From the NCBI RefSeq assembly GCF_019913785.1, contig NZ_JAIOHK010000055.1, positions 1-64,000 of the forward strand: a DNA stretch of 64,000 nt. Direction: 5' to 3'. Shown here piece by piece: positions 1-64,000 of the stretch. Under the pieces are notes generated by a model that was given only the letters and a program-made list of their open reading frames with translations, had not been told where the DNA came from and did not search any database. Made by a program: the position numbers and the translations under genes. This stretch comes from Altibacter sp. Its GTDB lineage: Bacteria > Bacteroidota > Bacteroidia > Flavobacteriales > Flavobacteriaceae. How positions within the stretch are numbered: position 1 is the first letter of the stretch; the number at the start of each line of letters is the position of its first letter.

Positions 1-668
1 ATTGCTTTTGAAGAAGAAATATAACAGGCTTCTTCACTTCTAATTTTGGGGTGCAACGCTACCGGAATGTCATCGCCATACTGTGCAAGGTATTTGGCCA
101 TATTCTTTTGAATGGTCGTCTCATCCTCACAATGGGCCGAAATAAGCAGTTTGGTTTTGCTGAAGATGTTTTCGAGCACCTTGGGATTGTCCACCAGCAT
201 ATTCCCTGTAGAGGAACCTAAGAATAATTTAAGTCCGGCCACCTTAGTATCGTCTACCTTAAGAATTTCCTCCAAATTATCGTTGGTACCGCCAAACATG
301 AACGAATAGTTAGCCCATGAGGTCTTTTCGGCTATGGCGAATTTTTCTTCCAATAGCTCAATTGTAGTCGCCTGTGGCACCGTATTGGGCATTTCGATAT
401 AGGAGGTGATTCCCCCGGCCACTGCGGCTTTCGACTCGGTTTCGATAGTTGCCTTATGCGTCAATCCGGGTTCTCTAAAGTGAACCTGATCGTCTATCAT
501 GCCGGGAAGCAGATACATACCGTCGGCATCGATCACTTTTGTATCGGCAGATTTTACACTAATACTTTCGGAAACCTCAACAATACGGTCTTTTTCGACC
601 AAGACGTCTCCACGAAAAATAATCCCTTCGTTGACAATATGAGCGTTTTTTATTAAAATGGGATGCAT
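1..668 (-). CDS. pyrC: Dihydroorotase, amidohydrolase family (3' part outside window)
   Basis: Third step of pyrimidine synthesis: reversible cyclisation of carbamoyl aspartate to dihydroorotate in the cytoplasm. About 222 residues of the N-terminal part are present, roughly half of a usual 420-residue class I enzyme; the C-terminus lies off the left edge. It begins MHPILIKNAH and carries the start of the metallo-dependent hydrolase barrel with DDQVHFREPG and EMPNTVPQ. Where most class I enzymes have the metal-binding HxH (DxHVHLREPG), this one reads QVH. The ATG overlaps the TAA of the upstream glycosyltransferase by one base (TAATG), which suggests translational coupling. Family assignment is firm; the effect of the His-to-Gln change is not known from sequence. 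Confidence 0.9.
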   Translation of the reverse strand, partial: MHPILIKNAHIVNEGIIFRGDVLVEKDRIVEVSESISVKSADTKVIDADGMYLLPGMIDDQVHFREPGLTHKATIETESKAAVAGGITSYIEMPNTVPQATTIELLEEKFAIAEKTSWANYSFMFGGTNDNLEEILKVDDTKVAGLKLFLGSSTGNMLVDNPKVLENIFSKTKLLISAHCEDETTIQKNMAKYLAQYGDDIPVALHPKIRSEEACYISSSKA

Positions 669-1399
669 TACAATTTATATCCTTTAAATAAACTTTTATA
701 TTTCATTTTTATTACACCAAAAATCGCTTCAGAAATAATCCCTCCGCTCATTTTCGATTCACCTCGGGTTCTATCGGTAAACACCACCGGGACTTCAGTA
801 ATTTTAAACTTCAAGAGATAGGCCTTAAATTTCATTTCAATCTGGAAGGCATACCCTACAAATTGGATTTTCTCTAAATTGATTTTCTCTAAAACAGCAC
901 GTTTATAACAGACAAAACCTGCCGTGGTATCGTAGATATTCATTCCGGTGATAAAGCGGACATATTTCGAAGCCATCCACGATAACAACACTCTGCTCAT
1001 AGGCCAGTTCACTACATTTACTCCTTTGACATACCGCGAACCAATGGATAGGTCGAAACCATCTCTGGCACAGGCGTTATACAAACGAATAAGGTCATTA
1101 GGGTTATGAGAAAAATCGGCATCCATTTCAAAGATATATTCGTAATTCTCTTCAAGTGCCCATTTAAAACCGGCGATATAGGCTGTCCCCAACCCCATTT
1201 TTCCTTTTCGTTCCAAAAGAAAAAGGCGCTTCGGAAAAGTATCAATTAACGATCTTACCGTTTGTGCCGTTCCATCCGGAGAGCTGTCTTCCACCACCAA
1301 AATATCAAACGCTCTTTGCAACGAAAAAATATTGCGAATAAGGCGCTCAATGTTTTCAATTTCATTGTAAGTGGGTATTACCACTACGGCTTTGGACAT
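668..1399 (-). CDS. Polyprenol monophosphomannose synthase-like glycosyltransferase (GT2)
   Basis: Family 2 glycosyltransferase resembling dolichol/polyprenol-phosphate mannosyltransferase, which moves a sugar from a nucleotide donor onto a lipid phosphate at the inner face of the cytoplasmic membrane. Visible are the N-terminal nucleotide-binding VVIPTYNE, VVEDSSPDGT, and the acidic metal/donor motif MDADFSHNP, followed by IGSRYVKG. I chose the ATG at 1399 (MSKAVVVIPTYNE) over an in-frame ATG 45 bases upstream, because family members start within a few residues of the IPTYNE strand. No C-terminal membrane segments are obvious, so it is the soluble short form (243 residues). It is followed directly by pyrC with a one-base overlap. 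Confidence 0.87.
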   Translation of the reverse strand: MSKAVVVIPTYNEIENIERLIRNIFSLQRAFDILVVEDSSPDGTAQTVRSLIDTFPKRLFLLERKGKMGLGTAYIAGFKWALEENYEYIFEMDADFSHNPNDLIRLYNACARDGFDLSIGSRYVKGVNVVNWPMSRVLLSWMASKYVRFITGMNIYDTTAGFVCYKRAVLEKINLEKIQFVGYAFQIEMKFKAYLLKFKITEVPVVFTDRTRGESKMSGGIISEAIFGVIKMKYKSLFKGYKL

Positions 1400-1513
1400 A
1401 CTCCGCTTTTTGGGCAAATGTACCTCTTTTTGCGTAAATAGCATGGGAAGGAAATTTTAATTGAACCGCTTTTGACAAAGTATTTTTGAAGTACCTTTAC
1501 CTCAAAATTTACC

Positions 1514-2167
1514 GTGCAATATCTGGAACGACATACCGAATCTCTCGACTGGGTGACGCTCTTATTGGTTGGATGTTTTGTGTTATTTACGTTCGCAAGA
1601 CAACGTTACCCCAAACGCTTTCAGGAATTTATTATGCTGCCTATTACCAACAAATATTTTCTGGTGCAAGGGAGAAATGACGAAATCCAACATCCGTTCA
1701 ATATTTTGTTGTTTGTGGCACAAGTGATCTCGGTGTCCCTTTTTATTTTCTTATTTTTTAAACTTAATGCGCCAGATATGCTTGAAAACAACCCATGGCT
1801 GTTTGTTCAAATTTGTACAGGCTATATGGTATTTGTCCATATAAAGTTTGTCTTAGAAAAGATCATCGGAGCAATTTTTTCTATGGATCAACTCATAAAC
1901 AGCTATTTATATCAAAAACTAAGCTATAGAAATTTGTTGTCCATGATTTTTTTTATAGGAAATCTACTATTTTTCTATGTGGTGCAACCCACTCAAAGTG
2001 TCTTATTTATCTTCGCTTTGTCCGTTTTATTGCTCAATGGTATTGCGCTGTTTTACAGTTATAAAACAAATGGAAATCTAATATTAGGTAATTTCTTTTA
2101 TTTTATTTTGTATCTTTGCGCACTTGAAATTTCACCTTATATCATCCTTTACAAGGCGCTGGTATAA
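1514..2167 (+). CDS. DUF4271 membrane protein
   Basis: Integral membrane protein of 217 residues with about six hydrophobic segments, matching the Bacteroidota-specific DUF4271 family of unknown function. No catalytic motif is visible. The frame has no ATG at its N-terminus; translation is placed at GTG 1514 (QYLERHTESLDWVT). It lies just upstream of hemD on the same strand, an arrangement I recall as common in flavobacteria, but nothing in the sequence links it to haem synthesis. A promoter-like TATCTTTG inside its last 60 bases probably serves hemD. Family call by recall of the overall pattern. Confidence 0.8.
   Translation: MQYLERHTESLDWVTLLLVGCFVLFTFARQRYPKRFQEFIMLPITNKYFLVQGRNDEIQHPFNILLFVAQVISVSLFIFLFFKLNAPDMLENNPWLFVQICTGYMVFVHIKFVLEKIIGAIFSMDQLINSYLYQKLSYRNLLSMIFFIGNLLFFYVVQPTQSVLFIFALSVLLLNGIALFYSYKTNGNLILGNFFYFILYLCALEISPYIILYKALV
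2111..2118 (+). promoter_or_regulatory. Candidate -7 box (TATCTTTG) for hemD
   Basis: TATCTTTG fits the Bacteroidota -7 consensus TAnnTTTG exactly and lies about 74 bases before the hemD ATG, inside the 3' end of the DUF4271 gene. No clear TTG was found at the usual -33 distance, so the site is tentative. Confidence 0.4.
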
Positions 2168-2191
2168 GGAGTAAATTTAAAACTGCTGCTT

Positions 2192-2938
2192 ATGAAAGTG
2201 AAAACTATTCTTGTTTCTCAACCCGAACCCAAGGTTGAAAACTCACCTTATTTCGATCTTATCGAAAAACAAAAAGTAAAGATAGATTTCAGGCCTTTTA
2301 TTCATGTAGAGGGTGTTTCGGGCAAGGATGTACGTTCTCAAAAAGTTGATTTAACAAAATTTACGGCCATCATCCTAAATAGCAGAAATTCGGTGGATCA
2401 TTTTTTCCGAATTGCTGACGAATTGCGATTCAAAGTACCCGATTCGATGAAGTATTTTTGCCTCAGTGAAGCTGTCGCATTTTACCTTCAGAAATATGTG
2501 GTGTATCGAAAAAGAAAGATTTATGTTGGTAAAAGAACCTTCGCCGAGCTTTCTCCCTTAATTAAAAAATACAAGAACGAGAAGTTTTTATTACCTTCTT
2601 CAGATAAATTGAAACCCGAAGTACCTGTTATTTTGAATGACCTTTCCGTCGACTGGAAGCAGGCCACATTCTACAAAACCGTGGTAAGTGACCTATCCGA
2701 TCTGCGAAACGTCTACTACGATATTTTGGTGTTCTTTAGCCCTAGCGGAATAGAATCCTTGCTACACAATTTCCCCGATTTTAAACAAAATGATACCCGT
2801 ATTGCTGTCTTCGGAAATACAACGGTAAAAGCAGCTACGGAAAGCGGATTGCGCGTAGACATACAAGCTCCTACGCCCGAAACACCTTCTATGACCATGG
2901 CGTTGGAAAAATATATCAAGGAAGTAAATAAAAAATAA
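2192..2938 (+). CDS. hemD: Uroporphyrinogen-III synthase
   Basis: Cyclises hydroxymethylbilane with inversion of ring D to give uroporphyrinogen III in tetrapyrrole synthesis. The 248-residue protein has the two-lobed HemD layout: ILVSQPEPK at the start, a strand pattern with AIILNSRNSVDHFF, the linker to the second lobe near residue 120, and VFFSPSGIESLLHNF followed by AVFGNTTVKAATESGL near the C-terminus. The SPSGI and FGNTTVKAA stretches are typical of the family even though overall conservation is low. It ends just before a strong bidirectional terminator shared with convergent pckA. No other haem genes are adjacent in the window. Confidence 0.88.
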   Translation: MKVKTILVSQPEPKVENSPYFDLIEKQKVKIDFRPFIHVEGVSGKDVRSQKVDLTKFTAIILNSRNSVDHFFRIADELRFKVPDSMKYFCLSEAVAFYLQKYVVYRKRKIYVGKRTFAELSPLIKKYKNEKFLLPSSDKLKPEVPVILNDLSVDWKQATFYKTVVSDLSDLRNVYYDILVFFSPSGIESLLHNFPDFKQNDTRIAVFGNTTVKAATESGLRVDIQAPTPETPSMTMALEKYIKEVNKK

Positions 2939-2956
2939 ACTCACTTGTCGCATCAA

Positions 2957-2988
2957 AAAAAAGGCTTCACTTTCGTGAAGCCTTTTTT
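2957..2988. terminator. Bidirectional rho-independent terminator, hemD / pckA
   Basis: A perfect 10-bp stem (2961-2970 with 2975-2984, AAGGCTTCAC arm) with loop TTTC, preceded by an A-run and followed by a T-run, sits between the convergent stop codons of hemD and pckA and can end transcription from both sides. Confidence 0.9.
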
Positions 2989-3005
2989 AATTTATAACGA
3001 TTGGA

Positions 3006-4604
3006 TTATCCAATAGGTGCCCCTGTCAAAATCTCATCGTTGGCAAATTCCTCAAACTTCTTAAAGTTTTCTTTGAACGATGCAGCCAATTCTTTTGCTT
3101 GAATATCGTAGGCCTTCTTATTTTTCCATGTTTCTTTTGGATTTAACACCTCGCTTGGCACATTTGGGCAAGACTGTGGTACTTTTAATCCGAAAATAGG
3201 ATGTAATTCGTACGCCACATTCTTTAACTCACCATTGAGTGCCGCTGTGATCATGGCCCGTGTATAGCGCAACTTCATTCTGGAGCCTACTCCATAAGGA
3301 CCTCCCGTCCAACCGGTATTGATCAACCAAACATTTACCCCTGCATTTTTCATTTTCTTACTCAGCATCTCCCCGTATTCGGTTGGATGCAATGGCATAA
3401 AAGGTGCCCCAAAACATGCTGAAAAGTTCGGAGTTGGTTCATTGATGCCCTCTTCAGTTCCCGCTACTTTGGCCGTATATCCACTAATAAAGTGATAGGC
3501 AGCTTGTCCCGGTGTCAACTTCGAAATTGGAGGCAATACCCCAAAAGCATCTGCTGTTAAAAAGAAAATGTTCTTAGGATTGTGTCCAATGGACGGTACC
3601 TGAATATTATCAATATGGTAAATGGGATAACTTACTCGTGTATTTTGTGTGATCGAGGTATCGGCAAAATCTACCTCGCCTTTTGCATCCATAACCACAT
3701 TTTCCAGAATAGCTCCGGGTTTGATGGCATGGTAAATATCAGGCTCATTTTCTTCAGAAAGATTAATCACTTTTGCATAGCAACCGCCTTCAAAATTGAA
3801 AATTGTATTCTCCTCAGTCCACCCGTGCTCATCGTCGCCAATAAGCTTTCTATTCGGGTCTGCAGAGAGGGTGGTTTTCCCCGTACCTGAAAGTCCGAAG
3901 AAAATAGCCGTTTCACCATCATCGCCCACATTGGCCGAACAGTGCATAGGCATGGTATTCTTATAAACAGGTAGGATAAAATTAAGGGCAGAAAAAATTC
4001 CTTTTTTAATTTCTCCGGTATAGCCGGTTCCACCAATTAAAGCGATTTTTTTTGTAAAATTCAAAATGGCAAAATTGTGCTGCCTCGTACCATCTACTGC
4101 AGGGTCTGCAACAAATCCGGGAGCGTTTACAATCAACCATTCCGGATCGAAACTATCTAATTCAGCTTCGGTTGGCCGTAGGAACATATTAAAGGCAAAC
4201 ATATTACACCATGGATACTCTGTGATTACACGAATGTTTAATCGATAATCATCATCGGCACAGGCATAGCTATCTCGAACATAGACTTCCTTTTCAGAAA
4301 GATAGGCCGTTACCTTGTCGTATAAGGCATCGAACATCTGAGTTGGAAAGGGAAGATTTATATTCCCCCACCATACGCGGTCTCGGGTAATATCGTCTTT
4401 TACAATAAAGCGATCCTTAGGGGATCGTCCGGTGAATTCTCCAGTGTTTACAGCTAGTGCACCACTATTGGCCTCTGTGCCCTGTCCCTTTGCTATTGTC
4501 TCGTTGTGAAGTTCTTGTGAAGATAATTGATACTTAACTTTTGCATTCTTAATTCCGTACGAAGCTAACGAAATTGTTTTTGCAGTTTGGTTTTTACTCA
4601 CCAT
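3006..4604 (-). CDS. pckA: Phosphoenolpyruvate carboxykinase (ATP)
   Basis: Converts oxaloacetate and ATP to phosphoenolpyruvate, CO2 and ADP, the entry step of gluconeogenesis. The 532-residue length matches the bacterial ATP-dependent family. Motifs in order: GEFTGRSPKDRF (substrate Arg region, about residue 56), GGTGYTGEIKKG (about 191), MPMHCSANVG, the kinase loop FGLSGTGKTTLS (about 236-246), the metal-binding LIGDDEHGW, and NTRVSYPIYHI. All residues expected for ATP, Mn/Mg and oxaloacetate binding appear present. The start is supported by a -7 box about 25 bases upstream. Monocistronic, ending at the terminator shared with hemD. Confidence 0.98.
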   Translation of the reverse strand: MVSKNQTAKTISLASYGIKNAKVKYQLSSQELHNETIAKGQGTEANSGALAVNTGEFTGRSPKDRFIVKDDITRDRVWWGNINLPFPTQMFDALYDKVTAYLSEKEVYVRDSYACADDDYRLNIRVITEYPWCNMFAFNMFLRPTEAELDSFDPEWLIVNAPGFVADPAVDGTRQHNFAILNFTKKIALIGGTGYTGEIKKGIFSALNFILPVYKNTMPMHCSANVGDDGETAIFFGLSGTGKTTLSADPNRKLIGDDEHGWTEENTIFNFEGGCYAKVINLSEENEPDIYHAIKPGAILENVVMDAKGEVDFADTSITQNTRVSYPIYHIDNIQVPSIGHNPKNIFFLTADAFGVLPPISKLTPGQAAYHFISGYTAKVAGTEEGINEPTPNFSACFGAPFMPLHPTEYGEMLSKKMKNAGVNVWLINTGWTGGPYGVGSRMKLRYTRAMITAALNGELKNVAYELHPIFGLKVPQSCPNVPSEVLNPKETWKNKKAYDIQAKELAASFKENFKKFEEFANDEILTGAPIG

Positions 4605-4627
4605 AACTAAATTTAATTGTTATGGAA

Positions 4628-4635
4628 CAAAAATA
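4628..4635 (-). promoter_or_regulatory. Candidate -7 box (TATTTTTG) for pckA
   Basis: On the reverse strand TATTTTTG matches TAnnTTTG 24 bases before the pckA ATG. The -33 region is AT-rich without a clear TTG. Placement and motif fit a Bacteroidota primary sigma promoter with a short leader. Confidence 0.45.
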
Positions 4636-4679
4636 ATAAATCTGAAAGAGATAATACGTTTAAAAAAGTATAATTATCC

Positions 4680-5072
4680 CTACTTAATTGTTAATAAACC
4701 ATAGGCCATTCGCAACCAACCCATCATAAATAATAAACCACCTATGGGTGTGACCGGCCCAAGGAAAGAAACCGAGAAAGGCAGTACACTTTTTAGGGCT
4801 AACAGGTAGATAGACCCCGAAAAAAGTAGGATTCCGAAGCAAAAAAATCGAAAGACCCATTTTTTGGTTGCGGCAGGGATCACCGTTGCAAAACCAACGA
4901 TCAACAAGGCGAGTACATGGTACATTTGATAGCGCACTCCTGTTTCAAACGAACTTAAAGCTTCCGCATCCACCAGTTCTTTCAAACCATGTGCTCCAAA
5001 GGCACCAATACCAATTGTAATTGCTGCAAGAACCGAGGCTGTGACGATAATTTTTTTATCAAATTTTTCCAT
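4680..5072 (-). CDS. DUF423 small membrane protein
   Basis: A 130-residue protein with four predicted membrane spans, matching DUF423 (YgdD/YwdK-like). Typical features are ITIGIGAFGAHGLKE near the N-terminus, the SFETGVRYQMYHVLALL segment, and the glycine-rich PVTPIGGLLFMMGWL near the C-terminus. No biochemical function is established for the family. It stands alone between pckA and the divergent saccharopine dehydrogenase-like gene. Confidence 0.9.
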   Translation of the reverse strand: MEKFDKKIIVTASVLAAITIGIGAFGAHGLKELVDAEALSSFETGVRYQMYHVLALLIVGFATVIPAATKKWVFRFFCFGILLFSGSIYLLALKSVLPFSVSFLGPVTPIGGLLFMMGWLRMAYGLLTIK

Positions 5073-5142
5073 AAAATACAGTTACAATTAGTACTTTCGT
5101 TTGCTAGATAATATCCCTACAAAGATAACCAAAAACCCACGG

Positions 5143-6513
5143 ATGAGAAACATTTTGATCATTGGGGCCGGACGCTCCGCCACAAGCCTAATTCAGTATT
5201 TACTCGACAAATCTGAAGCCGAGGAACTCTTTATCACCATTGGTGACATCTCTATACAGAACGCACAGAAATTCACAGATGGCCACCCGAACGGCCGAGG
5301 TATTCTCTTAGATGTTTTTAATGAACCGCAGCGTAAAAAAGCAGTTGAGAGTAGCGACCTTGTTATCTCCATGCTTCCCGCGCGATATCATGTAGATGTA
5401 GCCAAGGATTGTATCGAATTTGGGAAACATCTGGTAACCGCTTCGTATGTAAGTGACCAAATGTTCTCCCTCAATCACAAGGCTGTGGCCAAAGGTCTTG
5501 TATTTATGAACGAGATTGGCCTCGATCCGGGTATTGACCATATGAGTGCCATGCAGGTTATTGACCGAATTCGTGCCAAAGGAGGTAAAATGTTATTGTT
5601 CGAATCGTTTTGCGGCGGCTTGGTCGCCCCCGAAAGCGATGACAATCTCTGGCATTATAAATTTACATGGAACCCGAGAAATGTAGTACTTGCCGGACAA
5701 GGCGGTGCTGCCGAATTCATTCAGGAAGGCACCTACAAATACATTCCCTATCATCGTTTGTTCCGAAGAACAGAATTCCTGGATATTGAAGGCCACGGTC
5801 GGTTTGAAGCCTATGCCAATAGAAATTCATTAAAATACCGAAAAGTATATGGCATGGAAGACATCCTTACCTTGTATCGCGGGACCATTCGCTGTGTAGG
5901 TTTTAGCAAGGCGTGGAATATGTTTGTACAACTGGGAATGACCGACGATGAATACACCATCCCAGATTCTGAAAATATATCCTACCGGGCTTTTGTGAAT
6001 CTGTTCTTGCCCTATTCTCCAACCGATTCGGTGGAATTAAAACTGCGTCATAATCTAAAAATCGATCAGGACGACCTAATGTGGGGTAAATTGGTGGAGC
6101 TGGACATCTTCAATCCCAACAAGAAGATTGGCATCAAGGACGCCACTCCCGCACAAGCGCTTCAGCGAATACTGGAAGACAAATGGACGCTTCAGAAAAA
6201 CGATAAGGACATGATCGTGATGTACCATAAGTTCGGTTACGAACTCAATGGCGAACAAAAACAAATAGACAGCAATATGGTGATTAAAGGGGATGATCAA
6301 ACCTATACCGCCATGGCGAAAACGGTAGGGCTTCCGGTGGCCATCGCTGCGTTGAAGATCCTAAACGAAGAGATAACGACTCCGGGTGTGCAAGTGCCCA
6401 TTGCCAAGGAAGTATATGAACCAATTCTGAAGGAATTGGAAGACTACGGAATTACCTTTAACGAAACTGAGGTTCCCTATATGGGCTATAACCCTAATAA
6501 TGTCGCCGGCTAA
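5143..6513 (+). CDS. Saccharopine dehydrogenase family protein
   Basis: NAD(P)-dependent enzyme of the saccharopine dehydrogenase/reductase family (456 residues). The Rossmann fingerprint IIGAGRSATSLIQYL opens the protein, VISMLPARYH is the end of the nucleotide domain, and NEIGLDPGIDHMSAM and ESFCGGLVAPE are hallmarks of the C-terminal substrate domain. I placed the start at ATG 5143 because it directly precedes the Rossmann strand; an in-frame TTG at 5101 would add 14 residues without family support. In Bacteroidota such genes are annotated as saccharopine or carboxynorspermidine dehydrogenase-like, so the exact substrate (lysine or polyamine metabolism) is open. A strong terminator follows. 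Confidence 0.88.
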   Translation: MRNILIIGAGRSATSLIQYLLDKSEAEELFITIGDISIQNAQKFTDGHPNGRGILLDVFNEPQRKKAVESSDLVISMLPARYHVDVAKDCIEFGKHLVTASYVSDQMFSLNHKAVAKGLVFMNEIGLDPGIDHMSAMQVIDRIRAKGGKMLLFESFCGGLVAPESDDNLWHYKFTWNPRNVVLAGQGGAAEFIQEGTYKYIPYHRLFRRTEFLDIEGHGRFEAYANRNSLKYRKVYGMEDILTLYRGTIRCVGFSKAWNMFVQLGMTDDEYTIPDSENISYRAFVNLFLPYSPTDSVELKLRHNLKIDQDDLMWGKLVELDIFNPNKKIGIKDATPAQALQRILEDKWTLQKNDKDMIVMYHKFGYELNGEQKQIDSNMVIKGDDQTYTAMAKTVGLPVAIAALKILNEEITTPGVQVPIAKEVYEPILKELEDYGITFNETEVPYMGYNPNNVAG

Positions 6514-6514
6514 C

Positions 6515-6548
6515 AAAAAAACCCGTCAAGCTCTTGACGGGTTCTTTT
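6515..6548. terminator. Rho-independent terminator after the saccharopine dehydrogenase-like gene
   Basis: Nine to ten bp stem ACCCGTCAA (6521-6529) with TTGACGGGT (6534-6542), loop GCTC, A-run on the left and TTCTTTT on the right. It lies between convergent genes and probably acts in both directions. Confidence 0.88.
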
Positions 6549-6563
6549 AAGTTTCTTAAATAA

Positions 6564-7253
6564 TTATCGCCTTCCTAAAAAGATACTGATAAAGTAGATC
6601 AAGGTAGCCAAAGAGCCCAAAGCCGAAACCACATAGGTTCTCGCAGCCCATTTCAACGCATCTTTAGATCCCGCCAATTCTTGTTGAGTTACAATATTCT
6701 TTTGCTGTAACCACACCAAGGCGCGCTTACTCGCGTCAAATTCAACCGGAAGGGTAATAAAGGCAAAGGCCGTGGTCATGGCAAATAATAAAATCCCCAC
6801 CAAGAAGATTGAATTCCCAATTAAGGAACCAGTGGCAGACAATATTAATCCGGCCATGATTACAAAATTTGAAAGCTTACTCGAAACGCCTACAGCAGGT
6901 ACAATGGCCGAACGCATTTTCAACCAACTATACGCCGTTGCATGTTGTACCGCATGTCCGCATTCGTGTGCTGCCACTGCCGCAGCAGCCGCATTGCGTT
7001 GTGAATACACAGGCTCACTTAAATTTACGGTTTTGGTCGCAGGATTGTAATGGTCTGTGAGTTGCCCGGCTACCGAAATAACCTTAACATCGTGAATCCC
7101 GTTGTCGCTCAGCATCCTTTCGGCAATTTCCTTACCGCTCATGCCATTTTGCAGGTGAATTTGAGAGTATTTTTTGAATTTGCTTTTGAGCTTATTGCTC
7201 ACATACATACTCACTAAGAAAATAACACCGGCTAATATATAATATCCAATCAT
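6564..7253 (-). CDS. YugP-type neutral zinc metallopeptidase (membrane)
   Basis: Membrane-anchored zinc metallopeptidase of the YugP family (229 residues; zinc peptidase type 2). An N-terminal membrane helix (residues 2-19) is followed by the zinc motif HECGH at residues 96-100 in AAVAAHECGHAVQHATAY, a further hydrophobic region around residues 120-170, and a C-terminal membrane segment. EFDASKRAL, conserved in the family, probably contains a third metal ligand. The substrate is unknown for the family. It lies alone between a terminator and leuS; both are on the reverse strand. Confidence 0.9.
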   Translation of the reverse strand: MIGYYILAGVIFLVSMYVSNKLKSKFKKYSQIHLQNGMSGKEIAERMLSDNGIHDVKVISVAGQLTDHYNPATKTVNLSEPVYSQRNAAAAAVAAHECGHAVQHATAYSWLKMRSAIVPAVGVSSKLSNFVIMAGLILSATGSLIGNSIFLVGILLFAMTTAFAFITLPVEFDASKRALVWLQQKNIVTQQELAGSKDALKWAARTYVVSALGSLATLIYFISIFLGRR

Positions 7254-7312
7254 CTATTTTTAATTTTAAAAGTTCAAAACTACAAATTGATCAGCAAAAA
7301 GTATGCTAGATT

Positions 7313-10138
7313 TTAACCTACAATATTTACAATCTTTCCGGGTACGATGATCACCTTCTTTGGCGTACGACCCTCGAGATAATGGGCTGTTTTCTCATGT
7401 GACATCACGGCAGCCTCTATGTCAGCCTTGGTCATGTCGAGTGGCAGTTCGAGGGTAAAACGCATCTTTCCGTTAAAGGAAATTGGATATGCCTTGGTGC
7501 TCTCTACCAAAAAGCTCGCATCGAATGTTGGAAAAGACGCCGTCGCTATACTTTCTGAATGTCCTAATTTCTTCCACAACTCCTCTGCGATATGAGGCGC
7601 ATAGGGCGAAATTAAAACAACTAAGGGCTCCAAAACTTCCTTGGATGTACATTTTTGAGCCGTTAATTCGTTCACGGCGATCATAAAGGTAGCAACCGAT
7701 GTATTAAAGCTGAAGTGCTCAATATCTTCCTCTACCTTCTTTATGGTCTTATGTAGCGTTTTTAAACTTTCTTTCCCGGCGGGTGCATCACTGACTTGGA
7801 ATTCTTCCTCGGCTCCGGTATGATACAATTTCCACAATTTCTTTAAAAAACTATGCACTCCGGTAATTCCGGCCGTGTTCCAGGGTTTGGCCTGCTCTAA
7901 TGGACCTAAGAACATCTCGTACATGCGCAGGGTGTCGGCACCGTATTGGGTACAAATGTCATCGGGGTTGACGACATTGTACTTCGACTTGGACATTTTT
8001 TCCACTTCTCGGGAGACCTTAAACGTCCCGTCGGCTTCGGTAATAAACTCGGCATCTTTAAATTCCTCTCGCCAATTCTTAAAGGCTTCAATGTCTAGTT
8101 CATTGTGCATATTAACAAATGATACATCTGCGTGTATTGGCTGTATTTCTTCCTTTAAAACCTTGCCTTTTGAAATAAACTTATTCTCGCCAGCAATTCG
8201 TAATACAAACGCACTCTCTCCCAAGATCATTCCCTGGTTGATCAGTTTCTTAAAAGGTTCGTCCACGCTTAAAACGCCACGGTCGTAGAGGAATTTTACC
8301 CAAAATCGGCTGTACAACAAATGTCCGGTAGCATGTTCGCTCCCACCTACGTACAGATCGACATTTTCCCAATAGTCCATTGCGGCTTTTGAAGCCAGCT
8401 CCTCCGTATTATGCGGGTCCATATATCGAAACATATAACAGCTACTGCCCGCCCAACCCGGCATGGTATTGAGCTCTAATGGAAAGACGGTTTCGTTGTC
8501 TACCTTATTATTTTCAACCACCTTGTGTTTTTCAATATCCCAGGCCCACACATCGGCTCGACCTAAGGGTGGTTCGCCTTCTTCGGTGGGAAGGTATTTT
8601 TCCACCTCGGGGAGGGTTAAGGGTAAATGCTTCAGATCGATCATCTGTGGCAGGCCGTTTTTATAATAGACCGGAAAGGGTTCACCCCAATAACGTTGTC
8701 TGGAGAAAACAGCATCCCGTAAGCGATAGTTTATCTTTCCTTCGCCTAGCCCTTTGGTTTCCAAAGCTTCTATCGCCTTTTGGGTGGCTTCGGCATAGTT
8801 CAAGCCATTTAGAAAGTCGCTATTCGCAATGATGGTATTGTCTTTGTCTGAAAAGGCCTCTTCAGAAATATCAACTCCTTCAAAAATATTCGGGATGGGA
8901 ATGTCAAAGTGCTTGGCAAAATCGTAATCCCGCTGATCTCCACAAGGGACACTCATCACAGCACCGGTTCCATAGCCTGCCAATACATAGTCGCCAATCC
9001 AGATAGGAATAGCCTCTCCACTAAACGGATGGACTGCATAGGCCCCCGTAAAAACTCCGCTGATGGTTTTTACATCGGCCATACGTTCGCGTTCGCTTCG
9101 CTTGGCCGTTGCTTCAATATATTTTGAAACTTCAAAACGCTGCTCCATAGTGGTAATTCGATCCACCAAATCGTGTTCGGGTGCCAGCACCATAAAGCTC
9201 ACGCCAAAAATGGTATCGGGGCGAGTGGTAAATACCTCTATGTTGCCATCGTGATCTTTTAGTTTAAAATGCACCGAAGCTCCTTTGGATCGTCCAATCC
9301 AATTGGTCTGCGAATCTTTGAGCGGTTGTGGCCAATCTATGGTATCCAGACCGTCCAACAGGCGTTGGGCGTAGGCGGTGATACGCATGCTCCATTGCAT
9401 CATTCTTTTGCGAACAACAGGAAAACCACCTCGTTCCGAAACACCGTTCACAATCTCATCATTCGCCAAGACGGTTCCCAACTGAGGGCACCAATTGACT
9501 TCCGTTTCGGCCAAGTAGGTAAGTCGGTATTTCAAAAGAATTTTTTCTTTGCGTTCTTCTGAAAAGGCATTCCATTCGGCGGCAGTAAACTGCGGTACAT
9601 TAGTATCGCATTCGGCATTGATCTTACCGTTTCCTTCTTCAGAAAACACCTTTACCAGGTCTGAAATAGAAAATGCTTTTTCGTGGGTATTGCAATACCA
9701 ACTCTCAAACAGTTGAATAAAGATCCACTGTGTCCATTTGTAGTAGTGTGGATCGGAGGTTCGTACTTCCCGACTCCAGTCGAACGAAAAACCAATCTTA
9801 TCGAGTTGCTCTCTGTAGCGTGCTATATTTTCTTCGGTGGTTTTTTTAGGGTGCTGTCCCGTTTGAATGGCGTATTGTTCGGCGGGTAGACCGAAGGAAT
9901 CGTATCCTTGCGGATGCAGTACGTTAAACCCCTTGTGACGCTTATAACGCGCATAGATATCACTGGCAATATACCCCAGCGGATGCCCTACGTGCAATCC
10001 GGCACCGGAGGGATACGGAAACATATCCAAGACATAATACTTGGGTTTGTCGCTCTGGTTTTCGGCTTTAAAAGTCTGGTACTTGGCCCAGTATTCCTGC
10101 CAATCTTTTTCTATCTTGTTGAAGTGATATTTACTCAT
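7313..10138 (-). CDS. leuS: Leucyl-tRNA synthetase
   Basis: Charges tRNA-Leu with leucine. The class I signature HVGH is at residues 49-52 in GAGLHVGHPLGY, the CP1 editing domain includes TTRPDTIFGVSFM and GTGAVMSVP, and KMSKSKYNVVNP is present toward the C-terminus, followed by the anticodon-binding and C-terminal domains. The 941-residue length is longer than the usual 860 or so; extra segments occur after the HIGH-containing core (about residues 150-185) and around the zinc/leucine-specific region before KMSKS, as in other Bacteroidota enzymes. A well-formed -33/-7 promoter is found 43 bases upstream of the start. Confidence 0.98.
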   Translation of the reverse strand: MSKYHFNKIEKDWQEYWAKYQTFKAENQSDKPKYYVLDMFPYPSGAGLHVGHPLGYIASDIYARYKRHKGFNVLHPQGYDSFGLPAEQYAIQTGQHPKKTTEENIARYREQLDKIGFSFDWSREVRTSDPHYYKWTQWIFIQLFESWYCNTHEKAFSISDLVKVFSEEGNGKINAECDTNVPQFTAAEWNAFSEERKEKILLKYRLTYLAETEVNWCPQLGTVLANDEIVNGVSERGGFPVVRKRMMQWSMRITAYAQRLLDGLDTIDWPQPLKDSQTNWIGRSKGASVHFKLKDHDGNIEVFTTRPDTIFGVSFMVLAPEHDLVDRITTMEQRFEVSKYIEATAKRSERERMADVKTISGVFTGAYAVHPFSGEAIPIWIGDYVLAGYGTGAVMSVPCGDQRDYDFAKHFDIPIPNIFEGVDISEEAFSDKDNTIIANSDFLNGLNYAEATQKAIEALETKGLGEGKINYRLRDAVFSRQRYWGEPFPVYYKNGLPQMIDLKHLPLTLPEVEKYLPTEEGEPPLGRADVWAWDIEKHKVVENNKVDNETVFPLELNTMPGWAGSSCYMFRYMDPHNTEELASKAAMDYWENVDLYVGGSEHATGHLLYSRFWVKFLYDRGVLSVDEPFKKLINQGMILGESAFVLRIAGENKFISKGKVLKEEIQPIHADVSFVNMHNELDIEAFKNWREEFKDAEFITEADGTFKVSREVEKMSKSKYNVVNPDDICTQYGADTLRMYEMFLGPLEQAKPWNTAGITGVHSFLKKLWKLYHTGAEEEFQVSDAPAGKESLKTLHKTIKKVEEDIEHFSFNTSVATFMIAVNELTAQKCTSKEVLEPLVVLISPYAPHIAEELWKKLGHSESIATASFPTFDASFLVESTKAYPISFNGKMRFTLELPLDMTKADIEAAVMSHEKTAHYLEGRTPKKVIIVPGKIVNIVG

Positions 10139-10180
10139 AGATGTCTTCTAAGAATGCCGCTCGCTATCAATAGGCAGCTG

Positions 10181-10210
10181 CAAATTTACATCTATTGTAC
10201 GAAAGACAAA
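10181..10210 (-). promoter_or_regulatory. leuS promoter (-33 TTTG / -7 TAAATTTG)
   Basis: Read on the reverse strand, TTTG (10210-10207) and TAAATTTG (10188-10181) are separated by 18 bases, an excellent Bacteroidota primary promoter. It overlaps the region that drives divergent ftsX, so the two promoters are face to face within about 80 bases. Confidence 0.7.
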
Positions 10211-10228
10211 AGTTTAACCGTTACATAC

Positions 10229-10258
10229 TTGCAGATGTAAAAATCATTGTATTTTTAC
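10229..10258 (+). promoter_or_regulatory. Candidate ftsX promoter
   Basis: TTG at 10229-10231 and TATTTTTA at 10250-10257, 18 bases apart; the -7 box departs from TAnnTTTG in its last base. It ends about 20 bases before the ftsX ATG. Confidence 0.45.
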
Positions 10259-10278
10259 ACCACCAATACGAATCCTTT

Positions 10279-11157
10279 ATGGCATCTTCTTTCGAAAAAT
10301 ACCAAAAACGCAGGTTGATATCCTCCTACTTTTCAGTTGTGATTAGTATTTCGCTTGTATTATTTTTGTTAGGGCTATTGGGTTTATTGGTATTGAACAC
10401 AAAAAAAGTAGCCGATCATTTTAAAGAACAAATTGCCCTGACGGTGTATTTGAAAGACAGCGCCAAAGAGGTTGAAATAACCCAATTAAAGCAAAGTCTG
10501 GCATTGGCCGAATACACCAAATCTGCCGAATTTATATCGAAAGAACAGGCCGCCGAAGAACACAGTGCTACCATTGGCGAGAACTTTATGGAATTCTTGG
10601 GTTACAACCCCTTGCAGAATAGCATAGATGTCCATTTGTTGGCCGATTTCGTTTCGCCCGAAAAACTGGAGGAGATCGCCGCCGAAATAGCCACCAAGAA
10701 TTTTGTAGATGAAGTGATCTACGACAAGCCACTGATCGCCATGTTGAATGAAAATGTAAAGAAGATAAGTGTCTGGATCTTGATTATTAGTGCGCTGTTC
10801 ACCTTTATCGCAGTGCTACTAATTAATAGTTCCATCCGGCTGTCGGTTTATGCAAAGCGTTTTACTATTAAAACAATGCAGATGGTGGGGGCTACCAAAC
10901 AATTTATCCGACGTCCTTTTATATGGAATAGTGTGCGATTAGGAATGTTAGGTGCTGTTTTGGCAATGATTGGGATGGCGGTGGTGCTGTATTACCTCAA
11001 CAAAGGCTTTCCCGAACTTCAATTGTTAAAAGATCAACTATTGATAGGTGTTTTGTTTTTATTCATCTTTTTAATGGGCTTATTCATTACCTGGATTAGT
11101 ACCTTCTTTGCCACCCAGCGCTTCTTAAACCTGCGAACCGATGAACTGTATTATTAA
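10279..11157 (+). CDS. ftsX: Cell division protein FtsX
   Basis: Permease-like subunit of the FtsEX complex, which couples ATP hydrolysis to activation of periplasmic peptidoglycan hydrolases during division. The 292-residue protein has the FtsX layout: a cytoplasmic N-terminus, a first membrane span (about residues 18-40), a periplasmic domain with the EQIALTVYLKD and DFVSPEKLEEIAAEIA stretches, and three more spans, with FTIKTMQMVGATKQFIRRPF between spans 2 and 3. Start chosen at ATG 10279 (MASSFEKYQKRRL); a longer reading from 10195 would run through the promoter. ftsE is not in the window. First gene of a forward operon with a small ORF, DUF3098, uppP and truB. Confidence 0.95.
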   Translation: MASSFEKYQKRRLISSYFSVVISISLVLFLLGLLGLLVLNTKKVADHFKEQIALTVYLKDSAKEVEITQLKQSLALAEYTKSAEFISKEQAAEEHSATIGENFMEFLGYNPLQNSIDVHLLADFVSPEKLEEIAAEIATKNFVDEVIYDKPLIAMLNENVKKISVWILIISALFTFIAVLLINSSIRLSVYAKRFTIKTMQMVGATKQFIRRPFIWNSVRLGMLGAVLAMIGMAVVLYYLNKGFPELQLLKDQLLIGVLFLFIFLMGLFITWISTFFATQRFLNLRTDELYY

Positions 11158-11260
11158 TAAAAAAAGTATCTTGCAGCTGGCAAAAACCGAATTAGACGGG
11201 TCAAAAGAGATCGCGCGATTGAGACTGGGAGCTACAATTATTTATACCGAATTCGAGTAA
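11141..11260 (+). CDS. Small ORF (39 aa) between ftsX and DUF3098 gene
   Basis: An ATG inside the last 17 bases of ftsX opens a 39-codon frame that ends with TAA two bases before the ATG of the DUF3098 gene. The peptide begins MNCIINKKSILQLA and ends GATIIYTEFE. It fills the only gap in an otherwise tight operon, with an overlapping start and a very short distance to the next gene, as expected for a translated gene. I do not recognise the family; no membrane span or signal peptide is seen. It could also be chance, since one open frame of this length is not rare. Confidence 0.4.
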   Translation: MNCIINKKSILQLAKTELDGSKEIARLRLGATIIYTEFE

Positions 11261-11262
11261 TT

Positions 11263-11523
11263 ATGGGAGAACAAAAACGAAAAGAGGAAGCAAAAAAAGG
11301 CTACTTTATTTTTGAGCGTAAGAATTATAAATTTATGCTTATTGGCATCGCCTTTATTACCCTGGGCTTTATTTTAATGACCGGTGGAGGCAGTGACGAT
11401 CCCAACGTGTTTAATCCCGAAATTTACAGCTGGCGCCGTATTCGTCTGGCACCTGCTTTAATCCTTATTGGTTTTGGTATTGAGGTCTATGCCATCCTTC
11501 TGAACCCTCACAAGAAAAAATAA
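11263..11523 (+). CDS. DUF3098 small membrane protein
   Basis: An 86-residue protein with a basic N-terminus (MGEQKRKEEAKKGYF) and two membrane helices joined by a short loop (GGGSDDPNVFNPEIYSWRR), matching DUF3098. Function unknown. In Bacteroidota it commonly lies between ftsX and uppP, as here, which hints at envelope or division roles but proves nothing. Three bases separate it from uppP. Confidence 0.88.
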   Translation: MGEQKRKEEAKKGYFIFERKNYKFMLIGIAFITLGFILMTGGGSDDPNVFNPEIYSWRRIRLAPALILIGFGIEVYAILLNPHKKK

Positions 11524-11526
11524 TTT

Positions 11527-12321
11527 ATGGATGCTTGGGAAGCTATTGTACTTGGCATCGTTCAAGGTTTTACCGAATTTCTACCCGTCTCCTCTAGTGG
11601 GCATTTGGAATTGGGAAAGGCCATTTTAGGCGATACTTCGGTTCCTGAAGAAAGTTTGTTGTTTACCGTCGTATTGCATTTTGCTACGGCCTTGAGCACC
11701 TTGGTGGTGTTCAGAAAAGACATTTGGGAAATAGTAAGCGGATTACTGAAATTTAAGTGGAACGAAGAAACCCAATTCACGGCAAAGATTGTTGTATCTA
11801 TGTTTCCCGCGGTGATCATCGGCTTGTTATTTGAATCTGAATTGGAAGCATTTTTCGGTGGAAATATTGCCTTTGTAGGCTGTATGCTTATCGTTACCGC
11901 TATTTTGCTTTGGTTGGCCGATAGGGCAAAGAATACCGGGAAAAAAGTAGGATTTACCAATGCCTTGGTCATTGGAATTTCACAGGCCGTGGCCATGTTA
12001 CCGGGAATTTCCCGAAGCGGAGCTACCATCTCAACTTCTGTATTGTTGGGCAATGACAAAGGCAAGGCAGCGCGCTTTTCGTTCTTGATGGTGGTACCAT
12101 TGATCTTCGGAAAGATTGCCAAGGACGTGATGAGTGGGGAACTCACATCGGAAACTACCAATTTCACGACACTCGGACTAGGTTTTGTCGCAGCCTTTAT
12201 CTGCGGATTGATCGCCTGTACCTGGATGATCAAACTGGTTCGGAATAGCAAGTTGAAGTATTTTGCAATCTACTGTGTGATTGTTGGATTACTCGCCATC
12301 ACCTTTAGTTTCTTTACCTGA
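11527..12321 (+). CDS. uppP: Undecaprenyl-diphosphatase (UppP/BacA)
   Basis: Dephosphorylates undecaprenyl pyrophosphate, recycling the lipid carrier for peptidoglycan and surface polysaccharide synthesis; loss or excess changes bacitracin sensitivity in other bacteria. The 264-residue membrane protein shows both family motifs: QGFTEFLPVSSSGHLEL (residues 13-29) and LPGISRSGATI in the second half, with about eight membrane spans. The TGA stop overlaps the ATG of truB (ATGA-type junction), so translation is probably coupled. Confidence 0.97.
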   Translation: MDAWEAIVLGIVQGFTEFLPVSSSGHLELGKAILGDTSVPEESLLFTVVLHFATALSTLVVFRKDIWEIVSGLLKFKWNEETQFTAKIVVSMFPAVIIGLLFESELEAFFGGNIAFVGCMLIVTAILLWLADRAKNTGKKVGFTNALVIGISQAVAMLPGISRSGATISTSVLLGNDKGKAARFSFLMVVPLIFGKIAKDVMSGELTSETTNFTTLGLGFVAAFICGLIACTWMIKLVRNSKLKYFAIYCVIVGLLAITFSFFT

Positions 12322-13019
12322 TGACCGGAGAAGACTACAAAAACGGACAGGTAATTTTAATCGACAAACCCTTGGAATGGACCTCGTTTCAGGTGGTGAA
12401 TAAGGTGCGATGGTTGCTTCGGAAACGATTTGATATCAAAAAAATAAAGGTAGGGCATGCCGGGACCTTGGATCCCTTGGCAACCGGTTTATTGATCCTC
12501 TGTACCGGAAAATTTACCAAGCAAATTGACACCTATCAGGCACAGGAAAAAGAGTATACCGGAACCTTTAGCTTAGGCACTACTACACCCAGCTACGATC
12601 TGGAAACTGAAATTGATCAAGAATTTGATATGTCCGGAATCACTTCAGAAAAAATAAAAACTACGGCTTTACAATTTATAGGAGAGATTCAACAGCAACC
12701 ACCGGTTTTTTCGGCCTTAAAAAAGGACGGGAAACGCTTGTATGAATTTGCCCGTGCCGGGGAAGAAGTGGAAATTCCGAAGCGAACCGTAAACATTTCA
12801 GTCTTTGAAATAACAAACATCGATTTACCCAAAGTCGATTTTAGAGTGGTATGTAGTAAGGGTACTTATATTCGTTCGCTGGCAAACGACTTCGGAAAGG
12901 CGTTGGACAATGGGGCCCATCTTTCGGCCTTACGACGCACAAAAATTGGTGATTTTTTGGTAGAGGACGCGGTCTCGCTGGAAGCCTTTGAAGCCGATCT
13001 AAACGCTACTTCTTTATAA
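12321..13019 (+). CDS. truB: tRNA pseudouridine(55) synthase
   Basis: Isomerises U55 in the T-loop of tRNAs. The catalytic Asp is D51 in VGHAGTLDPLATGLL; QQPPVFSALKKDGKRLYEFAR and VVCSKGTYIRSLANDFG are the other two conserved blocks. At 232 residues it lacks the C-terminal PUA domain found in enterobacterial TruB, as is usual in Bacteroidota. Last gene of the ftsX operon; its final 14 bases overlap the convergent LRR protein gene. Confidence 0.96.
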   Translation: MTGEDYKNGQVILIDKPLEWTSFQVVNKVRWLLRKRFDIKKIKVGHAGTLDPLATGLLILCTGKFTKQIDTYQAQEKEYTGTFSLGTTTPSYDLETEIDQEFDMSGITSEKIKTTALQFIGEIQQQPPVFSALKKDGKRLYEFARAGEEVEIPKRTVNISVFEITNIDLPKVDFRVVCSKGTYIRSLANDFGKALDNGAHLSALRRTKIGDFLVEDAVSLEAFEADLNATSL

Positions 13020-13902
13020 ATTTCTTAACAACAGTCTGTCTTTCCGAAGCAATTTTCAGAAAATAAATTCCTGAATGCAATGCGGAAACATCGATGGTGT
13101 TTGAAGCTGCAATATGCCGTATCACATGTCCTTGAACATCTAGAATTAAAATTGCTCCATGTATTTGAAGTGGTGAATCAATAAAAAGAACTTGCGTCAC
13201 CGGATTTGGGAAAAGCGTTAATTGAAATTCATTTTCAATATCGGCAACACCCAATGTACAGTCCTCGCTATAGACGGCACTATCATCTTTTATCCAATCG
13301 GGTTGGGCATTGGCAAAATCTTCATCATCCACTTGAATACAAGTTAATTCAGGGTTTTCGTAGGCCAGGAAATTATCCAGTGTAGTATTGTTCCCGTTAG
13401 CAATGTTCAATTCGGTCAAATTATTGGTATAGCAACGAAGCGATTCTAAATTGACATTTTGAGAAACATCAAGTGTGGTAAGCTCATTATTATAGACGAA
13501 CAAACGCTTTAGGTTTGTATTATGTGAGACATCAATACTTATCAGCGGATTGGTAGAAAGGTGCAACCATTCGAGTTGTACATTTTGGGACAGATCGACG
13601 GTTTCCACAAAATTGCCCCGACTTTTTAGCACTTCCAAATTGGTAAAACTTTGGATTCCTTCTAACGAGGTGATACTGTAGTAGGAAACAATCAAACCGA
13701 TCACTGCTTCGGCTTCACTGAGCTGTATTTCACCATCGCCATTGGTGTCGGCAACACTATCCCCTAAACCATTTCCGGTGGTATCTACCACTTCAAAATG
13801 GACCAAGGCATTTTTAAAATTGGGATCGGGAATGTCTACGATTTGGGCGTTTGCTGAAAAAACAAAAAGTAACAGTAACAATATGGTATACCTTCTCTCC
13901 AT
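13006..13902 (-). CDS. Secreted leucine-rich-repeat protein with T9SS sorting domain
   Basis: A 298-residue exported protein. It has a signal peptide (MERRYTILLLLLFVFSANAQ), a short N-terminal region with DTNGDGEIQLSEAEA that resembles an EF-hand/dockerin loop, about four internalin-like LRR units of roughly 21 residues (LxxLxxxNNxLTxLDxSxN), a cysteine pair near residues 195-220, and a C-terminal type A sorting domain (LTLFPNPVTQVLFID ... GIYFLKI ... KKFIKK). Such proteins are released or displayed by T9SS. The ligand is unknown. It is the downstream member of a tandem pair with the next gene and ends inside the 3' end of truB. Confidence 0.85.
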   Translation of the reverse strand: MERRYTILLLLLFVFSANAQIVDIPDPNFKNALVHFEVVDTTGNGLGDSVADTNGDGEIQLSEAEAVIGLIVSYYSITSLEGIQSFTNLEVLKSRGNFVETVDLSQNVQLEWLHLSTNPLISIDVSHNTNLKRLFVYNNELTTLDVSQNVNLESLRCYTNNLTELNIANGNNTTLDNFLAYENPELTCIQVDDEDFANAQPDWIKDDSAVYSEDCTLGVADIENEFQLTLFPNPVTQVLFIDSPLQIHGAILILDVQGHVIRHIAASNTIDVSALHSGIYFLKIASERQTVVKKFIKK

Positions 13903-13931
13903 AGTGTGAAAGATACAATTCTTCCCAAAAA

Positions 13932-15482
13932 TTACTCTTTAATAAACTTAAGAGTTATTGATTGCCCTTTGGTCTGAATTTTCAAAAAATAGATACCGGA
14001 AGGCAAATGAGAAACATCGACTTGGGTGTTCCCGTCAAACATTTCCGATTTTACAAGTGTTCCTTGTAGTGAATAAACAAATAATTTACCCGAAACTACC
14101 GTATTGGCTTCTACATATAATACATCTCGAACCGGGCTAGGGAATATCACAACATCGAGAACATCTAAATTCTTCGAAACGATACTTGATGTTAAAGGGT
14201 CTGGCGGGTTGCAATCCTCGCTAAATTCGGTTTGTGAATCCACCTGCCAGCCATAGGTATAGGCGGCGATTTCATCATCTACTTCAATACAGAATAAGTC
14301 GGGGTTATTTATAGTCATGAGAAAATTGAGATTCTCATTGTTTCCATTTTTAACATTCAGAGATGATAAATTATTTGACAATAAGAACACTATTTCTAGC
14401 TGAGCATTGTTGCTTACATCCAAATCTGTTAATTGGTTGTTCAACGCATTGATTTCTTTTAAGTTTACTAAATTACTGACATCCAAGTCGTTTAATGCAT
14501 TATCTCCAATATGTAGTTGTGCAAGTTCCGGACTATTACCAAATTGTATTGAATTTAGTTGGCTGTTGAAATTACAACGAAAATAATTCAATAATGTATT
14601 TTGGGTTAGGTCGAGCGTTGTAAGCTGGGTTTGGCTAAATTCCAATCTTTGTAAATTAATATTATGAGTCAAGTCGATTTCTGAAATATTTCCACTAAAA
14701 GCCAATTCATATAAAAGAGGGCTGTTGGAAACCTCTATACCTTCTAAATTTAGATTTCCACAATTCAATCGTCTCAATTTACTGTTATGGGATAAGTCCA
14801 AGAAAGGATAAAGATTGCCGTGACATATTAGCCACTTTAAATTCGAATTATACGATACGTCTATTTCATTAATAAAATTATATTGACAGTATAAAATCTC
14901 AAGAGCCTCAAATTCTTTAACACCTGTTAATGAAGTAATCGCATTTAAACCCATTGTATTTAACGTATAATAGTCCAGATTTAGGCGAACCAGATTTTCA
15001 ATTCTATGCTTGTATACCAAATTATTGTCTGGAATGTCGTCTCCCAATCGAAACTGTTCCAAAAAACTTTCAAAATTATCATCAGGAATCTCTATTGTTT
15101 CTGTTGGATGGTATGGGAAGTCAAAAACTTTAGTCCCCGATCCGTAGATTACAGCAGGATTGCACGAAATACCATCGGGGTTGGCAAGTAGTTTAATATT
15201 TAATTTATATGTTCCGTTGGTTGGAATTTCTAACCCAAAAATTTGTTCGTCATAAGTAATGACTGTCGTGGATCCTACTCCATAACACAAGGTAACATCA
15301 ATAACGTTTTCGTTAATGGTATATGTCATATTATCCAATCCACCTCCCGAATAGTGAAAAAATGTAGTTCGCAAACTAATATTTCCAGTATAAGAATCTG
15401 GCTCCAGATAGAAATTCATAAGTTCCTGCCCAAATCCAAAACTTGATACAAACAGCAGGAAAATAAGTGTATATTTTTTCAT
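13932..15482 (-). CDS. Secreted leucine-rich-repeat protein with T9SS sorting domain (paralogue)
   Basis: A 516-residue exported protein and larger paralogue of the neighbouring LRR protein. Start placed at ATG 15482, where a signal peptide begins (MKKYTLIFLLFVSSFGFGQ); the open frame extends 10 codons further upstream without support. A unique region of about 120 residues precedes IPDDNFESFLEQF, then about ten LRR units, the closing IEVDDEIAAY...FSEDC block also present in the paralogue, and a type A sorting domain (VVIFPSPVRDVLYVE ... GIYFLKI ... LKFIKE). Only about 30 bases separate the two genes, consistent with one transcript and an old tandem duplication. Confidence 0.85.
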   Translation of the reverse strand: MKKYTLIFLLFVSSFGFGQELMNFYLEPDSYTGNISLRTTFFHYSGGGLDNMTYTINENVIDVTLCYGVGSTTVITYDEQIFGLEIPTNGTYKLNIKLLANPDGISCNPAVIYGSGTKVFDFPYHPTETIEIPDDNFESFLEQFRLGDDIPDNNLVYKHRIENLVRLNLDYYTLNTMGLNAITSLTGVKEFEALEILYCQYNFINEIDVSYNSNLKWLICHGNLYPFLDLSHNSKLRRLNCGNLNLEGIEVSNSPLLYELAFSGNISEIDLTHNINLQRLEFSQTQLTTLDLTQNTLLNYFRCNFNSQLNSIQFGNSPELAQLHIGDNALNDLDVSNLVNLKEINALNNQLTDLDVSNNAQLEIVFLLSNNLSSLNVKNGNNENLNFLMTINNPDLFCIEVDDEIAAYTYGWQVDSQTEFSEDCNPPDPLTSSIVSKNLDVLDVVIFPSPVRDVLYVEANTVVSGKLFVYSLQGTLVKSEMFDGNTQVDVSHLPSGIYFLKIQTKGQSITLKFIKE

Positions 15483-15693
15483 AATCTGTGTCTCAACTTG
15501 GGGAGTCGCCACTTAAAGATACAACAAACCCACTAATTCGTGTTTTAGAAGCCGAAAAAGAGTTTCAAATATGATTATTACGAAACGAATAAAACATTCA
15601 TACAGGCCTGTTTTCAGCACCTAAGCGTATTAAAAATGTCTTAAAATCAGTTTGTTGTACGATTTTTCAGATAAAATTTCGGTACTTGCACCC

Positions 15694-16413
15694 ATGAATT
15701 TTGATTATTCATATCGCGCTTTTTTGATTACATCCCTGCTCTTTGGGATTCTGTTTTTGGGCATGTATAGCATCAAACTATCTCGTTATACTGAAGTGGC
15801 CGAAAAGGAGTTTAACGTGGAATATGCCCTAGAAGACCTTCCTATTGAAGAGGAGGAAGCCTTGGCAAAGAATACTGCCGAACGAGTTAACGTTGAAACC
15901 AATCGCGCCTATAACGAGGCCGAAAAATTTATTTCGGAACTGGAAGACAGTCGGGAGGAACCTACCGAATCCACCGAAGCAAAGCTTCAAGCCATGAATG
16001 AGGCCATTGACAATGTAACAGGAGATGGGAATGCCGCCGCCATTAAGGAGGCCAAGAAGAAAATTGAAGAAACCAAAGCCACCTTAGCCAAAACTTCAAA
16101 AAAGACACTAAGAAGCAGCAGCTCGGCCAATAGAAAAACAACCATAAGCTATAGTCTGGTAAATCGGAAAGCCATGGCGCTTCCCAATCCGGTGTATACC
16201 TGTGACGGCTTCGGAAAAGTGGTGATTTCCATTGAAGTGAATCAGTTGGGAAAAGTGGTGAGAACCGATTATAATAAAAGTGCATCCACCACCACCAACG
16301 AATGTCTTATCGACAGTGCCTTGGAATATGCCCGTGAAGCAAGGTTTACCACCGATGGTGCCAAAACCAGTCAGTTAGGCACTATTAGTTATCATTTTCC
16401 GGGACAGTACTAG
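15694..16413 (+). CDS. TonB-like membrane-anchored protein
   Basis: A 239-residue protein with one N-terminal membrane helix (FLITSLLFGILFLGMYSI), a long acidic Glu/Ala-rich segment (about residues 40-130), a basic linker, and a C-terminal domain with NPVYTCDGFGKVVISIEVNQLGKV and CLIDSALEYAREARF, resembling TonB C-terminal domains. TonB-like proteins transfer energy from the inner membrane to outer-membrane receptors, but here no exbB/exbD lie nearby, so the role is inferred. Start at ATG 15694 rather than in-frame TTG 15652. The Pro-rich spacer of classical TonB is replaced by a Glu-rich one. Confidence 0.65.
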   Translation: MNFDYSYRAFLITSLLFGILFLGMYSIKLSRYTEVAEKEFNVEYALEDLPIEEEEALAKNTAERVNVETNRAYNEAEKFISELEDSREEPTESTEAKLQAMNEAIDNVTGDGNAAAIKEAKKKIEETKATLAKTSKKTLRSSSSANRKTTISYSLVNRKAMALPNPVYTCDGFGKVVISIEVNQLGKVVRTDYNKSASTTTNECLIDSALEYAREARFTTDGAKTSQLGTISYHFPGQY

Positions 16414-16447
16414 TTCCTTTTTTCTGAAATCTTTTTATCTTACCGTT

Positions 16448-17011
16448 ATGGAAAAACAACGATGTGCCTGGTGTGGTGAGGATCCGCTGTATGTGGCCTA
16501 CCACGACACCGAATGGGGTGTTCCCGTCTATGACGATGCCACCCTGTTCGAATTTTTAACACTTGAAACCTTTCAGGCGGGACTCAGTTGGATCACGGTG
16601 CTTCGGAAGCGGGAAAATTTCAGAAAGGCATTCGACGGATTCGATTATAAAAAAATTGCGAAATACGATCAGAAAAAGATGGAGACCTTGCTTCAGAATG
16701 AAGGAATTATTCGGAATAAACTAAAAGTAAAGGCTGCCATTACCAATGCCCTTGCTTTTATCGAGATTCAGAAAGAATTTGGCAGTTTCAGTAACTATAT
16801 CTGGGGTTTTGTGAATGGCACACCCATCAAGAATACGTTAAAATCCTTGTCGGAAGCACCGGCCAATACTGCGCTAAGTGATGCTATCAGTAAAGATCTA
16901 AAAAAACGCGGATTCAAATTTGTGGGTTCGACCGTAGTGTACGCCCATATGCAAGCCACCGGGATGGTGAATGACCATCTGGTAAGCTGTTTCCGATATC
17001 ATGAAGTGTAA
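16448..17011 (+). CDS. tag: DNA-3-methyladenine glycosylase I
   Basis: Removes 3-methyladenine from alkylated DNA as the first step of base excision repair. At 187 residues it has the usual length. Zinc ligands of the Tag fold are recognisable: Cys6 (RCAWC), His19 (YHDTEWGVP) and the C-terminal His/Cys in NDHLVSCFRYHE; the substrate pocket block LETFQAGLSWITVLRKRE is intact. Close behind the TonB-like gene on the same strand, and convergent with the next gene one base after its stop. Confidence 0.96.
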   Translation: MEKQRCAWCGEDPLYVAYHDTEWGVPVYDDATLFEFLTLETFQAGLSWITVLRKRENFRKAFDGFDYKKIAKYDQKKMETLLQNEGIIRNKLKVKAAITNALAFIEIQKEFGSFSNYIWGFVNGTPIKNTLKSLSEAPANTALSDAISKDLKKRGFKFVGSTVVYAHMQATGMVNDHLVSCFRYHEV

Positions 17012-17012
17012 A

Positions 17013-17369
17013 CTAGTTGGATCCTCCGTCTACGGCAGATAAGTACTGATTGGCAGCGAAGGGAACGTTCAGAGCCTTTAAGGTCTGCTTATAGCGAAAC
17101 TTTAAGGTTTCATCGGTTGGTTTTTCCACTTCAAACAGTTTTTCGAACCACTTTTTAGCCTGAGCATGATTATTCTTAAAATAATGGGCGTTTGCTAATT
17201 CTTGATAAATAAAGGCTGTTCCATACCCTTCTTTTACAACTTGCTCATACACAACAGTAACATCCACATCGGTGTTGACGTTTGTTTTCTGCTTGGGTTC
17301 TGTCTGAGAGAAGGATGCAAATGACATGCATCCTATAAATAGGAAAATAAGTAGCTTTTTAAGATTCAT
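17013..17369 (-). CDS. Secreted small TPR-like protein
   Basis: A 118-residue protein with a signal peptide (MNLKKLLIFLFIGCMSFASFSQ) and one or two helical hairpins that look like tetratricopeptide repeats (AFIYQELANAHYFKNNHAQAKKWFEKLFE). No enzyme motif. Probably periplasmic, as the Cys in the signal region is not followed by a convincing lipobox context. Function unknown; it is alone, with a terminator of the next reverse-strand gene upstream of it. Confidence 0.7.
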   Translation of the reverse strand: MNLKKLLIFLFIGCMSFASFSQTEPKQKTNVNTDVDVTVVYEQVVKEGYGTAFIYQELANAHYFKNNHAQAKKWFEKLFEVEKPTDETLKFRYKQTLKALNVPFAANQYLSAVDGGSN

Positions 17370-17475
17370 AATTTAGGGCATTAAATTATTGAAGGTAAAT
17401 ATGTTATATATTCGAGAGTTATGCAAATAAAATCGATTAAATGTTCTTTTTGAAGGTGCTAACTAGGTTAAAAAC

Positions 17476-17507
17476 AAAAAACGCTGCGAATTATTGCAGC
17501 GTTTTTT
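17476..17507 (-). terminator. Rho-independent terminator after the T9SS deiminase gene
   Basis: Stem AACGCTGC (17480-17487) with GCAGCGTT (17496-17503), extended by A/T pairs on both sides, 28 bases past the stop of the reverse-strand deiminase. T-runs exist on both strands. Confidence 0.85.
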
Positions 17508-17534
17508 GTTAAAATAAGGCGAGGTCTCTGTTGC

Positions 17535-19277
17535 TTACAGTTTGATGATTTTTTTGTTCACCCTTCCAAAATCCCCTTCAAAAGTGACAAAAAGTGTCCC
17601 TTTCCAATTGGAGTTCAAATCCAAATGTAAGATCCCGTTTCCGACTTCTAATTGGGTTTCGAACAATTGCTGCCCTAAGAGGTTATGAATCGTTACTTGA
17701 ATAGGACCTTGGATGTTATTCAAATTAAAGAACACATCACCTGTCGTTGGATTTGGAAAGGGTGCCGAAATATGTGTTTCGGCCCAATCGGTAACAGAAA
17801 GATTGCCCACATTGATCGTCCAGTACCCTTCAGGAGCTACAATAGGGCGCGCCAATGTCTTTCCCGAATTGGCTTCCGCTAAAATATAATACTCAATATT
17901 GTTGGTGGTAACGGTCAAATTGGCCGTCCAGTTATCATCGCTTACAAAGGTCATAGGTGTCTCGTTGAAGCTGGAAGTCCCTTCGGCTCGCCACATTACC
18001 TTTACATTGTTCACCCCCGAAATATGTTTCGCCATGGCATCGATGGTCACCGATGTATTTTGGTTGGCTTCATCCACCGGTTGGTGTACGATCCACAATG
18101 GCTCGTCCACGCCAATACTATGTGTTATGCAGTGAATTGCCCCAAAAAGTGCTATTAGGTTTTCACCGGGATTATCCACATCGATCCCAACTATATTATA
18201 ACCTGGCATCAACGCCTGCCATTGGGCCAATGCCGGGGTATCAACTTCCGGGCGATACGTAGGAACAATAATGGATTTATTAATAAACACCGCGTTGGAA
18301 TAGGTTCTATACGACCCGCCATTGTCCGGGTATTGTCCTCCCGGACTTGGAGGCGCAGGTATCCATTCAATTTCGTAGGGAGTTCCAAAAGGAGAGACAA
18401 AATTGCTGAGCACGTAATCAATGTTCTCCTGTATTTGTGGTCCATCGGCAACTCCTTCGGGGTATTGGCTTACCATAATGGTTTCTTCATCCAACAACTT
18501 CATATGCATATCGATATGATGTATCGCATCGTAGGGAAGCGTTTCCATCTTAATATAGTTCTGAATACCCATATAATCCATCATGATATCGTCGATATCT
18601 GCCTCCGTTTTCACTGTTACTCCATATGGATTGCCAGACGCGTTCTCATTCAAAATAAGTTTAGAAGCAAAGGCGTTTCCTAATCCGTCCGACATATAGT
18701 TGCCGCCCGTATTTACAAGATCTGCCGGGGCCGTATCTGTTATATAAATAGGAATTCCCAATAGGCTTGCATGCGCTGATGGCATCACATTATCATTTGG
18801 TCTTGGTCGGTTATAGATCCAGTCGGTCAAGGCGAGTTCGCCCACATCGTCCGAATAGATCGTATTTCCGGCATAGTCCCGGATCCAAATACTATCCCAA
18901 TCCTCATCCATAAAGATGACGTTGGTAAGATCGATTCCGCCGGCTGTCAAATAGGAGGCCACCGAAGCCTGATTCTGAGTAGTGATAATCACCTTACACT
19001 CGTTTACACCCACCGCGACGATCTGTCGTAAGATATTCTGAAAGTTAGACTCCCAGGTAATTACCAAATACTCTATTTCTTCCCATTCGGCTGCAGCACG
19101 CACCGGCCCTGAGGGCGGTGGAGTCATTCTAGTATTGGAAAACTGAAAACCGGACAAAATACCCTTTTCGGTATCGGTAAGGCCTTTTGGAAGTACTTCC
19201 CTTTCTTGGGCAAACATAAACGTTGTGACTAAAAGAAGTAATAAGGTCGCTGTTACATTGGGGTAAAAACGCTTCAT
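17535..19277 (-). CDS. Peptidyl-arginine/agmatine deiminase family protein with T9SS sorting domain
   Basis: A 580-residue exported guanidino-modifying enzyme of the PAD_porph family. After a signal peptide (about residues 1-23) the catalytic domain shows Asp134 in WIRDYAG, His254 and Asp256 in HHIDMHMK, Asn328 in TYSNAVF and the nucleophilic Cys383 in GAIHCITHSIG, the residue set of agmatine and Porphyromonas peptidyl-arginine deiminases. An immunoglobulin-like region (about 400-500) and a type A T9SS sorting domain (APFPNPTTGDVFFNL ... KKIIKL) follow. This layout is like the Porphyromonas gingivalis PPAD, which citrullinates proteins; acting on free agmatine is the alternative. Exported and single-gene unit. 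Confidence 0.88.
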   Translation of the reverse strand: MKRFYPNVTATLLLLLVTTFMFAQEREVLPKGLTDTEKGILSGFQFSNTRMTPPPSGPVRAAAEWEEIEYLVITWESNFQNILRQIVAVGVNECKVIITTQNQASVASYLTAGGIDLTNVIFMDEDWDSIWIRDYAGNTIYSDDVGELALTDWIYNRPRPNDNVMPSAHASLLGIPIYITDTAPADLVNTGGNYMSDGLGNAFASKLILNENASGNPYGVTVKTEADIDDIMMDYMGIQNYIKMETLPYDAIHHIDMHMKLLDEETIMVSQYPEGVADGPQIQENIDYVLSNFVSPFGTPYEIEWIPAPPSPGGQYPDNGGSYRTYSNAVFINKSIIVPTYRPEVDTPALAQWQALMPGYNIVGIDVDNPGENLIALFGAIHCITHSIGVDEPLWIVHQPVDEANQNTSVTIDAMAKHISGVNNVKVMWRAEGTSSFNETPMTFVSDDNWTANLTVTTNNIEYYILAEANSGKTLARPIVAPEGYWTINVGNLSVTDWAETHISAPFPNPTTGDVFFNLNNIQGPIQVTIHNLLGQQLFETQLEVGNGILHLDLNSNWKGTLFVTFEGDFGRVNKKIIKL

Positions 19278-19345
19278 GATATATGGGTTAAATTAGATTA
19301 CGAATATACTTTATTTATATTATTTATGGGCAACTCATTGGCATC

Positions 19346-19987
19346 TTACGACTTAAGGTAGGATAAAAATGTGTCTCTTGGGATCTCTTCGGCTCCCAAA
19401 CTCGCCAAATGTTTGGTAAATACCTGACAATCTATCAATTGATATTCTTTGGATTTTAAAAAAGCGACTAGATGATACAATCCTACCTTTGAGGCATCGG
19501 TTATATGACTGAACATGCTTTCTCCACAAAAAATGCCCCTTTCGGGTAAATCCACGCCATAAATCCCTCCGACCAATTTTTGATCCTGCCAGACTTCTAC
19601 AGAAAAAGCATGCCCATGCTGATGTAATCCTACATATGCGGCTACCATTTTAGGCGTGATCCAAGTGTCGGATTGGCCGGATCGCTTTACCGAGGCACAC
19701 TCCTGTATTACTTCCGAAAAAGCAGTATTAAAGGTCACCCTAAATACATGGCTACTTATTTTTTTCTGAAGGCTTTTCGACACGTTCAAATTTTCAGGAA
19801 ACAGCACCATTCTGGGATCGGGACTCCACCACAATATGGGACTTTCATTATCGAACCAAGGAAAAATTCCGGAGCGATAGGCCAATAACAGTCGCTCTAC
19901 TGAAAGATCCCCACCAATAGCCAACAAACCTTCTTCCGAAGCTTCGGTAACAGATGGGAAAACCAATTCGGATGTGAGAAAATGCAT
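19346..19987 (-). CDS. aat: Leucyl/phenylalanyl-tRNA--protein transferase
   Basis: Adds Leu or Phe from aminoacyl-tRNA to the N-terminus of proteins starting with Arg or Lys, marking them for ClpS/ClpAP. The 213-residue protein has the family blocks FPSVTEASEEGLLAIGGDLS, GIFPWF, ILWWSPDPRMVLFP, GHAFSVEVWQ, GGIYGVDLPERGIFCGESMFS and IDCQVFTKHLASLGAEEIPR. All are as expected. No partner genes are adjacent. It ends about 70 bases before the deiminase start. Confidence 0.97.
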   Translation of the reverse strand: MHFLTSELVFPSVTEASEEGLLAIGGDLSVERLLLAYRSGIFPWFDNESPILWWSPDPRMVLFPENLNVSKSLQKKISSHVFRVTFNTAFSEVIQECASVKRSGQSDTWITPKMVAAYVGLHQHGHAFSVEVWQDQKLVGGIYGVDLPERGIFCGESMFSHITDASKVGLYHLVAFLKSKEYQLIDCQVFTKHLASLGAEEIPRDTFLSYLKS

Positions 19988-20181
19988 TTTTTATAGAAAC
20001 GAACTATGTTAAAAATTAATTTTCAATTTGCGAAACAAACTTTTTTCTTGATATTTATTTGCTTTTTTGAGGCCACAATTGTTCATCATTGAATTTGAAA
20101 TTTTCAAAAAAGTAACCATAACCACTTTACTAACCTCGTTTATTTTGTATGTTGCTATACAATACCAACGAGGTTTCTTTA

Positions 20182-21558
20182 TTATAACAACCAAAGCCCT
20201 AATAAGAATACCGCACTCCCAAGGCACATTAACAACAAGGTATAGGGTAGGATCTCTCTGGCCTTGAGTTTTGTGATGCCAAGCAATGGCAAAGCCCAGA
20301 AAGGCTGGAGCATATTGGTGATCTGATCGCCATACGCCAATGCCATGATGGCTTTTGGCAAAGGAACTCCCAGTTTTAAGGCCGATTCGACCACAATAGG
20401 ACCTTGAATGGCCCATTGTCCTCCTCCACTAGGTACAAAAATATTTACCAGACCCGCGCTGAAAAATGTAAAAATAGGTAGTGTGGTCGCTGTGGCTGTG
20501 GAGACAAAAAAGTCGGAAATCTGTACGACCATTCCGCTGTCGCGCATAATTCCCATGATCCCAAAATACAAGGGGAACTGAATTAAAATTCCAGAAGCCC
20601 CGCTGATGGCTTCTTCTAGGGCGTTCAAAAAGCTCGAAAAACTACCGTGCAGCAACAAGGCCAAGCCTAGCATAAAGAAATTTAACAAGTTAGGCGTGAT
20701 GGCAAAGGCCACTATGTCTTCGTAATACTGTATAAAAAAAGCCGCTAGAATCAAAATTCCGAAGCCAATTCCAAATACCCTGGACCTATCGATACGATCT
20801 GCTCCCTTTGGCGATCCTGTTTCGGCCGCCATCCCTTTATAGATAGGCAAATTGGTAATGGCAACTGGGGCATTCTTGCCCAAAAAATATAAAAACAGCG
20901 GTAGCAGGACGAGTAAAATTCCGAAGAGCAATAAATTAAACCCACTGAAGATGGTTTGACTAAAGGGAATAAATTCCGGAAACTGCGCGGTCAGTGACGA
21001 ATCGCCTATCCCGCTCATCAAACTTGCCAAATGACCACTTTCGGCCACTTTTAAGGGCGCCGAGCCACTCATTCCGCCATGCCAGACCATCAGCCCCACA
21101 TATCCCGCCGCGCCCACCAAAGGGTAGTTTATTTGAAATCCTCGAATTTGTGCAGCTTCGGCCACTTTTCGTGCCATAATCGCTCCAAAAATAAGGCCCA
21201 ATCCCCAATTGAAGAAAGAAACTAACATCGTGGCGGCGCTTACCAGAAGCACGGCGTTTGAGGTATTACTCACCAAATTTGTGAGGCGTTGTATGAGAAA
21301 ATTAATTGGTTTGCTCAGTACTAGAATATGGCCTAAGACCAAAATTAACATCATTTGATAGGCAAAGACCAGAAGGTCGTTGTTCCATATGCCGCTTTCC
21401 CAAAAGGACAATACGGCAAAAAAATGATTTCCTTCTGTGGGCGCCTCTGTAAAAAAGAGTGCCAAAAGAATGGTGATGAGGGTTAGAATAATGGCAATGG
21501 CAAATGGGGAAGGCAAAAATCGATTAAACAATACTTCGATGGTTTGTGTGATCTTCAT
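20182..21558 (-). CDS. Short-chain fatty acid transporter family (AtoE-like)
   Basis: A 458-residue membrane protein with about twelve hydrophobic segments, matching the AtoE short-chain fatty acid transporter family. Typical stretches are RFLPSPFAIAIILTL at the start, FFNWGLGLIFGAIMARKVA, LMVWHGGMSGSAPLKVAE, and FVPSGGGQWAIQGPIV followed by ALAYGDQITNMLQPFWALP. ATG 21558 is preferred because it begins the cytoplasmic lead (MKITQTIEVLFNRF); an ATG eight codons upstream is also in frame. No ato-type CoA transferase genes are near, so the transported acid is not shown. The 194 bases between this gene and aat are AT-rich and hold no recognisable gene. Confidence 0.88.
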   Translation of the reverse strand: MKITQTIEVLFNRFLPSPFAIAIILTLITILLALFFTEAPTEGNHFFAVLSFWESGIWNNDLLVFAYQMMLILVLGHILVLSKPINFLIQRLTNLVSNTSNAVLLVSAATMLVSFFNWGLGLIFGAIMARKVAEAAQIRGFQINYPLVGAAGYVGLMVWHGGMSGSAPLKVAESGHLASLMSGIGDSSLTAQFPEFIPFSQTIFSGFNLLLFGILLVLLPLFLYFLGKNAPVAITNLPIYKGMAAETGSPKGADRIDRSRVFGIGFGILILAAFFIQYYEDIVAFAITPNLLNFFMLGLALLLHGSFSSFLNALEEAISGASGILIQFPLYFGIMGIMRDSGMVVQISDFFVSTATATTLPIFTFFSAGLVNIFVPSGGGQWAIQGPIVVESALKLGVPLPKAIMALAYGDQITNMLQPFWALPLLGITKLKAREILPYTLLLMCLGSAVFLLGLWLL

Positions 21559-21635
21559 CCTGCTAAAATAAGAAAAGCCCAAGAATACTTTGACAGGTAT
21601 TTCTCAGGCTTTTGCAGTGACATTGATTTGTTTCC

Positions 21636-22010
21636 TTAGAAAGGCAGGTCGTCGTGATCTTCTTCGTTTAGATCGTTTGCCGGCTCGAAGGCATCTTCAG
21701 GAGGCATGGGCGGCATATTAGCCGAAACGGATTGATCTACATTTTCTACGCGCCAACCTTGGATGGAGTTGAAATATTTTACTTCTCCCTGCGGGTTGGT
21801 CCATTCTCGTCCGCGTAGGTTGATACTAACTTTTACATTTTGTCCTACCTGAAAGTTATTCAATAATTCGGTCTTATCCTGTACAAACTCTATCATTATA
21901 TGTTGCGGATACTGTTCTTCGGTAGTGATTACCAGTTCTCTTTTACGAAACCCGTTATTTCCAAAGGTTTTGGTTTCGTCTATCAGTTTAATCTTTCCTT
22001 GTACTTCCAT
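21636..22010 (-). CDS. DUF3127 domain protein
   Basis: A 124-residue protein matching DUF3127: MEVQGKIKLIDETKTFGNNGFRKREL, then an OB-fold-like strand pattern with VKVSINLRGREW and FNSIQGWRVE, and an acidic tail ending in DDLPF. The tail ends like SSB proteins (DDLPF also ends the ssb product in this window), and the fold pattern suggests a single-stranded nucleic-acid or SSB-partner role, but that is inference. It lies 41 bases after the flavin reductase gene, probably co-transcribed. Confidence 0.85.
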   Translation of the reverse strand: MEVQGKIKLIDETKTFGNNGFRKRELVITTEEQYPQHIMIEFVQDKTELLNNFQVGQNVKVSINLRGREWTNPQGEVKYFNSIQGWRVENVDQSVSANMPPMPPEDAFEPANDLNEEDHDDLPF

Positions 22011-22051
22011 TGTTTTCCTATTTATTGACTATTGGTATTTTTTTTGAATAT

Positions 22052-22882
22052 TTATTGTTGTGCGAGTAAATTCCATGCTTCCGAAATATTGCCCTCCTTT
22101 AAACATTGCTGTGCCCTTTTATGTATTTCTTCTGAAGCACTTACGATCGAATTAGCCGCAACAGGCAGCACTTCAACATTGGCAAGCATTCCCAAATCGT
22201 TTCCGGTAAGGATCGTACTGTTCTTGATCGCTTCAGGCAATGCATCCACTCCAATTCCGAGGGTTGAAAGCGGTTTGGGCACTTCAAAAATTCCTTCTTT
22301 TGCACGACTGTACCAGTTACCTCCCATTCTCGCCACGGTATCGATCTTCAATGGGTCAATGTGTCCGTTCGCATCAAAAATAGCTTCATCAATATGCAAT
22401 CTAACCACTTGACAGATCACCAGATTCCCTGCTCCGCCATTTTCACCTAAGGCAACTACATTGAGCACCTTGCATTCAAACTGCACAGGCGATTCGGCCA
22501 CACGAGGAGGTGCAACTACTTCCGAAGCAATTTGAGTAAAACCTGCCTTTATAAACTCGTTGACACCTTTGTCGTATTCGGTGGAAGCAAGTGACATTTG
22601 CTGCACCATATCATAACTTACTAAATTGATCACTACCTCTTTTGTCTCTAGCACATTATCCAACGTATGTTTGGTCGTATTATCCCGCACTCTTCTCGCC
22701 GGAGAAAAGACCATAATAGGTGGGTTGGCACTAAACACATTAAAAAAACTGAAGGGTGATAAATTTACATTCCCCTTAGAATCGACGGTACTTGCAAAAC
22801 AGATAGGGCGAGGTGACACAGCGCCTAAGAGGTAACCGTGCAATTTCCCGGTACTAATATCCAATGGATTAATTGAAATCAT
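22052..22882 (-). CDS. Flavin reductase-like domain protein
   Basis: A 276-residue protein with a split-barrel FMN-binding domain: LLGAVSPRPICFASTVDSKGNVNLSPFSFFNVFSANPP is the typical flavin reductase-like opening (here in several conserved pieces), followed by DTVARMGGNWYSRA. Such enzymes reduce flavins or act on small aromatic substrates; the true substrate is not predictable. A C-terminal helical extension of about 60 residues follows the barrel. First gene of a two-gene unit with DUF3127; the histidine kinase gene is divergent. Confidence 0.88.
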   Translation of the reverse strand: MISINPLDISTGKLHGYLLGAVSPRPICFASTVDSKGNVNLSPFSFFNVFSANPPIMVFSPARRVRDNTTKHTLDNVLETKEVVINLVSYDMVQQMSLASTEYDKGVNEFIKAGFTQIASEVVAPPRVAESPVQFECKVLNVVALGENGGAGNLVICQVVRLHIDEAIFDANGHIDPLKIDTVARMGGNWYSRAKEGIFEVPKPLSTLGIGVDALPEAIKNSTILTGNDLGMLANVEVLPVAANSIVSASEEIHKRAQQCLKEGNISEAWNLLAQQ

Positions 22883-22984
22883 AGCTTACAAATGTACCCA
22901 AAGTATATAGGTTGTAAAAATTTGATTGCACAATAATATTAACATATTTCCTTTATATTTAAATCAAATTCACAGAAGTAGTTT

Positions 22985-24151
22985 ATGCAAAACCGAACCT
23001 TCCACACTCGATGGCTATTTAGTATTATTTCAATTTGTATTATTAGTTTGATCTTATGGAATACCTACGCCTTTTTCAATCAACTGAAGGAAAACGAAAG
23101 GGGGAAAATGCAAATATGGGCCGCGGCTCAAGAGGAGTTTCAAAAAGTGGGATTGGGTGATGGTGAGATCAACAAGATAGTGCTTGATGTATTGCAAGGC
23201 AACACCACTACTCCCATGATTGTGTATACGCACAAAGAAGATTCGTATACGGTTCGGAATATTGTCGAAAAGGAGACAGATCCCGCTAAACTACGGCAAA
23301 AACGCGAAGCGCTTACCAAGCAATTTGCTTCCGAATACAAACCGATAGAAGTTACCTATAAGGATCAATTGTTACAGACCATTTACTACGGGAATTCTCC
23401 CATCATCAATAAGTTAAAATATTATCCGATGGTCTTGATCCTTATCATCGTCCTCTTCTTCTTAGCCTTGTATTTCTTTTACCAAACTTCTAAATCGGCC
23501 GAACAAAACCGGCTATGGGCCGGAATGGCAAAGGAAACAGCGCATCAAATTGGCACACCTCTGTCTTCCCTAGTAGGTTGGACGGTGATCTTAAAGTCGG
23601 AAGCGGTAAATCCCGAATATATTACCGAAATGGAAAAAGATATTGACCGACTCGAAACGATCACTGAGCGTTTTTCGAAGATTGGATCCATGCCGAAGCT
23701 GGAACGAAAAGACCTTGTGATGGAAACCCGTGGTTCTTTCGATTATTTAAAACTGAGAAGTTCGAAGCTTATCGAATTCGAATTAGAGGTCCTAGACGAG
23801 CCCGTTTTTGTGAATCTGAATCCGCAATTGTACAGTTGGGTTATTGAGAATCTAGTGAAAAATGCGATCGATGCCATGAAAGGTAAGGGGAAGATCAAGA
23901 TTACCATTGAAAGCGGCACAAAATATGCTTTGGTGCGGGTGGCCGATACAGGGAAAGGAATTCCGAAGAAAAACTACTCAAAAATATTCAACCCCGGATT
24001 TACTACCAAGAAAAGAGGTTGGGGATTAGGCCTTTCGCTTGTAAAAAGGATTATTGAAGAATACCATAAGGGAAAAATCCGTGTGCTAAAGAGCACTCCC
24101 GATGGAGGTACTATAATGGAAATATCTTTCCGACTTGCACAATCTATTTAG
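22985..24151 (+). CDS. Sensor histidine kinase
   Basis: Membrane-bound kinase of a two-component system (388 residues). It has two membrane helices (about residues 11-29 and 143-163) enclosing a periplasmic sensor of about 110 residues, an H-box with the phosphoacceptor His in KETAHQIGTPLSSLVGW, an N-box NLVKNAIDAM, G1 VADTGKGIP and G2 GWGLGLSLVKRIIEEY. The H-box type resembles NtrY/NtrB-like kinases. No response regulator is adjacent, so it is an orphan in this window. Immediately downstream the AT-rich accessory block begins. Confidence 0.92.
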   Translation: MQNRTFHTRWLFSIISICIISLILWNTYAFFNQLKENERGKMQIWAAAQEEFQKVGLGDGEINKIVLDVLQGNTTTPMIVYTHKEDSYTVRNIVEKETDPAKLRQKREALTKQFASEYKPIEVTYKDQLLQTIYYGNSPIINKLKYYPMVLILIIVLFFLALYFFYQTSKSAEQNRLWAGMAKETAHQIGTPLSSLVGWTVILKSEAVNPEYITEMEKDIDRLETITERFSKIGSMPKLERKDLVMETRGSFDYLKLRSSKLIEFELEVLDEPVFVNLNPQLYSWVIENLVKNAIDAMKGKGKIKITIESGTKYALVRVADTGKGIPKKNYSKIFNPGFTTKKRGWGLGLSLVKRIIEEYHKGKIRVLKSTPDGGTIMEISFRLAQSI

Positions 24152-24239
24152 TGTGCCACTTAATGATAGATCACGTATTTATCAAGAACCCTAGCTCATT
24201 GGACTAGAATCTATTCAAACGATAGTTGTATCTATATTG

Positions 24240-25521
24240 CGGAAATATGCTATTACAACACTCATAGCCAATATTTCTATCAAGAAATTTATGGCATACG
24301 CATTATGGAAGTCCATACCTGAATGAGGGAGGATGTGCTGAATATGTTAATGGTACGAACGGATATATTTGCGGAGATTATATTTATGATACTCCTGCAG
24401 ACCCTGGATTGTATATTGGCCCATACGGATTAAATGTTGATGAAAATTGTAGTTATGACCCTCAATATTTTCCTGTTAATCCACCTCTAGATCCTCTTGG
24501 CATGGGATAAATTCCGGATACAAGTAATTATATGAGTTTTTCTAATTTTTCTTGTATGAACAGTTTTACATATGGGCAATCAAAGTTAATGAAAGGAGCA
24601 ATACTAAACCTGCCACATTTTAGCACCATAAATTTGTCCGATTATATCTACATAAGACCTCAAGACGATTGTTATGTATGCGGTACTAGTACATTTAAAG
24701 TTTATACTACTTTGGATATTGCTTCCCTAGAGATAGAATCATCTGTTAATATTGAGACCGAAATAGTTCCAATTTCGCAAAATTCATTTCATGTAATTGT
24801 GACTAGTTTAATTGGGAATAGTGAAGGTTCTTAGGGATATTTTGATATTATTGACATGGGAGTCGGAGTTGGCGTTTTTAAGAGTAGACAAAATCTTTGG
24901 GTAGGGAAACCGCAAACTTTACCTGACGGATTATTATTTGGTACTGGTGATAATAACATACCAATCTTACCTGGCACACCAGTTTCCCATACTTTAGGGG
25001 GGTTGCAATATCGTTTTGGAGGATTTGATTATATGAATTGGGAGTATCCCAACCCGAATGAACCTGTTTATTCCTCCTTGCCATCAAACCCAGAAGTTTG
25101 GAATTATATAGAATATAATAAGTTTTTTAATATTGAATCTTCCAATTCAGGTAGCACCACTGGCTGGGTAAGGGTTTCAGGAATTAATCCTTGTGGAGTG
25201 GGGGAAGGTGGTGAAATTAATGAAATCTGTGTTAAAAACACAGGTGATGGCGCCCCTGATTGTGAGCCAGATCCAATAGCAATTATCTACTACCCAAACC
25301 CCGCAGATTCAATATTAGAAGTAGATCTTTCATTACAAGAATTTGGCACTTTCGATATTGTGATATATGATCAAAGCCAAACCATTGAATATTCAGGTGA
25401 AAGCTCCAATATCGTAAAGAGTATTGATACTTTTAATTTAGAAAATGGCACCTACTATTTGCATGTCTATAATGATGGGGGCGTTCTGTTGCTAAGTAGT
25501 ATTTTAATTATTAACCATTAA
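24240..25521 (+). pseudogene. Decayed M43-type (pappalysin/cytophagalysin) metalloprotease with T9SS domain
   Basis: One reading frame from about 24292 to 25521 reads like a secreted M43 metalloprotease but is broken by TAA at 24508-24510 and TAG at 24832-24834. Recognisable pieces: GGCAEYVNGTNGYICGDYIYDTPADPG, then after the first stop PDTSNYMSFSNFSCMNSFTYGQ (the family Met-turn and conserved Cys), and a C-terminal sorting domain (IIYYPNPADSILEVDL ... GTYYLHVY). Upstream of 24292 the frame is shifted or stopped and no HExxH zinc motif can be read; signal peptide and prodomain are missing, the remnant abutting the histidine kinase gene. The two stops are substitutions in one frame, so decay is recent. 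Confidence 0.7.
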
Positions 25522-25645
25522 GTTGGATTTTTGATTGTTAGAACAGAAAAATAAAACACTGACATATCTAATTAATTGAATTGGCTAATAATTAGTAAAT
25601 TAGTTACTGCGTGAATTACAATTTATTTTCTTATTGGGAATAACC

Positions 25646-27091
25646 ATGAAACAAATAATTCTGATATATTGTTTTTTGCATTTGCATCTTAGCTATGGCC
25701 AGTACACTCAAGTACCAGATCCTAATTTCGAACAAGCACTTATAGATTTGGGTATAGATGATGACGGATTAAATGGGCAGTTCTTAACAACAAATGCTAT
25801 TGGGATTACAACTTTAAATTTGGATGAAAAAAATATAAATAATTTGACAGGTATAGAAGCATTTATAGATTTAGAACAGCTGTTTGCAAGTAGTAATAAT
25901 TTAAGCAGTTTTGATCTGTCAATGGTTCCTTCCGATTTATTTACCTTAGGCTTGAATGATAACAACCTATCGGATATCGACTTAAGCAATGTCCCTCAAA
26001 TTGTCAACCTATATCTTGGCAGTAATAATTTTACTAGTATAGATGCTTCCAATCTCTCCAGTCTGTTTATTTTTCATCTCTCTAATCAAAATATTACCAA
26101 TTTGAATTTGACGAATTGCACGAGTTTGGCCTCATTGAGATGTGTAGAAACTTCACTAAATTCAATAGATTTATCAGAATGTGTAAACCTTACCTATTTT
26201 AACGCTCGAGATTCTCAAATTACCTCATTGGATTTTTTAAATAACCCAAATATTGAAGAAATAGAGATTCAAAACACTCCTCTCTCAAATATTAATCTTC
26301 CAAACAATCCATTATTAGATTATCTATCAGTTAGTAATACACTGCTTACTGAACTTGATATATCAAACTGCCAGAGTCTTGTCTCACTGTATTTTAATGA
26401 TACAAATATTACTCAGTTGAATTTTAGTAACAATACTAATATTGAAATTATTTCTGGGAATAATAGTTCATTGAGCAGTATTGATGTAACAAATAATCCA
26501 AATTTAAGTTGGCTTTGGTTGAGAAATAATAACCTAACAGGGATTATAGATTTGTCCAATAATTTTGTTTTAGACGATGTTGAATTAAATTATAATATGC
26601 TTGAGGAGATGGACTTTTCTCACAATACGGACATTTCATTTATTAGAATTGACGATAATCCTAATTTACAGTTTGTAAATATGAATAATGGATCTAATGA
26701 AGATCTAGTTGCATTTATCGCCATTGACTGTCCAGAATTATCCTGTGTGGTTGTAGATGACACCAATGCCCCCAATACAAATTTCATCGTTGACGCTCAT
26801 ACAACCCTAGTGGAGAATATAGAAGATTGTGACAATCTTTCAGTTACTAAAAATAAATTGAGATCACTTTTTAATGTCTTCCCAAATCCAGTAAAAGGAG
26901 CTTTAAGAATTAAAAATAACTCTACATTTCAAATAGAATCTATTGAATTCTATAATCTCATTGGAGAATTAGTGCTTTCTAAAACCGAGAACCTCTACTT
27001 TGTTGACACTTCGATTCTAAAGAGTGGTGTATATTTTCTAAAAATCATAACGGGAAAAGGCACTCTTATCGAGAAAGTGCTAAAAAAGTAA
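25646..27091 (+). CDS. Secreted leucine-rich-repeat protein with T9SS sorting domain (third copy)
   Basis: A 481-residue exported LRR protein. ATG 25646 opens a signal peptide (MKQIILIYCFLHLHLSYGQ), followed by VPDPNFEQALIDLGIDDDGLNG, about 14 short LRR units rich in Asn/Ser (LxxLxxxNNxLxxIDLSN), the block CVVVDDTNAPN...IEDC shared with the LRR proteins at 13-15 kb, and a type A sorting domain (NVFPNPVKGALRIKN ... GVYFLKII ... VLKK). The gene is clearly richer in A/T than its surroundings and lies beside a decayed protease gene, suggesting acquisition by transfer. The ligand is unknown. Confidence 0.85.
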   Translation: MKQIILIYCFLHLHLSYGQYTQVPDPNFEQALIDLGIDDDGLNGQFLTTNAIGITTLNLDEKNINNLTGIEAFIDLEQLFASSNNLSSFDLSMVPSDLFTLGLNDNNLSDIDLSNVPQIVNLYLGSNNFTSIDASNLSSLFIFHLSNQNITNLNLTNCTSLASLRCVETSLNSIDLSECVNLTYFNARDSQITSLDFLNNPNIEEIEIQNTPLSNINLPNNPLLDYLSVSNTLLTELDISNCQSLVSLYFNDTNITQLNFSNNTNIEIISGNNSSLSSIDVTNNPNLSWLWLRNNNLTGIIDLSNNFVLDDVELNYNMLEEMDFSHNTDISFIRIDDNPNLQFVNMNNGSNEDLVAFIAIDCPELSCVVVDDTNAPNTNFIVDAHTTLVENIEDCDNLSVTKNKLRSLFNVFPNPVKGALRIKNNSTFQIESIEFYNLIGELVLSKTENLYFVDTSILKSGVYFLKIITGKGTLIEKVLKK

Positions 27092-27235
27092 CCCTAAGAA
27101 GCATAGCTTTTTAATAATTAGATAAGCTATTCATTTACAAAATCAAACTATCTTTAAGAAAAACCTCGAGGGTTTATGGTATAATGAAAATAGTTACATA
27201 CTTTTCGAGGTACTCTTTCCGTTTAAATTTATAAA

Positions 27236-27580
27236 ATGCAGATTACCAAACATAATTTACATACGGCCCAACTCACTAACAATTGCCCAACTTGTTTTGC
27301 AAATCAGGGATTGGAATTTACTTTTTCACAAGAGGAGACAGAAACGAAATACTATACAAAAGCAGGTAGCAGGATTTTTGAGTCTTTATACTGTCATAGC
27401 TGTAATAATACCATCTATCCGGTGAATTGGACCGACGATATTGAAAGGGTCTATCAATACAACAAAAAGTTAGTCAACCCAAAAAACACTACCATTCGGT
27501 TAAAAACAAGCGCCTATCTTTTGCTATTGCTATTTGTAGTTTTGGTTGCAACCGGGCTGCTACTCGCTATGAACTATTAA
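27236..27580 (+). CDS. Hypothetical protein with two CxxC pairs and a C-terminal membrane helix
   Basis: A 114-residue protein with a likely zinc ribbon (CPTC near residue 17 and CHSC near residue 53) and one membrane helix at the C-terminus (AYLLLLLFVVLVATGLLLA). The layout is that of a tail-anchored zinc-ribbon protein facing the cytoplasm. I do not recognise a named family. Base composition returns to that of the core genome here. Its stop overlaps by four bases the stop of the convergent HIT gene. Confidence 0.7.
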   Translation: MQITKHNLHTAQLTNNCPTCFANQGLEFTFSQEETETKYYTKAGSRIFESLYCHSCNNTIYPVNWTDDIERVYQYNKKLVNPKNTTIRLKTSAYLLLLLFVVLVATGLLLAMNY

Positions 27581-27969
27581 GAAATATGGCCTTGGATTTT
27601 TTTGGCAAGTTTGGTAAAATCCTTGGGGAGCATGGTGACTTTGTGCTTAAAGGTCATCTCCTTCATATCGTTTAACGGAATTAGATGCACGTGTACGTGC
27701 GGCACTTCCAAGCCTACTACGGCCATTCCAACACGCTTACACGGGACCGATTTTTCTACGGCAATGGCCACTTTTCGGGAAAACTGCATCAACTGAAGGT
27801 ACATATGCTCCCCCATATCGAAAAGCTTATCCTCTTCGTCTTTCGGGACACAAAGTGTGTGACCCTTTGCATTGGGATTAATATCCAGAAAAGCTATAAA
27901 ATTTTCGTCCTCTGCTACTTTGTAACAGGGAATTTCTCCGTTGATTATTTTCGTAAAGATCGATGCCAT
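27577..27969 (-). CDS. HIT family nucleotide hydrolase
   Basis: A 130-residue histidine-triad protein (HINT-like). The active-site motif HVHVHLIP sits near residue 100, preceded by FLDINPNAKGHTLCVPK, the conserved nucleotide-binding block. Family members hydrolyse purine nucleoside phosphoramidates or dinucleotides; the cellular substrate is not known. One base separates its ATG from the greA stop, so it is co-transcribed with greA, a pairing seen in other flavobacteria. Confidence 0.94.
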   Translation of the reverse strand: MASIFTKIINGEIPCYKVAEDENFIAFLDINPNAKGHTLCVPKDEEDKLFDMGEHMYLQLMQFSRKVAIAVEKSVPCKRVGMAVVGLEVPHVHVHLIPLNDMKEMTFKHKVTMLPKDFTKLAKKIQGHIS

Positions 27970-27970
27970 C

Positions 27971-28447
27971 CTAGTCTCTTGAGATTTCTAATATTTCAAA
28001 TTTCATCACTCCATTTGGCACTTGGATTTCGGCGATTTCGCCAACTTTTTTTCCAAGAAGTCCTTTTCCAATGGGAGAATCAACCGAAATTTTACCAGTT
28101 TTTAAATCGGCTTCACTCTGGGCAACCAACTTATACCTCATCTCCATACCGTTGGTCTTATTTTTAATTTTCACATTGGAATGCACCAATACTTTGGATA
28201 CATCCAGTTGAGATTCGTCAATAAGGCGCGCATTGGCAACAATTTCTTCCAATTTCGAAATTCTCATTTCCAACATTCCTTGGGCCTCTTTGGCTGCATC
28301 GTATTCGGCATTCTCACTAAGATCACCCTTGTCGCGCGCTTCGGCAATGGCATTGGAGGCCTTTGGCCGTTCTACATCACGCATATAGTCCAACTCATCT
28401 CTTAATTTTTTTAATCCTTCGGCTGTATAATATGATACTTTACTCAT
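27971..28447 (-). CDS. greA: Transcription elongation factor GreA
   Basis: Binds the secondary channel of RNA polymerase and stimulates cleavage of backtracked transcripts. The 158-residue product has the coiled-coil N-terminus with the tip residues in ARDKGDLSENAEYDAAKE (Asp and Glu of DLSENAEY contact the active site) and the C-terminal FKBP-like domain with SPIGKGLLGKKVGEIAEIQVP. I placed the start at ATG 28447 (MSKVSYYTAEG); the frame remains open 33 codons upstream but through the leader. A promoter box and an intrinsic terminator lie in that leader. Followed by the HIT gene. Confidence 0.96.
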   Translation of the reverse strand: MSKVSYYTAEGLKKLRDELDYMRDVERPKASNAIAEARDKGDLSENAEYDAAKEAQGMLEMRISKLEEIVANARLIDESQLDVSKVLVHSNVKIKNKTNGMEMRYKLVAQSEADLKTGKISVDSPIGKGLLGKKVGEIAEIQVPNGVMKFEILEISRD

Positions 28448-28533
28448 AACTTCATCGTTTGTGTTATTGTAACACGCTTGTTCAACTTTTTCAGCAAATC
28501 CTTGTAAATTTAGGGGTACGCTTATTAAAACAT

Positions 28534-28560
28534 AAAAAAATCCCATAAGTGCCGGGATTT
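28534..28560 (-). terminator. Intrinsic terminator in the greA leader
   Basis: Reverse-strand stem AAATCCC (28560-28554) with GGGATTT (28544-28538), nine-base loop, followed by four or more U residues. It lies between the candidate greA promoter and the greA start codon, about 90 bases before the ATG, so it can act as an attenuator. It might instead stop readthrough from the TonB receptor gene further upstream. Confidence 0.7.
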
Positions 28561-28567
28561 CGTATTA

Positions 28568-28575
28568 CAAATATA
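28568..28575 (-). promoter_or_regulatory. Candidate greA promoter -7 box (TATATTTG)
   Basis: Exact match to TAnnTTTG on the reverse strand, ending a few bases before the leader terminator. At -33 the sequence is TGG rather than TTG, 21 bases upstream, so this is a good -7 with a weak -33. Confidence 0.5.
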
Positions 28576-28631
28576 CTAAAAAATTCATTTTGCCCATTTT
28601 ATTGTACTTTCGCCACACTATTTTTACCGTT

Positions 28632-29063
28632 ATGAAAACGAAACTTTATATCCTCATCACTTTTTTAGTTCTAATCGCCTGCAAAAAGGATGATGGCGTT
28701 AGAAATGACAATCCCTATCTGGTGGATCCATTAGTCAACCTAACCCTCAACCTGAACCTACCCGAATACAATCCTTTGAAATTCCCAGGAAATAGCATAA
28801 CGATCAATCATCAAGGCATTAAAGGGATTGTAATCTACAATGTGAACAATGATCTTTACACCGCCTTCGAACTAAGTGACCCCAATCACACGCCGAATAG
28901 TTGTTCTCGGATGACCATAGAAGGTATTGTCGCCAGCTGTCCGTGCAATGACGATAACTCTTACGACATAGTCACCGGCCAACACCAAGCCGATGAAAAC
29001 CTATACCCAATGCTTCAATATATCGCTACACGTACCGGGGATAATATTCAAATAGGCAATTAG
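28632..29063 (+). CDS. Lipoprotein with Rieske-like cysteine pattern
   Basis: A 143-residue lipoprotein: ATG 28632 begins a signal peptide with lipobox LIAC, so Cys is lipidated and the protein sits in a membrane of the envelope. The body contains LNLPEYNPLKFPGNSITI, a conserved block of a flavobacterial family, and later CSRMTIEGIVASCPCNDDNSYDIVTGQ. The arrangement of Cys around MTIEG resembles Rieske-type domains, but the two His ligands of a real 2Fe-2S centre are absent. Function unknown. Its last four bases overlap the stop of the convergent TonB-dependent receptor. Confidence 0.7.
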   Translation: MKTKLYILITFLVLIACKKDDGVRNDNPYLVDPLVNLTLNLNLPEYNPLKFPGNSITINHQGIKGIVIYNVNNDLYTAFELSDPNHTPNSCSRMTIEGIVASCPCNDDNSYDIVTGQHQADENLYPMLQYIATRTGDNIQIGN

Positions 29064-31237
29064 AATTTTATGGTTGCTCCTGCTAAAAAATTAATTGTGG
29101 CCTGTGGATAATATCCGGCACCTTCAATGGTAGTGACCGTTCCCGGAGTACTATAGTCATCATCAAACCTATAGTAATAACCATTGGATACATAGTGCAC
29201 ATTAAACATATTATTCACTAAAGCAGATAATACAATTTCCCGAACAAAAGCTACATTGTTCAAAGTATACCTAATGTTGAAATCATTTATAAAAAAGCTA
29301 TCCAGTTTTGAAACTTCACTGGCTGTATTTCCCATATATTGCTCACCAACAAATTTTGTAAGCAGCCCCAATTGCAAATTAGGTAGCGGCTGAAATTCGA
29401 TGACATTCCCTGCGATGATCTGTGGAGAAAAAGAGATATCAGTATTCCCAAGATCAACCAATTCGCCGTCTAAGGAAGTTATAAAATCTACATTCTTATT
29501 GGTGCTAAAAGCCACATTGGGACGTAACGCGATCTTGGGGGTCACCTCAATGCTTGCATCCACTTCCAATCCCAGTCGGTAGCTCTTTCCACTGGTGGCT
29601 CTAATTGGAGCACCCACATCATCCAGCGCTCCTGTGAGCACTAACTGATCTTTATAATCCATATAAAAGAGATTGCTGTTTATTTGTATTTTTTCTGAAG
29701 CAAAACGCCAACCCAGTTCAATATCGTCTAGTTTTTCTGAAGTAGTGATCCCCTGCTCGTAATCGCTTCTTCTAGGCTCACGATGCGCCCTTCCATACGA
29801 AATGTACAGTTGGTTTTTTCTATTAAGTTGGACCGAAACACCCGCCTTCGGATTAAAAAAATTGTAGTTTTCATCTATTGCCAAGGGCAAACGGTCTGAA
29901 GTTTCTCCATTGGTTTTGTAATTGACAAACCTCCCCTGAAGATCTCCAAAGACACTCCATTGTGGATTGATACGCCACGTTGCTTTCGAAAAAACGGTGG
30001 CTTCGGTCTTGTCACCTCTCCCAAAATAATACCGGTCCCTAATCTCACTTCCACCCGAATATTGTGCCCAAATTACTTCTCCAAAATGATCTCCTGTATA
30101 CGTACTAAAAAATGCCCCGGCTACCACATCAACCATTTCATCTTTATAATTGACATTGGCATTTAACGCATAAAAATTATTGTCCAACCATCGGCGCCGA
30201 ATAAGGTCGGTTGTATTAATGGTATCACCTCCTATTTCAACGGGTTCGAAATTATAAAAAGCAAAATCCTCGTCTTCTTTATACTGCTCAAAATATCCGC
30301 GTCCATAGGTGTAATTAAAAGCTATGCTGCTGCTCCAACGATTGTTATAGCGCTGGTTCCAAACGAGTTGATAATGGTCCTGAGCGTAGTTATCAACCTC
30401 ATTATCATAAAATTTAGTGGTGCCATCGGAATCGGTATACATCCCGGCATAGTTGGTGGTTCGGTCTGTTTCCAAGGTTTCGGCATCGATCCCGTTCCAG
30501 GCCTGATAGGTTTCTTCCCTTCCGCCGAAGGCAATCGCTTTAACCAGAGTGTTGTGGTCCTTAAAAGCGGCTTGTAAAAAATAGGATTTCAAATCGGAAC
30601 GCGCCCTGTCAATATATCCGTCTGAAGCGATATTTGAAAGCCTTCCCGCTATTTCAAAGTGCTCATTCAATAGACCGGTGCTAAACTTTAATGTATGCTT
30701 TCGGGTATGGTATGAACCAAATGAATTGGAAAATTCACCGGAAGCATTTTCGGCAACAGCATCTGTCAATAAATTCAAACTAGCACCAAAGGCTCCCGAA
30801 CCATTGGTAGAAGTCCCAACCCCTCTTTGCAGTTGTAAATTTTGTACCGAAGAAGTGAAATCCGGGAGGTTTACCCAAAAAGTCCCCTGACTCTCGGCAT
30901 CGTTAAATGGAATACCGTTGAGGGTAACATTGACCCGTGACGCATCACTTCCGCGTACGCGAATATACGTATACCCCACGCCTGCTCCGGCATCACTGGT
31001 GGTTACAACCGATGGTAGATAATTGAGTAAATAGGGTATGTCCTGACCTAAATTCCGCTTCTCCAATTCGCCCTTGTTAAGATTGGAGTGTGTAATTGGA
31101 GAATCGGCATCCACACGAACCGATTTTACAATCACCTCTTCAAGACTTTCCACATGGGTAGAATCGGTTACAATTTCCTGTGAAAAAGCAGACAGAAAAA
31201 GAAATACAAAACAGCATGTCGCATAAAATTGTTTCAT
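29060..31237 (-). CDS. TonB-dependent outer-membrane receptor under TPP riboswitch control (thiamine uptake)
   Basis: A 725-residue outer-membrane transporter energised by TonB. It has a signal peptide (about residues 1-19), a plug domain with LEEVIVKSVRVDADSP, YLLNYLPSVVTTSDAGAGVGYTYIRVRGSD (read in parts), LNGIPFNDAESQG and LQRGVGTSTNGSGAFGASLNL, and a C-terminal beta-barrel ending in FLAGATIKF. No N-terminal carboxypeptidase-like domain. A TPP riboswitch with its own promoter and terminator lies directly upstream, so thiamine, a thiamine phosphate or a precursor is the likely cargo. TPP-controlled outer-membrane receptors are known from comparative work in Bacteroidota; the exact ligand is inference. 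Confidence 0.9.
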   Translation of the reverse strand: MKQFYATCCFVFLFLSAFSQEIVTDSTHVESLEEVIVKSVRVDADSPITHSNLNKGELEKRNLGQDIPYLLNYLPSVVTTSDAGAGVGYTYIRVRGSDASRVNVTLNGIPFNDAESQGTFWVNLPDFTSSVQNLQLQRGVGTSTNGSGAFGASLNLLTDAVAENASGEFSNSFGSYHTRKHTLKFSTGLLNEHFEIAGRLSNIASDGYIDRARSDLKSYFLQAAFKDHNTLVKAIAFGGREETYQAWNGIDAETLETDRTTNYAGMYTDSDGTTKFYDNEVDNYAQDHYQLVWNQRYNNRWSSSIAFNYTYGRGYFEQYKEDEDFAFYNFEPVEIGGDTINTTDLIRRRWLDNNFYALNANVNYKDEMVDVVAGAFFSTYTGDHFGEVIWAQYSGGSEIRDRYYFGRGDKTEATVFSKATWRINPQWSVFGDLQGRFVNYKTNGETSDRLPLAIDENYNFFNPKAGVSVQLNRKNQLYISYGRAHREPRRSDYEQGITTSEKLDDIELGWRFASEKIQINSNLFYMDYKDQLVLTGALDDVGAPIRATSGKSYRLGLEVDASIEVTPKIALRPNVAFSTNKNVDFITSLDGELVDLGNTDISFSPQIIAGNVIEFQPLPNLQLGLLTKFVGEQYMGNTASEVSKLDSFFINDFNIRYTLNNVAFVREIVLSALVNNMFNVHYVSNGYYYRFDDDYSTPGTVTTIEGAGYYPQATINFLAGATIKF

Positions 31238-31304
31238 TCGTAAAAAATTAGCACGAATAAAAGGGGTATTACTCTTTTGTTATAGATTTATAAAAACACA
31301 GCAT

Positions 31305-31339
31305 AAAAAAACCTATTAGCACTTATAGGAACTAATAGG
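31305..31339 (-). terminator. Riboswitch-associated terminator
   Basis: Reverse-strand stem CCTATTAG (31339-31332) with CTAATAGG (31319-31312) followed by seven U residues. Placed between the TPP aptamer and the TonB receptor start, it is the expected expression platform that ends transcription when TPP is bound. Confidence 0.85.
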
Positions 31340-31368
31340 GGTATACAATGCGGACACTTTTGTATCCT

Positions 31369-31439
31369 ATCCCTTGGCGGCATTATCCGCCCAGGTTCAT
31401 TGGGTATAATCTCAGCTTTTTACGGCACCCCTTTGAGAT
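31369..31439 (-). promoter_or_regulatory. TPP riboswitch (THI element)
   Basis: On the reverse strand the conserved aptamer core is clear: GGGGTGCC, then GCTGAGA, ACCC, GAACCTG and GGATAATGCC, closing with AAGGGAT. The P1 helix can form between ATCTC (31439-31435) and GGGAT (31373-31369). This order and spacing are diagnostic of the thiamine pyrophosphate aptamer. It is followed by an intrinsic terminator and then the TonB-dependent receptor. Confidence 0.95.
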
Positions 31440-31445
31440 GTAGGG

Positions 31446-31453
31446 CAAAGATA
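31446..31453 (-). promoter_or_regulatory. Promoter -7 box of the riboswitch transcript (TATCTTTG)
   Basis: TATCTTTG on the reverse strand lies just before the TPP aptamer, between it and the arfB stop, so the receptor mRNA can begin independently of arfB with the aptamer at its extreme 5' end. No good -33 TTG was seen. Confidence 0.55.
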
Positions 31454-31458
31454 AGAAA

Positions 31459-31863
31459 TTAGTCTAGAGGGGGAGGTTTACGCGAAGATTTTTTTAAGGC
31501 TTGCGTTTTCTTGGCTTTCAGTCTTCTTTCGATAGCCGACTTGGTCGGTTTCGTTTTTTTTCTGGGTTTTGATACTTTCAGGTTTTCCTTCAGAAGCCTT
31601 AGCAAGCGTTCGATAACTATGGCTTTATTGCGGGACTGACTTCTAGTTTCCCCACATTGTAGCGTCAGGGTTCCTTCCGAAGAAATTCGAGAAGCCAATT
31701 TCGTGTAAAGTCGTTGCTTTTCGGCTTCAGACAAGGCTTCGGAGGCCAAGATGAGAAAAGAGACCTCCACTTTGGTAGCGGTCTTATTGACGTGCTGCCC
31801 TCCGGGACCACTGCTTCGGACTGCCTTAAATGTAAATTCTTTTATGAGTAAATCCGTCTGCAT
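31459..31863 (-). CDS. arfB: Peptidyl-tRNA hydrolase ArfB (ribosome rescue)
   Basis: Codon-independent release factor that frees peptides on stalled ribosomes. The 134-residue protein has the GGQ loop in RSSGPGGQHVNKTATKVEV and a basic C-terminal tail (KPRKKTKPTKSAIERRLKAKKTQ in parts) that enters the empty mRNA channel. Length and order match ArfB/YaeJ rather than PrfA/B. ATG overlaps the stop of the DUF4301 gene by one base, so translation is probably coupled. Confidence 0.94.
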   Translation of the reverse strand: MQTDLLIKEFTFKAVRSSGPGGQHVNKTATKVEVSFLILASEALSEAEKQRLYTKLASRISSEGTLTLQCGETRSQSRNKAIVIERLLRLLKENLKVSKPRKKTKPTKSAIERRLKAKKTQALKKSSRKPPPLD

Positions 31864-33392
31864 CAGGCATTGGGTCGATGTTCCTTGCTCAACAAGTCGT
31901 TCACGGTCTTAACCGGATTAAAGGTAAGACCGGGCACTTCCACAAGTGCCGTATTCCAATTGGACATGCCGCCATTCCAAAGCCCGGGTAATTCTAGTGC
32001 TTTTAATTTCTTACCATTTTGTGACTTTTCCGAAATAAATCCTGCCTTCGGATTGCAAAATTTAGTAAGATCGAATTTGTTTCCTTTAAAATCCCTAACC
32101 CCACAAACAATATCCACCGGATTAAAATGGGTAGCTTCATAGGCCATCGCACGTTGTCGTTTGTCTTCCATGTCAATCTGCGCTGTTTCTACAATCTGCA
32201 AAGTAGTAATCCCGGTTTCATTTTTCACCCAGAATGGCCCTCCGCCCGGAGCTCCCGTATTTTTCACCACCCCGCAAACACGAATGGGACGGTTTAAAAT
32301 ATACTTTAATTCCTCTATACTTTCAGGAATTTCCTTTACACTAAGTTCGTTCCACAGAAAGGATCGGACTTCCTTGGCAATGGCTTCCATCCCATTATTG
32401 CCGTGAAGTTCCTCCAAATAGTTAAATATTTTTTGCTGCAGCCAAAGCAATTTCCCCGCAAGTAATTTCTTGTAATGCGCAATGGTTTCCACATATTCTT
32501 CGGCAACCACATTGTCAATGTTCTTTATAAAGAGCAGATCGGCATCCACATCGTTCAGGTTTTCCAAAAGTGCGCCATGACCCGAAGGTCTAAAAATCAA
32601 TCGGCCATCGGCATCTCGTAAGGGTTTGTTTTCTAGTGTAACCGCAATTGTATCGGTCTCTTTTTTCTGAAAGGAATAGGAGATATTGAAATTGGTCTTG
32701 GTTTTTTTGCTTACCCTTTTTTTAACTGAATTAAATTCCTTTTTAAAATAGGAGACGTGTTCTTCAGCAAAGGTAAAATGGATTAAGGCTTCCTCTTTTA
32801 CCGAAGCGTAATGAGCCGCTTCAAACAATTGTTCCTCGAAGGCTGTAGTGGCATATTTTGTATATTTATGAAACGGTATCAGCCCCTTTGGCAGCTTATT
32901 AAAATTAAGGCCTTTTTTATCCAACATGGTTTTTACCAAAAGATAGCTCCGCATCCCCTTTTTACAATGTTTGTATTCGGGGTAGTTCTCCCGAATTTTT
33001 TTTCGAAGCGGATTCAGAAAGGCAAAGTCCTTTTGCGCACCAAAGAATTTGACAAGTTCTTCCCTGCCTTCAGTCTTTAAGAATTTATTCAGTCGTTCTT
33101 CCTCCGGATTGTATTCCTCCAAAAATTGATGTAAAAACCGAAACATCCGAGTAGCGGCACCCGAAGCAGGGACAAATTTTACAATTTCCAATTTGTCTTG
33201 CTTGGTCTCGTAGAGCGAAATTAACTTTTGTTGTACATCGGCGGGGATCGCCTCAATCCCGTTTCCCACAGAAGCTGCTGTAACGATCTCCATAAAAGGA
33301 ATTCCACGTGCAAAGGTTTCAAGCTGTTTTACCACTGTGTCGACAGACAGGCCATGCTTTTCAATTTGTTGTAGGTCTTTTTTTGTTAGCAT
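31863..33392 (-). CDS. DUF4301 family protein
   Basis: A 509-residue soluble protein matching DUF4301, a Bacteroidota family without proven function. Recognisable blocks are FVPASGAATRMFRFL near residue 78, FRPSGHGALLENLND near 265, PIRVCGVVKNTGAPGGGPFWV near 365, and ELPGLWNGGMSNWNTALVEVP near the C-terminus. The first block and GHGALLENL look like nucleotidyltransferase or sugar-nucleotide pyrophosphorylase motifs, so activity on a nucleotide sugar is a guess. It overlaps the kinase gene upstream by a few bases and arfB downstream by one. Confidence 0.88.
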   Translation of the reverse strand: MLTKKDLQQIEKHGLSVDTVVKQLETFARGIPFMEIVTAASVGNGIEAIPADVQQKLISLYETKQDKLEIVKFVPASGAATRMFRFLHQFLEEYNPEEERLNKFLKTEGREELVKFFGAQKDFAFLNPLRKKIRENYPEYKHCKKGMRSYLLVKTMLDKKGLNFNKLPKGLIPFHKYTKYATTAFEEQLFEAAHYASVKEEALIHFTFAEEHVSYFKKEFNSVKKRVSKKTKTNFNISYSFQKKETDTIAVTLENKPLRDADGRLIFRPSGHGALLENLNDVDADLLFIKNIDNVVAEEYVETIAHYKKLLAGKLLWLQQKIFNYLEELHGNNGMEAIAKEVRSFLWNELSVKEIPESIEELKYILNRPIRVCGVVKNTGAPGGGPFWVKNETGITTLQIVETAQIDMEDKRQRAMAYEATHFNPVDIVCGVRDFKGNKFDLTKFCNPKAGFISEKSQNGKKLKALELPGLWNGGMSNWNTALVEVPGLTFNPVKTVNDLLSKEHRPNA

Positions 33393-33961
33393 CCGCTCTG
33401 CTGCTTAAGTAGTTTTTGAATTTCAGAAATAGCACTGTTTAATCGCACCGAATTGGATCCTTGCAACGTCTTGTAAGGGAGATGAAGCCGTTTAAGTTCC
33501 GATTCAAAAATACAAAATAGCTCCGACCTATCATTGGGTCTGTCGCGTAAATTATCCGAAATCCAAGGCGTGTCGATATAGGTAAGAAAATATAGATCGT
33601 AGGTATTCTTTAATGCAAATTCTTTAATTTCTGAAGGGCAGAATCCATCGTAATAATATTCAGAATACACCTTGATTTCCAGCAGGTTCGTGTCGCAAAA
33701 AAGGATTCTGTTCGCCTTTTCCGAAGCGCTATTTTCGGCCCGCATTTGTCCTAGGGCAATGGGTAGCAAATCTGCTTTCGAAATTTTTTCTTTTTTGGTT
33801 TCCCACTTTTCTTCCAAGTATTCACGCATATATTCCGGCACCCACTCGGTGTGAAAATGTGCAGCCAGTTGCTTCGCCAAGGTTGTTTTTCCGGTAGATT
33901 CGGGACCGAATAAAACCACCTTTAAGCAGGTTGCAGGCTGTTGTTCAAGTGTTTTTTCCAT
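33386..33961 (-). CDS. P-loop AAA/NadR-like kinase
   Basis: A 191-residue ATP-binding protein with Walker A GPESTGKTTLAKQLA near the N-terminus, FCDTNLLEIKVYSEYYY in the middle and DTPWISDNLRDRPNDR near the end, matching the kinase domain of NadR-like proteins (nicotinamide riboside kinase). Start at ATG 33961, inside the pnuC-like gene by 40 bases; a longer frame starting at 34162 would run through pnuC. Beside PnuC, the standard reading is nicotinamide riboside phosphorylation; beside a thiamine-binding protein and a TPP riboswitch, thiamine phosphorylation is an alternative. Confidence 0.85.
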   Translation of the reverse strand: MEKTLEQQPATCLKVVLFGPESTGKTTLAKQLAAHFHTEWVPEYMREYLEEKWETKKEKISKADLLPIALGQMRAENSASEKANRILFCDTNLLEIKVYSEYYYDGFCPSEIKEFALKNTYDLYFLTYIDTPWISDNLRDRPNDRSELFCIFESELKRLHLPYKTLQGSNSVRLNSAISEIQKLLKQQSGC

Positions 33962-34554
33962 GCGAGATAACCAAAGATAGCGATGAAGGTAAAAATAAGG
34001 TATTGAAAACTGGTAAAAGTAAAGCCCTTGTAAAAATAGAGCGGAACGGAGATGATATCGCCCACGATCCAATATATCCAGTTTTCGATCTTTCGTTTTG
34101 CCATCAACCACATACCCACAAAAAAGATAGCTGTGGTAACGGTATCGACATAGGCCGTCCAATCATTCCATTTGTCATAGACCTTATACACCACAAATAC
34201 AAAAAGCAGCGTTGCTACGAATATTATTATGGAATAGTTTTTCTCTTTCCGTGTGGTAGTGGTTATGGGTGTAAAGTGGGTAGGATCTACTTTTCGTGTC
34301 CAGATATACCAACCGTAAACGCTCATGGCGAAATAATAGCCATTGATCATCATATCTCCCAACAGCGACCATTTAAACAACAAGTACACAAAAATAGCGG
34401 TACTGATCATCCCGGTAGGGAATACCCAGATCTTATTTTCTTTGGAAAACCATACCGACAAAAACCCATAGAGCACTGCAATGATTTCCAAAGCAATGTC
34501 TAGGGTATCATAGGTGTTATATTGGCCGAATAAAAACTCAAAAAGCTGGTTCAT
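33922..34554 (-). CDS. PnuC/PnuT family vitamin transporter
   Basis: A 210-residue inner-membrane transporter with about seven spans, of the PnuC family. Homologues carry nicotinamide riboside (PnuC), thiamine (PnuT) or riboflavin (PnuX). Characteristic stretches are LDIALEIIAVLYGFLSVWFSKE near the start, MSVYGWYIWTRK in the third span region, and IVGDIISVPLYFYKGF near the end. The family motif WxxW is present (WYIW) and is followed by Thr-Arg-Lys, not Asn/Asp, at the seventh position. The gene overlaps the thiamine-binding protein gene by 17 bases and the kinase by 40, so the three are one translational unit; this context favours thiamine. Confidence 0.88.
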   Translation of the reverse strand: MNQLFEFLFGQYNTYDTLDIALEIIAVLYGFLSVWFSKENKIWVFPTGMISTAIFVYLLFKWSLLGDMMINGYYFAMSVYGWYIWTRKVDPTHFTPITTTTRKEKNYSIIIFVATLLFVFVVYKVYDKWNDWTAYVDTVTTAIFFVGMWLMAKRKIENWIYWIVGDIISVPLYFYKGFTFTSFQYLIFTFIAIFGYLAWKKHLNNSLQPA

Positions 34555-34798
34555 AATCGCTTCGATCCGATTTTACAATTTTAATATATAACAAGCCTCG
34601 TTCTACCGCCTCCAGGGCTGTTTTTATTTCCTTCTGAAGCAAATTCATCACCTCGTCATATTCTCCGTACACCTGCGTGCTCAACGGGTTTTCAAGCACC
34701 GTCAATCCTGAAGCGCGTAATTTTTTTATAAAATTGATGATGACCGGTTCGAAATCGTCTTGTATAGGTGTTAAGGTTAGTTCTACAGATATCTTCAT
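34538..34798 (-). CDS. Thiamine-binding protein family (DUF77/YkoF-MTH1187 type)
   Basis: An 86-residue cytoplasmic protein of the thiamine-binding/DUF77 family: VELTLTPIQDDFEPVI at the start, FIKKLRASGLTVLENPLSTQVYGEYDEVMNLL (in parts) in the middle and LYIKIVKSDRS at the end, a ferredoxin-like fold. Members bind thiamine or its hydroxymethylpyrimidine part. Overlap of 17 bases with the PnuC/PnuT gene ties it to that transporter. It is the best local evidence that the transporter moves thiamine. Confidence 0.82.
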   Translation of the reverse strand: MKISVELTLTPIQDDFEPVIINFIKKLRASGLTVLENPLSTQVYGEYDEVMNLLQKEIKTALEAVERGLLYIKIVKSDRSDYEPAF

Positions 34799-34854
34799 GT
34801 TTCTAAAAATAGGTTTCGCCTGAGCGCTGCCGGCGTGCAGGCACAGGTAAGAAG

Positions 34855-35562
34855 TTAGTATTTAAGCAATTCTTCAAACACAGTTCCCATGACCACCAGA
34901 TCGGCTCCCGCCTTGTAAGCGGCTTGTTTTTGGACTTCAGTCCTAATCCCTCCACCTACCAGTAGTGGGATGGTTATCACCTCTTTTACCGCCGAAATAA
35001 CCTCAGGTCTTACCGGAAATCGCGCACCACTGCCCGCTTCCAAATATACCAACTTGGCTCCCAGGAATTGCCCTGCCAAGGCCGTATGAACTATGGTTTC
35101 CAAATCATTTTGAGAAATTGGGTCGGTCCCCGAAATACGTTCTACGGCCGATTTGCTCCCACCGTCCAACAAAATGTATCCGGTGGAAATTACTTCCAAC
35201 TCGGTATCGAGCAGTCTTGGGATTGAACGCAGCTGTTGTCCTATCAAATACTCTGCATTTCGTCCCGAAAGTAAGGACAAAAACAACAAGGCATCTGCCG
35301 CTTCGGTTATTTGGGAATAATCGCCAGGGAATAAAAAAACAGGTATCGTGCACTGTTTCTTAATCGCTTTTACGGTAGCCTCGGCATGTCCGTTTAACAC
35401 CGTGCTCCCTCCAACAAATAAATGGGTTGTTTCAGAAGGAATCTTTTTTAAAAAGGAAACGACTTGCTTTGTGTCGAATTTATCGGGATCGACAAGAATT
35501 GCCAAACATTTCTTTTCTTCCGAAATCCTATCAAGCAAACTTTGGTAATACGATGGCGTCAT
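34855..35562 (-). CDS. Geranylgeranylglyceryl/heptaprenylglyceryl phosphate synthase family
   Basis: A 235-residue TIM-barrel prenyltransferase of the PcrB/GGGPS family, joining a polyprenyl diphosphate to glycerol 1-phosphate. Blocks: CLAILVDPDKFD (about residue 19), LFVGGSTV, FLFPGDYSQI, LLSGRNAEYLIGQQ, TGYILLDGG, YLEAGSGA and LLVGGGIRT, which include the phosphate- and metal-binding residues. Bacteroidota carry such genes widely although they make no archaeal lipids; the product in vivo is uncertain. Its first codon overlaps the stop of the phosphopantetheinyl transferase gene by four bases. Confidence 0.92.
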   Translation of the reverse strand: MTPSYYQSLLDRISEEKKCLAILVDPDKFDTKQVVSFLKKIPSETTHLFVGGSTVLNGHAEATVKAIKKQCTIPVFLFPGDYSQITEAADALLFLSLLSGRNAEYLIGQQLRSIPRLLDTELEVISTGYILLDGGSKSAVERISGTDPISQNDLETIVHTALAGQFLGAKLVYLEAGSGARFPVRPEVISAVKEVITIPLLVGGGIRTEVQKQAAYKAGADLVVMGTVFEELLKY

Positions 35563-36203
35563 CTTTGGTTTTCTTCAGAAATTAAAGCATACGCACAGGT
35601 AAATCCTTCAAATTCCAAAAACCATACCTTGTACTGTGCGGTTTTATCTTCATACGATACTATGGCAACCGAAGCCATATCCTCCAACGCAAAATCATCC
35701 ACATATATATGTTGTAAAAAACTCACTCCCGGACTCGCAAAACTCTTATATAAGGATTCTTTGGCACCCCATACCATGGTCAGTTTCCGCATAATGGCAT
35801 CATCGTTGGCCAACGTTCTGTATTCTTCTATGGGTGTAAATTTATGAGCGATTCTTATAATCTTAGGCCGCTGCATTTCAATATCGATCCCTACTTCCAT
35901 ATCACTTATAATAATGGCCGAAAAAATAAAGGAATGTGTGATCGAAATATGTTTACCGTCGGTAAGATGCGGCTTTCCATTCGCGTCGTAATACAAATCG
36001 GCATCGACATATCCTTCAACCGCCATTAAATGTCGCACGCTCATAAATCCGCGACGGTGTAAATCACTTTTCATACCATCCACCCGTTGCCGACAGGGTG
36101 GCGTAAGGTTTATCCCTTCTGAAAGTGTTTCAAAGGATTCTTCTATCTTCCAAATGAGGACCTTAGTAGTAGGATTAACTGTTATAGTTTTGTAAAGTGG
36201 CAT
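35559..36203 (-). CDS. 4'-phosphopantetheinyl transferase superfamily protein
   Basis: Transfers phosphopantetheine from CoA to a carrier protein serine. The 214-residue length fits the Sfp-like class. Motifs: [11 protein letters not shown], the metal-binding [10 protein letters not shown] and [12 protein letters not shown]. It could serve acyl carrier protein (as the only holo-ACP synthase) or a specialised carrier; no carrier gene is adjacent. Start 82 bases from the divergent ahcY start. Co-transcribed with the GGGPS-like gene. Confidence 0.92.
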
Positions 36204-36223
36204 ATAATATTGCGGATATTATG

Positions 36224-36231
36224 TATTTTTG
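36224..36231 (+). promoter_or_regulatory. ahcY -7 box (TATTTTTG) with 5' hairpin
   Basis: TATTTTTG matches TAnnTTTG 54 bases before the ahcY ATG at 36285. The predicted RNA would begin a few bases later and fold at once into a six-bp hairpin, TCCGAA (36235-36240) with TTCGGA (36247-36252). No clear -33 element at the usual spacing. Confidence 0.5.
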
Positions 36232-36284
36232 CAGTCCGAAAAGTAATTCGGAAACAGTTAAATTATAAATTCAAATATAGTAAT

Positions 36285-37601
36285 ATGTCTACTAAAACAG
36301 TGCCTTACACCGCGTATAAAGTTAAAGATATTTCCCTTGCCGATTGGGGAAGAAAAGAAATTGAGCTTGCCGAAGCAGAGATGCCCGGCTTGATGTCATT
36401 ACGTGAAGAATACAAAAATGAACAGCCACTGAAGGGTGCGCGAATCGCCGGATGTTTGCATATGACCATTCAAACGGCCGTTTTGATCGAAACCTTACAA
36501 GCTTTGGGTGCCGAAGTTACTTGGAGTTCATGTAATATTTTCTCTACACAGGATCAGGCTGCCGCTGCCATTGCTGCAACAGGCACTCCTGTCTATGCGT
36601 GGAAAGGAATGACCGAGGAAGAATTTAACTGGTGTATCGAGCAAACCCTTTTCTTTGGGGAAGAACGTAAACCTTTAAATATGATTCTTGATGATGGAGG
36701 AGACCTTACCAATATGGTATTCGACAAATATCCAGAACTAGCCTCAGGAATTAAAGGCCTATCTGAAGAGACCACCACGGGAGTACACCGTCTTTACGAA
36801 CGCATGGCCAACGGCACTTTGATGATGCCCGCTATCAATGTAAACGACAGTGTAACAAAGTCGAAGTTCGACAACAAATACGGATGTCGCGAAAGTGCTG
36901 TGGATGCGGTGCGACGTGCCACCGACATTATGTTGGCCGGAAAACGCGTAGTGGTTTGTGGATATGGAGATGTTGGGAAAGGAACTGCGGCATCGTTTAA
37001 AGGAGCCGGCTCTATCGTAACAGTAACCGAGATTGACCCAATCTGTGCCTTGCAAGCTGCCATGGACGGATTTGAGGTGAAAAAATTAGAAACTGTTCTG
37101 GCGAACGCGGACATAGTGATCACGACTACCGGAAATAAGGACATTGTGACCGGAGAGCACTTCAAGGCGATGAAAGACAAGACCATAGTGTGTAATATTG
37201 GTCATTTTGATAACGAAATTGCTGTTTCCTGGTTGAACAAAAACTACGGAAACACAAAAGTAGAGATCAAACCACAGGTAGATAAGTATACTATCGACGG
37301 AAAGGACATCATTCTTTTGGCCGAAGGTCGATTGGTAAACCTAGGTTGTGCTACGGGACATCCAAGTTTTGTGATGAGTAACTCCTTCACCAACCAAACT
37401 TTGGCACAGATTGAGCTTTGGAAGAACAGCGACAACTACGAAAACAAGGTGTATATGCTGCCAAAACATCTAGATGAAAAAGTGGCGAGATTGCATTTGG
37501 CCAAAATTGGCGTTGAACTTACAGAATTGCGTAAGGAGCAGGCCGATTATATCGGAGTAGACGTTAACGGACCCTTCAAGCCCGAATACTATCGTTATTA
37601 A
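36285..37601 (+). CDS. ahcY: Adenosylhomocysteinase (SAH hydrolase)
   Basis: Cleaves S-adenosylhomocysteine to adenosine and homocysteine, keeping methyl transfer going. 438 residues; NAD-dependent. Motifs: [64 protein letters not shown] (in parts) with the catalytic Asp/Lys, the NAD loop [14 protein letters not shown], and the C-terminal KPEYYRY. Start ATG 36285 ([15 protein letters not shown]) is preferred over an in-frame ATG 75 bases upstream that would lie across the promoter. Confidence 0.98.
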
Positions 37602-37603
37602 TT

Positions 37604-37685
37604 GTCATCCTGTACTAGATTCGTCATCCTGATCTTGATTTGTCATCCTGAACCTGATTTGTCATCCTGAACTTGATTCAGGATC
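37604..37685. repeat. Four tandem 19-bp copies of a GTCATCCTG repeat
   Basis: GTCATCCTG starts at 37604, 37623, 37642 and 37661, an exact 19-base period, each followed by a variant of AACTTGATTT. The last copy extends into an 8-bp hairpin (ATCCTGAA 37664-37671 with TTCAGGAT 37677-37684). It lies just after the ahcY stop. Similar GTCATCCTGA palindromes are scattered in many flavobacterial genomes (from memory). Confidence 0.85.
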
Positions 37686-37696
37686 AAATTATAAAA

Positions 37697-37726
37697 GAAC
37701 CCTCGCTTTAACGTGAGGGTTTTTTA
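37697..37726. terminator. Bidirectional terminator between ahcY and the convergent hypothetical gene
   Basis: Stem AACCCTCGC (37698-37706) with GTGAGGGTT (37713-37721), six-base loop, followed by a T-run on the forward strand. The stop codon of the reverse-strand gene at 37724 lies in the T-run. Confidence 0.8.
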
Positions 37727-38062
37727 TTTTGCCTTTCTAAAAATATAACTCATCCAAACAGGGTCGTTATCTTCAGACACCACCGCTTGGCGCTCTAAAA
37801 ATTCCCAATTTGCCTCATTCATATACCTCAATAAGGCCGAGGTATCCTTTATGTCTTCTATTTCATCGATAGTGATTGATTTACCTTCAAGCGATGCCTG
37901 TTCCTCTACCTTTATACGTTTCACCTTTCCTCGATTATTTGCTTTTTGGATTACAATAACCTCTATATAATCGTACTGTGGAATGCTTTGCGCAAGAAGA
38001 CGGGTGGAACTAAATACTAATAAAAGTGCAAATAGTGTGATTAAAGCAAGGTTTTTCATCAT
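37724..38062 (-). CDS. Secreted hypothetical protein
   Basis: A 112-residue protein with a signal peptide (about residues 1-25, cleaved after LLAQ) and no recognisable domain. The mature part has a beta-strand pattern (YDYIEVIVIQKANNRGKVKRIKVE) and a conserved-looking end (NDPVWMSYIFRKA). I do not recognise the family. Single-gene unit, terminated together with ahcY; upstream lies the terminator of rpmA. Confidence 0.65.
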   Translation of the reverse strand: MMKNLALITLFALLLVFSSTRLLAQSIPQYDYIEVIVIQKANNRGKVKRIKVEEQASLEGKSITIDEIEDIKDTSALLRYMNEANWEFLERQAVVSEDNDPVWMSYIFRKAK

Positions 38063-38126
38063 CTTAAAATTTAAATTCCAAGTTACGAAAAAACAAAAAC
38101 AAGCAAGCTGCTTATCTAAATCAAAA

Positions 38127-38158
38127 AACCCTCAACCATTTCCGGTTGAGGGTTTTTA
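38127..38158 (-). terminator. Rho-independent terminator of rplU-rpmA
   Basis: Perfect 11-bp stem AACCCTCAACC (38127-38137) with GGTTGAGGGTT (38144-38154), six-base loop, with A/T runs on both sides, 20 bases past the rpmA stop. Confidence 0.9.
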
Positions 38159-38175
38159 AATTGTATCACAAGATC

Positions 38176-38439
38176 TTAAGCCTCTGCCGTTGGTACGATA
38201 GAAACGTATGATTTGTTATCTTTCTTTTTGGTGAATTTTACAACCCCGTCCACTTTTGCGTGAAGGGTGTGGTCTTTTCCACCATATACATTCTCACCCG
38301 GGTGATGTGTATTACCTCTTTGTCTTATGATGATATTCCCAGCTTCGGCAGCCTGTCCTCCAAAAATCTTCACGCCTAGACGTTTCGAATGGGATTCTCT
38401 ACCGTTCTTAGAACTACCAACTCCTTTTTTATGAGCCAT
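38176..38439 (-). CDS. rpmA: 50S ribosomal protein L27
   Basis: Ribosomal protein bL27 (87 residues), whose N-terminus reaches the peptidyl-transferase centre. It opens [24 protein letters not shown] and has [16 protein letters not shown] and HTLHAKVDG in order. As in Bacteroidota generally, no N-terminal cleavage extension of the Firmicutes type is seen. Second gene of the rplU-rpmA operon, 56 bases after rplU. Confidence 0.98.
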
Positions 38440-38495
38440 TTTCTTAAGGTTTTATGTTCCTGTATTTCTACAGGATAAGTTATACGTAAGCAGGA

Positions 38496-39260
38496 TTATT
38501 TCTTCCCGCCGTCTAATTTTGCTTGTAATGCAGCTAGTTCATCCCACTTGCCGTCGGCAGCTAATTTTGCTTGCTCCGGCCAAGTATCGGTCACTAAATG
38601 TGCCATTCTTGAACTTGCCTCTGTTAAAATCGTGGCAATTGCTTCTGGCTTCGCTTTTGCAACTTTCGCAAATGTATCCAATCCTGCATTCACCATCGCT
38701 TCCATAGCTTTTGGCCCTACACCTTCAATCTTTTTAAGATCATCGGCTTTGGTTGCAGCTTTTTTTGGAGCCGCCTTCTTAGGAGCCGCTTTTGCAGCCG
38801 GTGCCTTTGCCTTGGGTTCCTTTTTAGGTTCCGCCTTAGCAGCAGCCTTTGGTGCGGCAGCTTTGGTTTCTTTTTTAACTTCAGCTTTCGCCTTAGGTGC
38901 AGCCGGTGCTGCTTTGGCAGCCTTTAACGGAGCTGCTTTCTTAGCTCCTGAAGCCACAATGCTTTCAATGATAATTTGAGAAAGGGCTTGTCTGTGACCA
39001 TTTTTCTTCTGGTAGCCTTTTCTACGTTTCTTTTTGAAAACAATAACTTTGTCACCTTTAAGGTGCTTCACGACTTTTGCTCCAACTTGAGCGCCGTCTA
39101 TAGCCGGGGCGCCAATAGTAACTTTGTCTCCGTCACCTATAAGAAGTACATTGTCAAAAGACACTGCTTTACCTTCTTCAACCGGTAGACGATTTACAAA
39201 GACTTTTTGGTCTTTCGCAACTTTTATTTGCTGCCCTGCTATCTCTACAATTGCGTACAT
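38496..39260 (-). CDS. rplU: 50S ribosomal protein L21 with long C-terminal extension
   Basis: Residues 1-102 are a normal bL21 (MYAIVEIAGQQIKVAKDQ, KVIVFKKKRRKGYQKKNGHRQ). About 150 residues follow: an Ala/Lys/Pro-rich linker (about 103-170), then a helix-hairpin-helix-like domain with DDLKKIEGVGPKAMEAMVNAGL and TWPEQAKLAADGKWDEL. The extension is found in other Bacteroidota L21 proteins by my recall. The EGVGPK loop is typical of non-specific DNA or RNA binding. Transcribed with rpmA from a strong promoter at 39342-39372. Confidence 0.96.
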   Translation of the reverse strand: MYAIVEIAGQQIKVAKDQKVFVNRLPVEEGKAVSFDNVLLIGDGDKVTIGAPAIDGAQVGAKVVKHLKGDKVIVFKKKRRKGYQKKNGHRQALSQIIIESIVASGAKKAAPLKAAKAAPAAPKAKAEVKKETKAAAPKAAAKAEPKKEPKAKAPAAKAAPKKAAPKKAATKADDLKKIEGVGPKAMEAMVNAGLDTFAKVAKAKPEAIATILTEASSRMAHLVTDTWPEQAKLAADGKWDELAALQAKLDGGKK

Positions 39261-39341
39261 AGCGTAATCGTTTATTATATTGGTTATACAAATCTTCTAT
39301 CTCTATGATAAAAGCTACCTCAGCTTGCGCAAAGGCGGGTG

Positions 39342-39372
39342 CAAATATAATTCTAAATAATTAAACCGCAAA
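39342..39372 (-). promoter_or_regulatory. rplU-rpmA promoter (-33 TTTG / -7 TATATTTG)
   Basis: On the reverse strand TTTG (39372-39369) and TATATTTG (39349-39342) are 19 bases apart, a near-perfect Bacteroidota promoter. A leader of about 75 bases precedes the rplU ATG, with a small AGCT...AGCT hairpin. Confidence 0.75.
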
Positions 39373-39400
39373 CAGTTTCTATAAAATAAAAGAGGGTGAT

Positions 39401-39838
39401 TTAAGAGCTGGGGTTCCAGGTTTCTTTTAAGAGTTGCATAAAGGCCAAAGTAAGCACCAAAGTAGTAGAAAATCCCATCATCACCAGAGAGATAATTACT
39501 ATAAGTCCGCCCTTGTTATAGTTCAATCCCCAGGAATCTAGAATGGCATGTGCAAATTGGGTATCGATCTGAAAGATATAAATCGCCATAAAAACAGAAA
39601 ACAAGATTGTGGCAATTCCTCCGGTGAACAAGCCCACCTGAAATCCCTTTTCATACTTGAAGTTGGATTTCTCCGACTTATATTTCTTCATAGAAAATAA
39701 AATTCCGGCACCAAAAATAACAGCATTCGCTGCACTAAGAATTGGATATTTATGCAAGCCGAGTAATTTGGTGAACAAGAAATAAGCGACCAGTGCAATG
39801 GCAATGGCAATTCCGTATTTTATATAGAACTTTCCCAT
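39401..39838 (-). CDS. DUF4199 membrane protein
   Basis: A 145-residue protein with four membrane spans, matching DUF4199: YIKYGIAIAIALVAYFLF, a second span with SAANAVIFGAGILFSM, KYEKGFQVGLFTGGIAT, and a final span ending LAFMQLLKETW. No known function. Single gene between rplU and gldD. Confidence 0.85.
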   Translation of the reverse strand: MGKFYIKYGIAIAIALVAYFLFTKLLGLHKYPILSAANAVIFGAGILFSMKKYKSEKSNFKYEKGFQVGLFTGGIATILFSVFMAIYIFQIDTQFAHAILDSWGLNYNKGGLIVIISLVMMGFSTTLVLTLAFMQLLKETWNPSS

Positions 39839-39958
39839 AAGGTATAGAATTATGACTCCTATAAATTTCGCTAAAATTTTTCAGAATTGACTGATAATTA
39901 AAACTTTATTAAGAAAAAGCAGAAGCTAAATAAAAGATGGCACGAAAAAAAGCCCCTA

Positions 39959-40510
39959 TTATTTCCAGGTAATGGTCTCCATAATTTGGCGGATATCATT
40001 CCGAAGGTATACCGCAGCGGGGTAAATAGAATCGTAGTTGGGCTTGGATTCAAAATATAAGGATCCTGTGACAAAATGGTGAATGCTGTCCGTAACATAG
40101 AATTGCGACTGGGTTGCGGCATTCCCATTGATCATATAAAACATGCCATACACCTTATGTAATGAATCCACCCGTGGTTGCTCGAAAATGGCATCGGCCT
40201 TTATGGTATGATCGTAGGTGAGCTTTTGTGCATCGTACAACAACGAATCCAAATTGTTGTTTTTGACGGTGCGATAGGTTAAGTATATAGTCGCCTTCAT
40301 TTCGGGATAATACAAATTCATCCAGCAATCTTTTTTTTTCTGAAGCACTGCCTGTTCGTTCTTCTCATACGAAAAAGGACAGTCTTCGTTAACCTTGCTA
40401 TAGGTTGGCATTTCATACTCTAACCGAAGCATCGCACTTGGCTTTACCACTACAGTGTCTTCACAGGAAATAAAAAAGCCGGCTAAAGCCAGTAATAGGA
40501 AATAACGCAT
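39959..40510 (-). CDS. gldD: Gliding motility lipoprotein GldD
   Basis: Lipoprotein needed for gliding motility in flavobacteria and functionally linked to T9SS. 183 residues with signal peptide and lipobox (FFISCEDT), then YEMPTYSKVNEDCPFSYE, DCWMNLYYPEMKATIYLTY and FYVTDSIHHFVTGSLYFESKPNYDS, the family pattern. It lies four bases behind gldE, and ssb and mutY lie upstream, which is the gene order I recall from other Flavobacteriaceae. Confidence 0.93.
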   Translation of the reverse strand: MRYFLLLALAGFFISCEDTVVVKPSAMLRLEYEMPTYSKVNEDCPFSYEKNEQAVLQKKKDCWMNLYYPEMKATIYLTYRTVKNNNLDSLLYDAQKLTYDHTIKADAIFEQPRVDSLHKVYGMFYMINGNAATQSQFYVTDSIHHFVTGSLYFESKPNYDSIYPAAVYLRNDIRQIMETITWK

Positions 40511-40514
40511 AGCA

Positions 40515-41888
40515 TTAGGTTACAATTGAAAGTTTGATTTGTTTGATGCGTTTATTGTCGAACGCTTCAATAGTAAACGCATAGTTGTGGAAACTTATTA
40601 CCTCGTCTTTTTTGGGAAAGCCTTTGGAGATTTCAAGAAGAAAGCCGGCAAGGGTTTCGGCTTCCCCTTTTTCATCTTCAAAGAGTTCAGTATCTTTTAC
40701 CTGTACTACCTTATAGAAATCTTTTAGAGGAGTTTTTCCTTCAAACACAAAATTGTGTTCATCTAATTTCGAAAAGATCAAGTCTTCATCGTCAAATTCA
40801 TCACTAATCTCCCCTACAATCTCTTCAATAATGTCTTCCAAAGAAATGAGTCCGCTAGTGCCTCCGTATTCGTCCACTACTATGGCCAGGTGCATTTTCA
40901 TGTCCTTAAATTCGTTCAACAAATCATCCAATTTCTTATTTTCCGGCACAAAATAAGCCTCGCGTTTAAGCGACTTCCAATCTAGGGTCTTTCGGTCGAT
41001 ATACGGAATCAAATCCTTCACATATAATACCCCGGTTATGGTATCGATATTGTCTTTATACACCGGAATTCGGGAATAACCCCTTGCAATAATTTCGGGC
41101 ATAATGTCTTTGTACGCACTGTCTTCATTTAAGGCGAAGATCTCCATTCTGGGTTTCATTACCTGCTTGGTATCTGTATTCCCAAACGTGACAATTCCTT
41201 GGAGAATCTTTTGCTCTTCATGGGTAGTATCGGCCTCATTGGTGAGCTCCAAAGCTTGTGAAAGTTGATCTACACTAATATTGGACTTCTGCTTTCCAAA
41301 TTTTTGATGAATGTAAATCGTCGCTGATCGCATGGGCAGACTCAAAGGCGCAAATAGTTTATCCAACACGTTAAGCGGATAGGCCATAAAGGAGGCAAAC
41401 GATACTTTGTTCCTACTGGCATACACTTTAGGAAGAATCTCCCCGAACAACAAAATAAGGAAGGTAGCAAGCCCAATTTTAATGAGAAATACGGCCTCAA
41501 CATGAAAGAAATAAAAATTAAGTGGGTAGCCCCATCCTTCAAACCAAACCGAACTTAAGGATTCAAATAATAAAACTATGGCAATATTAATGGAGTTGTT
41601 GGCCACCAAAATAGTAGCCAATAATTTTTTGGGTTTTGAAAGTAACTTCTGAACGATCGCCAATTTCTTAGAGGGAGTTCTTTCTCCATTCCCGTCAAAA
41701 TCGGTTGAGGTTAATGAAAAGAATGCTACTTCGGCACCCGATATGAGCGCAGAGCACAACAGCAATACAAGTAGTAAAACAATACCTGATATATGCGCAA
41801 TGTCGATAATGGCAAAAAGTAATAAACTAGGAGGCTCTGTATCCAAAGTGTTGGTTTTCGCCTGCCTTTCGGCAGGCAGGTTAGACAT
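40515..41888 (-). CDS. gldE: Gliding motility-associated protein GldE (CNNM/CorC-like)
   Basis: A 457-residue membrane protein of the CNNM/CorC type: a DUF21 transmembrane domain with about three to four spans (FAIIDIAHISGIVLLLVLLL, SGAEVAFFSLT), two CBS domains (MKPRMEIFALNED ..., YFVPENKKLDDLLNEF) with VVDEYGGTSGLISLEDIIEEIVGEI (in parts), and a CorC_HlyC C-terminal domain. It partially replaces GldD function in F. johnsoniae. The ATG forms a TAATG overlap with the ssb stop, but the first 14 codons include a palindromic repeat; TTG at 41846 (LDTEPPSLLLFA) is an alternative start. Confidence 0.93.
   Translation of the reverse strand: MSNLPAERQAKTNTLDTEPPSLLLFAIIDIAHISGIVLLLVLLLCSALISGAEVAFFSLTSTDFDGNGERTPSKKLAIVQKLLSKPKKLLATILVANNSINIAIVLLFESLSSVWFEGWGYPLNFYFFHVEAVFLIKIGLATFLILLFGEILPKVYASRNKVSFASFMAYPLNVLDKLFAPLSLPMRSATIYIHQKFGKQKSNISVDQLSQALELTNEADTTHEEQKILQGIVTFGNTDTKQVMKPRMEIFALNEDSAYKDIMPEIIARGYSRIPVYKDNIDTITGVLYVKDLIPYIDRKTLDWKSLKREAYFVPENKKLDDLLNEFKDMKMHLAIVVDEYGGTSGLISLEDIIEEIVGEISDEFDDEDLIFSKLDEHNFVFEGKTPLKDFYKVVQVKDTELFEDEKGEAETLAGFLLEISKGFPKKDEVISFHNYAFTIEAFDNKRIKQIKLSIVT
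41861..41880. repeat. Palindromic CCTGCC/GGCAGG element in the gldE N-terminus
   Basis: CCTGCC (41861-41866), loop TTTC, GGCAGG (41871-41876) and a further CAGG. It lies within the first codons of gldE and 10 bases after the ssb stop, and looks like a short dispersed hairpin element. Confidence 0.7.
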
Positions 41889-42340
41889 TAAAACGGCAAA
41901 TCGTCGTCTTCGCCTATGTGTTCTTCCACTTGTGGAGCACTTGCATTTGCCTTTGTGGTATCGGCATTTCCACTTCCCGCCGGTGGGACTGTTCCGGTTT
42001 CTCCTTTAGGTGTTAAGAACGTAAAATCTGTACACTGTATCTCTGTACTATATCGATCATTTCCTTGATCATCCTGCCACTTACGCGTTTTTAAACGCCC
42101 TTCCACGTAGATCTTATCTCCCTTTTTTAAGTATTTCTCACAAATCTCGGCGGCTTTGTTTCGCACTACAATATTATGCCACTCGGTATTGGAAACCCGC
42201 TCTCCGGTAGTACGGTTGGTATAGGTTTCATTCGTTGCCAAAGGAAATCTTCCTATACTACCTCCTCCTTCAAAATAGTGCATTTTTACCTCATCACCCG
42301 TATGTCCTATTAGCATTACTTTGTTCAATGTACCACTCAT
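41888..42340 (-). CDS. ssb: Single-stranded DNA-binding protein
   Basis: OB-fold protein that coats single-stranded DNA. 150 residues from ATG 42340 (MSGTLNKVMLIGHTGDEVK; three more codons are open upstream). Core blocks: IGRFPLATNETY, TEWHNIVVRNKAAEICEKYLKKGDKIYVEGRLKTR in order (in parts), and the acidic tail ending EDDDLPF that recruits partner proteins. Upstream of gldE with a one-base stop/start overlap. A -7 box (TACCTTTG) is found 24 bases before the ATG. Confidence 0.97.
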   Translation of the reverse strand: MSGTLNKVMLIGHTGDEVKMHYFEGGGSIGRFPLATNETYTNRTTGERVSNTEWHNIVVRNKAAEICEKYLKKGDKIYVEGRLKTRKWQDDQGNDRYSTEIQCTDFTFLTPKGETGTVPPAGSGNADTTKANASAPQVEEHIGEDDDLPF

Positions 42341-42363
42341 GATTTTCAATTTTAAATAATATA

Positions 42364-42371
42364 CAAAGGTA
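42364..42371 (-). promoter_or_regulatory. Candidate -7 box (TACCTTTG) for ssb-gldE-gldD
   Basis: TACCTTTG on the reverse strand matches TAnnTTTG and ends 24 bases before the ssb ATG. No matching TTG at a proper distance, so tentative. Confidence 0.4.
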
Positions 42372-42400
42372 TATCATGCAATTTAAATATAGGTAATTTT

Positions 42401-43468
42401 TCAGTTTTTCATCCGGTAAAAATCCGAAATAAAATTTTCGATCAGCACAGGAACGGCATAGTTTGAAATTTCGGAAAGAGGAATTCCCAAATCGTCTAAT
42501 GGAGCTGCTTCAACAATCCAAAACCGCGTATATAAATGTTGATGTGATAGTTTATGAATTACAGAAGTCTCGTTATATAAGGATGTGGAATAGGAGTCGA
42601 ACTTCTTTGAAAAATCCAGATAGGGTTGCCATTTATTCAACTGATTAGGATGTATTTCTGAAGTGCTTTCCAATAGCGGAAATTCGTATAGTTTTTGCCA
42701 TATTCCTTTCCCTTTTCGCTGCTGAAGCATTGTTTTATTATCTTCCGAAAGCAATACCATATAATTAAAGTAGCGTTTGCGTATTTTCTGTTTTTTACTT
42801 TTTACAGGTAGTACTGAAACCTTATTCAGGCGATTGGCCTCACAGATGTCCTTAAAGATACATGCATTACAATCGGGATTTTGTGGTACACAGAAACGCG
42901 CGCCAAATTCCATGATCGCCTGATTGTAAATTCCCGGTTGTGACTTATCGATTAATGCTTGCGCCAACGTCTTAAATTCTTTAATCCCTTTAGACGCATT
43001 GATAGGTGTTTCAATGCCAAATACACGTGAGAGCACACGATATACATTGCCATCAACTACTGCAGCGGGCACTTGAAACGAAAGTGAGGCAATAGCACTG
43101 GCAGTATAATCACCAACACCTTTTAATCGTAAAAGTTCGGCATGGGTGGTTGGAAATTTTCCTCCAAGTTCTTCGGTGATATACCTGGCTGTGCTGTGAA
43201 GGTTTCGCGCTCTGGAATAATAGCCTAGGCCTTGCCATAATTTTAAAACTTCGTCTTCGGAGGCATCGGCTAAGTTTTTAACTGTAGGAAATCTCTTGAC
43301 AAATTTTACATAATAGGGTAATCCTTGGGCAACACGGGTTTGCTGTAACAGGATTTCTGAAAGCCAAATAAAGTACGGTTCGGTTGTGTTTCTCCATGGA
43401 AGGTCACGTTTGTTTTGTAAATACCACGAAATGAGTTTTTTAGAAAAAAAAGTGGTCTTTTTCGGCAT
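42401..43468 (-). CDS. mutY: A/G-specific adenine DNA glycosylase
   Basis: Removes adenine mispaired with 8-oxoguanine. 355 residues. HhH motif LLRLKGVGDYTASAIASLSF, catalytic Asp in AAVVDGNVYRVLSRVFG, and the 4Fe-4S cluster motif with Cys spacing 6-2-5 in CVPQNPDCNACIFKDIC; a C-terminal NUDIX-like domain (VLLSEDNKTMLQQRKGKGIWQ) recognises 8-oxoG. Start at 43468; a TATTTTTG box ends only five bases upstream, so the mRNA may have almost no leader. Confidence 0.97.
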   Translation of the reverse strand: MPKKTTFFSKKLISWYLQNKRDLPWRNTTEPYFIWLSEILLQQTRVAQGLPYYVKFVKRFPTVKNLADASEDEVLKLWQGLGYYSRARNLHSTARYITEELGGKFPTTHAELLRLKGVGDYTASAIASLSFQVPAAVVDGNVYRVLSRVFGIETPINASKGIKEFKTLAQALIDKSQPGIYNQAIMEFGARFCVPQNPDCNACIFKDICEANRLNKVSVLPVKSKKQKIRKRYFNYMVLLSEDNKTMLQQRKGKGIWQKLYEFPLLESTSEIHPNQLNKWQPYLDFSKKFDSYSTSLYNETSVIHKLSHQHLYTRFWIVEAAPLDDLGIPLSEISNYAVPVLIENFISDFYRMKN

Positions 43469-43514
43469 TTCACAAAAATAGCCTATATCTAATTATAATT
43501 TAACGGATTATGCT

Positions 43515-43546
43515 TTGAATTATTGATTTTAAAATCCTTATATTTG
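43515..43546 (+). promoter_or_regulatory. HU promoter (-33 TTG / -7 TATATTTG)
   Basis: TTG at 43515-43517 and TATATTTG at 43539-43546, 21 bases apart, 47 bases before the HU start. The -7 match to TAnnTTTG is exact. Confidence 0.6.
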
Positions 43547-43593
43547 CCCTCTCGAAAAATAAACCTAATAAGTATAATTAAAAAATATTAAGA

Positions 43594-43884
43594 ATGACGA
43601 AAGCAGATATCGTAGCGAAAATTTCCGAAAAATTAGGAATGGAAAAAGGTGATGTACAAGCTACAGTAGAAACCTTCATGGATGAAGTAAAAAGTTCACT
43701 TGAGAGTGGCGACAATGTGTACCTAAGAGGATTCGGAAGTTTCATTATCAAGAAAAGAGCCGAAAAAACAGGTAGAAACATTTCTAAGAATACAACAATT
43801 AAGATCCCTGCACACAACATCCCTGCGTTTAAACCTGCAAAAGTATTTGTAGAAGGTGTTAAAACTAATGTTGAAGTAAAATAA
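43594..43884 (+). CDS. HU/IHF family DNA-binding protein
   Basis: A 96-residue nucleoid protein of the HU family: MTKADIVAKISEKLGMEKGDV at the start, then GDNVYLRGFGSFIIKKRAEKTGRN (read in parts), the DNA-binding arm, and IPAHNIPAFKPAKVF at the arm end. It bends and packs DNA as a dimer. Whether it is HU or IHF-like cannot be told. It is followed after 23 bases by a gene for a 29-residue basic protein in the same transcript. Confidence 0.96.
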   Translation: MTKADIVAKISEKLGMEKGDVQATVETFMDEVKSSLESGDNVYLRGFGSFIIKKRAEKTGRNISKNTTIKIPAHNIPAFKPAKVFVEGVKTNVEVK

Positions 43885-43907
43885 TAATAACATAAAAAAA
43901 AGTTAGT

Positions 43908-43997
43908 ATGCCTAGTGGTAAAAAAAGAAAAAGACATAAGGTAGCAACGCATAAGCGCAAGAAAAGAAGACGCGCTAATCGCCACAAGAAAAAGTAG
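43908..43997 (+). CDS. Very small basic protein (29 aa), probably ribosome- or RNA-associated
   Basis: ATG 43908 opens a 29-codon gene encoding a peptide that is nearly all Lys, Arg and His (MPSGKKRKRHKVATHKRKKR, then RRANRHKKK). The composition is that of small ribosomal proteins or an RNA-binding tail. I recall near-identical peptides at this place (between HU and RNase E/G) in other flavobacteria, but cannot verify that here. The last codons AAG AAA AAG TAG form the left arm of the terminator that follows, so its end is fixed by that hairpin. Confidence 0.8.
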   Translation: MPSGKKRKRHKVATHKRKKRRRANRHKKK

Positions 43998-44018
43998 TTT
44001 TCACAACTACTTTTTTGT
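43989..44018 (+). terminator. Terminator overlapping the stop codon of the 29-aa gene
   Basis: Eleven-bp stem AAAAAGTAGTT (43989-43999) with AACTACTTTTT (44005-44015), loop TTCAC, then more T. The TAG stop lies inside the stem. Confidence 0.85.
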
Positions 44019-44030
44019 TTTAAAAATACT

Positions 44031-44199
44031 CCTGAGCATTATCAGGAAACAAAAAATCGTTCTTTGAAAATGAAATTGCAATACTTTAATACCTTAAAGT
44101 AAGTGATTTCGACGGGTTTATCCCGCTGTTTATGCGGGACGACAAAAAACCTGTGATAAATTATTGTTTAATCCATTTGTCACGCCTTGCGTGATGGAT
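44031..44199 (+). promoter_or_regulatory. Structured leader upstream of RNase E/G with three hairpins
   Basis: Between the preceding terminator and the GTG of the RNase gene (about 200 bases) three stems can form: CCTGA (44031-44035) with TCAGG (44042-44046); TCCCGC (44121-44126) with GCGGGA (44134-44139); TCACGC (44180-44185) with GCGTGA (44189-44194), closed outside by ATCCA (44171-44175) and TGGAT (44195-44199). No T-run follows any of them, so they are not plain terminators. Confidence 0.5.
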
Positions 44200-44214
44200 A
44201 AAAATTAATTAAAA

Positions 44215-45768
44215 GTGAACTACGAATTATTCATTAGATCCAGTTCACAAGAAGTTGATTTTGCCCTTTTAAAAGATGGAAAATTAGTCGAATTAAACAA
44301 AGAGGAAGAGGACAACAAGTTTTCGGTGGGAGATGTATATCTCGCTAAGATCCGTAAAACCGTCCCCGGTCTAAATGCCGCATTTGTGAATGTGGGTTAC
44401 GAAAAGGATGCATTTTTGCATTATCATGATTTAGGACCAAAAGTTCTTTCTCTTTTAAAATTCGTAAAACGTGTAAGCACAGGTAAACTTAAAGAGTACT
44501 CTTTAAAAGAATTCCCATTTGAAAAAGAGATTGATAAAAATGGAGGCATTAACGACGCCCTTAAATCCAATCAATCTATTCTGGTACAAATCGTAAAAGA
44601 ACCCATTTCCACAAAAGGACCACGAATTAGCTCCGAGCTTTCCATAGCCGGGCGTTATATTGTATTGGTTCCTTTTTCCGACCGCGTTTCTGTTTCACAA
44701 AAAATAGAATCGAACGAAGAAAAAGACAGGTTAAAACGCTTGATAACAAGCATTAAACCAAAAGGATTTGGCGTAATTATTCGAACCGTAGCAGAGGGCA
44801 AAAAAGTAGCAGAACTGGATAGAGATTTAGAAAATCTCACAGATCGCTGGACAGCGATGTGTAAAAAGCTACAAGGAGCACACCATCCTAGTAAGGTGTT
44901 AAGTGAATTAAGTAGAGGAACTTCTATGATCCGTGATGTATTAAATGATGCATTTACGGGTATATATATAGACGACGAAACCCTCTATTTACAAATAAAA
45001 GATTATGTGCAAGAAATTGCACCTAATAAAGAGAATATCGTAAAGTATTACGACTCGAAAGTTCCCATCTTCGAAAAATTTGGGATCGAGCGTCAAATTA
45101 AAACTTCCTTCGGTAAAACCGTCTCCGGCAGTAAAGGAGCGTATTTGGTAATTGAACACACGGAAGCCATGCACGTTATAGATGTGAATAGTGGAAACCG
45201 TAGTAACAAATCCAAAAACCAGGAAGACACAGCGCTCGAGGTAAATTTAATTGCCGCTACAGAAGTAGCAAGACAATTACGCTTACGAGATATGGGTGGT
45301 ATCATTGTGGTCGATTTTATCGACATGGCCAATGCCAATAACCGCAAGAAATTGTTTAATCATCTTCGCGATGAAATGAGCGACGACCGTGCAAAACACA
45401 AGATCCTTCCCCCAAGTAAATTTGGACTAATACAGATTACTCGCCAACGTGTACGGCCTGAAATGAATATTAAAACACGCGAAGAAGACCCCAACCATGT
45501 TGGTGGTGATGAAAGCAGTGAAATTGAAGCGCCTATCATAGTGGTAGATAGAATTAATGAAGAGGTGAAACGCCTTTTCCAAAAAGACTATAAGAAGTTT
45601 ACGTTAAACGCGCATCCTTTTATAGCGGCCTTTTTAACCAAAGGTTTTCCATCTGTGCGAACCAAGTGGTTTATGGAGCACAAAAAATGGGTAAAAATTC
45701 AACCTAGAGACGCTTACACGTATCTTGAATATCATTTCCACGATAAAGACGGGGAATTGATTAAGTAA
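44215..45768 (+). CDS. rng: Ribonuclease E/G (Rne/Rng family)
   Basis: Single-strand-specific endonuclease of RNA decay and rRNA/tRNA processing. 517 residues starting at GTG 44215 (MNYELFIRSSSQEVDFALLKDGKLVE); no ATG option exists. S1 domain with VGDVYLAKIRKTVPGLNAAFVNVGYEKDAFLHYHDL (in parts), 5'-sensor block, catalytic DVNSGNRSN and VVDFIDMAN (the two metal-binding Asp), and QITRQRVRPE. There is no long C-terminal scaffold of the E. coli RNase E type, so it is the Rng-like short form, usual for Bacteroidota. A structured 200-base leader precedes it. Confidence 0.96.
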   Translation: MNYELFIRSSSQEVDFALLKDGKLVELNKEEEDNKFSVGDVYLAKIRKTVPGLNAAFVNVGYEKDAFLHYHDLGPKVLSLLKFVKRVSTGKLKEYSLKEFPFEKEIDKNGGINDALKSNQSILVQIVKEPISTKGPRISSELSIAGRYIVLVPFSDRVSVSQKIESNEEKDRLKRLITSIKPKGFGVIIRTVAEGKKVAELDRDLENLTDRWTAMCKKLQGAHHPSKVLSELSRGTSMIRDVLNDAFTGIYIDDETLYLQIKDYVQEIAPNKENIVKYYDSKVPIFEKFGIERQIKTSFGKTVSGSKGAYLVIEHTEAMHVIDVNSGNRSNKSKNQEDTALEVNLIAATEVARQLRLRDMGGIIVVDFIDMANANNRKKLFNHLRDEMSDDRAKHKILPPSKFGLIQITRQRVRPEMNIKTREEDPNHVGGDESSEIEAPIIVVDRINEEVKRLFQKDYKKFTLNAHPFIAAFLTKGFPSVRTKWFMEHKKWVKIQPRDAYTYLEYHFHDKDGELIK

Positions 45769-45770
45769 AA

Positions 45771-45807
45771 CAAACCCTCCAAGCAGTATGCGAAGGAGGG
45801 TTTTTTT
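45771..45807 (+). terminator. Rho-independent terminator after RNase E/G
   Basis: AAACCCTCC (45772-45780) with GGAGGGTTT (45795-45803), 14-base loop, followed by a T-run, four bases after the stop codon. Confidence 0.9.
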
Positions 45808-45888
45808 ATGTCTTTTTCTGAAAAGATTTCCTAAATTTCAATTCTGAAAACACACAAAACATATACCGTTTCCGAAGCAACATCCCGT

Positions 45889-46320
45889 ATGGAGCGCTAC
45901 TGTGCCTATCAGGAACGCTGTCATAAAGAAGTACAGCAAAAGCTGAAGGATATGCGTATGATTCCCGAAGCCATCGATCAAATTGTCCATCATCTCTTAC
46001 AGCATAACTTCCTCAACGAAACCCGATTTGCACAAGCCTTTGCTCGAGGGAAGTTTAGCGCCAAAAAATGGGGAAAACGAAGAATTGTAAACGAACTTAA
46101 GCTTCGGGAGATTTCGAAGTACAATATAGGCCTGGCGCTTAAAGAAATTTCAGAGACAGAATATATGGCTACATTCCACGCTTTGGCCGATAAACGACTA
46201 GCGCAACTCACTTCAGAAACCAACCTTCAGAAAAAACGAAAGAAACTTGCGGACTACCTGTTATATCGCGGTTGGGAATCGGGTTTGGTGTACGAAAAGG
46301 TTCGTGAACTAATACGCTAA
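45889..46320 (+). CDS. recX: Regulatory protein RecX
   Basis: Binds RecA filaments and modulates recombination. From the first ATG it has 143 residues: MERYCAYQERCHKEVQQKLKDM, then NFLNETRFAQAFARGKFSAKKWGKRRI (in parts), family hallmarks, ending LLYRGWESGLVYEKVREL. The conserved N-terminal stretch of the family (KTHKTYTVSEATSR) is encoded just upstream in the same frame, back to ATT 45841 or CTG 45844, with a stop at 45832 and no ATG, GTG or TTG. So the real start is probably a non-standard codon, adding about 16 residues. Ends four bases into the convergent cupin gene. Confidence 0.88.
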   Translation: MERYCAYQERCHKEVQQKLKDMRMIPEAIDQIVHHLLQHNFLNETRFAQAFARGKFSAKKWGKRRIVNELKLREISKYNIGLALKEISETEYMATFHALADKRLAQLTSETNLQKKRKKLADYLLYRGWESGLVYEKVRELIR

Positions 46321-47180
46321 GAAATCCCCAATTTCTTGTGGGTTCTACGAATGGCCTTTTCATTTTTAGCCTCTATCCATTGTTGTCCTTTTAGTTTGCG
46401 CATGAGGTTATCATAATGCCGCATGACAAAAATATTGTACAAGGCCTTGCTTAAATTTGCAGGATTTCTGGCAATGGCACGTAGACTCATGGAAAAGCCG
46501 GGCGTAATATATTTCATATAATGCCAATAACCTTCGGGCATATAGAGCACATTCCCGTGTTCTAACTGGGTAGTATAGCCTTTGGCCTTTTTCAAGGCAG
46601 GCCATTTATTATAATCGGGATTGGAGAAATTTATATCTTCTCTGGTAATTAATGAATGCGGAATCTTATATAGAAAATCGTTCTGCTTTTGATCAAATAA
46701 AATAATCTCCTTTTTCCCTTGAAAATGAAAATGAAAGATATTGGCAAGATCAATGTCGTAATGCATAAAGGTGTAGCTATCACGCCCTCCGAAGAACAAC
46801 ATGGGCAAACCCTTCAGAAGCTTCAATCCAAAATCGGGATACGAATAATCCTTTTGAAGTTCGGGCACTTCCTTTAAAATATTCCAGAGAAAGATCCGAA
46901 ACTTGGTGGGCTCCTTTTTAATTAGTTCAATATAATCTCGCATCTTCATTTTGGCATGCGGTTCATTGAAGCCGTCTTTATAATCGACAGGCCGATTATC
47001 GTACAATGGTACGGTCTTGTCACCTGCCACCTCGACCATATAATCAAAATTCCATTTTGTAAATGCAGGCCAGTCTTCAATAATACGTTCAATCACCACG
47101 GGGCGTTGTGGCCTAAAATAATTGGCCAAAAACTGTTCTTTGGTGATGGTTTCAACCCTATCTATTTCCTGTAATTGCAT
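46317..47180 (-). CDS. Cupin_8 (JmjC-like) domain protein
   Basis: A 287-residue protein of the cupin_8 family, 2-oxoglutarate/Fe(II)-dependent oxygenases related to JmjC hydroxylases. Metal ligands are likely His and Asp in FMHYDIDLANIF and the distal His in MPEGYWHYMKY. N-terminal blocks RPQRPVVIERIIEDWPAF and C-terminal helices are as in the family. The target (protein, tRNA or small molecule) is unknown. Start at ATG 47180 (MQLQEIDRVETI); a further in-frame ATG six codons upstream exists. Confidence 0.88.
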   Translation of the reverse strand: MQLQEIDRVETITKEQFLANYFRPQRPVVIERIIEDWPAFTKWNFDYMVEVAGDKTVPLYDNRPVDYKDGFNEPHAKMKMRDYIELIKKEPTKFRIFLWNILKEVPELQKDYSYPDFGLKLLKGLPMLFFGGRDSYTFMHYDIDLANIFHFHFQGKKEIILFDQKQNDFLYKIPHSLITREDINFSNPDYNKWPALKKAKGYTTQLEHGNVLYMPEGYWHYMKYITPGFSMSLRAIARNPANLSKALYNIFVMRHYDNLMRKLKGQQWIEAKNEKAIRRTHKKLGIS

Positions 47181-47270
47181 AAAATCAATAAAATTCAAAA
47201 TTACAAAAGTTAAGCTTAACCTTGCGCTAATTTGACAAATCCTACCATCCTTCCCTAAAAAGGCTACAAA

Positions 47271-47296
47271 AAAAAGACCGGCGTTTCACCGGTCTT
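47271..47296 (-). terminator. Rho-independent terminator of the FN3 lipoprotein gene
   Basis: AAGACCGG (47274-47281) with CCGGTCTT (47289-47296), seven-base loop; on the reverse strand it is followed by a U-run. 25 bases past the stop of the lipoprotein gene. Confidence 0.85.
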
Positions 47297-47320
47297 ATAC
47301 TTATTTATTTCCTTGTCACC

Positions 47321-47953
47321 CTAATTGTTTGTAGTAATCACTAATCTGGGTGTCCATAAACTAAAACCATCCTGACTACCACAGTTGGCGCGAACATAAA
47401 TTTCGTAAGTAGTGGCAGGGGTCAATCCGTCGATTCTATAATTACTTTGTGAGGTCTCTTCAATGGTTCCTGAACCTATAGGATGTCCAACCGGCCCATA
47501 TTCAACCTGCCATGCCGTTTCGTTGTTCTCTTCCCAAGTAATATCGATATAAGTAGATCCAATACTTGTTTGTTGCAGTCCTGTTGGGGCATTACATGTT
47601 ACAGCAGGTTCAGAAGTAATAAAGTCTAAGGTAATATAATCACTATAACCATCGCTACCGCAATTGTTCCGCAGATAGATGGTGTAGGCGGTAGAAGGTA
47701 ACAATCCGGGGATTAGATATTCTTCTTGTGAGGTTTGTACAATAATACCGGTTCCTAACTGAAATCCGGTAGGCCCGTACTCAAACTGCCAGGCGGTACC
47801 GTTACTCGTATCCCATTCAAAAAATATGGAGGTACTGTTTATTTGAATGGCAACAATGGATGCCGGTTTGATACAATTGGCATTTCCATCATCATCTTTC
47901 TTACAAGAAATAATGGTAGCCACCAGACATAGCAATAAAAATATCTTTTTCAT
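47321..47953 (-). CDS. Lipoprotein with two fibronectin type III repeats
   Basis: A 210-residue lipoprotein. Signal peptide with lipobox TIISCKKDDD, then two FN3-like modules of about 85 residues with parallel features: ISIFFEWDTSNGTAWQFEYGPTGF versus YIDITWEENNETAWQVEYGPVGH (partial), and TSQEEYLIPGLLPSTAYTIYLRNNCG versus TSQSNYRIDGLTPATTYEIYVRANCG (in parts). The close match of the two points to a recent internal duplication. Likely a cell-surface or periplasmic binding protein; no T9SS domain. About 560 bases of non-coding sequence follow upstream. Confidence 0.8.
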   Translation of the reverse strand: MKKIFLLLCLVATIISCKKDDDGNANCIKPASIVAIQINSTSIFFEWDTSNGTAWQFEYGPTGFQLGTGIIVQTSQEEYLIPGLLPSTAYTIYLRNNCGSDGYSDYITLDFITSEPAVTCNAPTGLQQTSIGSTYIDITWEENNETAWQVEYGPVGHPIGSGTIEETSQSNYRIDGLTPATTYEIYVRANCGSQDGFSLWTPRLVITTNN

Positions 47954-48024
47954 AAAAGTGCTTTTTGTTTGTAGTTAAACGAAAACTAATTCTAAATATT
48001 TAAAAAACTCTAAAAATCTTATAC

Positions 48025-48207
48025 TCAATTCGAAACCTTGACCCTATGTCTTGCCTCTTTATTTCGGGCAATCATATCCGGTACTTGATCACTTAGGATT
48101 TCTGCCAACGGCCAAAATTGTGAGGCCATCGCTTCAACCGATGCAGGCCGCTGTTTCTCACAAAAGGATATTGAAATTTTAATCCCGTGTTTTAAACATT
48201 TCCACGT
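48025..48207 (-). pseudogene. Remnant of an unidentified coding sequence
   Basis: Inside the 562-base stretch without a gene (47954-48515), the reverse strand keeps an open frame from 48207 to a TGA at 48025 that reads like the C-terminus of a protein: SFCEKQRPASVEAMASQFWP then LAEILSDQVPDMIARNKEAR. Upstream the frame meets a TAG and no start codon fits. I do not recognise the family. The rest of the stretch shows no RNA gene or clear repeat. Confidence 0.35.
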
Positions 48208-48515
48208 CTAAATTGACAATGGTGCAAACCGTTTACAATACTTTTTCAAATTTAGTTATAAAACACCTTAGGAATTCGCTTTTGAAATAATAATACTAAC
48301 AGCATTTACACAAAAAATTCCGTTTCGTTCAAATCACTGGACGTTGTGAACAGTGGATATTAATTTCGATTTTATCCTAAGTTTAAACAGTTGGACACTC
48401 CTTGGCTGAGGCAGCGGTTATTGAAGAAATTGATATAGGTAGGTGTAATTTTTTTAGTAATTTGGATCAAAAATAAGAGGTCTCACAATTTTAAAGTAAC
48501 TAAATTTGGAATAAA

Positions 48516-48956
48516 ATGGAAGAAAATACTGAACACAAAGGTTGGTTTGGCAGGAATTGGAAATGGGCCGTTCCCACCGGAGGATGTCTCTTAATCATTA
48601 TTCTATTTGTGGTATTTGCAGGCACCATGTTTATAGGAGTGACCTCTATTTTTACCGATTCGGAGCCTTATAAAGAAGCCCTAGCAAATGCCCAATCCAA
48701 CGAGCTGGTAATACAAGCCTTGGGAGAACCCATAGAAACAAGCGGAATGATTAAAGGTGGTATCAACTACAATAATGGCGAAGGGCATACCAACTTGGAT
48801 ATTCCCATCAAAGGGCCTAAAGGAGCAGCCGTATTGCATGTGGTGGCCGATAAATACACAGAGGTTTGGGAATATCAACTCATGGAAGTAACAATCAAAG
48901 AGACGGGAGAGATTATTCCATTGCTTTTGGAAGGTGGTTCATCAAACGATTTCTAA
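48516..48956 (+). CDS. Coa1-family membrane protein
   Basis: A 146-residue protein with one N-terminal membrane helix (about residues 16-42, after a basic/aromatic lead GWFGRNWKWAVP) and a C-terminal domain with PYKEALANAQSNELVIQALGEPIE, then GKG-like GPKGAAVLHVVADK, matching the cytochrome oxidase complex assembly protein 1 (Coa1) family. In mitochondria Coa1 helps early COX1 assembly; in bacteria the role is unproven and no cytochrome oxidase genes are near. The 390 bases after it (to 49343) hold only a terminator and a doubtful 37-codon reverse frame (48953-49066). Confidence 0.72.
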   Translation: MEENTEHKGWFGRNWKWAVPTGGCLLIIILFVVFAGTMFIGVTSIFTDSEPYKEALANAQSNELVIQALGEPIETSGMIKGGINYNNGEGHTNLDIPIKGPKGAAVLHVVADKYTEVWEYQLMEVTIKETGEIIPLLLEGGSSNDF

Positions 48957-49280
48957 ACTTTTTTCAGTTGCTCAAAAAATTGTTCCAGTTGTTGATCTAT
49001 ATTGTAATATGCGAGAAGAAGCCAAATCGTATTGCCTAAGCAACATCGAAATGATCCGTTCTTCATAAAATACGCTAACAAGTTATGGTGTAAACCATCG
49101 TAACCCTTGGTTTACCAAATTTAATTATTCTACCGCAATTACGGTCAATGTTCCGCTGTACATCCACATTTAAAAAAGCAGGTGAAAATCATAAAAATTT
49201 GTAATAATCGGGCAAATCTGTATTGGTAAGGCCTATAGGAACTAGAGAATTCAGTAAAGTAGAAAGGGAGGTGTGAAAGC

Positions 49281-49315
49281 AAAAAAAATCCCAAACTCCG
49301 TTAGGAATTTGAGAT
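49281..49315 (-). terminator. Terminator of atpD-atpC
   Basis: Reverse-strand 12-bp stem (49315-49304 with 49299-49288, two G-U pairs), loop TAAC, followed by at least seven U. It lies about 30 bases past the atpC stop. Confidence 0.85.
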
Positions 49316-49343
49316 TCGTATATAACAATTTTTGTTCTCTGAC

Positions 49344-49622
49344 TTAATCCGCCAGCACAACAATTCTATTCTCTTTACACTCCACAGTACCTCCAGTAAT
49401 CTCCAACACCCATTTACCACTGTCATCCTTGGTAAATTTCTTTTCGAACCCTTCTTTGATCGTCGGATTTCCACGAAATTTCACTTTACCCGCATCCAGC
49501 AATGATACGATGGCTGCGTGATTATTCAACATTTGAAAAGGTCCTTCTGTACCCGGTACGGTTACCGATTCTACTTCACCGGCTACAATGGATGCTTCAG
49601 GGGTTACAATTTCTAAGTACAT
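49344..49622 (-). CDS. atpC: ATP synthase epsilon subunit (short form)
   Basis: F1 epsilon subunit of 92 residues: MYLEIVTPEASIVAGEVESVTVPGTEGPFQMLNNHAAIVS (in parts), then the rest of the beta-sandwich, ending VECKENRIVVLAD. Most bacterial epsilon subunits are about 130 residues with a C-terminal helical hairpin that can inhibit ATP hydrolysis; that part is missing, as in other Bacteroidota. Operon with atpD, 73 bases apart, away from the other atp genes, which are not in the window. Confidence 0.95.
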   Translation of the reverse strand: MYLEIVTPEASIVAGEVESVTVPGTEGPFQMLNNHAAIVSLLDAGKVKFRGNPTIKEGFEKKFTKDDSGKWVLEITGGTVECKENRIVVLAD

Positions 49623-49695
49623 AGTTATTCGTATTGGGATTCGAGATTCGAGATTTGAGGTATTTACCTCTAAAATCCGGCGTCTCTAATCAATA

Positions 49696-51222
<1,527 letters not shown>

Positions 51223-51262
51223 TTATCTACGGGTGAGAAAACCACCCCGTTTTTCAACGGTG

Positions 51263-51294
51263 CAAAGATAGTTTTTTCTCTAAGAATATTGCAA
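51263..51294 (-). promoter_or_regulatory. atpD promoter (-33 TTG / -7 TATCTTTG)
   Basis: Reverse strand: TTG (51294-51292) and TATCTTTG (51270-51263) 21 bases apart; exact -7 consensus. Leader about 60 bases. Confidence 0.65.
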
Positions 51295-51577
51295 CGGAAT
51301 GCTCAAATTTTTTGAAGTGATTTTTATAGGGGCTGCTCCTTTTCCGCCAAAGGCGGATTTGTAGCACCGCGCTTTCCGCTATATCTTTTTTATTTGGGTA
51401 TTTGGCCTTTGCCAGTGTAAAAGAACAATAAAAAAGGATGCCGCTGCAATCGCTGCCCCAAGGACAGACAATAGTCGAAACTGTATACTTCTATATACGC
51501 TTAAAAAAAATTGGGAATAAATAAAAAATCAGAAATTTAAGCACCAAATCATGATACGGTCTCAATGACCGGCGCTC
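51295..51577. other. Intergenic stretch with hairpin element, atpD/glmS
   Basis: With the atpD leader this is 376 bases without a gene (51202-51577). It holds a short hairpin TCCGCC (51343-51348) with GGCGGA (51352-51357) inside a GC-rich patch from about 51327 to 51385 (GGGGCTGCTCC ... CGCGCTTTCCGC), flanked by AT-rich sequence. The patch looks like a dispersed non-coding element; no tRNA, small RNA promoter or coding frame is convincing. No clear terminator for glmS was found. Confidence 0.4.
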
Positions 51578-53425
51578 TTACTCTACAGTAACCGATTTAG
51601 CTAGATTACGCGGTTGGTCCACATTTCTGCCCAACATCACCGCAATATGATACGAAAGTAATTGTAACGGAATTGTGGTTACCAATGGTGTCAAGGATTC
51701 GGGCGTAAGCGGAACCTCCATGATATAATCGGCCAATTCCCGAACAGTGGTATCCCCTTCAGTAACAACTGCAATTATTTTTCCCGCACGTGATTTAATT
51801 TCCTGAATGTTGCTCACCACCTTTTCGTAATGGTTACTGTTCACCGCAATCACCACTACCGGCATATGTTCATCAATAAGTGCAATGGGACCGTGTTTCA
51901 TTTCGGCGGCGGGATAACCCTCGGCGTGGATATAGGATATTTCCTTCAATTTAAGTGCCCCTTCCAAGGCCACGGGAAAATTACAGCCTCTCCCAAGGTA
52001 TAAGAAGTTCCTAGCATCTTTGAATATTTCAGCTATTTTAACTATGTTGGCATCCGTCTTTAGTGTCTCTTCAACTTTTGAGGGAATCATTTCTAACTCA
52101 CGCAACAACAGCATATAATTGCGATGTGAAATTGTCCCTTTTATCTTGGCCAATTTTAAAGCAATCATGGTAAGCACTGTGATCTGCGTAGTAAAGGCCT
52201 TTGTACTCGCCACGCCAATTTCGGGTCCGGCGTGTGTATAGGTGCCACTGTGAGTTTCTCTCGAAATGGTAGAACCTACTACATTACAAATGCCATAGAC
52301 AAAAGCTCCCTTTTCCTTGGCCAACTTTATGGCCGCCAATGTATCGGCAGTTTCCCCGCTTTGAGAGATGGCAATCACCACATCCTTTTCGGTTATTATA
52401 GGATTTCGATATCTAAATTCGGAAGCGTATTCTACCTCCACCGGAATTCGTGCCCAGTCTTCAAAGATATATTCGGCTACCAATCCTGCATGCCAAGAAG
52501 TGCCACATGCAACGATGATGATTCGATCGGCATTAATAAACTTTTGAATATAATCTTCTAGTCCGCCTAATTTTATGATACCTTCATCGGCAAGTAATCG
52601 ACCGCGATAGGTGTCTTTAATAACGGAGGGCTGTTCATAAATCTCCTTCAGCATAAAATGGTCAAAACCACCTTTTTCAATTTGCTCTAAATTAAGCTGT
52701 AGTTCGTGTACATAAGGCGCTACAATACTATCGTCTTTTATTTTTCTGACTTTAATATCTCTTCCTCTTCGGATAATAGCCATTTCTTCATCTTCAAGAT
52801 AGATGGCGTTGTTGGTAAACTCAATAAAGGGTGAGGCATCACTTGCCACAAAAAATTCGTCATCCCCAATGCCAATAGCCAGCGGACTACCAAGTTTGGC
52901 AACTACAATTTCATCGGGCTTATTTTTGTCGAACAGCGCAATGGCATAGGCCCCAACCACCTGATTTAAAGCGATTTGGACTGCCTTTCCAAGCTTTACC
53001 TGTTCATTCTTTTTAACATCCTCAATTAAATTGACGAGGACTTCGGTATCGGTATCCGAAACAAAGGTGTATCCTCTTTTAATCAGCTCCTGCTTTATCG
53101 AAGCATAGTTTTCAATAATCCCGTTATGGATAATCACCAAGTCACCGCTTTGTGAATAATGAGGGTGTGAATTGATATCGTTGGGCACTCCGTGTGTAGC
53201 CCATCGAGTGTGTCCTATTCCAAGGCTTCCGCTGGATGACATAGCGCCATTTATTTTGGATTCCAGATCGGCAACCTTGCCTTTGGTTTTACAAAGTTGA
53301 ATATCGGTCCCATCGTACAAGGCGATCCCGGCACTGTCATACCCTCTATATTCTAGTCTTTTTAGTCCGTTTAGAATAATGGGATAGGCCTCTCTTTTAC
53401 CAATATAACCGACAATTCCACACAT
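51578..53425 (-). CDS. glmS: Glucosamine--fructose-6-phosphate aminotransferase
   Basis: Makes glucosamine-6-phosphate from fructose-6-phosphate and glutamine, the entry to UDP-GlcNAc. 615 residues. N-terminal glutaminase with nucleophile Cys2 (MCGIVGYIG), GIGHTRWATHG, SDTDTEVL; C-terminal double SIS domain with ACGTSWHAG, SQSGETADTLAA, GRGCNFPVALEGALKLKEISYIHAE (in parts) and the C-terminal PRNLAKSVTVE. Complete. Third gene of a reverse operon after the glycogen-synthase-like and DUF4270 genes; no glmS ribozyme-like leader is present. Confidence 0.99.
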   Translation of the reverse strand: MCGIVGYIGKREAYPIILNGLKRLEYRGYDSAGIALYDGTDIQLCKTKGKVADLESKINGAMSSSGSLGIGHTRWATHGVPNDINSHPHYSQSGDLVIIHNGIIENYASIKQELIKRGYTFVSDTDTEVLVNLIEDVKKNEQVKLGKAVQIALNQVVGAYAIALFDKNKPDEIVVAKLGSPLAIGIGDDEFFVASDASPFIEFTNNAIYLEDEEMAIIRRGRDIKVRKIKDDSIVAPYVHELQLNLEQIEKGGFDHFMLKEIYEQPSVIKDTYRGRLLADEGIIKLGGLEDYIQKFINADRIIIVACGTSWHAGLVAEYIFEDWARIPVEVEYASEFRYRNPIITEKDVVIAISQSGETADTLAAIKLAKEKGAFVYGICNVVGSTISRETHSGTYTHAGPEIGVASTKAFTTQITVLTMIALKLAKIKGTISHRNYMLLLRELEMIPSKVEETLKTDANIVKIAEIFKDARNFLYLGRGCNFPVALEGALKLKEISYIHAEGYPAAEMKHGPIALIDEHMPVVVIAVNSNHYEKVVSNIQEIKSRAGKIIAVVTEGDTTVRELADYIMEVPLTPESLTPLVTTIPLQLLSYHIAVMLGRNVDQPRNLAKSVTVE

Positions 53426-53435
53426 AGGGCATTAA

Positions 53436-55037
53436 TTAATTAGGTTTCGTATAATAAATTTGGAGCTTTAGTCTTTTCTCTTGATTTGAGGTAGTATTCC
53501 CAAATAGAACTGTTCCTTGTGGGGAAACAATACTGGCTGCAGGTATTTTTTTAATTCCCGGCGATTGGGTATTCTCTAGATCCTGAAAATCGGTAACCAA
53601 TACGTTATTGGAGACCATTAGCCCTAAAGACACATTGGTCGAATCCTTCCGCACTACATTACTCACAAAATTAGTAACTCTTATCTTATAGAATTCTCCA
53701 TTTTCATCGCTACCGCGTTCCAGTTTACCTAAATGTTCTGTTTTGGCATCGATTGGCACCGATGATGAGGAAACATCAAACGAATAATCGGGTAAGAGTC
53801 GGCTATTATTCATATCGTAAATAACAACTCGATCTGGTTCGGCCGAACCCCCTGTAATTTTACTTTGGTCAACGTAAAAAATTAGATTGGCCTCATTTAT
53901 AAGCCAGTTATTAACCCGTATTTCATCCAACTCATCCGGCACACCATTCTCGCCGGCAACCAATTCACCGTTTACTACTTTTAGTACGTCTATATCTCTA
54001 AAAAGGTCAACGACCGTAATAATACCATCTCCTCCTCTTAGATATAAGTTCGCTTCACCATTATCTACGTCCGGGTTTTGTAAGGCAGTTGCAATTGTGG
54101 GGTTTAATTCGTTTGAATAGGTGTTTACACTGATCCCACCTAAGGACATTAAAAATGTTTCGTCTTCTGTTTCTGAAGTAGTTGTACCATCGGTGGTAGT
54201 AGTGACCACATGTGAATAGTTAAGGGTAAACTTTGCCTGGCTAACATCGAAAACAAATAAGTTCCCATCACTGTTGTTCGAAGTAACTTTAAAATAAACT
54301 CCTCTGAAGAATTCCTTAAAGTTATTATTGTTCAGCAATTCGGGTTCCCCTTCGTGGTCAATGATCTTTTCTTCAAAGAACTCAACGGGTAATTCAACTC
54401 GCAAGCCCGGGGTTAGTTTAACTTCTTCATTATCATCGGTAGCAGGGTCATCTACTATTTCAATAATTTCATCTGCACTCGGAACAAAATCCTCTATGGT
54501 TGTGATAAGTGATCCCATAAAATTATCGAAGAGCTGTCCTTGATTACTATAGTACTGCTGAGCCTCCTCAAAGTTGGTAGCCGGATCGAAATCTCTTAGA
54601 AAATAATTAGACTCGTACATAGATATATTGATAGGCGAGTTGCCATAAATAGAATCTAATGTATAGGTTATTACCCCATCAGTGGATATTCCTGAAGCGA
54701 AAAATGGAATATAAAGAAATACACTTTTTAACTCCGTACTGTCGCCAAAATCGGGGTTAGGTGCATCCATTGTAATCTGCGATAAGAGATTCACAGTAGA
54801 TTTCCCATAGGTTGGGTCATTATAAATTCCTAATTGATATACGGGCAATGCGTTCGTTTGTACAGGTAATAACTTCTTACTATAAGCTACCACATTATCG
54901 CTTATATATAAGTCGGAATCAAAATTCTGAACTCCAATATCCGATACCAATGGGTCAAAATCTTCTTTACAGGAAGCCAGACCAATAATAAATAAAAATA
55001 TTGCCGCTATTCTTGGCAATGTATACTTGATTTTCAT
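53436..55037 (-). CDS. DUF4270 lipoprotein
   Basis: A 533-residue lipoprotein of the DUF4270 family: signal peptide with lipobox GLASCKEDFDPL, then VVAYSKKLLPVQTNALPVYQLGIYNDPTYG (in parts) and a mostly beta-structured body ending in LFGNTTSNQEKRLKLQIYYTKP. Function unknown; Bacteroidota only. Start at ATG 55037; a TTG two codons upstream is in the same frame. It stands between a glycogen-synthase-like gene and glmS with about 10-15 base gaps, an order I recall as conserved in Flavobacteriaceae, hinting at a surface-polysaccharide or cell-wall role. Confidence 0.88.
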   Translation of the reverse strand: MKIKYTLPRIAAIFLFIIGLASCKEDFDPLVSDIGVQNFDSDLYISDNVVAYSKKLLPVQTNALPVYQLGIYNDPTYGKSTVNLLSQITMDAPNPDFGDSTELKSVFLYIPFFASGISTDGVITYTLDSIYGNSPINISMYESNYFLRDFDPATNFEEAQQYYSNQGQLFDNFMGSLITTIEDFVPSADEIIEIVDDPATDDNEEVKLTPGLRVELPVEFFEEKIIDHEGEPELLNNNNFKEFFRGVYFKVTSNNSDGNLFVFDVSQAKFTLNYSHVVTTTTDGTTTSETEDETFLMSLGGISVNTYSNELNPTIATALQNPDVDNGEANLYLRGGDGIITVVDLFRDIDVLKVVNGELVAGENGVPDELDEIRVNNWLINEANLIFYVDQSKITGGSAEPDRVVIYDMNNSRLLPDYSFDVSSSSVPIDAKTEHLGKLERGSDENGEFYKIRVTNFVSNVVRKDSTNVSLGLMVSNNVLVTDFQDLENTQSPGIKKIPAASIVSPQGTVLFGNTTSNQEKRLKLQIYYTKPN

Positions 55038-55052
55038 ATGCAAAAATGTGTG

Positions 55053-55862
55053 TTACACCAATACTTTCGAATGGTAAAAGTCTAAATAAGCTTCAGAAAA
55101 AACATCCATATTGTGATATTTTAACACCGGTATTTCGAGATTATTAAGAAATAGCTCTAGTTCTTTTGGGATTTCTTCGGAACCAATTACAACCGCGTCT
55201 GAGTTTTTAACAGCGACCTTCATCATATTTACGTAATCCGGAACTTTTAATTCAAGCACCATTTCTTCGTCGATCCCGTCAAATTTAATTTTTTCAATAA
55301 CCTGTGTATCTAACGTGCCATCGAAGCCTTGATTGTATACAGAGGTCACTATTTTACTATTTTCGAACAAGGGTTCATTGTCGTAGTATTTCTTTAGATA
55401 CAAAGGTAAAAAAGAAGCCAGCCAACCGTGTACGTGAATAATATCTGGAGACCAGTTCAATTTTTTAACCGTTTCAATAACGCCCTTGGCAAAAAAGATC
55501 GCACGCTCATCATTATCTGCGAAGAATTTACCATCCTCATCGGCATAGGTCGCCTTACGTTTAAAATAATCTTCATTATCAATAAAGTACACCTGCATGC
55601 GTTCCTTTGGAATAGAAGCCACTTTAATAATTAACGGAACATCCATGTCATTAATCACCAAATTCATCCCTGAAAGCCGAATCACTTCGTGCAGTTGATG
55701 TCTTCTTTCATTAATATTTCCGTAACGAGGCATGAAAATCCGTATCTGACCTTCATTATTGTTAACCATTCGGGGAGCTTCAAACGACATTGAAGAAATC
55801 TCGGTCTCGGGGAGGTAAGGAATTACTTCGGAAGACACATACAAGACTCTCTTATCTTTCAT
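55053..55862 (-). CDS. Glycogen/starch synthase-like protein, N-terminal half only
   Basis: A 269-residue protein matching only the N-terminal (GT5) domain of glycogen synthases: VLYVSSEVIPY, IRIFMPRYGNINERR, VYFIDNEDYF, DIIHVHGWLASFLPLYLKK and KIVTSVYNQGFDG. The C-terminal nucleotide-sugar domain (about 200 residues) is missing, and the KxGG loop that binds ADP-glucose is replaced (PYLPETEISS). So it is probably not a working synthase. The frame ends cleanly, with no remnant behind it. Operon with DUF4270 and glmS. Confidence 0.82.
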   Translation of the reverse strand: MKDKRVLYVSSEVIPYLPETEISSMSFEAPRMVNNNEGQIRIFMPRYGNINERRHQLHEVIRLSGMNLVINDMDVPLIIKVASIPKERMQVYFIDNEDYFKRKATYADEDGKFFADNDERAIFFAKGVIETVKKLNWSPDIIHVHGWLASFLPLYLKKYYDNEPLFENSKIVTSVYNQGFDGTLDTQVIEKIKFDGIDEEMVLELKVPDYVNMMKVAVKNSDAVVIGSEEIPKELELFLNNLEIPVLKYHNMDVFSEAYLDFYHSKVLV

Positions 55863-55987
55863 CTATATTTAATTTATTAATTTGGCTTGACAGCTTTCCC
55901 TAAAATCTTACCCCTATTCGGTAGGATCAATTGAAAAAGGCCAATTTATTACAATTATTGTTTGCTGACTTTGCTGCTAAAAACACG

Positions 55988-55995
55988 CAAAATTA
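55988..55995 (-). promoter_or_regulatory. Candidate -7 box (TAATTTTG) for the glgA-like/DUF4270/glmS operon
   Basis: Reverse-strand TAATTTTG matches TAnnTTTG about 125 bases before the start. A weak -33. It lies back to back with the panC promoter box. Confidence 0.4.
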
Positions 55996-56026
55996 CGAAA
56001 ATTTATGCAGATTGCCTGTAATATCT

Positions 56027-56034
56027 TAATTTTG
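56027..56034 (+). promoter_or_regulatory. panC -7 box (TAATTTTG)
   Basis: TAATTTTG matches the consensus and ends 20 bases before the panC ATG. The nearest TTG (56012-56014) is too close for a normal -33. Confidence 0.45.
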
Positions 56035-56054
56035 CTCGCTCTTATTTCATTTTT

Positions 56055-56897
56055 ATGAAAATTTACGATCAAATCGATTCCCTGCAACTTGCTCTTTCTT
56101 CTTACAGGAAACAAAAAAAGATAGGCTTCGTACCCACCATGGGTGCGCTACATATGGGACATCTATCATTAGTACGAAGAGCGCTTAAGGAGAATAGTTG
56201 TGTTGTGGTAAGCATTTTTGTGAATCCAACCCAGTTTGACAATAAGACCGATTTAGAAAAATACCCTCGCACCCTAGCACAAGATGTAAGCCTTTTGCGA
56301 ACCCTAAAAGGAACAATCCTTATTTTTTCCCCGGAAGTTTCCCAATTATACCCAAATAAGATCACTTCAACTCAATACCATTTTGGAAGTATTGCCTCAC
56401 AAATGGAAGGAAAATACAGAAAAGGACATTTTAACGGCGTGGGAACCATTGTACGTTTACTTTTAAAAGCAGTCCAACCCCATACTGCCTATTTTGGCGA
56501 AAAGGACTTTCAGCAATTACAGATCATCAAAAAACTGGTTGCACTCGAAAAACTTCCCGTAAAAATTTCGGGTTGTGCCATTGTTAGAGAAAAGAGTGGC
56601 TTAGCTCTAAGCTCTCGAAACAGCCGGCTTTCTCAAAAACAACGGGAAGAAGCTACCCTAATCTTTCACACCCTAACAGAAGTGCGGAAGAAATTTAAAA
56701 CACACTCCATTGCCCAGTTAAACCAATTGGTTGCGGAACGATTTTTGAACAGTTCACTGAAATTAGAATATTTTGAAATTGCAAACGAAATAACCCTTAG
56801 AACGGCCGAACGCAAACGAAAAAACAATAAATACCGCGCTTTTATAGCCGCTTTTGCAGGATCGGTTCGTTTAATAGATAATATGCCTTTAAATTAA
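56055..56897 (+). CDS. panC: Pantothenate synthetase
   Basis: Joins pantoate and beta-alanine with ATP, last step of pantothenate synthesis. 280 residues. FVPTMGALHMGHLSLVRRA carries the HIGH-like motif HMGH, VVVSIFVNPTQFDN the substrate pocket, PHTAYFGEKDFQQLQIIKKL (in parts) and the KMSKS-like KSGLALSSRNSRLS. Complete. First gene of a forward unit with panD, a flippase-like gene and an esterase-like gene. Confidence 0.98.
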   Translation: MKIYDQIDSLQLALSSYRKQKKIGFVPTMGALHMGHLSLVRRALKENSCVVVSIFVNPTQFDNKTDLEKYPRTLAQDVSLLRTLKGTILIFSPEVSQLYPNKITSTQYHFGSIASQMEGKYRKGHFNGVGTIVRLLLKAVQPHTAYFGEKDFQQLQIIKKLVALEKLPVKISGCAIVREKSGLALSSRNSRLSQKQREEATLIFHTLTEVRKKFKTHSIAQLNQLVAERFLNSSLKLEYFEIANEITLRTAERKRKNNKYRAFIAAFAGSVRLIDNMPLN

Positions 56898-56909
56898 TAC
56901 CTTTGCACC

Positions 56910-57260
56910 ATGCAAATACATGTAGTAAAATCTAAAATTCACAGAGTCAAAGTTACAGGTGCAGACCTTAACTACATAGGAAGTATTACCATAGATGAAG
57001 ATCTTATGGATGCCGCCAATATCATTGAAGGTGAAAAGATTCAGATTGTAAACAACAACAATGGGGAACGTTTTGAAACCTATGCCATACCGGGTTCTCG
57101 AAATAGTGGTGAAATTACGCTAAATGGCGCTGCTGCACGTCGCGTAGCTCCAGGTGACATTCTTATCCTTATTACCTACGCGATCATGGAAGTTGAGGAA
57201 GCAAAAGCATTTAAGCCGGCTCTTGTCTTCCCGAACGAAGAAAATAACTTACTCACTTAA
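56910..57260 (+). CDS. panD: Aspartate 1-decarboxylase
   Basis: Makes beta-alanine from aspartate for pantothenate. 116 residues; synthesised as a pro-enzyme that cleaves itself between Gly24 and Ser25 (YIGSITID) to form the pyruvoyl cofactor. [19 protein letters not shown] and [16 protein letters not shown] match the family. 12 bases after panC. A TACCTTTG box lies directly before the ATG. Confidence 0.98.
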
Positions 57261-57261
57261 T

Positions 57262-58227
57262 TTGAAAACCTCTTTGGTTAAATTTTTAAAGATTGCCATC
57301 CCACTTGGATTGGGTGTCTTTTTAATTTGGTATTCGTACTCAAAATTTTCTCCCGAACAACTCGAAGAAATAAAAATACACTTCCAAAATGCCAATTATG
57401 GCATTGTAGCTATGGCTGTATTCTTTAGTGTAATGAGCCATGTTTCCCGTGCGTATCGTTGGAATTTTATGTTAGACCCTTTGGGATACCAACCAAAACT
57501 GCTCAATAATTTCATGGCCGTGTATATCGCCTATTTAATGAATATTTTTATTCCAAAAAGCGGTGAAGTTTCTAGGGCATTGGTGATTGATAAATATGAA
57601 GGAGTTCCTTTCGACAAAGCCTTTGGGACCATTATCTCTGAACGCGTGGTCGACCTCTTGTTCCTTTTTGGGTTTACCCTCGCTGCGCTGTTTCTGCAGT
57701 TTGATGTACTGTACACTTATCTTTCGGAAAACATCCCTGCATCTAAACTGTATTATTCTCTGGGTGGATTAGCAATCCTAGCCGTGCTATTTTTCTTATT
57801 TCTGAAATTTTCCAAATCGGCTTTACAGCAAAAGGTAAAACATTTTTTTTCAGGATTGAAAGAGGGCGTTTTTAGTATTCTTAAAATGAAAAAAAAGGGG
57901 GCGTTTATATTGCATACGGTCTTTATTTGGGGTTTATATCTGCTTTCCTTCTATACGGCAACCTTTGCCTTAGAGGAAACATCGGCCATTACTATGGGTG
58001 CCCTAATCATTACTTTTGTGGTAGGAAGCTTTTCTTTCGCCTTTACCAATAGCGGCTTTGGGTCTTACCCGTTCTTTGTCGCCGGAATTTTAGCCGTCTT
58101 TGGGATTACTGAAACCGTTGGAACTGCCTTCGGATGGATTGTGTGGACCTCGAATATTGCATCCATTGTGTTTTTTGGAGCACTCTCCTTCTTTATGCTT
58201 CCTATATATAATAAGGTGATCAAGTAA
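57262..58227 (+). CDS. Lysylphosphatidylglycerol synthase-type membrane protein (flippase-like)
   Basis: A 321-residue membrane protein with about eight spans, of the LPG-synthase transmembrane-domain family (YbhN-like). Family features: HVSRAYRWNFMLDPLGY, AVYIAYLMNIFIPKSGEVSRALVI (in parts) and EGVPFDKAFGTIISERVVDLL. Bacterial members flip or move lipids. No ATG is available; TTG 57262, one base after the panD stop, begins LKTSLVKFLKIAIPLG. An ATG at 57154 in the same frame lies inside panD and is unlikely. Confidence 0.87.
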   Translation: MKTSLVKFLKIAIPLGLGVFLIWYSYSKFSPEQLEEIKIHFQNANYGIVAMAVFFSVMSHVSRAYRWNFMLDPLGYQPKLLNNFMAVYIAYLMNIFIPKSGEVSRALVIDKYEGVPFDKAFGTIISERVVDLLFLFGFTLAALFLQFDVLYTYLSENIPASKLYYSLGGLAILAVLFFLFLKFSKSALQQKVKHFFSGLKEGVFSILKMKKKGAFILHTVFIWGLYLLSFYTATFALEETSAITMGALIITFVVGSFSFAFTNSGFGSYPFFVAGILAVFGITETVGTAFGWIVWTSNIASIVFFGALSFFMLPIYNKVIK

Positions 58228-58288
58228 TTTTTTTTTGAAGAAAGCAAATTCAAAATTTAGTATCTTTCGACATCTTAAATTAGTTCTT

Positions 58289-59443
58289 ATGAAGAAATTC
58301 CTACTTTTTTCTGTATGCCTTTTAATGTCGCTGGCGACTATAGGTCAGTCGAAAATTATATACGAAGAATTTAGTTCAAATAAACTGGGCGAAACAAGAC
58401 AGCTAAAAATTCAACTTCCCAGAGATTATGAAGCCAACACAGATAAGGTTTACCCTATTGTGGTTGTTTTAGACGCCAACTATCTTTTCGAGCCTGTCGC
58501 CGGAAACGCAGATTATTTTGGGTACTGGGAAGATATGCCCGAATCGATCATTGTAGGAATTATGCAGGGTGACAGTCGGTATGAGGATTGTGATTATGAC
58601 GACACCAACTTTCTGCCGGCTGAAAAAGGAGCCGATTTTTTTGAATTTATCGGCCTAGAACTTATTCCTTATATCGATGCTACCTTTAGAACGGCACAAT
58701 TTATTATCGCAGTTGGTCATGACTTTACGGCCAACTTTATCAATTTCTACTTGTTCAAGGATCCTCCCTTGTTTAACGGATATATTAGTTTAAGTCCGGA
58801 TCCCGCTCCATTGATGGATGAACGACTTCCACAGCGGATTCCAGAAATAAAAACCAAACTCTTTTATTATTTGGCAACGGGTACAGATGATATAAAAGAT
58901 CTTATGGAAAACGCCGAAAGGATGAATGCCTCACTAAAACCATTGGAGAGTGACACCTTTAGTTATTTCTACGATAATTTTGATGGTGCCACGCATTATT
59001 CCTTGGTGGCTCGGGCCATTCCATCGGCTATGGAGAAAATATTTTCGGTATACCGTCCTATTAGTAAACAAGAATATACCGATGTCCTCCTCAAGATGGA
59101 TACCTCAATTTATCAGTATTTGATCGATAAATATAAAACCATAGAAGATCTCTTCGGAATTACCAATGTTATACGCGTGAACGATTTTATAGCCGTCTGC
59201 AAAGCTTCGGAAAAACAGAAACAGTGGGAATCGCTTCGAGATATCGCCACTTTAGCAAAAAAACAATACCCAGATACCGTTTTGGGAGACTATTATTTGG
59301 CGCGCTATTACGAAGAAACGGGCGATCCCAAAAAGGCGATGCGAACTTTTCAAGGTGCATTCGACAAGGAAGAGGTAGACTTTATAACCGTTGACCTCAT
59401 GTTGGATAAGGCCGATAAAATTAAAACAGATTTTGGGTACTAA
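58289..59443 (+). CDS. Esterase-fold (Fes/esterase D-like) protein with substituted nucleophile
   Basis: A 384-residue exported protein. Signal peptide (MKKFLLFSVCLLMSLATIGQ), then an alpha/beta hydrolase domain of the esterase D/Fes type: LKIQLPRDYEANTDKVYPIVVVLDANYLFEP (in parts), VGIMQGDSRYEDCDYD and AEKGADFFEFIGLELIPYID. The nucleophile elbow, normally GHSxGG, reads AVGHDFTANFINFYLF, with Asp in place of Ser. A helical tail with a TPR-like hairpin (YLARYYEETGDPKKAMRTFQGAF) follows. So it is probably non-hydrolytic, or uses another chemistry. Last gene of the panC unit. Confidence 0.85.
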   Translation: MKKFLLFSVCLLMSLATIGQSKIIYEEFSSNKLGETRQLKIQLPRDYEANTDKVYPIVVVLDANYLFEPVAGNADYFGYWEDMPESIIVGIMQGDSRYEDCDYDDTNFLPAEKGADFFEFIGLELIPYIDATFRTAQFIIAVGHDFTANFINFYLFKDPPLFNGYISLSPDPAPLMDERLPQRIPEIKTKLFYYLATGTDDIKDLMENAERMNASLKPLESDTFSYFYDNFDGATHYSLVARAIPSAMEKIFSVYRPISKQEYTDVLLKMDTSIYQYLIDKYKTIEDLFGITNVIRVNDFIAVCKASEKQKQWESLRDIATLAKKQYPDTVLGDYYLARYYEETGDPKKAMRTFQGAFDKEEVDFITVDLMLDKADKIKTDFGY

Positions 59444-59460
59444 TCGATACGATTGGATTA

Positions 59461-59500
59461 AAAAAAGTAATCCCTCCAAAACATACATTTTGCAGGGATT
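59461..59500 (-). terminator. Terminator of the two-component operon (3' side)
   Basis: Stem of 12 bp with one mismatch (59469-59481 with 59488-59500), six-base loop. On the reverse strand it ends with ACTTTTTT, so it serves the response-regulator operon; on the forward strand the T-run is weak. Confidence 0.75.
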
Positions 59501-59598
59501 TACAATTGGTTAGTTAGTTCCTAGTACCTTGTTTACTCCTCAATAATTTAAGCTACTAATTCAAGTACTAAGATATTTCTATTAATTGATTTTTAAAA

Positions 59599-59625
59599 TA
59601 CGTAGTATTACGTAAATACTACGTA
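59599..59625. repeat. Perfect palindrome TACGTAGTATT / AATACTACGTA
   Basis: Two perfect 11-bp arms (59599-59609 and 59615-59625) around ACGTA, followed by another ACGTAG at 59631. It lies between the response-regulator stop and its terminator, with no T-run. Confidence 0.85.
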
Positions 59626-59647
59626 GTAACACGTAGGGATTAAGAAT

Positions 59648-60298
59648 CTACAGTTGTGCTATTATGTTTTTATTTGCTAATGACCAACTTATCAACGAAT
59701 TAGAAGCTTGATCAAGTCCCAATTTTGCAATAATATTACTTCGGTGTTTCTCTACAGTTCGACTGGAAACACTTAACATTTCTGCAATTTCGCTAGTAGT
59801 GGTCTGTTGCGCAATCAACTTTAATATAGTAGCTTCGGATGGCGTTAGTAATTGTAATTTGCGCAATTCATCGGAAGCATTTTGGAGCGAAAATGAATCG
59901 AAGGACGAACTAAAATAGGTTTTGTCATCTATGACAGCCTGAATGCATTTTTCAATTTCTGAAAAAGAATCCTCCTTCAGTAAGTATCCCTGTATTTGCA
60001 ACGCTTTTGCCTGTGCGACATATTCAGATTCCTTGTGAAAGGAAAGGACAATAAATTTTGTTTTAGAACCTTTTTCCTTGGCTGTTTTAATCACATCAAA
60101 TCCTGTTAGTAAGGGCATATCAATATCCAACAGAGCTACATTGGGTTTGTGGGTCAAAATTAATTCAAGTGCCTCCATTCCTTGGGTCGCCGTCTCCACC
60201 ACATTATATCCGGCTGCCGTGAGTTCTTCGAACAAGCCTTTTAGTATCAACGGATGATCATCTGCTATAATTACCGAAATGTTGCGTTTGGCCATCAT
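59648..60298 (-). CDS. NarL/FixJ-type response regulator
   Basis: Transcription factor of 216 residues. Receiver domain with acidic pocket ADDHPLILKGL, phosphoacceptor Asp in VALLDIDMPLL and Thr/Lys positions (FIVLSFHKESEY); C-terminal LuxR-type HTH LTPSEATILKLIAQQTT...SSRTVEKHRSNIIAKLGL (in parts). Directly after its partner kinase (one base between them). Targets unknown; a palindrome lies just downstream of the gene. Confidence 0.95.
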   Translation of the reverse strand: MMAKRNISVIIADDHPLILKGLFEELTAAGYNVVETATQGMEALELILTHKPNVALLDIDMPLLTGFDVIKTAKEKGSKTKFIVLSFHKESEYVAQAKALQIQGYLLKEDSFSEIEKCIQAVIDDKTYFSSSFDSFSLQNASDELRKLQLLTPSEATILKLIAQQTTTSEIAEMLSVSSRTVEKHRSNIIAKLGLDQASNSLISWSLANKNIIAQL

Positions 60299-60299
60299 T

Positions 60300-62309
60300 T
60301 TAAATAGGGGTTACTAATGTAATTTTCGTTCCATTATCAAGTTGTGATTTTATTTCAAGTTTGGACTCAATGATTTTGGCTCGTTCCAGAAGTGTTTTCA
60401 TTCCTAATGAAGTCCCCGACCTTACCTTTTCCGAAAAATCAAACCCCTTGCCATTATCTACAATAATTGTATTAATAACTCCTTCTTTTCTTTCAATTGT
60501 AACCGAAGCAGCCTTGGCTTCGGCATGTTTTACCATATTGGTTAGTACCTCTTGTATAATTCGATACAGATGTAATGAGGCATCTTTACTAAGCATCCCA
60601 TCAATATCTTCAATTTCATTGGTAAAAAAGATATTCGAATTGGCGTCTACCTCATTAATCATCGATTTGATGGCAGCAGTCACTCCCAGTTTTTCTAGGG
60701 TAGCAGGATGCAACCCTCGCGATACGCTGCGAAGCTCCTCCAATGTAGTATCCGCAAGCAATTCCATTTCAGGATCTCCTTTCCCCTTGGTCTTTTTGGT
60801 GAGTAGCATTAGTTTTTGCCCAACACTATCATGTAATTCCCTAGCTACGCGTATACGCTCTTGTTCTTGTGTCTTAATGAGTTCTTGCGAAAATTTTTCC
60901 TGAAGTAATTGTCTTCTTTTTGCCGCATTTCGAGACCGCATCAGCACCACAACTCCAAAGAAACCCAGCAGGCCCAATCCTCCAAAAATAATCCACTGAC
61001 TCTTTACTTTATTTTGAGCATTTAAAAGGGCAATATCCTTTTTTTGAGCGTCGATTTTCGCATCCCGCTTTTCTGTTTCGTAGAGGGTTTGGTAATACGA
61101 CAATGCCTTTACCTTTTGCACATTGTTTATAGAGTCTTTTATGGCCGCGAAATTCTTAAAATGTACAAACGCCTTTTCATGCTCCCCCATAGCCTCATAC
61201 ACATGAGCCATAAATTCTTCCGATTCCTGTATCTCTTCATAGTGAGTACCTCCCTTTTTAATTTCGAGGTGTTCCATTCCGTATTGTAGCGCCTTCTGAT
61301 ATTCCCCTTTTGCAAAGGCTAAATTCTTTAAGGCGTCCACATACGGCTCTCTGTTATTTGTATTCTCCGATCTTTTTTCAAATGTATCTAAATACTGTTC
61401 TGCTTGAGAAATACTATCCATCTGAGCATAAGCAATCACAATCCCCCCTAAAAGAATTGGCTCGTAGAAATCGGGATTGCGTGTTTTCTGACTTGCTTTC
61501 AGCGCGCGCTCCAAGTTTAAAATACGCTCTTTGCGCTTCCCTTGTTTTCTGGCATCAGTAGCAGCGTTGTAGTAAAAAGAAGTAAGATGACCATAACTCT
61601 TAATTTTATCTGCCAACACTATGGCCTCATTGCGTTCGGTCTCCGCTTCTTTAAAAAAAGCATTCTGACTGTATAAAATAGACAAAGAATTCTTGGCGCT
61701 AATAATATTGAAGGTATCCTTCGAGGCTTGAAACACCTTACTGGCCTCCTGCAGTACTTGTGAGGCTTCAGAAAAATTTCCCAAAAAACTCAAAGTGCCT
61801 CCCTTATACAATTTGGCCAGCCCTACAAATCTTTGGTTATTGGCCTTGGCAGCATTTTCTTCAGCCAGATCGTAATAGATTATCGATGCTTTGTGATCTT
61901 CAACAAAGTAATAGCTATCTGCTCCTTCGATATAGAACTTAGCTAAAGTGTTGTGGTTATCTATTTTTTTTGCAGTTGCAAGAAAGCTTTCAAACAACTG
62001 TTTCCCTTCTTCCGGGTTTCCGATAATGTTATTCTGAAAATAGATTAGGTTGGCAGTATGCCAGGTAGCCATTCTAAGTGAATCCAATTCCAATGCATAG
62101 AAGACTGTCTGTCTGACAATAGAATCGCTTTCAAAATTGGTATCCTTAACAATGAAATTGGAAAGGCTATCCATCCATTGAAGCTTTTCCCCTTTCTGGG
62201 ATTTTTCAATCTTCAACAAGAGGTTTTCAATCCTTTTTTCTGAAGAATTGTCTTGAGCCAAACTGGAAAAACAAAGTAGAAAAGTGAAAAAAAGTAATCT
62301 TACTTGCAT
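60300..62309 (-). CDS. TPR-containing sensor histidine kinase (HisKA_3)
   Basis: A 669-residue kinase, partner of the adjacent NarL-type regulator. Signal peptide (MQVRLLFFTFLLCFSSLAQ), a periplasmic region of about ten TPR-like helix pairs (residues about 30-400), one membrane helix (about 430-450), a coiled linker, the HisKA_3 dimer with phosphoacceptor His in RVARELHDSVGQKLMLL, and HATPase with TIIVDNGKGFDFS and GTSLGMKTLLERAKII. Start at ATG 62309. The signal is unknown. Such TPR kinases are common in Bacteroidota. Confidence 0.93.
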   Translation of the reverse strand: MQVRLLFFTFLLCFSSLAQDNSSEKRIENLLLKIEKSQKGEKLQWMDSLSNFIVKDTNFESDSIVRQTVFYALELDSLRMATWHTANLIYFQNNIIGNPEEGKQLFESFLATAKKIDNHNTLAKFYIEGADSYYFVEDHKASIIYYDLAEENAAKANNQRFVGLAKLYKGGTLSFLGNFSEASQVLQEASKVFQASKDTFNIISAKNSLSILYSQNAFFKEAETERNEAIVLADKIKSYGHLTSFYYNAATDARKQGKRKERILNLERALKASQKTRNPDFYEPILLGGIVIAYAQMDSISQAEQYLDTFEKRSENTNNREPYVDALKNLAFAKGEYQKALQYGMEHLEIKKGGTHYEEIQESEEFMAHVYEAMGEHEKAFVHFKNFAAIKDSINNVQKVKALSYYQTLYETEKRDAKIDAQKKDIALLNAQNKVKSQWIIFGGLGLLGFFGVVVLMRSRNAAKRRQLLQEKFSQELIKTQEQERIRVARELHDSVGQKLMLLTKKTKGKGDPEMELLADTTLEELRSVSRGLHPATLEKLGVTAAIKSMINEVDANSNIFFTNEIEDIDGMLSKDASLHLYRIIQEVLTNMVKHAEAKAASVTIERKEGVINTIIVDNGKGFDFSEKVRSGTSLGMKTLLERAKIIESKLEIKSQLDNGTKITLVTPI

Positions 62310-62358
62310 TGAGGGTAACAATTCTTGTGGTAAATATAAGTAATTTAGCGAATGTATT

Positions 62359-63717
62359 ATGGCTAAAACAAAATCGTCTTATTTTTGTCAAAACTGTGGG
62401 GCACAATTTGCCAAATGGCAAGGACAATGCACGTCTTGTAAAGAATGGAATACCATTGCCGAGGAGATTATTCAAAAGGCCGAAAAAGTAGCCTGGAAGT
62501 CGGAAAGCAGCTCGAAGCGCGCCTCAAAACCTCAAAAGATAAGTGAAATCTCTACTGCAGCCGAAGCGCGCCTTGATACCAAGAACAACGAACTCAATCG
62601 GGTGCTGGGTGGCGGATTAGTGCCCGGATCACTAACCTTATTAGGAGGTGAACCCGGTATTGGAAAAAGTACGTTGATGCTTCAAATCGCCTTGCAACTA
62701 CCTTATAAAACCTTGTATGTTTCGGGTGAAGAAAGTGCCCAGCAAATTAAAATGAGAGCCGAACGCATTCATCCAAATTCAGAAACTTGTTATATTCTTA
62801 CCGAAACAAAGACACAAAATATCTTTCGCCAGATCGAAGAAATTGAGCCCGACATCGTCGTGATCGATTCTATTCAGACCTTACACACCGATTCTATTGA
62901 AAGCAGTGCCGGAAGTATTTCACAAATACGAGAAACCACCACCGAACTGATCAAATTTGCCAAGGAAACCGATACTCCGGTCATTTTGATTGGGCATATT
63001 ACCAAGGATGGAAATATTGCCGGCCCCAAGATCTTGGAACATATGGTAGATACCGTGCTCCAGTTTGAGGGAGATCGCAATCATATCTACCGTATCCTTC
63101 GCGCAAATAAAAACCGTTTTGGAAGCACCAACGAACTGGGAATTTACGAAATGCAGGGAAGCGGCTTGCGAGAAGTAGCAAATCCTTCCGAAATACTTAT
63201 CTCCAAAAATGAGGAAGACCTCAGTGGAACAGCTATTTCGGCGACACTCGAAGGCATGCGCCCGTTGATGATCGAAATACAAGCTCTGGTAAGCACCGCT
63301 GTTTATGGTACCCCACAGCGCAGTGCCACTGGGTATAATGCAAAGCGACTTAATATGATTTTGGCGGTGTTGGAAAAACGGGCCGGATTTAAGTTAGGAG
63401 CCAAGGATGTTTTTCTAAATATTACCGGAGGCATCACAGTGGACGACCCTGCCATCGATCTGGCAGTTGTGGCCGCCGTGCTATCTTCCAATATCGATGT
63501 GGCCATAGATAAGTCTATGTGCTTTGCCGCCGAAGTAGGTTTAGCCGGAGAAGTGCGGGCGGTCACTCGGGTAGATCAGCGTATTTTGGAAGCAGAAAAA
63601 TTGGGCTTCGGAAGCATAGTGATCTCGAAATACTGTAAGATCGAACGAAAAAATTATACCATCAACATTATAAAAGTAACCAAGGTACACGACCTGGTGC
63701 GGCATTTATTTGGTTAA
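62359..63717 (+). CDS. radA: DNA repair protein RadA
   Basis: RecA-like branch-migration ATPase in recombination. 452 residues. N-terminal zinc finger CQNCGAQFAKWQGQCTSC, Walker A GGEPGIGKSTLML, RadA-specific RANKNRFGSTNELG (KNRFG) and a C-terminal Lon-like domain (DVFLNITGGITVDDPAIDLAV, read in parts). Complete. ATG lies 49 bases from the divergent kinase start. Its last four bases overlap the stop of the aldo/keto reductase gene. Confidence 0.97.
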   Translation: MAKTKSSYFCQNCGAQFAKWQGQCTSCKEWNTIAEEIIQKAEKVAWKSESSSKRASKPQKISEISTAAEARLDTKNNELNRVLGGGLVPGSLTLLGGEPGIGKSTLMLQIALQLPYKTLYVSGEESAQQIKMRAERIHPNSETCYILTETKTQNIFRQIEEIEPDIVVIDSIQTLHTDSIESSAGSISQIRETTTELIKFAKETDTPVILIGHITKDGNIAGPKILEHMVDTVLQFEGDRNHIYRILRANKNRFGSTNELGIYEMQGSGLREVANPSEILISKNEEDLSGTAISATLEGMRPLMIEIQALVSTAVYGTPQRSATGYNAKRLNMILAVLEKRAGFKLGAKDVFLNITGGITVDDPAIDLAVVAAVLSSNIDVAIDKSMCFAAEVGLAGEVRAVTRVDQRILEAEKLGFGSIVISKYCKIERKNYTINIIKVTKVHDLVRHLFG

Positions 63718-64000
63718 GGCGCCGGATTGGGAAACCGGCTGTGTACATCGTTGATCTCTCTTAAAATTTCTTCTGAAAGGCGTACGTTTACACTGTCTAT
63801 ATTTTCTGAAAGCTGTGCCAAAGAGGTAGCTCCGATAATCGTAGAAGTAACGAAAGGTTGTTGCCTCACAAAGGCCAGCGCCATTTGTGGTAAACTAAGA
63901 TTGTGTTTCTTAGCAATTTCTGAGTATAATTTAGTCGCTTTTAGCGAACCGTCACCGCTGTACCGACTATAATTTGGAAATAATGTTACTCGGGCGTCTG
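63714..64000 (-). CDS. Aldo/keto reductase (5' part outside window)
   Basis: C-terminal 95 residues of an NADPH-dependent oxidoreductase of the AKR family, Tas/YgdS-like: RVTLFPNYSRYSG, LKATKLYSEIAKKHNLSLPQMALAFVRQQPFV (in parts), STIIGATSLAQLSENI and RFPNPAP at the end. The STIIGATS block is the NADPH phosphate-binding region. The catalytic Tyr/Lys/His lie outside the window. Convergent with radA. Confidence 0.9.
   Translation of the reverse strand, partial: DARVTLFPNYSRYSGDGSLKATKLYSEIAKKHNLSLPQMALAFVRQQPFVTSTIIGATSLAQLSENIDSVNVRLSEEILREINDVHSRFPNPAP

Follow-up and report, generated by a model that had tools for sequence, protein, structure and literature searches.

In Bacteroides, thiamine (vitamin B1) is salvaged via an OMthi-pnuT-tnr3 operon, in which a TonB receptor linked to a TPP riboswitch and the transporter PnuT are accompanied by a thiamine-phosphorylating enzyme (PMC5613172). 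The known enzymes of thiamine salvage, ThiK, ThiM and ThiN, fill the step before or instead of ThiL (PMC6593275). Transporters of the PnuC family are also found next to NadR, a protein combining an NMNAT domain with a ribosylnicotinamide kinase, and a PnuC-family gene beside a NadR-like kinase would normally be read as NAD (vitamin B3) salvage. Here we describe a flavobacterial locus in which genes for thiamine uptake lie together with a stand-alone NadR-like kinase that, judged by which genomes carry it, most likely phosphorylates thiamine. The window analysed is a 64,000 nt stretch of Altibacter sp. (contig NZ_JAIOHK010000055.1, assembly GCF_019913785.1), a genome whose nearest named relatives are Flavobacteriaceae.

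Gene Organization of the Locus

The features of the locus are given in Table 1. All the protein genes are uninterrupted frames with an ATG start, and the first five overlap head to tail, by 17, 40, 7 and 1 bases in order from the thiamine-binding protein to arfB. The 17-base overlap agrees with the earlier note, while the kinase is corrected to the in-frame ATG at 33961.

Table 1. Features of the proposed thiamine salvage locus (positions within the window).
Feature	Position	Strand	Length (aa)	Profile match
Thiamine_BP (MTH1187/YkoF-type), small thiamine-binding protein	34538-34798	-	86	PF01910, 35.3 bits (cut-off 24.9)
PnuC-family inner-membrane transporter, PnuT-type (inferred thiamine transporter)	33922-34554	-	210	PF04973, E 1e-53
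Stand-alone NadR-RNK-like P-loop kinase (proposed thiamine kinase)	33386-33961	-	191	PF13521, E 1e-39
DUF4301, predicted UDP-sugar-pyrophosphorylase-like fold, role unknown	31863-33392	-	509	PF14134, E 7e-198
arfB (ribosome rescue), probably a passenger	31459-31863	-		NF006718, 128.5 bits (cut-off 100)
TPP riboswitch aptamer	31353-31442	-		RF00059, 46 bits, E 9.9e-7 (gathering score 54.3)
Hairpin followed by T7, candidate terminator expression platform	31305-31339	-		
TonB-dependent outer-membrane receptor (OMthi/Omr1 type)	29060-31237	-	725	PF00593 and PF07715, over cut-off

This arrangement is more than chance. In the 80 kinase loci nearest to that of the window (the best 80 of 572 found, mostly Flavobacteriaceae by title), the transporter is present in 80, Thiamine_BP in 66 (beside Pnu), the TPP aptamer in 52, the receptor in 50 and arfB in 49, although some of the contigs are short. 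The nearest of them, an Altibacter MAG, lacks Thiamine_BP and shows no aptamer in its stretch. The receptor is homologous (E 3e-163 and 1e-167) to the receptors found upstream of Pnu in two other loci where ThiN follows.

The TPP aptamer falls below the Rfam gathering score but matches over its full length, is the only TPP match in the genome at E<=1, and keeps all 27 columns that are invariant in 23 other aptamers. It lies behind arfB, so it can control the receptor but not the transporter or kinase. The candidate terminator after the aptamer rests on the sequence and its predicted fold; it was not listed by a consensus terminator scan (which allows loops up to 8), the number of hits in that scan (7) did not exceed that of shuffled sequences (7.5), and the folding of the leader was not significant (z -1.65).

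Thiamine Genes of the Genome and Grouping of the Transporter

Profile searches of the genome detected ThiL (322 bits, elsewhere on the same contig), a single Pnu gene and a single TPP riboswitch, but no ThiN (PF04263; none at E<=1) and no ThiE (best E 0.013). The description of the locus as a likely full thiamine salvage locus in the earlier note is slightly too much, since ThiL lies elsewhere and the riboswitch does not precede the transporter and kinase genes.

In a transporter tree, the window sequence falls within a 25-row clade (support 96) with riboswitch-linked Pnu, joined by three of five ThiN-linked PnuT at 86, while E. coli PnuC lies elsewhere with four of five NadR-linked rows (88), the fifth NadR-linked row also being elsewhere. 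This was a quick tree with SH-aLRT support and long branches were present. Kinase-linked Pnu are spread over the tree, two of the five ThiN-linked rows lie away from that of the window, and two long-branched kinase-linked rows fall with E. coli PnuC. The earlier note had proposed that the transporter is PnuT, to be refuted if it grouped firmly with NR-specific PnuC, and this condition was not fulfilled. Rows with internal stops, or that were too short, were left out of the trees.

The Stand-Alone Kinase

The best curated matches of the kinase are NAD-salvage models (TIGR01526 and NF005988), but only positions 159-318 of TIGR01526 are matched (104.5 bits against an equivalog cut-off of 341), and the NMN adenylyltransferase part of NadR is not. 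A structural model (pLDDT 94.7) has NadR as its nearest fold. In the kinase tree, the window's own subfamily (7 rows) is the stand-alone group nearest to NadR, and has Tyr/Phe at a site that is Trp in 94 of 95 others, and the split between stand-alone kinases and NadR has a support of only 57.

The distribution of the kinase was compared with those of ThiE and ThiN across 197 genomes of the class. Of 126 genomes without strong ThiE, 91 have the stand-alone kinase, 29 have ThiN, none have both and six have neither, while 20 of the 71 genomes with ThiE have either (Fisher 6e-24; kinase against ThiN among the 126, 6e-23). If every PF02581 match is counted as ThiE, 102 genomes are without it, of which 68 have the kinase, 29 ThiN, none both and 5 neither. 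Among families that vary in ThiE, 8 behave as predicted, 0 are against and 4 are ties (p 0.008). In tree-based independent pairs (transporter tree), kinase and ThiN never go the same way, but too few pairs rest on supported branches for significance (median p 0.25). Four genomes of the same family have the kinase together with both ThiN and ThiE, and of 49 kinase-bearing relatives, 3 have ThiN over cut-off and four further ones have sub-threshold matches (19–20 bits). The presence of ThiL without ThiE or ThiN at first looked decisive, but ThiL occurs in 194 of the 197 genomes, including ThiN-bearing, ThiE-less ones, and gives no weight to a monophosphate product.

All 106 genomes with a match to the kinase model have Pnu, and in all 88 pairs within 1.5 kb, Pnu is upstream on the same strand. 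A TPP aptamer, the receptor or Thiamine_BP lies near the kinase in 48 of 99 genomes with the stand-alone form, but near full NadR in 0 of 6, although another 48 of the 99 show none of these, nor a PF02581 gene, near the kinase. In one locus (L105), a TPP aptamer over the gathering score (56.3 bits) lies directly before Pnu-kinase, and in 5 genomes the kinase is within about 100 bases of a TPP riboswitch with no Pnu within 1.5 kb. Of 166 planned stretches, 159 were examined; those left out were the window itself, one weak Pnu match and five kinase-only places, so that the stand-alone nature of the kinase in the latter five genomes (G008, G017, G107, G132 and G153) rests on frame lengths.

Proposed Function of the Locus

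We consider it likely, in the absence of activity data, that this is a thiamine salvage locus in a genome without detectable ThiE or ThiN. The TonB receptor, probably switched off by TPP through the riboswitch, would bring thiamine across the outer membrane, Thiamine_BP would bind it (where it acts is not known), and PnuT would let it through the inner membrane. The NadR-like kinase would then phosphorylate it to thiamine monophosphate, trapping it and feeding ThiL to make TPP. The substrates of receptor, transporter and kinase, the monophosphate product and the regulation are inferred. The earlier note had suggested that the transporter is PnuT and that the kinase phosphorylates thiamine, and both inferences hold up in silico, the second being strongly supported by the distribution of the kinase.

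If correct, a kinase resembling NAD-salvage enzymes is the thiamine-salvage kinase of most ThiE-less genomes of the class in this sample, among them genera such as Winogradskyella, Maribacter and Aequorivita. It would close the step that genome-based predictions of B1 salvage leave open when ThiN is absent, stop these genes being read as NAD salvage, and show a change from vitamin B3 to vitamin B1 in both a transporter family and its partner kinase.

Alternative Functions

The alternative that survives best, although unlikely, is NAD salvage, in which the transporter is PnuC, the kinase makes NMN from nicotinamide riboside, DUF4301 or NadD adenylates it, and the thiamine receptor is a neighbor by chance. 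The kinase family is NadR-like, the window's subfamily is nearest to NadR and shares Tyr99 with it, and Pnu-NadR cassettes exist in the class. In addition, the model of DUF4301 resembles UGPase/UAP1, a nucleotidyltransferase-like fold, and DUF4301 is in one frame with the kinase in 7 other loci. However, the transporter lies outside the group of E. coli PnuC and NadR-linked Pnu, the kinase has no NMNAT domain, and NadR loci have no thiamine marks while many stand-alone ones do. The presence of the kinase also tracks the absence of ThiE and excludes ThiN among ThiE-less genomes, which NAD salvage does not predict, although NAD genes themselves were not searched.

It is also doubtful that the kinase acts on a thiamine fragment (HMP or hydroxyethylthiazole) or another ligand, with thiamine phosphorylated by an unlinked enzyme. 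TenI-like PF02581 genes lie just upstream of Pnu-kinase in 9 genomes, so vitamers other than thiamine may be handled, and ThiK-type kinases, ThiC, ThiD, ThiM and YjbQ were not searched in this genome. A fragment kinase would still leave ThiE-less, ThiN-less cells without a way to TPP, and 0 of 126 ThiE-less genomes have both kinase and ThiN. Even less probable is a thiamine pyrophosphokinase making TPP directly, since, although the kinase alternates with ThiN (a pyrophosphokinase) and retention of ThiL does not discriminate, its fold and motifs are those of the single-phosphate kinase domain of NadR.

A more speculative possibility, and an improbable one, is that, if the kinase is the founder of a NadR-related thiamine kinase family, its fused or adjacent partner in Flavobacteriaceae, DUF4301, acts on the product and makes a nucleotidylated thiamine (an NDP-thiamine or a compound like adenosine thiamine diphosphate) for storage or signalling. 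The kinase-plus-nucleotidyltransferase logic of NadR would then have moved from vitamin B3 to vitamin B1.

Comparison with Known Systems

The combination of receptor and PnuT is already known from Bacteroides. We found no report of a NadR-like thiamine kinase, although coverage of the literature was incomplete and prior notice (for example, in Rodionov 2002; Jaehme and Slotboom 2015; Gomez-Consarnau 2016; Jaehme 2018) cannot be excluded. Of the known thiamine salvage enzymes, ThiN has no match here. Compared to NadR with PnuC, the locus shares the P-loop RNK domain and the adjacent Pnu transporter, but the NMNAT domain is absent, the transporter is not of the E. coli/NadR-linked group, and presence of the kinase follows thiamine genes (NAD genes were not tested). 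Compared to the OMthi-pnuT-tnr3 operon, the locus likewise has a TPP-riboswitch-linked TonB receptor, homologous to those of receptor-Pnu-ThiN loci, and a transporter in a clade next to three of five ThiN-linked PnuT, but tnr3/ThiN is replaced by a NadR-like kinase, Thiamine_BP, DUF4301 and arfB are added, and the receptor is separated from the transporter genes.

Gene cluster organization

The reverse-strand cluster is arranged as described in the earlier note, with genes for a thiamine-binding protein, a PnuC-family transporter, a kinase, a DUF4301 protein and ArfB followed by a receptor gene, and the coordinates are given in the table below. Consecutive genes from Thiamine_BP to arfB overlap by 17, 40, 7 and 1 bases. 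The genes for a GGGP synthase and a phosphopantetheinyl transferase, which overlap by 4 bases, lie directly upstream of Thiamine_BP, so the transcript may be longer. The TPP aptamer scores 46 bits, which is under the Rfam gathering score of 54.3, but it matches over the full length at E 1e-6 and retains all 27 columns that are invariant in 23 other aptamers. A hairpin followed by T7 stands between the aptamer and the receptor gene and is a likely, but unproven, terminator. The riboswitch cannot control the transporter and kinase in this genome, because they lie upstream of it.

Features of the cluster and other elements noted in the window
Feature	Coordinates	Strand	Remarks
Leucine-rich-repeat protein	25634-27091		Por secretion tail
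TonB-dependent receptor	29060-31237	minus	
Hairpin followed by T7	31339-31305		likely terminator, not proven
TPP aptamer	31353-31442	minus	
arfB	31459-31863	minus	
DUF4301	31863-33392	minus	
AAA_28/RNK kinase	33386-33961	minus	ATG at 33961, 191 aa
PnuC-family transporter	33922-34554	minus	
Thiamine_BP	34538-34798	minus	
GGGP synthase and phosphopantetheinyl transferase	34855-36203	minus	
Flavo-1 RNA	51361-51461	minus	53.9 bits, over the gathering score of 42

Thiamine genes of the genome

The genome (2.98 Mb, 85 contigs, 98.8% complete) carries one PF04973 gene and one TPP riboswitch, and ThiL is encoded elsewhere on the same contig (C15:97303-98295, 322 bits). Profile searches detected no ThiN at E<=1 and no ThiE (best PF02581 match, E 0.013). 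As far as these profiles can show, thiamine cannot be phosphorylated by ThiN, nor can TMP be made by ThiE, although ThiC, ThiD, YjbQ and ThiK-type kinases were not included in the search.

Distribution of the kinase, ThiN and ThiE

A set of 197 genomes of the class (completeness filter 90%) was searched for six features. Pnu was found in 141 genomes (E<=1e-3), ThiN in 39, the kinase model in 106 (E<=1e-6), a TPP riboswitch in 183 (118 over gathering), ThiL in 194 and PF02581 in 95 (E<=1e-6). The kinase model also detects NadR, and one genome has NadR only. All 106 kinase genomes have Pnu, 87 have it within 1.5 kb, and in all 88 such pairs Pnu is upstream on the same strand. The kinase and ThiN co-occur in 4 genomes, all of one genus of the own family, while 102 have the kinase alone, 35 have ThiN alone and 56 have neither (p 4e-10). 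Among the 141 Pnu genomes, the corresponding numbers are 4, 102, 30 and 5 (p 3e-21). ThiL is also kept in genomes with ThiN and no strong ThiE, where it has no obvious source of TMP.

The sharpest test was provided by ThiE. By the best match in each genome, PF02581 falls into strong matches (71 genomes, at least 96 bits) and weak ones (24 genomes, at most 76 bits). Spot checks of six matches against NCBIfam agree with this division: two strong ones, cut to the matched stretch, match ThiE models best (108.8 and 75.5 bits to TIGR00693, under its cut-off of 145.1), and four weak ones match ThiE and TenI models poorly (27-55 bits to TIGR00693). Of the 126 genomes without strong ThiE, 91 have the stand-alone kinase, 29 have ThiN, none has both and 6 have neither; one of these six has a partial PF02581 match and two family members with strong ThiE. 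Of the 71 genomes with ThiE, 20 have either. If every PF02581 match is counted as ThiE, 102 genomes remain, with 68 carrying the kinase, 29 ThiN, 0 both and 5 neither. In the 12 families that vary in ThiE, the salvage enzyme is commoner in the ThiE-less members in 8, rarer in 0 and tied in 4 (p 0.008), and among ThiE-less genomes 28 families use the kinase, 11 use ThiN and none uses both. Relatedness still inflates the genome-level p values, and while the kinase and ThiN never went the same way in independent pairs on the transporter tree, only about three informative pairs rest on supported branches. The pattern is what a thiamine-phosphorylating enzyme that replaces ThiN should look like, and it is not what NAD salvage predicts.

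Gene neighborhoods of the kinase

Genes were mapped in 159 retrieved stretches (of 166 planned), as were TPP aptamers, using a model built from the window's aptamer and 23 of those found in these stretches. Of 99 genomes with a retrieved stand-alone kinase locus, 39 have a TPP aptamer and 38 a close receptor relative (E<1e-100) within 6.5 kb, 15 have Thiamine_BP within 1.5 kb, and 48 have at least one of these. However, 48 have none of these and no PF02581 gene nearby. NadR proteins (full-length TIGR01526 matches of 163-277 bits, under the equivalog cut-off of 341) occur in 6 loci, 5 of them beside Pnu, and none of the 6 has any such mark (48 of 99 against 0 of 6, p 0.03), nor does Rfam at gathering threshold find a TPP element in them. 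Two Pnu-NadR cassettes have a more distant TonB receptor directly upstream, suggesting possible outer-membrane uptake of nicotinamide riboside. Five genomes carry both a NadR and a separate stand-alone kinase, and in one of these the latter is found as Pnu-kinase-TPP-receptor while the former is found as Pnu-NadR. In two genomes, near copies of one genus, a TPP aptamer lies directly before Pnu-kinase and a second before the receptor; in one of the two, Rfam gives these 56.3 and 37.3 bits. In five genomes the kinase and a TPP riboswitch are neighbors with no Pnu within 1.5 kb, and in nine a weak PF02581 (TenI-like) gene lies just upstream of Pnu-kinase.

Related loci in Flavobacteriaceae

A scan of named genomes returned the best 80 of 572 relatives, mostly titled Flavobacteriaceae or its genera, the nearest being an Altibacter MAG at 73%. 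Pnu is present in 80 of these loci, DUF4301 in 69, Thiamine_BP in 66, a TPP aptamer in 52 and the receptor in 50, every one of these 50 with an aptamer. Two loci have Pnu, kinase, aptamer and receptor within about 200 bases of each other, without DUF4301 or arfB between. ThiN is over cut-off in 3 of 49 genomes searched, all three Polaribacter, and four others have matches of 19-20 bits, under the cut-off. These three and the four ThiN-bearing relatives of the class set lack Thiamine_BP beside Pnu, whereas 45 of 49 ThiN-less ones have it. Thiamine_BP may, therefore, belong with the kinase, but the ThiN-bearing genomes come from two genera only.

Phylogeny and conserved residues

The window transporter sits in a supported clade of 25 (support 96) that holds four Pnu with a TPP aptamer upstream of the gene or of its receptor-Pnu operon, and three ThiN-linked PnuT join at 86. 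Two further ThiN-linked ones lie elsewhere, as do most kinase-linked Pnu. E. coli PnuC goes with four of five NadR-linked Pnu (88), a group into which two long-branched kinase-linked sequences also fall, although this was a quick tree. Close relatives of the window's transporter in two genomes have no kinase, and both of these genomes have ThiN and ThiE.

The kinase tree places stand-alone kinases on one side and NadR domains on the other with weak support (57), and the own-family kinases are the stand-alone group nearest NadR. The P-loop residues, E43, R46, D90, D136 and R139 are near invariant. The sites that separate the groups are Q72 (99 of 102 stand-alone, 3 of 7 NadR), E76 (83 of 102; 2 of 7) and K97 (69 of 102; 1 of 7), and the window kinase has the stand-alone residue at each. 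At position 99, however, it has Tyr, as do 5 of 7 NadR, where 94 of 102 stand-alone kinases have Trp. The structural model of the window kinase (pLDDT 94.7) is nearest NadR, then thymidylate kinases.

The DUF4301 partner gene

The DUF4301 protein has a predicted UDP-sugar-pyrophosphorylase-like fold, and its gene forms one reading frame with that of the kinase (699-800 aa, stop to stop) in seven loci: four of one genus that also has ThiN and ThiE, two Croceivirga and one MAG. In the class set it was seen only in stretches of the own family. Its role beside a vitamin kinase is open; it is the main unexplained part of the locus, and could also be read in favor of NAD salvage.

Proposed pathway and comparison with known systems

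The proposed pathway consists of a TPP-repressed receptor, Thiamine_BP, PnuT, a kinase forming TMP, and ThiL converting this to TPP. A PnuT reportedly uses facilitated diffusion (PMC5749112), so phosphorylation would be the trapping step. The product TMP is inferred from the NadR-type fold, and direct formation of TPP is not excluded because ThiL is kept nearly everywhere.

The salvage enzymes listed for vitamin B1 are ThiK, ThiM and ThiN (PMC6593275), and a NadR-like thiamine kinase was not found in searches of the open-licence literature, which left subscription papers aside. Baltic Sea Bacteroidetes transcribe omr1 and pnuC (PMC12442306), and the combination of a TPP-linked receptor, PnuT and Tnr3/ThiN is established for Bacteroides (PMC5613172). 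The present locus hence resembles this established arrangement, but with a new enzyme, the NadR-like kinase, in the proposed trapping step.
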